A DNA stretch of 20,384 bases, from positions 1 through 20,384 of the IMG/VR virus record IMGVR_UViG_3300014050_000176; one strand, written 5' to 3'. Each line of letters begins with the position of its first letter. The first letter of the stretch is position 1. The position numbers were made by a program, and so were the translations under genes. Origin of the DNA: a virus. The notes under the pieces were generated by a model. It had not been told where the DNA came from. It saw only the letters and a list, made by a program, of their open reading frames with translations, and did no database searches. Shown here one piece after another: positions 1 to 20,384 of this stretch.

Positions 1-1
1 G

Positions 2-666
2 AATAAAGATAAATTATATTTTTTAAATATACATAAAAATGGTGGAAAGGTGGTTCATGACAAGATTATTAATAAAGTATTTAATTCTTTAAATGGCATA
101 CCAATTGAAACTCAAAATAAAGGATGGGCACCAGTAACAGATGGTACATATGTATTATCTGCATTTAGACATCCAGTTCTAAGAACAGTTAGCCACTACT
201 TTGATCATAAGAGTAAAGAAATCGCTAATTCTAATACTTCAATAAATGAATTTGCTATGTGGTTTGACAAAAATATAGATGCTTTATCTAATTATCAATT
301 AAAGAATATGTTTTATGATAAGCCTTCAGATAATAATTTTTTGATGGATGAAGATTTTAAATCTCTTAAGTTACCAGTAAAGATGTCTGAGATTAAAAGC
401 AGAATGAGAAGATTTGATGCTATTTTTAAAATTGATAATGTCAGGCGGGAAACTTTAATAGGCATATCAAATGATATTTTAAAATCATTAATAGGGATTT
501 AGTACCAGCAAATACATCAAAAATAGAATATAATCAAAATATACATTCAAGGGCCTTTTCTCTGGCTCTGCCAGCAGAAATTAAAAAAGAAATAGAGCTT
601 GTGAATGAGACCGAAATGAATATATATGAAACCAATTCATTTTTTCAGAAATTTGTGATACAATAA
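2..666 (+). CDS. Sulfotransferase-family protein, 5'-partial, with an apparent -1 frameshift
   Basis: The reading frame is open from the left edge (nt 2), so the start lies upstream. The visible N-terminus contains IHKNGGK (about nt 29-49), which fits the 5'-phosphosulfate-binding loop of sulfotransferases. FRHPVLRTVSHY (nt 164-199) fits the 3'-phosphate-binding motif with its conserved Arg and Ser. Such enzymes move sulfate from PAPS to a hydroxyl, usually on a glycan. The first frame stops at 500-502, giving 166 visible residues. The -1 frame then continues without a stop to 664-666 and encodes a family-like C-terminus ending in NETEMNIYE and a short aromatic tail. A -1 slip at T TTA AAA (478-484) would join the halves into at least 221 residues. 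Programmed recoding, a natural mutation and a sequencing indel cannot be separated here. A phage origin follows from the neighbours; the acceptor is unknown. Confidence 0.72.
478..484 (+). other. Candidate -1 slippery heptamer in the sulfotransferase gene
   Basis: In the incoming frame the codons read ATT TTA AAA TCA, so the heptamer is T TTA AAA, an exact X XXY YYZ site. The -1 frame entered here runs 60 residues to 666, whereas the zero frame ends 16 bases later. The join gives DILK-IINRDL with no unnatural residues between. I see no convincing stimulatory stem-loop or upstream Shine-Dalgarno, which weakens the programmed reading. Confidence 0.45.
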
Positions 667-700
667 GTAATCGCAATAACTACAATAGAAAAGGATAAAA

Positions 701-937
701 ATGACAATTAACTATAACGACCTTCTAACACCAGAGCAAAAGAGATCTATCGTCTCTCAAAGAATTTCACAGTTTGCTGCTGAGGCATATCAACATTCAC
801 TTAATAAAAAGTCATGTGAGAATATTGATGACCAGGCGGGTATTGAGGCTTCAGATAAAGCACTGGCTATTTTGGAATCAGCACTAGCCGTACATGAAGA
901 AGAGTTGAAGTCTTTGCCTGCACCAGCGGCAGAATAA
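701..937 (+). CDS. Small conserved phage protein, 78 aa, function unknown
   Basis: This is a short acidic protein beginning MTINYNDLLTPEQKRSIV. An AAGGA ribosome-binding site (691-695) stands five bases before the ATG. Residues 8-70 look almost wholly helical, with heptad-like hydrophobic spacing and many Glu, Ala and Gln residues, and the tail is Ala/Pro-rich. I see no catalytic or metal-binding motif. It lies 34 bases after the sulfotransferase and 20 bases before the tail fibre. Short helical proteins next to fibre genes can be fibre chaperones or small structural proteins, but that is position-based inference only. Confidence 0.75.
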   Translation: MTINYNDLLTPEQKRSIVSQRISQFAAEAYQHSLNKKSCENIDDQAGIEASDKALAILESALAVHEEELKSLPAPAAE

Positions 938-942
938 TATTC

Positions 943-957
943 TGATATAATAAAAGA
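943..957 (+). promoter_or_regulatory. Extended -10 promoter placed for a leaderless fibre transcript
   Basis: TGATATAAT (943-951) is an exact extended -10 element (TGn + TATAAT). With the hexamer at 946-951, the usual +1 falls at 958, which is the A of the fibre ATG. The gene has no Shine-Dalgarno, as expected for leaderless translation. No good -35 is visible at the normal spacing, which extended -10 promoters can tolerate. AT-rich DNA can produce such a match by chance. Confidence 0.45.
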
Positions 958-1854
958 ATGGCTACCAGTTATCCAACATCGCTTGATGCTCTTACAAACC
1001 CTACATCGTCTAATAAGCTAAATGATGCTGGAGTTTTACATGCTGATCAGCATGCCAATGCTAATGATGCTATTGAGGCACTCCAGGCTAAGGTTGGAGT
1101 AGATAGCTCTGCAGTCACAACATCTCTGGACTATAAGGTTAGGAATGTTCCAATTGGATCTGCAGTAACAGGATTAGGAACTGGAGTAGCAACATTTTTG
1201 ACTACTCCAACATCTGCAAATTTGCTTGCAGCAGTAACAGATGAAACTGGAACTGGTACTCTAGTATTTTCTACTAGCCCTGCAATTTCAACAAGCATCA
1301 CAACAGCATCAACCACATTCGCATTACTTAATACAGTTGCAACAACAATTACATTTGGCGGTGCAGCAACATCATTTACTGTAGGCGGAACTCCAACAAC
1401 TGCTCTAACTGCAAATATATTTACAAATGCTACTGCTACTGCTACCACAAAGACAATTAATTTAGGAACTGGCGGAGCTTCTGGATCTACAACGGCTATT
1501 TCCCTAGGTTCAGCAACGGCTGGAGCATTAGGTAATACAAAATTAAATACTGGATTTAGCATTGCTACACCTCCAGCAATTATTACTGGAACAACATATT
1601 CAGCAACAATTAATGATACTGCTTTAATTTTTAATACTACAGCATCATCTACATTAACATTACCAGCTGCTGCAACATATCCTGGAAAAACAGTTATGCT
1701 AAAACAGATTGCAGCATTTACAGTTATTTCTGCATCAGCAAATGTTGTACCTTTGGGATCAACAACAGCGGGAACTGCAATATTATCAGGAGCGGGAAAG
1801 TTTGCATATCTTGTTAGTGATGGTGCTAACTGGGTAACTATGATGGCAAACTAG
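958..1854 (+). CDS. Phage tail fibre protein, Thr/Ala/Gly-rich
   Basis: A 298-residue protein with three parts. Residues 1-50 (SYPTSLDALTNP, then HADQHANANDAIEALQAKVG) form a module that I recognise at the N-terminus of many phage fibre proteins and that probably joins the tail. Residues 60-200 are low-complexity Thr/Ala/Ser/Gly repeats such as TKTINLGTGGASGSTT, typical of beta-helical or fibrous shafts. Residues 205-298 form a beta-rich end (TLPAAATYPGKTVMLKQ, then VSDGANWVTMMAN) like the terminal domains of other fibres. The likely role is host contact at the virion surface. The start is the ATG 20 bases after the previous gene; no Shine-Dalgarno is seen, but a -10 element lies directly upstream. 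It could equally be a whisker or baseplate-associated fibre. Confidence 0.78.
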   Translation: MATSYPTSLDALTNPTSSNKLNDAGVLHADQHANANDAIEALQAKVGVDSSAVTTSLDYKVRNVPIGSAVTGLGTGVATFLTTPTSANLLAAVTDETGTGTLVFSTSPAISTSITTASTTFALLNTVATTITFGGAATSFTVGGTPTTALTANIFTNATATATTKTINLGTGGASGSTTAISLGSATAGALGNTKLNTGFSIATPPAIITGTTYSATINDTALIFNTTASSTLTLPAAATYPGKTVMLKQIAAFTVISASANVVPLGSTTAGTAILSGAGKFAYLVSDGANWVTMMAN

Positions 1855-1864
1855 TTGGTGAAAA

Positions 1865-3766
1865 ATGTCATACCAACTAAAAGTTCTTAAAGATTACCCA
1901 ATAGGATTCTGGACATTAGATGAACTATACTCAAGTTCATACTCTGCTCAAACATATAACGACTCTTCTCTTACATATAATCAAACTGTATTTTATAATT
2001 CAGGTGGAAGCCTAACACAATATCCAATTGATATTTCTGGTTGTGGTAATGACGGAGTATATAAAGGCAGTTTCCCTTTAAATGACTATCTTATGCCATT
2101 AGTATCTGGTGGAGAATATGGAACAAACATAACAAATATCGGTTGGATAGAACTACCAGTAACTAAAAATTATTATGGCTCAACAGTAAGTAACGGCCTT
2201 GCAAATAAATATACTTCAGATAATGATTTTACTCTTGAGATATGGGCATTTCCAAGAATAACAACATCAACACTTACACCAATATTTGCAGATATAACAA
2301 ATTCCATAGGTATTTTTTGGCAGAATGGAAATCTAATATTTAAGGTTCAAACTGAATCAATTGAGCATACAGTAACACAAAAGAATCAGGCCATGCATAT
2401 TGTTGCAGTTTATGGCTCTAATTCAATATCTCTTTATTTAAATGGAAGCATTGTTTCATCAAAGATTATATCTGGCTTTGCATTTACAAATTCTTCAACT
2501 CTATTTCAAATTGGTCCAACAACCAGTTCTTCAGATTCTATGGTTATTGATGCTCCAGCTATATATAGATACTCACTATCAATTGACCAAGTAAGAAACC
2601 ATTATCTAGCATCCTTTCCAATTCTTCCAATACAGGTGGTAACTCCAGATGCTGGAGAATTATTTGTCTTATCTGATTTAAATATAGCAAAAACATATAG
2701 TGTAATTTATTCTCAAGATAAAAAGTGGTCAGAGTTTTATGATGCAGACATGTATTATGATCAAAATGAAAATTCAATATCTGTTATATCTTCTGATACA
2801 GCAGTCTCTAAAGAAGTCGTCCTTGAAGATAAATTTACAATTCCGACTGGAATAGGGTTAGTTTCTTCAAAAGTTGATTGGTATGGTTCTGGCTGGAATG
2901 GAACCTATGGATTAAAGATAGAAACAAGCACTGATGGAGTAACCTATACTCAATGTGAAAATGGAAAAATGGTTCCTGGATATAAAATAGGCACTTCCTC
3001 ATTCGACACAACTGGTCAAGTATATGTAAGGATAACTCTTTCTACAAATGATGCAAGCAGGTACCTGCCAAAACTATATGCTATAAAATTTAGTTTTTAT
3101 ACAACAAAATTAATTTATGCAAAAAATGGGCCAAGCTATATTGAGCCGATTCAACCAGTGTCAACAAGTGGTGGTCTAGATGGATCCGTTTGGGATTATG
3201 ATCTAGGCACAATTGATTATCCAATTTTATCAAGAAATATAAAGACTGGACTAAGACCATCTCAGCCAGGATTTGCAGTAAATACATCCAGTAATATAAA
3301 AACTATTGAGATGATTTTTAGTCCAGTTTCTACAGCGGCTAACTATTTAGTTTATGTAGATGCCAATACATCTTATTCATGGAATGGGTCTGGAGTCATA
3401 TCAAAGGGATCTAATATTTCAGCGGTCTATGTGGACGGAATAGATAGAACATCTGCCACTAATATATCTGAATATTTAATATCTGGAGACGTATATCATA
3501 TAGTATTAGTTTTAACTAATTCAGTAACTACAAGAATATGGTTTAATGTTAAAGTTGCCTCAAATGTTTGGTCAGATGCTGGTCCATCTAATTCATATAA
3601 CTATTTAGCAATATATCAAACTGCATTTTCATCAAATAAAGCATTAGAACACTCAGATCAATATATTGGCAGACCTGCCACCACAGTCCTAGAACCAGCA
3701 ATCACCCTGACAGAATCATCAGTTAAAACATATAATAGAGACTGGGTTGTTGTTAAAAACGTATAA
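1865..3766 (+). CDS. Tail protein with LamG/concanavalin-like lectin domains
   Basis: A 633-residue protein that starts at an ATG ten bases after the fibre stop, behind a weak GGTG site (1857-1860). Residues 1-60 resemble the opening of LamG-type phage proteins (YPIGFWTLDE). Residues about 120-250 fit a LamG-like jelly-roll: NDFTLEIWAF, an internal VAVYGSNSISLYLNG strand pair, and the closing SIDQVRNHYLAS. Residues 300-415 form a second beta-rich unit with WYGSGWNGTYGLKIETSTDG. Residues about 480-605 (IKTIEMIFSP to YLAIYQTAF) resemble a divergent second LamG-like fold. LamG domains bind glycans or proteins, so a receptor-binding or minor tail role is likely. No hydrolase active site was recognised. 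It is the last gene before the 3767-3828 gap. Confidence 0.72.
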   Translation: MSYQLKVLKDYPIGFWTLDELYSSSYSAQTYNDSSLTYNQTVFYNSGGSLTQYPIDISGCGNDGVYKGSFPLNDYLMPLVSGGEYGTNITNIGWIELPVTKNYYGSTVSNGLANKYTSDNDFTLEIWAFPRITTSTLTPIFADITNSIGIFWQNGNLIFKVQTESIEHTVTQKNQAMHIVAVYGSNSISLYLNGSIVSSKIISGFAFTNSSTLFQIGPTTSSSDSMVIDAPAIYRYSLSIDQVRNHYLASFPILPIQVVTPDAGELFVLSDLNIAKTYSVIYSQDKKWSEFYDADMYYDQNENSISVISSDTAVSKEVVLEDKFTIPTGIGLVSSKVDWYGSGWNGTYGLKIETSTDGVTYTQCENGKMVPGYKIGTSSFDTTGQVYVRITLSTNDASRYLPKLYAIKFSFYTTKLIYAKNGPSYIEPIQPVSTSGGLDGSVWDYDLGTIDYPILSRNIKTGLRPSQPGFAVNTSSNIKTIEMIFSPVSTAANYLVYVDANTSYSWNGSGVISKGSNISAVYVDGIDRTSATNISEYLISGDVYHIVLVLTNSVTTRIWFNVKVASNVWSDAGPSNSYNYLAIYQTAFSSNKALEHSDQYIGRPATTVLEPAITLTESSVKTYNRDWVVVKNV

Positions 3767-3768
3767 TT

Positions 3769-3827
3769 TTGTCACATAGCTTGACAAGATATGGACTTTG
3801 ACGTAAAAGAATGGTAAAATAATAACC
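3769..3827 (+). promoter_or_regulatory. Promoter region before the portal operon
   Basis: This gap holds two readings. TGGACT (3792-3797), a 17-base spacer and TGG-TAAAAT (-10 at 3815-3820, with an extended TGn) would start RNA at about 3827, two bases before the next ATG. Alternatively, a perfect TTGACA (3781-3786) is 17 bases from TAAAAG (3804-3809), giving a start near 3816. An inverted repeat, TTGTCA (3769-3774) and TGACAA (3782-3787), overlaps the TTGACA. The downstream gene has no Shine-Dalgarno. Confidence 0.5.
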
Positions 3828-3828
3828 T

Positions 3829-4167
3829 ATGGATATTAACAGAGTTAATTCAAAAGTCTTAGACGAAGAGACCAGACTTGGCATATATGTTTGGGAAATG
3901 CCAGATGGTCGCTGGATTGGTGACGACGATGGAAATTTCCTTTCTATAACTGCCACAAAGGGCAACAAGTCTAGAATAGATGCCTTAGCAGATGTTGTAA
4001 GGTCTTATGGAATTGAAGAGGGTCAGCCAAAGTTTTTATCTGGACGACGCAAAATTGATGACGAAGAATTTGAATATCAGCACCAAAGATTAAAGTGGGG
4101 CTTGGTTCCAGATCCAATGGATATTGGAAGCTATAAAGATGAAATGAAAAAGATTAACGGGAGATAA
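3829..4167 (+). CDS. Conserved phage protein upstream of portal, 112 aa
   Basis: The protein contains GIYVWEMPDGRWIGDDDGN near residues 19-37, then a helical stretch (SRIDALADVVRSYGIEEG), then FLSGRRKIDDEEFEYQ and a closing LKWGLVPDPMDIGSYKDE. I recognise this pattern as a family often found beside the portal in actinobacterial phages, but I know no function for it. It is acidic, soluble-looking, and without transmembrane segments or catalytic signatures. The ATG follows an AT-rich promoter region without a Shine-Dalgarno. Its stop is two bases before the portal ATG, so the two are probably translationally coupled. A packaging or portal-assembly role would be inference. Confidence 0.78.
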   Translation: MDINRVNSKVLDEETRLGIYVWEMPDGRWIGDDDGNFLSITATKGNKSRIDALADVVRSYGIEEGQPKFLSGRRKIDDEEFEYQHQRLKWGLVPDPMDIGSYKDEMKKINGR

Positions 4168-4169
4168 TC

Positions 4170-5750
4170 ATGGAGTATATGGAAGAGAACAACTCAGAGC
4201 AAATCGAACTTTCTAATGTTGCGGATTGGATGAAATTTAATAGTCCAGTAGAGCAGACAACAGAAGACCCATTTAAAATGCAGGGTGAAGATTTAGCTAA
4301 AGTTTCTGGATTGGGAACAGCTTTCCGTAGAAAAATGAATCGTGAATTTACAAAAAGATTCCAGGGATTAGATGGCGCTAAAACACAACAGAATTTATTG
4401 CAGCAGGCTATTACTGGATATGCAATGTTCGATCTTGTGGAGCCCACATATAACTTAGATTATCTATCAAGAATTTATGAAATTTCTCCATACAACTATG
4501 CAGCAATTAATGCAAAGGTTTCTAATATTGTAGGACTCGGTTTTGATTTTGTTGAAACAAGAAAAACTAAAGATGCGTTCGATGGAATTAATAATGATGT
4601 TCAGTTGGAAAGAGCACGTAGAAAGCTAAATAGATTACGCCAAGACTTGATGGATTGGCTTGAGAATTGCAACGAAGAAGAAACCTTTAAAGAGACACTG
4701 ATTAAGTTTTATACAGATGTAGAGGCAACAGGAAACGGATACCTTGAAATCGGAAGAACAACTTCTGGCAAGATTGGGTATATCGGACACATCCCAGCTA
4801 AGACAATGAGAGTTCGTAGACTTCGTGATGGATTTATTCAATTGCTTTATGGTAAGGCTGTTTACTTCCGCAACTTTGGAGATCAAGAAACTCTTAACCC
4901 AATCGCTGGTCAAGAAGACCGCCCTAATGAAATTATTCATTATAAGAAATATACCCCTACAAATAATTATTATGGAATTCCAGATATTATTGCATCTCAA
5001 AATGCTATGGCTGGAAATGAATTTGCGGGCAAGTACAACCTAGATTATTTTGAGAATAAGGCTGTACCTCGTTATATTATTACAGTTAAGGGAGCTAAGC
5101 TTTCCCCAGAATCAGAAAGAAAGCTACTTGAGTTTTTCCAGGTTGGTCTAAGAGGAAAGAACCATAGATCACTTTATGTTCCACTTCCTGCAGATAGTCC
5201 AGATGCAAAGGTAGAATTTAAGATGGAGCCAATTGAGGCGGGTTCTCAAGAATCTTCATTTAATAAATATCGTCAAGCAAATAGAGACGAGATCCTTCTT
5301 GCTCATAGAGTTCCAATTAATAAAATTGGTGTCCCAGAAGGCGTATCTTTGGCAAATGCTAGAGATGCAGATAAGACATTTAAAGAGCAAGTTTGTCGTC
5401 CAGCACAGGATATTTTAGAGAAGAAATTAAATAAAATTATTGAAGAAATGACAGATGCATTAGCACTTAAATTTAATGAATTAACTTTAACTGATGAAGA
5501 TACTCAGTCTAAGATTGATGAGCGTTATTTAAGAATGCAGGTAATTACACCTAATGAGGTTAGAATTAGAATGGGTCTAAATCCTATTGATGGTGGGGAT
5601 GAACCAGTTCAATTAAAGCCACAACAGCAGGCAGAAGCCAGAGCACAAGCTGGACAAACTAGAAACAGAGATGCAGAAAGATCTGCAAATTCACCAGATG
5701 TTTCTGGAGAGGGCAGAAATGCCCAGGGTGATGGCAGACAAGTTGAGTAA
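4170..5750 (+). CDS. Portal protein (HK97/PBSX-type family)
   Basis: A 526-residue protein that would form the dodecameric portal ring at one capsid vertex, through which DNA is packaged and ejected. Supporting features in order are the helical lead LSRIYEISPYNYAAINAKV near residue 100, IGYIGHIPAKTMRVRR and then NEIIHYKKYTPTNNYYGIPD (wing/stem region), ENKAVPRYIITVKG near 295, QESSFNKYRQANRDEILLAHRVPINKIG near 358-385 (clip/crown-proximal part of the family), and ITPNEVRIRMGLNPIDGGD near 465. The last 50 residues are polar and Gln/Arg/Asp-rich, probably disordered. The start is the ATG six bases after GGGAG (4159-4163); a second in-frame ATG at codon 4 is less well spaced. Length and position just before the protease fit the family. 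No terminase is seen upstream in this window. Confidence 0.93.
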   Translation: MEYMEENNSEQIELSNVADWMKFNSPVEQTTEDPFKMQGEDLAKVSGLGTAFRRKMNREFTKRFQGLDGAKTQQNLLQQAITGYAMFDLVEPTYNLDYLSRIYEISPYNYAAINAKVSNIVGLGFDFVETRKTKDAFDGINNDVQLERARRKLNRLRQDLMDWLENCNEEETFKETLIKFYTDVEATGNGYLEIGRTTSGKIGYIGHIPAKTMRVRRLRDGFIQLLYGKAVYFRNFGDQETLNPIAGQEDRPNEIIHYKKYTPTNNYYGIPDIIASQNAMAGNEFAGKYNLDYFENKAVPRYIITVKGAKLSPESERKLLEFFQVGLRGKNHRSLYVPLPADSPDAKVEFKMEPIEAGSQESSFNKYRQANRDEILLAHRVPINKIGVPEGVSLANARDADKTFKEQVCRPAQDILEKKLNKIIEEMTDALALKFNELTLTDEDTQSKIDERYLRMQVITPNEVRIRMGLNPIDGGDEPVQLKPQQQAEARAQAGQTRNRDAERSANSPDVSGEGRNAQGDGRQVE

Positions 5751-5761
5751 GGCTACTCAAC
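5742..5761 (+). terminator. Hairpin spanning the portal stop codon
   Basis: GTTGAGTA (5742-5749) and TACTCAAC (5754-5761) form a perfect 8-bp stem with an AGGC loop, and the portal TAA lies in it. Only a broken T-rich run follows (TTATTTGCCTTTT, 5764-5776), so it is at best a weak terminator. An RNA-processing or transcript-end-stabilising role is also possible. Confidence 0.45.
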
Positions 5762-5767
5762 CATTAT

Positions 5768-5803
5768 TTGCCTTTTGATTATAACACGTATAAAATAAAG
5801 CAT
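5768..5803 (+). promoter_or_regulatory. Promoter-like sequence before the protease gene
   Basis: TTGCCT (5768-5773), a 17-base spacer and TAAAAT (5791-5796) would start RNA at about 5803, one base before the protease ATG at 5804. An overlapping TATAAA lies at 5789-5794. There is no Shine-Dalgarno before 5804. The layout matches that seen before the gene at 3829. Confidence 0.38.
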
Positions 5804-7126
5804 ATGAATATTGAAAAATCTTATTGGTCTTCAAATGGCGACAATATCACATTGTCTGTGCCATTCACAAAAGTTAACCGTGAAAAGCGCACAGTATCTG
5901 GTTTTGCTACATTAGACAATATTGATCAAACAGGCGATGTTGTAACAGCAGAAGCAAGTATGAAAGCTTTTGAAAATTTCCGTGGTAATCTTCGTGAAAT
6001 GCATCAGCCACTTGCAGTTGGCAAGGTAGTATCATTTAAGCCAGAAACATTTTTCGATCCAATTTCAAAATCATTTTATAATGGCGTTTATGTAGATGCC
6101 TATATCTCTAAGGGTGCACAAGACACATGGGAGAAAGTTCTTGACGGAACATTACAAGGTTTTTCAATAGGCGGAAAAATTATTTCATCAGATAACGAAA
6201 TGAATAAAGCAACAGGTAAGTCAGTAAGATTTATTAAAGACTATGCATTGCTAGAACTTTCAATTGTAGATTCACCAGCAAATGAACTTTGCAACATTTT
6301 GTCAATTCAGAAAATGAACGGACAACTTGTATTCAAGGGTATGGCTGCAGATGTTGTTACAGAAAATATTTTTTATTGCGAAGATAGCGATTCAGTATTT
6401 ATGTCAACAGAAGCAGTATTCAATTCTCCAGTAACTGGAAAGCAAGCTACCTTGATTGGTTGGGTTGAAACTAACGATGTTAACAAAGCGAAAGAAATAG
6501 ATAATATTCTTGATTCATTTAAGAAGTCAAGATTTCCGTTGCCTGATACACAAACAATTGCAAAACAGGCAAACGCAGAAGGAGGTAATGAAGTGTCAGA
6601 AAACACAGAAAACGTAGCAGTTGAAGAAACACCTGCTGTCGTAGAAGAAGCAGCACCTGCGGAAGCAGCACCTGCTGAAGAAGCAGCACCTGCACCAGAT
6701 GCAGCACCAGCTGAAGACGCTTCTGCCGAAACTCTGGAAAAAGCAGCCGACGTATCAGAAGTTGAGGTTGATGAACCTGATTTTGCAAAGATGCTAGGCG
6801 ATCTAAAAGGCTTTTTTTCAGAAACACTGAATAAGGCATCTGAAGCAAATGCTGTACAGGTTTCAACAATCAAAGATACTGTTGAGACATTTAGCAAGAG
6901 CGTCGATGGAAGAATTTCAGAGTTGGCAGAACAATACTCAGTCTTATCAAAGGCTGTAGAAGATATCAAGAACACGATTGATGGCGTAGAAAAGCGTGTC
7001 GATGCAGTAGAATCAGAGACTGCAATTAAGAAGTCCTCAGACCTTGGCGGGTCTCAGGAAGTAACAATCAAAAAATCAAAGTGGAACGGTTCTTTCCTCG
7101 GTTCCGTAACAGAATTAATTAAATAA
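5804..7126 (+). CDS. Capsid maturation protease fused to a scaffold domain (XkdF/S78-like)
   Basis: The protein has 440 residues from the ATG at 5804. An in-frame TTG at 5768 would add 12 residues, but it has no ribosome-binding site and lies in promoter-like sequence. Residues 1-165 fit the HK97-type prohead protease fold: TVSGFATLDNIDQTGDVV, REMHQP with likely catalytic His67, GFSIGG with likely Ser121, and LLELSIVDSPAN with Glu151 as a possible third member. Residues 185-250 (ATLIGWVETNDVNKAKEI and flanks) resemble the region after the protease in XkdF-like proteins. Residues 264-315 are an acidic Ala/Pro/Glu repeat linker, and 320-440 are a coiled-coil, scaffold-like tail ending in a basic segment (KKSKWNGSFLGS). 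The enzyme would cleave scaffold and capsid precursors during head maturation. It sits between portal and capsid, as usual. Confidence 0.88.
   Translation: MNIEKSYWSSNGDNITLSVPFTKVNREKRTVSGFATLDNIDQTGDVVTAEASMKAFENFRGNLREMHQPLAVGKVVSFKPETFFDPISKSFYNGVYVDAYISKGAQDTWEKVLDGTLQGFSIGGKIISSDNEMNKATGKSVRFIKDYALLELSIVDSPANELCNILSIQKMNGQLVFKGMAADVVTENIFYCEDSDSVFMSTEAVFNSPVTGKQATLIGWVETNDVNKAKEIDNILDSFKKSRFPLPDTQTIAKQANAEGGNEVSENTENVAVEETPAVVEEAAPAEAAPAEEAAPAPDAAPAEDASAETLEKAADVSEVEVDEPDFAKMLGDLKGFFSETLNKASEANAVQVSTIKDTVETFSKSVDGRISELAEQYSVLSKAVEDIKNTIDGVEKRVDAVESETAIKKSSDLGGSQEVTIKKSKWNGSFLGSVTELIK
6593..7126 (+). CDS. Possible nested scaffold protein from an internal GTG start
   Basis: Inside the protease gene and in the same frame, GGAGGT (6581-6586, within AGAAGGAGGT) stands six bases before GTG (6593). 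This is one of the strongest Shine-Dalgarno sequences in the window. Initiation here would give 177 residues, equal to residues 264-440 of the long protein: an acidic Ala/Pro/Glu-rich start, helical coiled-coil segments, and a basic C-terminus that could bind capsid protein. The start falls just where the protease part ends. Lambda C/Nu3 is the classic case of a scaffold made by in-frame internal initiation in a protease gene. This would be the same arrangement, but the site could also be a chance Glu-Gly-Gly-coding match. Confidence 0.55.
   Translation: MSENTENVAVEETPAVVEEAAPAEAAPAEEAAPAPDAAPAEDASAETLEKAADVSEVEVDEPDFAKMLGDLKGFFSETLNKASEANAVQVSTIKDTVETFSKSVDGRISELAEQYSVLSKAVEDIKNTIDGVEKRVDAVESETAIKKSSDLGGSQEVTIKKSKWNGSFLGSVTELIK
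6647..6693 (+). repeat. Three direct repeats encoding an Ala/Pro/Glu linker
   Basis: GAAGCAGCACCTGC occurs exactly at 6647-6660, 6662-6675 and 6680-6693, with degenerate copies to about 6715. It encodes EAAPAE-type units joining the protease and scaffold halves. Length probably varies between relatives by slippage or unequal exchange. Confidence 0.8.
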
Positions 7127-7143
7127 GGTAGGTGAAATATAAT

Positions 7144-8193
7144 ATGAGTAATGAAACATTAGAGAAGGCAATCGCAGCAGGAACAACTGCAACAGCGACA
7201 TTTGCCTCAACTACTGGTGGTGCAGGAGTACACGTAGCTAGCGAAGCTGGCAACGGCGGTCTTCTAAACCCAGAACAATCAGCCCGCTTTTTAGATTATA
7301 TGTTCGACGCAACCGTAATTGGAAAAGTCGCACGTACAGTCCGAATGAGAGCTGACACTACAGAGATTGATCGTATGTCCGTTGGTGAGAAACTTATGAC
7401 TCTCGCAACAGAAGGAGATACAACTGGCTCAAACGCAGCAGTTACTTTCTCAAAGATCTCTCTTTCAACCAAGAAACTTCGCTTGAACTGGGAGCTTTCA
7501 ACTGAGTCTCTAGAAGACAACATTGAGGGTCCAGATCTAGAAGATCATATTGCCCGATTGATGGCAACACAGGCAGGTAACGACATTGAAGATGTAATCC
7601 TTAACGGAGATACATCTCTAACTGGCGACAACCTATACAAGTCATTTGACGGTATTGTAAAGAAGGCAAAGGCTAGCGGACACGTTGTAGCTGGTGCAGG
7701 CGCAGGAGTATCTCGTGAGCTTTTCAACAAGGCTCTAAAGGCACTTCCACGTAAGTACAAGCAACGCCGTGGCGACCTTCGCTTCTTGGTAGGTTCAAAC
7801 CTAATCCAAGATTTCCTATATGCTAATAGCATTGGAACAAATCAAACAATTCCATCAGATATCGCTTCTGGCGTTATCCGTGGTACAACTCCAGGACTTG
7901 GTGGTCCAGCAGGATACGTAGCACCATTCGCATTCGGTATTCCGATTGTTGAAGTTCCTATGCTAAAAGAAGCACAGGATGGTACATATTCAGGCGAGAC
8001 TGGCGATCACGGAGATATCCACTTGACATTCCCAAATAACGTAGTTATTGGTATCAAGCGTGATGTAACCGTCTATCGTTTCTTCCAGCCACGTAAGGAC
8101 TCAATCGAGTACACAATGTATACTCGTGTTGGCGTTCAAATTGAGCAGGCAAACGCATGGGTAGTTGTTAAAGACGTTAAGATTGCTTCCTAA
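7144..8193 (+). CDS. Major capsid protein, HK97 fold
   Basis: A 349-residue protein starting at the ATG at 7144, eight bases after GGTGA in GGTAGGTGA. A GTG at 7132 would add four residues and is less well spaced. The first 45 residues are flexible and Gly/Ala/Thr-rich. GLLNPEQSARFLDYMFDATVIGKVARTVRM resembles the N-arm/E-loop entry of HK97-like capsid proteins, and LRLNWELSTESLEDNIEGPDLEDHIA (about residues 117-142) the spine helix. ALPRKYKQRRGDLRFLVGSNLIQDFLY and GIPIVEVPMLKEA fit the A- and P-domain strands, and DVTVYRFFQPRKDSIEYTMYTRVGVQI closes the fold. It forms the icosahedral shell. Arg codons here are mostly CGT/CGC, unlike the AGA-rich neighbours, which suggests selection for high expression. 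A strong terminator follows 21 bases after the stop. Confidence 0.93.
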   Translation: MSNETLEKAIAAGTTATATFASTTGGAGVHVASEAGNGGLLNPEQSARFLDYMFDATVIGKVARTVRMRADTTEIDRMSVGEKLMTLATEGDTTGSNAAVTFSKISLSTKKLRLNWELSTESLEDNIEGPDLEDHIARLMATQAGNDIEDVILNGDTSLTGDNLYKSFDGIVKKAKASGHVVAGAGAGVSRELFNKALKALPRKYKQRRGDLRFLVGSNLIQDFLYANSIGTNQTIPSDIASGVIRGTTPGLGGPAGYVAPFAFGIPIVEVPMLKEAQDGTYSGETGDHGDIHLTFPNNVVIGIKRDVTVYRFFQPRKDSIEYTMYTRVGVQIEQANAWVVVKDVKIAS

Positions 8194-8214
8194 TTAATAG
8201 GATTTAGATCTGCT

Positions 8215-8248
8215 AAAAGCCCCCTAAATTAATTTTTGGGGGGCTTTT
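8215..8248 (+). terminator. Strong intrinsic terminator after the capsid gene
   Basis: AAAAGCCCCC (8215-8224) pairs perfectly with GGGGGCTTTT (8239-8248) across a 14-base AT-rich loop. The 3' arm supplies the U-run, followed by CATTTT. It lies in a 107-base gap and would cap the capsid transcript. Confidence 0.88.
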
Positions 8249-8280
8249 CATTTTAATTTAGTAATGCTATAATTGTTTAG
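8245..8280 (+). promoter_or_regulatory. Extended -10 promoter directly after the terminator
   Basis: TGC-TATAAT gives an exact extended -10 (hexamer 8268-8273) with a predicted start near 8280. A TTTTCA -35 (8245-8250) lies at a 17-base spacing inside the terminator's T-run. The next ATG is about 21 bases downstream of the predicted start, with AGGAG (8290-8294) six bases before it. All elements are well spaced. Confidence 0.7.
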
Positions 8281-8300
8281 AGTAGAAATAGGAGATATAC

Positions 8301-8696
8301 ATGTCATTTGAGACATTAAAAGTATCTGAACTAAAAAAGATTGCAGAAGATTTTGCAGTCGATACAGATGGTCTAAAAAATAAGGCCGACATTATTTCCG
8401 CCCTCGCAGAAGAAGGCGTGACTTGGTCTGTATATAACAAGACCATGGATAAGATGGAAGAAGAAGATATGTCAGTAGAAATCCTGCCAAAGTTTGATCC
8501 AAAGGCGGAACAACCAGAAAACACAGTATTAGTAAGAATGACTAGAGATAACTTTAGGTATGATATTATGGGATTTACGTTCACAAAAGAGCATCCATTT
8601 ATTGCAATGAGTAATGAACAAGCGCAAGAAATTTTTGATAAGGAGGAGGGCTTTAGATTAGCAACTCCAAGGGAAGTCCAGGAGTACTACAACTAA
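8301..8696 (+). CDS. Head-associated protein with N-terminal SAP/Rho-N-like motif
   Basis: A 131-residue acidic protein. Residues 5-41 (LKVSELKKIAEDFAVDTDG, then KADIISALAEEGV) have the helix-extended loop-helix pattern of SAP, HeH or Rho N-terminal motifs, which bind nucleic acid. Such motifs are often seen in small proteins coded just after phage capsid genes. Residues 70-131 (NTVLVRMTRDNFRYDIMGFTF, HPFIAMSN, FRLATPREVQEYY) form a separate small domain that I also recognise next to capsid and connector genes, without known function. The start is well set by AGGAG and its own promoter. Possible roles are a head decoration/fibre protein or a DNA-contacting head protein; neither is shown by the sequence alone. 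Confidence 0.75.
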   Translation: MSFETLKVSELKKIAEDFAVDTDGLKNKADIISALAEEGVTWSVYNKTMDKMEEEDMSVEILPKFDPKAEQPENTVLVRMTRDNFRYDIMGFTFTKEHPFIAMSNEQAQEIFDKEEGFRLATPREVQEYYN

Positions 8697-8710
8697 TCTA
8701 CGCCTTTTAA

Positions 8711-9694
8711 ATGGCAGAGATATTAATAAATAGTCAATCACCAATAACACATAGAGTTTTTTGGAATGGCGAAGTAGCAAATGCAGATTCGCCTCCAACT
8801 GTTGGTTTATATGATGTTACAGAAGATCCTGCTGTAAATCCAGCAATTAGTCCGACTCAATTACTTACAACATTAAACTCTCAGTTAGATGAAAATAATC
8901 CTGGAAACTATATAGTTAATATTCCATATCAATATACAGATAGAAATAAAACTTTAAGATTAAAGTGGAACTACTTTGTTAATGGAACTAATGTAAAGAA
9001 ATCAGATGATGTTTATGTTATAACGCCGTATGTAGATTTTAATCATGCCACAGACCTTGGCTTTAGTACAGATTCATCTGATCCAGAATATAAATCATAC
9101 AAGGATCTTATTTTAGCGGAGAGATATGCTCGTAAACAAATAGAACAATATACGGGTCAAAATTTTTATTTATATGATGATGTTGTAGTTGTATATGGAT
9201 ATGATTCAGATATCCTTCCATTGCCTGCTAAAATTGGAGAGCTTCATGAGTTATATGCCGACGATATTTTGTTATTAGATAATATTAATGAAATTGATAA
9301 TTGGAATTATCCAGTAGAAATAACTCCAACTGGATATGGAATTAAAATTAATCGTGCAAATATGTTAGATAACACTGTTTATATTGCTAACGGCATGGTT
9401 CCTCCATCTATTAACAGTTATGGAGGAGGAGTTTTTAGATCTGGAGTTCCATACAAAGTTCAAGGTAAATTTGGTTGGGAAAAGGTTCCAGATGAAGTAG
9501 AGCTGGCTGGCATAGAATTAATGAAAGATTTTTTTGCTAAAGACACTGTATGGAAAAACAAGTATATAAAAACTATATCTACATTTGACTGGGATTTTGA
9601 ATTTACAAGTGATGTTCATATGGGCACTGGAAATGCTTATGCTGATAGATTATTGGCAGATTATGTCTTAGTCACAAAGGCAGAGATTATATAA
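8711..9694 (+). CDS. Head-tail connector/adaptor with N-terminal beta domain
   Basis: A 327-residue protein. Residues 110-150 (DLGFSTDSSDPEYKSYKDLILAERYARKQIEQYTGQNF) match the helical opening of phage head-tail adaptor proteins of the gp6/gp15 kind. Later parts (YYPVEITPTGYGIKI-like strands and VPYKVQGKFGWEKVPDEVELAGIELMKDFFAKD) are also typical, the last being the long helix that packs against the portal. Residues 1-105 form an extra beta-rich module (ITHRVFWNGEVANADS, NPGNYIVNIPYQYTD) resembling an Ig-like fold. The protein would dock below the portal and seal packaged DNA. The ATG at 8711 has no clear ribosome-binding site and lies 14 bases after the previous stop. The final base overlaps the next ATG. 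Confidence 0.75.
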   Translation: MAEILINSQSPITHRVFWNGEVANADSPPTVGLYDVTEDPAVNPAISPTQLLTTLNSQLDENNPGNYIVNIPYQYTDRNKTLRLKWNYFVNGTNVKKSDDVYVITPYVDFNHATDLGFSTDSSDPEYKSYKDLILAERYARKQIEQYTGQNFYLYDDVVVVYGYDSDILPLPAKIGELHELYADDILLLDNINEIDNWNYPVEITPTGYGIKINRANMLDNTVYIANGMVPPSINSYGGGVFRSGVPYKVQGKFGWEKVPDEVELAGIELMKDFFAKDTVWKNKYIKTISTFDWDFEFTSDVHMGTGNAYADRLLADYVLVTKAEII

Positions 9695-10122
9695 TGAACG
9701 ATTTAATAGACTCAGTCTTATCTATGAGTCTAGATGTTTATAAACAATTTGAGACACAAGATCCAGACACTGGAGCAATTGTTCGTGAGTGGACATATTA
9801 TAAAACAATTAATTGCCACGCTAAAGGAGTTATAAGCAACTCTGCAACAACTAGATCTAGCGATAAACAATTGTTTTCAAATAAATATACCAATGATCAA
9901 ATTATTCAAGTAAGAACTTCAGAAAGATTAACTGCAAGAGAAAAAGTAACAAACATAAGAGATAATAATGGTAATGTAATTTGGCACGAAATTAACTATC
10001 CAAATGAAACACCAACCGTATTTGAAGTTATGGGAACAACTCCAGTCACTGACCCATTTGGCAGTGTAATTGCATACAACTCATCTATGAAGAGATCGGA
10101 GAACCAGCAAATTGGACAATAG
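9694..10122 (+). CDS. Probable head closure (stopper) protein
   Basis: A 142-residue protein whose ATG overlaps the connector's TAA (TAATG), so translation is coupled. The strand-rich sequence MSLDVYKQFETQDPDTGAIVREWTYYKTINCHAKG, followed by FSNKYTNDQIIQVRTSERLTAREKVTNIR, has the small beta-barrel pattern of head-completion or stopper proteins of long-tailed phages. These seal the connector until the tail joins. The assignment rests on position between adaptor and tail-completion genes, on length, and on the DxxTGxxxREW and sExLtaREKVtNIRd patterns. I did not recognise a specific named homologue. Confidence 0.62.
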   Translation: MNDLIDSVLSMSLDVYKQFETQDPDTGAIVREWTYYKTINCHAKGVISNSATTRSSDKQLFSNKYTNDQIIQVRTSERLTAREKVTNIRDNNGNVIWHEINYPNETPTVFEVMGTTPVTDPFGSVIAYNSSMKRSENQQIGQ

Positions 10123-10894
10123 CGGATTACTGGTTCAAGCAGCAAGCGGACTAGAAAGAATGATGTACGCAAATCAAAACGGACCTTTAAAAGATAGCAC
10201 AGTTGCTCAGATATCAGCCTTTGTATACTATGAGGCAGCAGTCATATCTAAACTAACAACTAATGCTCAATTTAAAACACTATTCACAAAAACAATGTTT
10301 GACCAAATAAATACAGATTTTGGTAACTATATAGATGCATTAGCTAGATCAAAACCTAAATCTTTACATCATGTATATGAATGGAAAAGAACTGGTAATA
10401 AAACGGCAAGGTTATTTAAGTTAAATAAAATATCAGAAGAAGGCCTATCGTTTAAAATTGATTATGAGTTCTTGCCATCTAGGTCTATGGTCCCTGCACC
10501 AAGTAACAGACGTAGACATATGTTTGCAAATAAAGCTTCAATAATGGAAGAAGGAAAGCCATTGGTTATTAGGCCTAAAAATGCAGAACGATTGGTTTTT
10601 GAAATTGATGGAGAAACAATATTTATGCCTAAAGGACAATCTGTAACAGTTAAAAGACCTGGTGGTTCTGCTTCTACTAATCAATTCACACTTGCTCACT
10701 CAAGATTTTTTAGTGGAAATTTAATTAACGCCTCAATTAAAAATTCTGGGTTTCAAAGAATATTCAATTCAAGCATAACAAAGGCGCTTAGGGTTCCTAA
10801 TAATATTAAAAAAGTACAGTATTCATTTTCTGCAAATGCAATTAGATCTCAAGCAGATGCAGCACTGGTGGCTTCATTTGGAGGTGCAATGTGA
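10112..10894 (+). CDS. Neck/tail-completion-like minor structural protein
   Basis: A 260-residue protein reading from TTG at 10112, with CGGAGA (10097-10102) upstream and an 11-base overlap with the previous gene. ATG codons at 10160 and 10163 are alternatives with weaker sites. Residues 1-75 are helical (ASGLERMMYANQNG, ISAFVYYEAAVISKL). Then come LHHVYEWKRTGNKTARLFKL and a beta-rich middle (LSFKIDYEFLPSRSMVP, ERLVFEIDGETIFMPKGQ). In actinobacterial phages such a protein, with HHVYEW near the centre, lies between the head closure and tail terminator genes. The slot is that of HK97 gp10-like tail-completion proteins. The precise role is inferred from position. Confidence 0.58.
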   Translation: MDNSGLLVQAASGLERMMYANQNGPLKDSTVAQISAFVYYEAAVISKLTTNAQFKTLFTKTMFDQINTDFGNYIDALARSKPKSLHHVYEWKRTGNKTARLFKLNKISEEGLSFKIDYEFLPSRSMVPAPSNRRRHMFANKASIMEEGKPLVIRPKNAERLVFEIDGETIFMPKGQSVTVKRPGGSASTNQFTLAHSRFFSGNLINASIKNSGFQRIFNSSITKALRVPNNIKKVQYSFSANAIRSQADAALVASFGGAM

Positions 10895-11403
10895 CAGCTG
10901 ATTATAAATTAGATGCAATGTTAGAAATTCGTAAATATTTATGGAGAGAATTATATACCCGTAATATATTTGACGAAGAAGATTATTGGTCAGATAATTT
11001 AAATGAAAATATCATTCCAATTATTCCAGTTCAGCAAGCAGCTGAAATGAACCAGTTTTTAAGTGGCAAAAAACATATTGTTTATGACAAGATAGGCTTA
11101 TCTTATGAGGATAATTGGCTTATCTGTTGTGAGCAAATTATGTTTACTATATACTCCACATCTGTAGCCGAAATAAATGAGATTCGAAATTATATGACAG
11201 ATGAGTTTAGAAGGATGGACGAGTCTGCTAGGGATATAAACAAATGGCAAGGGCTGTCAGATAAATTTAAATTTCACAGCATATGGATAGCCGACATTTC
11301 TCCAACAGCTCCTTCGGAGGAAATACAGGGATTTTTTTCAGCAGAGGTCATATTAGAGGTCAAGTATTCCAGAATTACAGACAACGTGGGCAGGTTTCGC
11401 TGA
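10891..11403 (+). CDS. Probable tail terminator protein
   Basis: A 170-residue protein with a GTG start that overlaps the previous TGA (GTGA), preceded by GGAGGT (10880-10885) at five bases. IIPIIPVQQAAEMNQFLSGKKHIVYDKIG near residues 38-66, DNWLICCEQIMFTIYSTSVAEINEIRNYMTDEFRRMDESARDIN near 70-118, and the strand FFSAEVILEVKYSR at the end follow the alternating strand-helix order of tail terminators, which cap the tail tube and join it to the head. Position before the tail tube agrees. It ends in RFR, and a 118-base non-coding stretch follows. Confidence 0.68.
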   Translation: MTADYKLDAMLEIRKYLWRELYTRNIFDEEDYWSDNLNENIIPIIPVQQAAEMNQFLSGKKHIVYDKIGLSYEDNWLICCEQIMFTIYSTSVAEINEIRNYMTDEFRRMDESARDINKWQGLSDKFKFHSIWIADISPTAPSEEIQGFFSAEVILEVKYSRITDNVGRFR

Positions 11404-11521
11404 GGTTTGCCTTTTTACCTATTATGGAATAAACTTGTCCTAAGAGGAAAGAAGCCTAGCCAGCTTTAATTTAAGATTTTAAAATATATATATATATTAA
11501 AATATAGGAGGTAACAAAACT
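11404..11521 (+). promoter_or_regulatory. AT-rich leader before the tail tube gene
   Basis: This 118-base gap holds a weak terminator-like GGCA/TGCC pair before TTTTT (around 11390-11416), a possible promoter (TTGCCT 11407-11412, 17 bases, TAAACT 11430-11435), and a near-palindromic AT tract (TTTTAA at 11477-11482, TTAAAA at 11497-11502, alternating TA between). AGGAGG (11506-11511) then stands ten bases before the ATG. I cannot say which AT-rich hexamer is a real -10. Confidence 0.4.
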
Positions 11522-12229
11522 ATGGCACAATCCGTAGGTAATGCTAAAAATATTCTCGTCGGTGCATCTCCGTTGTTCTTGTCAACTATTGACGTTAACG
11601 ACGCAGACTACATCTCAAACGCAGAAGCAGGCGTAGCAATTGCATCAGGCGCAGGAACAGTAGGCGTCCCAGCATTTGCAACAGGCGTATCATACACATC
11701 AACACTAAACGCTGTTGATCAGGAAGCAGGAAAGTTTGGATACCGCAACGTTGGTTTTACTAACAACGGTCTTCAAATCACCTATAACCCAACATATGAT
11801 TCAGTAACTGTAGACCAGTTGCTTGATACAGCTAAGCTGTTCAAGTCTGCAATGGAAGTTATGATTGCAACAGAAATGTCAGAAGGTACTCTCGAGAATA
11901 TCGCAGCAGTATTTGGACAAGCAGCATCAACTCTTTCAACAACAGGAACTGGAACATCTAAGAAAGATACTCTAGGGCTAGAAGCAGGTGCATTGGGTGC
12001 AGCTCCAACAGAGCGTCAACTAATTGCAGTTGGAAAGGCTCCAACAGCATCTTCAACAAACTCTGAGCGTGTATATTATGCACGTCGTGTATTGTCAGTA
12101 CAACAGTCACAGTTCTCACTTGCTCGTACAACTCCAACCACATTCCCAGTAACATTCCGTCTTCTACCAGACGCCAGCTATGCAGGCTCTGAATACGGTA
12201 AGATTATTGACCGTGTATTGGTAGCATAA
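11522..12229 (+). CDS. Major tail tube protein
   Basis: A 235-residue protein beginning MAQSVGNAKNILVGASPLFLS. The pattern of GASPLFLSTID, then GYRNVGFTNNGLQITYNPTYDSVTVDQLLDTAKLFKSAMEV, fits tail tube proteins of long-tailed phages, in which a beta-sandwich with one helix stacks as hexamer rings. EMSEGTLENIAAVFG is a common element of the family. The gene has a perfect AGGAGG site, is followed within 25 bases by a very strong terminator, and prefers CGT/CGC for Arg and C-ending codons like the capsid gene. All of this suits the second most abundant virion protein. Position before the frameshifted chaperone and tape measure supports the call. Confidence 0.9.
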   Translation: MAQSVGNAKNILVGASPLFLSTIDVNDADYISNAEAGVAIASGAGTVGVPAFATGVSYTSTLNAVDQEAGKFGYRNVGFTNNGLQITYNPTYDSVTVDQLLDTAKLFKSAMEVMIATEMSEGTLENIAAVFGQAASTLSTTGTGTSKKDTLGLEAGALGAAPTERQLIAVGKAPTASSTNSERVYYARRVLSVQQSQFSLARTTPTTFPVTFRLLPDASYAGSEYGKIIDRVLVA

Positions 12230-12252
12230 TAATCTAATTTATTAGATATTCA

Positions 12253-12282
12253 GTAAAACCCCCAATTTATTGGGGGTTTTAC
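12253..12282 (+). terminator. Strong intrinsic terminator after the tail tube gene
   Basis: GTAAAACCCCCAAT (12253-12266) is the exact reverse complement of ATTGGGGGTTTTAC (12269-12282). This forms a 13-bp stem with a four-base loop, with the U-run in the 3' arm. The AAAA-C5 / G5-TTTT core matches that of the terminator after the capsid gene. Confidence 0.9.
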
Positions 12283-12284
12283 AT

Positions 12285-12320
12285 TTGTATTAGTATATTC
12301 TTTTTAGTATAATGATTATG
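12285..12320 (+). promoter_or_regulatory. Promoter after the tail tube terminator
   Basis: TATAAT (12308-12313) lies 17 bases from TTGTAT (12285-12290), with a predicted start near 12320. The chaperone gene's AGGAGG follows at 12331-12336. The -35 is poor, but the -10 is perfect and the layout repeats that at 8245-8280. Confidence 0.6.
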
Positions 12321-12343
12321 AATAGATCCTAGGAGGACCTAAA

Positions 12344-12676
12344 TTGGCAACAACAGTATATAACGTAGAAGAGGTACAGCTACAAAACGGGCAGACCGTA
12401 AAGCTAAAGCCACTTTCAATTAAAGAACTTCGCAAGTTCATGATCGCAATTAAAAAGACTGGGGAGTCTCAGACAGAGGATGAAACACTTAACATCCTAA
12501 TTGACGCTTGTGCAATTGCACTAGAAAAACAGTTACCAGAATTGGTAGCAGACAGAGAAGCATTTGAAGATGCAATCGATGTTCCAACTATGAACCGCAT
12601 TCTTGAAGTTTGCGGAGGAATTAAACTTGACGACCCAAACCTACTAGCGGCAGCGGTTCTGGCTGGGCAGAACTAG
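12344..12676 (+). CDS. Tail assembly chaperone, short form (gpG-like)
   Basis: A 110-residue protein starting at TTG, seven bases after a perfect AGGAGG (12331-12336). The sequence VQLQNGQTVKLKPLSIKELRKFMIAIKK, then NILIDACAIALEKQLPELVADREAFEDAIDVPTMNRILEVCGG, is the usual N-terminal half of tail assembly chaperones: a short beta hairpin followed by helices. These proteins coat the tape measure before tail tube polymerisation. Most ribosomes would end at TAG 12674-12676, and a fraction would slip at 12634-12640 to make the long form. It sits between the tail tube and the tape measure, which is the invariant place for this gene. Confidence 0.88.
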   Translation: MATTVYNVEEVQLQNGQTVKLKPLSIKELRKFMIAIKKTGESQTEDETLNILIDACAIALEKQLPELVADREAFEDAIDVPTMNRILEVCGGIKLDDPNLLAAAVLAGQN

Positions 12677-13008
12677 ACTTAGCCGCTTTAGAAGGAGAAC
12701 TTTTTCTTTTAGGACATTGGAAGAATTACGATGAACTTGAAGAAAATTTATCAATGCCAGAACTTATAAATACTTTCCAGGCTTTGAAGAAAAAGGAACA
12801 TGACGCAAGAAAGTTCCAAGCATCTTTAAAGGGAGTAGATATAGGAGAGTATCAAGAAAGCAGTAACAAAGGTTCTAGTTTTGAAGAAATAGAGTTGAGA
12901 GCAGCAGGAATACATGCTAATCCCAACGATGTTGTTTCACTACAAGGAAGATTCGCAGCGCAGGCTGGATTTGGAATTGGAGAAGGACTAGGATACGTTA
13001 AGGAGTAA
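12344..13008 (+). CDS. Tail assembly chaperone, -1 frameshift long form (gpGT-like)
   Basis: The long product reads 12344-12640 in frame, then resumes at 12640 in the -1 frame to TAA at 13006-13008, giving 99 + 122 = 221 residues. The -1 frame is open only from 12631, and C CCA AAC lies at 12634-12640, right at the start of the overlap. The extension begins PTSGSGSGWAELDLAALEGE and includes HWKNYDELEENLSMPELINTFQALKKKEHDARKF, a helical region like the T domain of other phages, which contacts the tail tube protein. The only ATG in the extension (12754) has no ribosome-binding site, so separate translation is unlikely. The short:long ratio should matter for tail assembly. Confidence 0.85.
12634..12687 (+). 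promoter_or_regulatory. Programmed -1 frameshift signal: slippery site plus downstream stem
   Basis: C CCA AAC (12634-12640) is a canonical slippery heptamer in the incoming frame. After a five-base spacer, AGCGGC (12646-12651) can pair with GCCGCT (12682-12687). Within that, GTTCTG (12656-12661) pairs with CAGAAC (12668-12673) around a GCTGGG loop. The spacing suits a stimulatory structure, and the zero-frame stop lies inside the structure. Confidence 0.75.
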
Positions 13009-13019
13009 CCTGAATATAA

Positions 13020-16000
13020 ATGGCTGACGAAACAATCAGTACACGAATAGTCGCTAATGCCGACTTCTCAGCTCTTATTGCAGATGTGCATAGAGTTACT
13101 GCCAGCCTATCAAAATTACAGCAAGAACTAGCTAGCTCAAACAAGATGCTGGCAAATCAAATTGCCGTAATGAATCGTTCATTTTCAGATACCCTTAGAA
13201 GTACTGGTCAATACTCCACACACTTTGTAAGTCTACAGTCAGATGTTGAAAAGTTTGGTAAAAATCTTGATGGTGGAAAACTTAAATTAAATCAATACTT
13301 TAACACTTTTAGAGATCAAGCAAGAACATCTGGCGGTCTTATAAGAGATTTAGCAAAACAACAAGTAGCCCTACAGAACTCAATATTACAACCGCTAGGC
13401 AGAAACGCACAAGGACTTATGCAGTTCAATGTGCATGTTCCAAGAGGACTTGATGAAGTAAAAAATAAAACCGCCATAGCAAGACAAGAACTTCAAATCA
13501 TGAATAAGGTAATCCAGGATGGCGCTGGACAACTTATTAACTGGGGTAAAAATACACAGTGGGCAGGTCGTCAGTTAACAGTAGGACTTACAGTACCGCT
13601 AGTTGCTTTTGGCAAAGCAGCAGCCGATGCATTTAGACAAGCAGATCAAGAATTAGTTCGTTTAACTAAGGTTTATGGTGACGTTGCTGGAACATCCGCA
13701 GCGGAGCTTGGCAAAGTTAGAGATGATGTAACAAAAACTGCAAAAGAAATATCTGCAGCAATGGGTGTGTCATTTAAAGAAACTATTGGTCTTGCAGCTG
13801 ATATTGCAGCAACTGGCAAAACTGGAGATGAATTATTAGGTTCAATTAAAGAAACAACCAGACTTGCAGTACTCGGTGAAGTAGATAGACAAGAAGCCAT
13901 GAAGGCTACTCTTGCAATTCAATCAGCATTTAAACAAAATACAGAAGAGCTTTCTAAATCTATTAACTTTCTTAACGCAGTTGAAAACCAAACTTCAACA
14001 ACACTAAATGATCTTGTAGAAGCAATTCCAAAAGCTGGTCCAGTAATTAAAGGATTGGGCGGAAGTATTCAGGACCTTGCACTTTATTTAACAGCTATGC
14101 GTGAAGGTGGTATTAACGCAGCAGAAGGCGCTAATGCTCTAAAATCAGCACTTGCTTCTTTAATTAACCCAACAGATGTTGCTGTAGGAAAGTTTAAAGA
14201 TTTAGGTATAGATTTATTAGGAATTGTAAATAACAATGCTGGCAATTTAACTGGAACTTTAATGACATTGCAAGCAGCATTAGATAATTTAGATCCACTT
14301 CAAAAACAACAGGCAATCGAACAGCTATTTGGTAAATTTCAATTTGCTAGATTGAATGCTTTATTTGAGAATTTAGGAAGACAAGGCAGCCAGACTTTAA
14401 AAGTTTTAGACCTTATGAAATCATCTTCAGAAGATTTGGCGGCAGTAGCTGGTCGAGAGTTATCAGCAGTAACAGAATCAGCATCTGGTAAATATCGTAG
14501 AGCGATAGAAAGTTTAAGAGCATCTTTGGCTGAAGTTGGAGAACAATTTTTACAAATTAATACGGTATTAATTCAAGTTATTGATAAAGTAATTCAATTT
14601 GCAAACAATTTGCCAGGTCCAGTAAAACAAGTCCTTGCCTTAGCAGGAGGATTTACAGCAGTAATTGGTCCAGTAATTATGTTAACTGGTGTACTTGCTA
14701 ACTTCTTTGGATATATTCTAAAGGGAATATTCCACATGAAAGCATTTTTTAAAGGCGGAGAAGGATGGAAATATTTAACTCCAGAAATGCTTGCTGCAGA
14801 AAAAGCAGGTAAGTTAGTTGAACAATCTTTCTATAGTGATGCAAAGGCAGCGGCAGTATTAAAACAGGCATTAGGTAATTTAATTGATGAATTTTCAATA
14901 TTAGAAGCAAAAGCAAAATCTGGTGCAATGAGTGTTAATCCAGCAGTATCTACAATGGCTGGAAATCTTGTTATGGCGGCAGGAGGACAAAGAGTAGTAG
15001 ATCCTAATCATCCACTAGCTGGAACTATGGGAACAAGAGCAAGCTCTCATATGGTTCCAAGATCTGGGATGACAGAAGCACAAAGATTACAGCAAACAAT
15101 GTTTGGTATGGTTCCAGGATCAATTCCAGTAAATCAAAGAATTGGCCAAAACCCACAAATTTATATGAACGACCCTTTGCCTAATGTTCCTGGTTTAACT
15201 ACAGTTAAGGGAACATCAACTGGTATTGTCTCTGGTGAAGCCGCTAGATGGCATACTATGATGGCAACATTGGGAATGCAGTCAAAAACAGAAATTGAAA
15301 ATCTAAAGAGAACAATTGCTGCTACTGGTACAGTAAGTAAAGAGTTTATGATGCAGTTTGATGACATACTTCCACATGTTAATGTTTTAACAAATAATGC
15401 TGCAAAAGAATCAGCCCTTATTGTCGCAGAACTTCGTGCAGGAAAAATCAATTTAGATGCAGCTAGAGCAAAAATTGTTGCTTTAAATTTAGAAACAGAA
15501 AGATTAATTGCTGCTACTGTCCAGGCACAGGCAACTGCTATGGGTAGAACAATTAACCCAACAATGGTTCCTACATTAAATCAGCCAGTTGTAGATCCTA
15601 CTGGTAAATCTAATATGAGAGAGTTATTTAAAAAGGGAAAAACAAGAGACTTTATTAATAAAGTTGCAGGCACACTTGGAGTCAGAACTTCTGGTGCTGG
15701 ATATAATATTGAAACAACAAAACCTAGAAAATTTGAAATGGGTGGAGTTCAAATACAAAGATATGCTGGCGGATATACTTCTCTTAATGCAGCACTACAG
15801 GCAGCAAAAATGCTTAGAGCATTCTCAAAGAGATCAAGCCAAATTGGCGGAGTTAAATTAGCATCAAGACGGTCTCCAAGAACTGGTGCAGAAGCTACGG
15901 CTGGTGAATCTTATGGAGAGATGTATAAGAGAAAATCATCAATATATTCTAATCCAGAATATCAGGCATATGGAATTACTCCAACACAAAAATTGCCTGG

Positions 16001-19000
16001 AGCAGATAATGAATTTTTAGTTCATGGAATGGTTCCAGGTTTTCTAAAAAGAACTAAGGGGTTAGATCAACAGGGTTCTGGTCCTTTACTGCATCAAAGC
16101 GAATATGAAAAGTATGCTTTAAATTTAACTAAAGCAACATCACAACATAAATCTTTACAAATTCTTCCAACACAATTTATTAAAAATAGACAAGGTTTTA
16201 ATGATCAACTAAGAGCTGGTTCAGCAACAGCCATGGACTTTAGACCAGTTCAAGGCTCAGACATGGTCAGCTTGCTATTATTCTTAAAGAGTCAAGGAGT
16301 AAAGCCAGCAGCAGCTAAACAAATTGCAGACAGAGCAGCAAATGTTTTAAATCAAAAAATTGCTGAATATCCTGGTCCAATGAACGAAGCAGCATTTGGT
16401 AAGCTTTTAAACAATGCTTCAGTACGTGCAATAGCAAGTGGATTTAGACCAAGCATGGTTAGACAAACCAACCCGCTTGGATCAGATATGCATTCTAGAA
16501 ATATGGGATTAGTTCCAGCAAAATATGAAGATGGTGTTACAAAACTTCCAGGTTATGGCGGCGGAGACATTATTCCAGCCCTACTTGAGCCAGGTGAATC
16601 TGTTGTAACAAAAACAGGAACTCAAGGTAACGAAGGAACTCTTCATTTAATTAATGCTGGATATAACGTAGATGGAATGATTGGTTTTAAAAAAGGAATA
16701 GTTGGAGCAAACTTTAAACAAGGTTTCCAAACTTCTAGGAACAAAAACAATGGAGTTGAAGGTGGCGGAGGAATGGGTCCTATGGGCTCTACTGGAATGT
16801 TTATGGGCGGCATGGGATTGTCTATGGCAGGATCTGCAGTAGGTGGAACCGCTGGAATGGTAATGAATTCTGCTGGTATGGCTATGCAGTTTCTTCCTAT
16901 GCTTAGTGGTCTTAAGAGTGTTATTGGTGGAATAACTAAAGTAACGGCTTTGGCAAAAACATTTGGGTCTATAGCTGGAACTATATTTAGAGTTGCTGGA
17001 ACAGCTGTTAAATTCTTTACAGGACCAGTTGGCTTAGCAGTACTAGCAGTAACTGGATTAGTAGCAGCATTTAAATTTTGGAAAAAAGGAATTGAAGATA
17101 CTAGAAAAGAACAAACGGCTCTTTATGGCATGTCTGAAAAGGGTGCAAAAGAATTAGGAATTAGCTATACATCTGTAACAGATAAAATGAAGGCGTTAAA
17201 AGAAGAGCAGAAGCTTGCGGCAGATAAGGCTAAAGCCTACTTTGAATCTTATTCTATGGCAGGTGGCGGATTAACACTTACTATTAAACAATTAAAAGAA
17301 TTAAAAGAACGTGTTAAAACAGATATGCCAGACACATTAGCAATCCTTAATAACATAGACTCTTCAAAGGTAAATGATTGGGCGGCTAATCTTAAGGCTC
17401 AAATGATATCTAGTGGTAAAACTGTAGAAGAATCAACTAATTTAATTTATGCATTAATTGAAGCTTCCAATAAAGCTGGGCAAGGAGTGGGAGCAATTTC
17501 AAGTCAGCTATTTTCTGGAATAACTGATCAAGGCTCTGCCGCCGACTTCGTGTTAAAGAACCTTGTAAAAAATATTACAGATATTTCCCAAATAGACCCA
17601 AGCGCATTTGCAGCCAATGTAGACTCTACAATATCATCACTAGATTCTGCAGTAAAAGCATTAGTTGGAACAAAAAATGCTAGCGGAGAAACAATAGACG
17701 AAGCAGAAGCAATAGCTATGCAATTTGAAAGAATGGCTAATGCAAGAATTAAAGACAAGCAATTAGGAAAAGAAACTTTAGAAGTTCTTAAATCACAAAG
17801 ACCTGAGCTAGCAAACATATTAAATCAATCAGATACTATTGGTGGAATGTATGCTAAATGGAGAATATTCTTGCAAGGAGTTAAAATTGATTTACAAAGT
17901 ATAAGTTCTGCTCAAGCTGAATCTTTAGCAGCATTTACTGCTGGATTAGATACAGCGTCAGCCCAAGCAATTGCAGCAGAAGGAACAGTTGCTGGACTAG
18001 AAGAAGCTAGGGCAGCCTTAGATGCATTACAAAAGGCATATAAAGATGCACAAAAAAGATCTAATACAGATAAAATAGATTCTGCAGGATTATCTAAACA
18101 AAGAATTAAAGAAATTCAAAATGAAATTAAAGCAATTAGAGAACGTGCTGAAGCAAAAAAGAAAGCTTTAAGAGAAACATTTGATAAAGAAAATGCCGAA
18201 CTTGAGTTACAAAAAGCTAAATTAGATTTGCAAAATGCAGTTGCTCGTGGCGACAATGAGGCTATGGCTGCTGCACAAATTAGAATTCAACAAATTCAAA
18301 AAGAGGCAAGTCTTAAAGCTGCTGAATCAAAAATTGATGAAAATGCTAAAAAGGCAGAAGAAAAACAACAGGCGGTACTTGATAAAGATGCTGCATATAA
18401 AGATGCTCTTAAAGAAGGTGCTGCAAAACAAGGAAAGAAAGCAGAAAATTTACAAGGAAGTATCTCAACTATATCCTCACTTGCTGCAACTTTAGGTAGA
18501 GTAGCACAGTTACAAATATTTGCAGATTCTCCTTCAGCAACAGCACAACAAAAAACAGATTTTAAACAAGCTTTTGCTAATGCTCTTAATGATATTGCCA
18601 AAGCAGCTAAATCTGATCCTAAAGTTTTAGAATCATATGGACAATTTTTAGAAAGAACAGATACAGGTAAAAAAGATAAAAATAATAAACCTATTTTTGA
18701 ATATAAAAAAGATAAAGAAGGAAATTATATTCCTGGAAAAATGAATGAAGCATATAAATCTATGCTTCCAGGATTTAGTACTTCAGAAGGATCTGCTTTA
18801 ACAGAGTTAAAACAATTATCTGCGGGAATGACTACCTTTGCAGAAAAAATTACTGGTGGGAAAACTCTTTCACAAATATATGACATATTGGCTAAAGGAT
18901 CTCCAAAGGGACAAGAGATAACTGTTGAAATGTTAGAAAAGGCTTTAGCTAGCGGGAAGTATAACAAGTATCTAGATACTGGATCTGTTGCCGATATGCA

Positions 19001-19517
19001 GAAGACTGGTTTCTTTAATAAAGATGGAAGCTTAAAAGATAATGCTCGTGAATTAGCAATAAGATCTCAAGAGTTACAGGCAAATCAAAAGTTTAATACT
19101 GGTGGAATTTCATATAATGTAAAAACTGGATATGATTCTAGATGGGGAAATCCTGGTGCAGTACGTATGTCTATGGGCGGATATATTAAACGTGCAGTAA
19201 CTGGAATTTCTTCAATGAATTCATCTCAGCCTTATCTAGTTGGAGAAAGAGGTCCAGAGCTATTTGTTCCATCATCTGGCGGACAGATTATTCCAAATAA
19301 TTTAATTGGTCCTAAATATGATATAGGGTCTAATGTTTTAAATTCTGTTCCTTCAGGATCTGTAAATAGTTCATACAACAATAACGTTTATAATATTGAT
19401 ATAGATTTAAATGGCACAAATGTCACAGCAGATGATATACTTAGAAAGTTCAAATCAGAGCTAGCACTAATTGGTGCTAAAGAAGGAAGAGTAAGAACTT
19501 TGGGAGGCGAATACTAA
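13020..19517 (+). CDS. Tape measure protein, 2165 aa
   Basis: It sets tail length and probably travels through the host envelope during infection. Residues 1-180 are coiled-coil. Residues about 181-530 match the TP901-type core (AADAFRQADQELVRLTKVYGD, VSFKETIGLAADIAATGKTGDELL, then LNDLVEAIPKAGPVIKGLGGS). Hydrophobic segments lie at about 187-200, 532-571, 1248-1300 (Met/Gly-rich) and 1331-1356. A globular-looking insert lies at about 1002-1165. DIIPALLEPGESVV (from 1183) and GERGPELFVPSSGGQIIPNN (from 2075) are motifs typical of tape measures. Residues 1661-1801 form a long Lys/Glu/Ala coiled coil. At roughly 1.5 angstrom per residue the tail would be over 300 nm, an estimate from family knowledge. 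The ATG is 14 bases after AAGGAG (13000-13005), a long spacing. The final TAA overlaps the next ATG. Confidence 0.93.
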   Translation: MADETISTRIVANADFSALIADVHRVTASLSKLQQELASSNKMLANQIAVMNRSFSDTLRSTGQYSTHFVSLQSDVEKFGKNLDGGKLKLNQYFNTFRDQARTSGGLIRDLAKQQVALQNSILQPLGRNAQGLMQFNVHVPRGLDEVKNKTAIARQELQIMNKVIQDGAGQLINWGKNTQWAGRQLTVGLTVPLVAFGKAAADAFRQADQELVRLTKVYGDVAGTSAAELGKVRDDVTKTAKEISAAMGVSFKETIGLAADIAATGKTGDELLGSIKETTRLAVLGEVDRQEAMKATLAIQSAFKQNTEELSKSINFLNAVENQTSTTLNDLVEAIPKAGPVIKGLGGSIQDLALYLTAMREGGINAAEGANALKSALASLINPTDVAVGKFKDLGIDLLGIVNNNAGNLTGTLMTLQAALDNLDPLQKQQAIEQLFGKFQFARLNALFENLGRQGSQTLKVLDLMKSSSEDLAAVAGRELSAVTESASGKYRRAIESLRASLAEVGEQFLQINTVLIQVIDKVIQFANNLPGPVKQVLALAGGFTAVIGPVIMLTGVLANFFGYILKGIFHMKAFFKGGEGWKYLTPEMLAAEKAGKLVEQSFYSDAKAAAVLKQALGNLIDEFSILEAKAKSGAMSVNPAVSTMAGNLVMAAGGQRVVDPNHPLAGTMGTRASSHMVPRSGMTEAQRLQQTMFGMVPGSIPVNQRIGQNPQIYMNDPLPNVPGLTTVKGTSTGIVSGEAARWHTMMATLGMQSKTEIENLKRTIAATGTVSKEFMMQFDDILPHVNVLTNNAAKESALIVAELRAGKINLDAARAKIVALNLETERLIAATVQAQATAMGRTINPTMVPTLNQPVVDPTGKSNMRELFKKGKTRDFINKVAGTLGVRTSGAGYNIETTKPRKFEMGGVQIQRYAGGYTSLNAALQAAKMLRAFSKRSSQIGGVKLASRRSPRTGAEATAGESYGEMYKRKSSIYSNPEYQAYGITPTQKLPGADNEFLVHGMVPGFLKRTKGLDQQGSGPLLHQSEYEKYALNLTKATSQHKSLQILPTQFIKNRQGFNDQLRAGSATAMDFRPVQGSDMVSLLLFLKSQGVKPAAAKQIADRAANVLNQKIAEYPGPMNEAAFGKLLNNASVRAIASGFRPSMVRQTNPLGSDMHSRNMGLVPAKYEDGVTKLPGYGGGDIIPALLEPGESVVTKTGTQGNEGTLHLINAGYNVDGMIGFKKGIVGANFKQGFQTSRNKNNGVEGGGGMGPMGSTGMFMGGMGLSMAGSAVGGTAGMVMNSAGMAMQFLPMLSGLKSVIGGITKVTALAKTFGSIAGTIFRVAGTAVKFFTGPVGLAVLAVTGLVAAFKFWKKGIEDTRKEQTALYGMSEKGAKELGISYTSVTDKMKALKEEQKLAADKAKAYFESYSMAGGGLTLTIKQLKELKERVKTDMPDTLAILNNIDSSKVNDWAANLKAQMISSGKTVEESTNLIYALIEASNKAGQGVGAISSQLFSGITDQGSAADFVLKNLVKNITDISQIDPSAFAANVDSTISSLDSAVKALVGTKNASGETIDEAEAIAMQFERMANARIKDKQLGKETLEVLKSQRPELANILNQSDTIGGMYAKWRIFLQGVKIDLQSISSAQAESLAAFTAGLDTASAQAIAAEGTVAGLEEARAALDALQKAYKDAQKRSNTDKIDSAGLSKQRIKEIQNEIKAIRERAEAKKKALRETFDKENAELELQKAKLDLQNAVARGDNEAMAAAQIRIQQIQKEASLKAAESKIDENAKKAEEKQQAVLDKDAAYKDALKEGAAKQGKKAENLQGSISTISSLAATLGRVAQLQIFADSPSATAQQKTDFKQAFANALNDIAKAAKSDPKVLESYGQFLERTDTGKKDKNNKPIFEYKKDKEGNYIPGKMNEAYKSMLPGFSTSEGSALTELKQLSAGMTTFAEKITGGKTLSQIYDILAKGSPKGQEITVEMLEKALASGKYNKYLDTGSVADMQKTGFFNKDGSLKDNARELAIRSQELQANQKFNTGGISYNVKTGYDSRWGNPGAVRMSMGGYIKRAVTGISSMNSSQPYLVGERGPELFVPSSGGQIIPNNLIGPKYDIGSNVLNSVPSGSVNSSYNNNVYNIDIDLNGTNVTADDILRKFKSELALIGAKEGRVRTLGGEY

Positions 19518-19996
19518 TGCCACAGCCATATGTAAGTTTACCTAGAGGCTCAATTTTATATATTGAGGCTAAGGATCTTTTGGCTACTCCTGCGGGAACA
19601 GTTAAAACTTGGAATAAAGTTTCAGAGCATAATAGAAGCGCTTTTCAAATAGGTAACGAAAGAATTGAAAAAATAGTTAGAACGTCAAATGGAACTTTAC
19701 GAAAGAACCATATTGCCGATAAAAAGAAATTTCAGGTTTCTTGGGATATGCTTCCATCATACAGAAGTTTAACAGTTGACGGCGGCTGGGGAGCAGAAGA
19801 CTTAAGATCATTTTATCTAGGAGATGAAGGAAAACAAAGTTTTAATATTAGAATAAACCTTGCTAAAACAGGATCAGACCAATCAACATCTGGATACGAA
19901 TCTTATACAGTAATATTTTCATCATGTGATTTTACGGTTGTTAAAAGAGGTTTACAACCACACTGGAGCGTTTCATTATCGCTGGATGAGGTATAA
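19517..19996 (+). CDS. Distal-tail-like minor tail protein
   Basis: A 159-residue protein whose ATG overlaps the tape measure TAA, with GGGAGG (19502-19507) nine bases upstream. The pattern VKTWNKVSEHNRSAFQIG, RTSNGTLRKNHIADKKKFQVSWDMLPSYRSLTVDGGWGAEDLRSFY and FTVVKRGLQPHWSVSLSLDEV is one I recognise from actinobacterial phages, always just after the tape measure. The position is that of distal tail proteins, which form the ring at the tip of the tube, and its strand-rich character fits. The family's exact structure is not known to me, so the distal tail role is inference, while the structural role is likely. Confidence 0.72.
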   Translation: MPQPYVSLPRGSILYIEAKDLLATPAGTVKTWNKVSEHNRSAFQIGNERIEKIVRTSNGTLRKNHIADKKKFQVSWDMLPSYRSLTVDGGWGAEDLRSFYLGDEGKQSFNIRINLAKTGSDQSTSGYESYTVIFSSCDFTVVKRGLQPHWSVSLSLDEV

Positions 19997-20384
19997 TGAT
20001 TCCTTTAACAACAACTGCTAAGAACGCTATAGAACAAAATACATCTGTTACTTATGGCACATCTTTAATATTTGAATATAGTATGAATTCTATGGTTGAT
20101 GGAATTACCGTAACTGGAGCCACAATAACCAAAACAGATTCTTCTGGCGCTTCATATACACCGTTTAAAAAACTATTTCCCGTTGATTCTATTATCAAAC
20201 CATTTAGACCAATAGGTGCTGGATTAAAATATGCTATATCTGGAGACGTTGATTCAGGGTGGAAGAATCCAAAATCTTTAACATATAGTCCAAATTTTAG
20301 AGTATATTATCCTGGCTCAGATACATTTTATAAATATTATGTTTCTGCCCAGGGTTCAGGCCTTGATGTAACAGTAACATATCC
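19996..20384 (+). CDS. Minor tail protein, 3'-partial (cut by right edge)
   Basis: The frame starts at ATG 19996, overlapping the previous TAA (TAATG), with GAGG four bases upstream. It stays open for 129 codons to the end of the window. The visible protein begins MIPLTTTAKNAIEQNTSVTY and continues with FEYSMNSMVDGITVTGATI and a strand-rich region (PNFRVYYPGSDTFYKYYVSAQGSG). It looks beta-rich and is probably a tail-tip or baseplate component, by position after the distal-tail-like gene. I recognise no specific family from this portion. Confidence 0.72.
   Translation, partial: MIPLTTTAKNAIEQNTSVTYGTSLIFEYSMNSMVDGITVTGATITKTDSSGASYTPFKKLFPVDSIIKPFRPIGAGLKYAISGDVDSGWKNPKSLTYSPNFRVYYPGSDTFYKYYVSAQGSGLDVTVTY

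Follow-up and report, generated by a model that had tools for sequence, protein, structure and literature searches.

The window, by which we mean the whole 20,384-base virus record analysed here, carries structural genes that all lie on the + strand, in an order that runs from portal to tape measure (Table 1); part of the gene names were taken from synteny with annotated Streptomyces phages. The capsid protein is 56-57% identical over ~99% of its length to the best listed Streptomyces phage capsid proteins. Between the stop codon of the capsid ORF and the next ORF lies a gap of 107 nt that holds a hairpin (T1) and a promoter-like block (P1), and further candidate elements (T2, P2, T3 and P3) flank the tail-tube gene. 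A tRNA search of the window found none, and the whole window gave no match to Rfam at gathering thresholds. Rfam membership was also considered for the interval 8180-8310, where matches were sub-threshold only, mostly to sRNA and leader families; we took this as no membership.

Table 1. Genes and candidate regulatory elements of the structural module, in window coordinates
Feature	Position	Strand	Basis or remark
Portal gene	4170	+	Gene order
Protease gene	5768	+	Gene order
Major capsid protein gene	7144..8193	+	phrog_1623; ORF stop at 8193
T1, putative intrinsic-terminator hairpin	8215..8248	+	14 pairs, 6 GC pairs
T1 U-tract, UUUUCAUUUU	8245..8254	+	Directly after T1 stem
P1 -35-like hexamer, TTTTCA	8245..8250	+	Shares bases with U-tract; 4/6 -35 matches
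P1 extended -10, TGC + TATAAT = TGCTATAAT	8265-8267 + 8268-8273	+	Predicted start near 8280
Ribosome-binding site AGGAG of next gene	8290..8294	+	Sequence; ATG at 8301
First gene of putative restarted unit	8301..8696	+	phrog_9487, function unknown; ORF start 8301
Adaptor and connector genes	8711-11403	+	Gene order
T2, weak hairpin	11388..11412	+	Overlaps stop codon of upstream gene; z -1.1
P2, TTGCCT-17-TAAACT	11407..11435	+	Promoter-like, ahead of tail-tube gene
Leader, GAGGAA..AAGC-CTAGCCA-GCTT	11444..11466	+	Predicted 5' end of tail-tube mRNA
Major tail (tube) protein gene	11522..12229	+	phrog_2175, Ig-domain protein
T3, putative terminator hairpin after tail-tube gene	12253..12282	+	z -5.2
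P3, TTGTAT-17-TATAAT	12285..12313	+	Directly after T3
Gene in tail-chaperone position	12344	+	Gene order
Tape measure gene	13020	+	Gene order

The first-pass annotation of this DNA had described a hairpin, a T-run and an extended -10 element within the 107-base gap, and both the coordinates and the description hold. The stem that it gave as 10 bp is indeed perfect over its outer 10 bp (AAAAGCCCCC/GGGGGCTTTT), and we found four more pairs inside it. The fold of 8200-8260 has a free energy of -22.7 kcal/mol (z -3.3), and 2 of 200 shuffled sequences fold as well. T1 thus has the sequence of an intrinsic terminator, a GC-rich hairpin that leads straight into a U-rich tract; the tract is imperfect, UUUUCAUUUU being broken, and the four U with which it begins also pair with the A-tract on the 5' side. 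In P1, a TGN motif stands directly before TATAAT, as in extended -10 promoters, and 17 nt separate TATAAT from TTTTCA.

We compared both kinds of element with chance expectation in the window. In this AT-rich DNA a simple promoter scan found 71 sites where 68.9 were expected, which is chance level; P1 is among the six sites with at least 10 of 12 matches, and is the only one of the six that has the TG. The case for P1 therefore rests on conservation and not on the scan. A simple terminator scan was mildly enriched, with 19 sites against 10.5, and the entries at 8215 and 12253 have the most GC pairs. A strict scan for a hairpin plus T-tract, with thresholds chosen once the elements were known, returned two sites on the + strand, one after the capsid gene and one after the tail-tube gene, and one on the - strand; in 1000 dinucleotide-shuffled versions of the + strand such hairpins averaged 0.083. 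Terminator-then-promoter pairs occur twice on the + strand and never on the - strand, and the 1000 shuffles together contained two. When applied to the + strand of 13 long relatives (of the 80 described below), the strict scan marked the capsid boundary in all 13, and in all 13 it marked a second site ~4 kb further on, where the tail-tube gene ends; two of the 13 have one extra strict hairpin near the left edge.

Our main set of relatives consists of 80 IMG/VR loci that were found by their capsid protein. The extended -10 sequence TGCTATAAT is kept in the gap after the capsid gene in 79 of the 80, and of the 80 sequences that have it (the window and 79 relatives), 79 place the -10 at precisely 23 nt from where the U-tract begins. 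At 17-nt spacing these 80 sequences have the hexamer TTTTCA in 76 cases, TGTTCA in two, and TTTCCC and TTTTCC in one each. A hairpin is present in 42/42 distinct capsid gaps. One locus (L017) has a different hairpin and neither TGCTATAAT nor TGNTATAAT; by reading, TGG TATACT stands in place of the promoter element. In a second (L071) the hairpin likewise differs and the -10 is retained. Since their hairpins differ, these two loci were left out of the alignment of capsid gaps and of a hairpin-anchored test, in which 79 of 81 sequences could be placed and TGCTATAAT was at the same distance in 79/79. With the hairpin as anchor, the 20 nt before TGCTATAAT are 0.89-0.90 identical in pairs of sequences whose four-fold degenerate capsid sites are only 0.46-0.58 identical, and we conclude from this difference that the promoter block has been selected rather than merely inherited. 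When sequences are chosen by TGCTATAAT instead, the 29-nt block is 0.92-0.93 identical, 9 of its 29 positions being invariant by that selection. Identity drops to ~0.5 in the 20 nt after the -10. The freshwater capsid stem has slight compensatory change, at one of six consensus pairs. The fusion of a terminator-like hairpin to an extended -10 promoter, which had been proposed from the window, is thus backed by its sequence and by strong purifying selection.

Two further sets of loci are consistent with this placement. At least 118 loci were fetched by the promoter pattern; 116 carry the match right after the MCP ORF, and in the other two the contig ends no more than 32 bases from the match. 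These loci were not used to estimate the frequency of the promoter, and L081, the window itself, was left out of the count. The second set was fetched by the leader element of the tail-tube gene (see below); from at least 120 stretches the 66 new loci were analysed, of which 38 have a capsid hit. It shares some contigs with the earlier sets, and across the sets several loci are the same contig twice. All 38 have TGNTANAAT no more than 200 nt behind the capsid gene, as TGCTATAAT in 30, TGATATAAT in seven and TGCTAAAAT in one.

We also examined 12 of the 209 phage records that have a capsid match. Ten of them are actinophages (seven Stanwilliamsviridae and three phages of Rhodococcus), and in all ten the capsid gene is followed by a strong hairpin that has a T-rich tail; nine of the ten also have TGNTANAAT there, with CGCTATAAT in Circinus, and the stems in their capsid gaps are unrelated to that of the window. 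In Vibrio phage D4 and Stenotrophomonas phage DLP5 the hairpin behind the capsid gene comes with no clear -10. From these comparisons, the position of the terminator looks to be the oldest part of the capsid boundary. The distance to the -10 is so short in LilMartin and Tomas that the stem would take up the place of a -35 at 17 nt. The proposal that the T-run doubles as the -35 is sustained only in part: 76 of the 80 sequences with the extended -10 have TTTTCA at 17 nt, but a -35 match is absent from L071 (with TTTCCC) and, by reading, from Streptomyces phages such as LilMartin and Tomas, all of which keep TGN-TANAAT. What seems essential in the capsid promoter is the extended -10, and a -35 role of the T-run would be optional. 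According to the available part of a report on phage K, which mentions no capsid terminator, a promoter element that is probably an extended -10 can offset a missing -35 there (PMC11598898).

The window shares a syntenic structural module and a homologous capsid protein with the Stanwilliamsviridae, as judged from a 20-kb record. LilMartin, Tomas, Moab, Circinus, Muntaha, Coruscant and TunaTartare arrange their genes between portal and tape measure in much the same order as the window, with a hairpin in the capsid gap in 7/7 and TGNTANAAT behind the hairpin in 6/7. They differ from the window in that their hairpin sequences are unrelated to its own and in that 3/6 tail gaps have TAAACT for TATAAT; in addition, members of the Loccivirinae have extra genes between the capsid and adaptor genes. 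The tail gaps of the six Stanwilliamsviridae for which this region was fetched all contain a hairpin (6/6), followed by TATAAT in LilMartin, Tomas and Coruscant and by TGG-TAAACT in Moab, Muntaha and TunaTartare. None of the seven Stanwilliamsviridae records has a regulatory feature annotated at these gaps. In Coruscant (record L209, 6442-6909), the annotated start of the gene that follows the capsid gene lies within the capsid stop, so that this gene runs across the hairpin and the promoter; a downstream ATG is the likelier start.

The tail-tube gene is the second gene of the module that has a hairpin and a promoter-like block behind it. A hairpin is found in 63/63 distinct tail gaps, built from 48 different stems and often closed by GNRA-type loops, and a TTG lies exactly 17 nt from the -10 in 63/63. 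These counts derive from 91 loci, which gave 64 distinct 130-nt gaps and 63 after trimming to the -10, and they exclude loci on contigs that stop too soon. The -35 of P3 adjoins T3 and shares no U-tract with it, unlike the arrangement in P1. Ahead of the tail-tube gene, TTGCNT-17-TANNNT is found 5-12 nt before GAGG in 87/87 distinct upstream regions (hexamers are listed for 62). The -35 of P2 sits in the 3' arm of the weak hairpin T2. We considered T2 as a third terminator and ruled it out as unsupported, given its z of -1.1 and the ~4 pairs seen by inspection in one clade.

Directly downstream of P2 is a short conserved element. GAGG(N)AA, followed within 16 nt by CTAGCCA, is present in 87/87 distinct tail-tube upstream regions, and the predicted start of P2 would put it right at the 5' terminus of the tail-tube mRNA. 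Its stem changes on both sides between groups (AAGC/GCTT, GTGC/GCAC, GTGT/ACAC and TGCT/AGCA), and some of the freshwater loci do not form the outermost of the four pairs. By itself the fold is weak (z +0.45), so the case for this leader rests on its sequence and on the pair changes. A search with the leader pattern returned, among the matches listed, 66 new contigs, of which 61 carry it as a tail-tube leader, three look like chance matches and two end just inside the tail-tube gene. The leader is also present in six of the seven Stanwilliamsviridae examined, while Coruscant has an altered loop. Rfam gave no credible match to the leader. In 257 Gb of bacterial genomes the pattern had 73 matches, which is not above the chance level of ~270 that we estimated ourselves from 17 fixed bases and nine spacings.

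Upstream of the capsid gene, no promoter common to most relatives was found in 41 distinct 170-nt or 45 distinct 300-nt sequences. The best candidate there, TGNTANNNT, falls within the protease gene at a distance of 233-243 nt and occurs in 15 of the 45 distinct sequences, and TATAAT occurs at -6 of the capsid gene in eight of the 45. A conserved stretch ahead of the capsid gene, at the 3' end of the protease gene, is coding. By reading of 41 distinct sequences, this end of the protease gene (~7105-7143, GGAACGGTTCTTTCCTCGGTTCC) is nearly invariant, at wobble positions too; an element overlapping the coding sequence ahead of the capsid gene and strong codon constraint are both possible explanations.

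We used the C-ending share of FYHNDI codons as a measure of codon bias. In the window it is 0.55 for the capsid gene, 0.53 for the tail-tube gene, 0.56 for gene 12344 and 0.41 for gene 12754, while the other genes measured have values of 0.10-0.29, including 0.14-0.29 for the five genes at 8301-11403. Mean values over 17 long relatives are 0.59 for capsid, 0.48 for tail tube and 0.43 for 12344 (n=16), against 0.18-0.37 for the others, including the five genes at 8301-11403 (n=15 for the tape measure). This pattern fits two bulk genes that are each closed by a terminator, and the boundary proposed for the 107-base gap indeed separates a capsid gene of marked codon bias from connector genes that lack such bias. 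Codon bias reports protein demand, not transcript level. The suggestion that the connectors are restarted at a lower level goes beyond these values: portal and protease, which lie upstream of T1, are also weakly biased, and gene 12344 is strongly biased. The weak bias of portal and protease before T1 and the bias of 12344 after T3 thus leave a role for transcription in setting levels unproven.

Potential readers of these promoters were sought in 10 long phage records. PF04542 (Sigma70_r2) matched in 0/10, with a control that matched in 10/14, and PF00940 (T7-type polymerase) matched in 0/10, with a control that matched nowhere either. PF04545 (Sigma70_r4) had weak matches below the cut-off in four of the 10 records, because of which a phage regulator is still a possible reader. 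Sites that combine TGNTATAAT with a GGAG no more than 30 nt further on number one to four per record in eight records of 87-120 kb, and some of them are far from the structural module by coordinate.

Tailed phages carry hundreds of capsid and tail-tube copies per virion and few connectors. From the sequences of the elements, their conservation, position and spacing, and the contrast in codon bias, we infer that the element after the capsid gene is probably a transcription-unit boundary, in which a factor-independent terminator is fused to a sigma70-type extended -10 promoter. Polymerase arriving from upstream would form the GC hairpin of T1 and halt in UUUUCAUUUU, ending capsid transcripts; at the DNA level, UUUUCAUUUU would be the upstream part of P1, with the -10 at a constant distance of 23 nt from where the U-tract begins, and host RNA polymerase would start a new transcript ~20 nt before the connector genes. 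The tail-tube gene would form a one-gene unit between P2 and T3, and P3 would restart a unit of chaperone and tape measure. The effect would be that the two bulk virion proteins are uncoupled from the low-copy connector and tape-measure genes.

An alternative possibility is that the hairpin chiefly protects or processes the 3' end of the capsid mRNA and allows much read-through, such that the promoter only tops up the downstream genes. The broken U-tract UUUUCAUUUU, the GNRA-type loops that are common in the tail copy, and the survival of hairpins through complete replacement of the stem (in L017, L071 and the 10 actinophages) all speak for this possibility. We nonetheless consider this unlikely, since in those copies that were read the stem runs into a T-rich tract, and a promoter straight behind it suits a unit boundary; moreover, in the available part of the report on Pseudomonas phage LUZ100, an apparent strong terminator is mapped at the same place (PMC10134795). 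It is also conceivable that the promoter sets timing rather than level, so that connectors become available earlier or later than the capsid gene product. The rarity of TGNTATAAT-GGAG sites marks them as special sites, and those outside the structural module would be compatible with a timing signal. Both copies are placed behind genes of high codon bias, which suits a rule based on abundance, and no temporal class is known for the sites; we regard control of timing as distinctly improbable. That a chance hairpin and a chance promoter match have been kept by shared ancestry alone is extremely improbable, despite the chance-level promoter scan, given that the promoter block is far more conserved than four-fold sites over 20 nt, with the last 9 invariant, that 1000 shuffles yielded no more terminator-promoter pairs than the real window has, and that the layout is kept at ~57% capsid identity with unrelated stems.

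The reading as a terminator fused to a promoter has partial precedents. In T7, the capsid gene forms a unit with a local promoter and a terminator right after it. The apparent strong terminator of LUZ100 comes straight after its major capsid gene, and in the part of the source available the capsid gene has a local phage-specific promoter and the arrangement is called "similar to T7" (PMC10134795). The window resembles this type of capsid unit, by its sequence, in having a terminator immediately after the capsid gene; the 45 distinct 300-nt sequences upstream of the capsid gene gave no local promoter for it that most of them share, and a promoter-like site stands ahead of the tail-tube gene instead. 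As far as the LUZ100 source describes it, the promoter of that phage is phage-specific and serves the capsid gene, whereas P1 would be a sigma70 extended -10 promoter that lies behind the terminator and shares bases with it. A terminator right after the capsid gene is a known design, in LUZ100 and T7, and the element in the window is a variant of it. For the tail tube, the available part of a report on the P100-like Listeria phage CKA15 describes mapped intrinsic termination sites after the tail-tube and tail-chaperone genes, with the chaperone gene and CKA15_114 bounded by a start site and a termination site (PMC12282133). CKA15 is thus like the window in its termination after the tail tube; it differs in belonging to another phage group, and that part of the report describes no fused terminator-promoter. 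These mapped exceptions (the LUZ100 capsid gene and the CKA15 tail tube, each as far as its source covers it) qualify the view, taken in the first-pass annotation, that phage structural genes are as a rule read as one long late transcript.

We found no description in the open-licence literature of the fused form, its fixed geometry, a sigma70-type promoter in this role, its use at both bulk genes, or conservation that extends from metagenomic to Streptomyces phages. To our knowledge, how phages that rely on host polymerase set the ratio of bulk proteins to connectors has rarely been mapped. The boundary elements are recognisable in the sequence, they come back at precisely the two bulk genes, and they have persisted across large divergence; stop-and-restart would probably allow the two bulk building blocks to be made in amounts separate from those of neighbouring genes. 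Because the conservation reaches cultivable Streptomyces phages, the prediction can be tested directly there. The leader element, in turn, is a concrete RNA motif. We tentatively suggest, as a broader scheme that may well not hold, that a large phage group (metagenomic relatives of the Stanwilliamsviridae) splits its structural genes into abundance classes by fused terminator-promoters that share U-tract and -35 bases, with the released polymerase perhaps passed to the promoter below, and that tail-tube mRNA opens with a previously undescribed RNA element acting in cis, made up of AGAGG(N)AA and a hairpin whose loop is CUAGCCA, that stabilises the message or controls its translation.

Lastly, three other features of the window were recorded. 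An 8-bp perfect hairpin at 5742-5761 (z -3.0) lies across the end of the portal gene and is followed by CATTATTTG; it is not a strong terminator. The ORF that is open at the start of the window (2-502) may encode a sulfotransferase-type protein, judging from its motifs. Residues 3-39 of the product of gene 8301 (window 8301-8420) have a weak match to phrog_3281, an endonuclease VII family (E 1.2e-4), and we take the same stretch to resemble a SAP/HeH-type domain.
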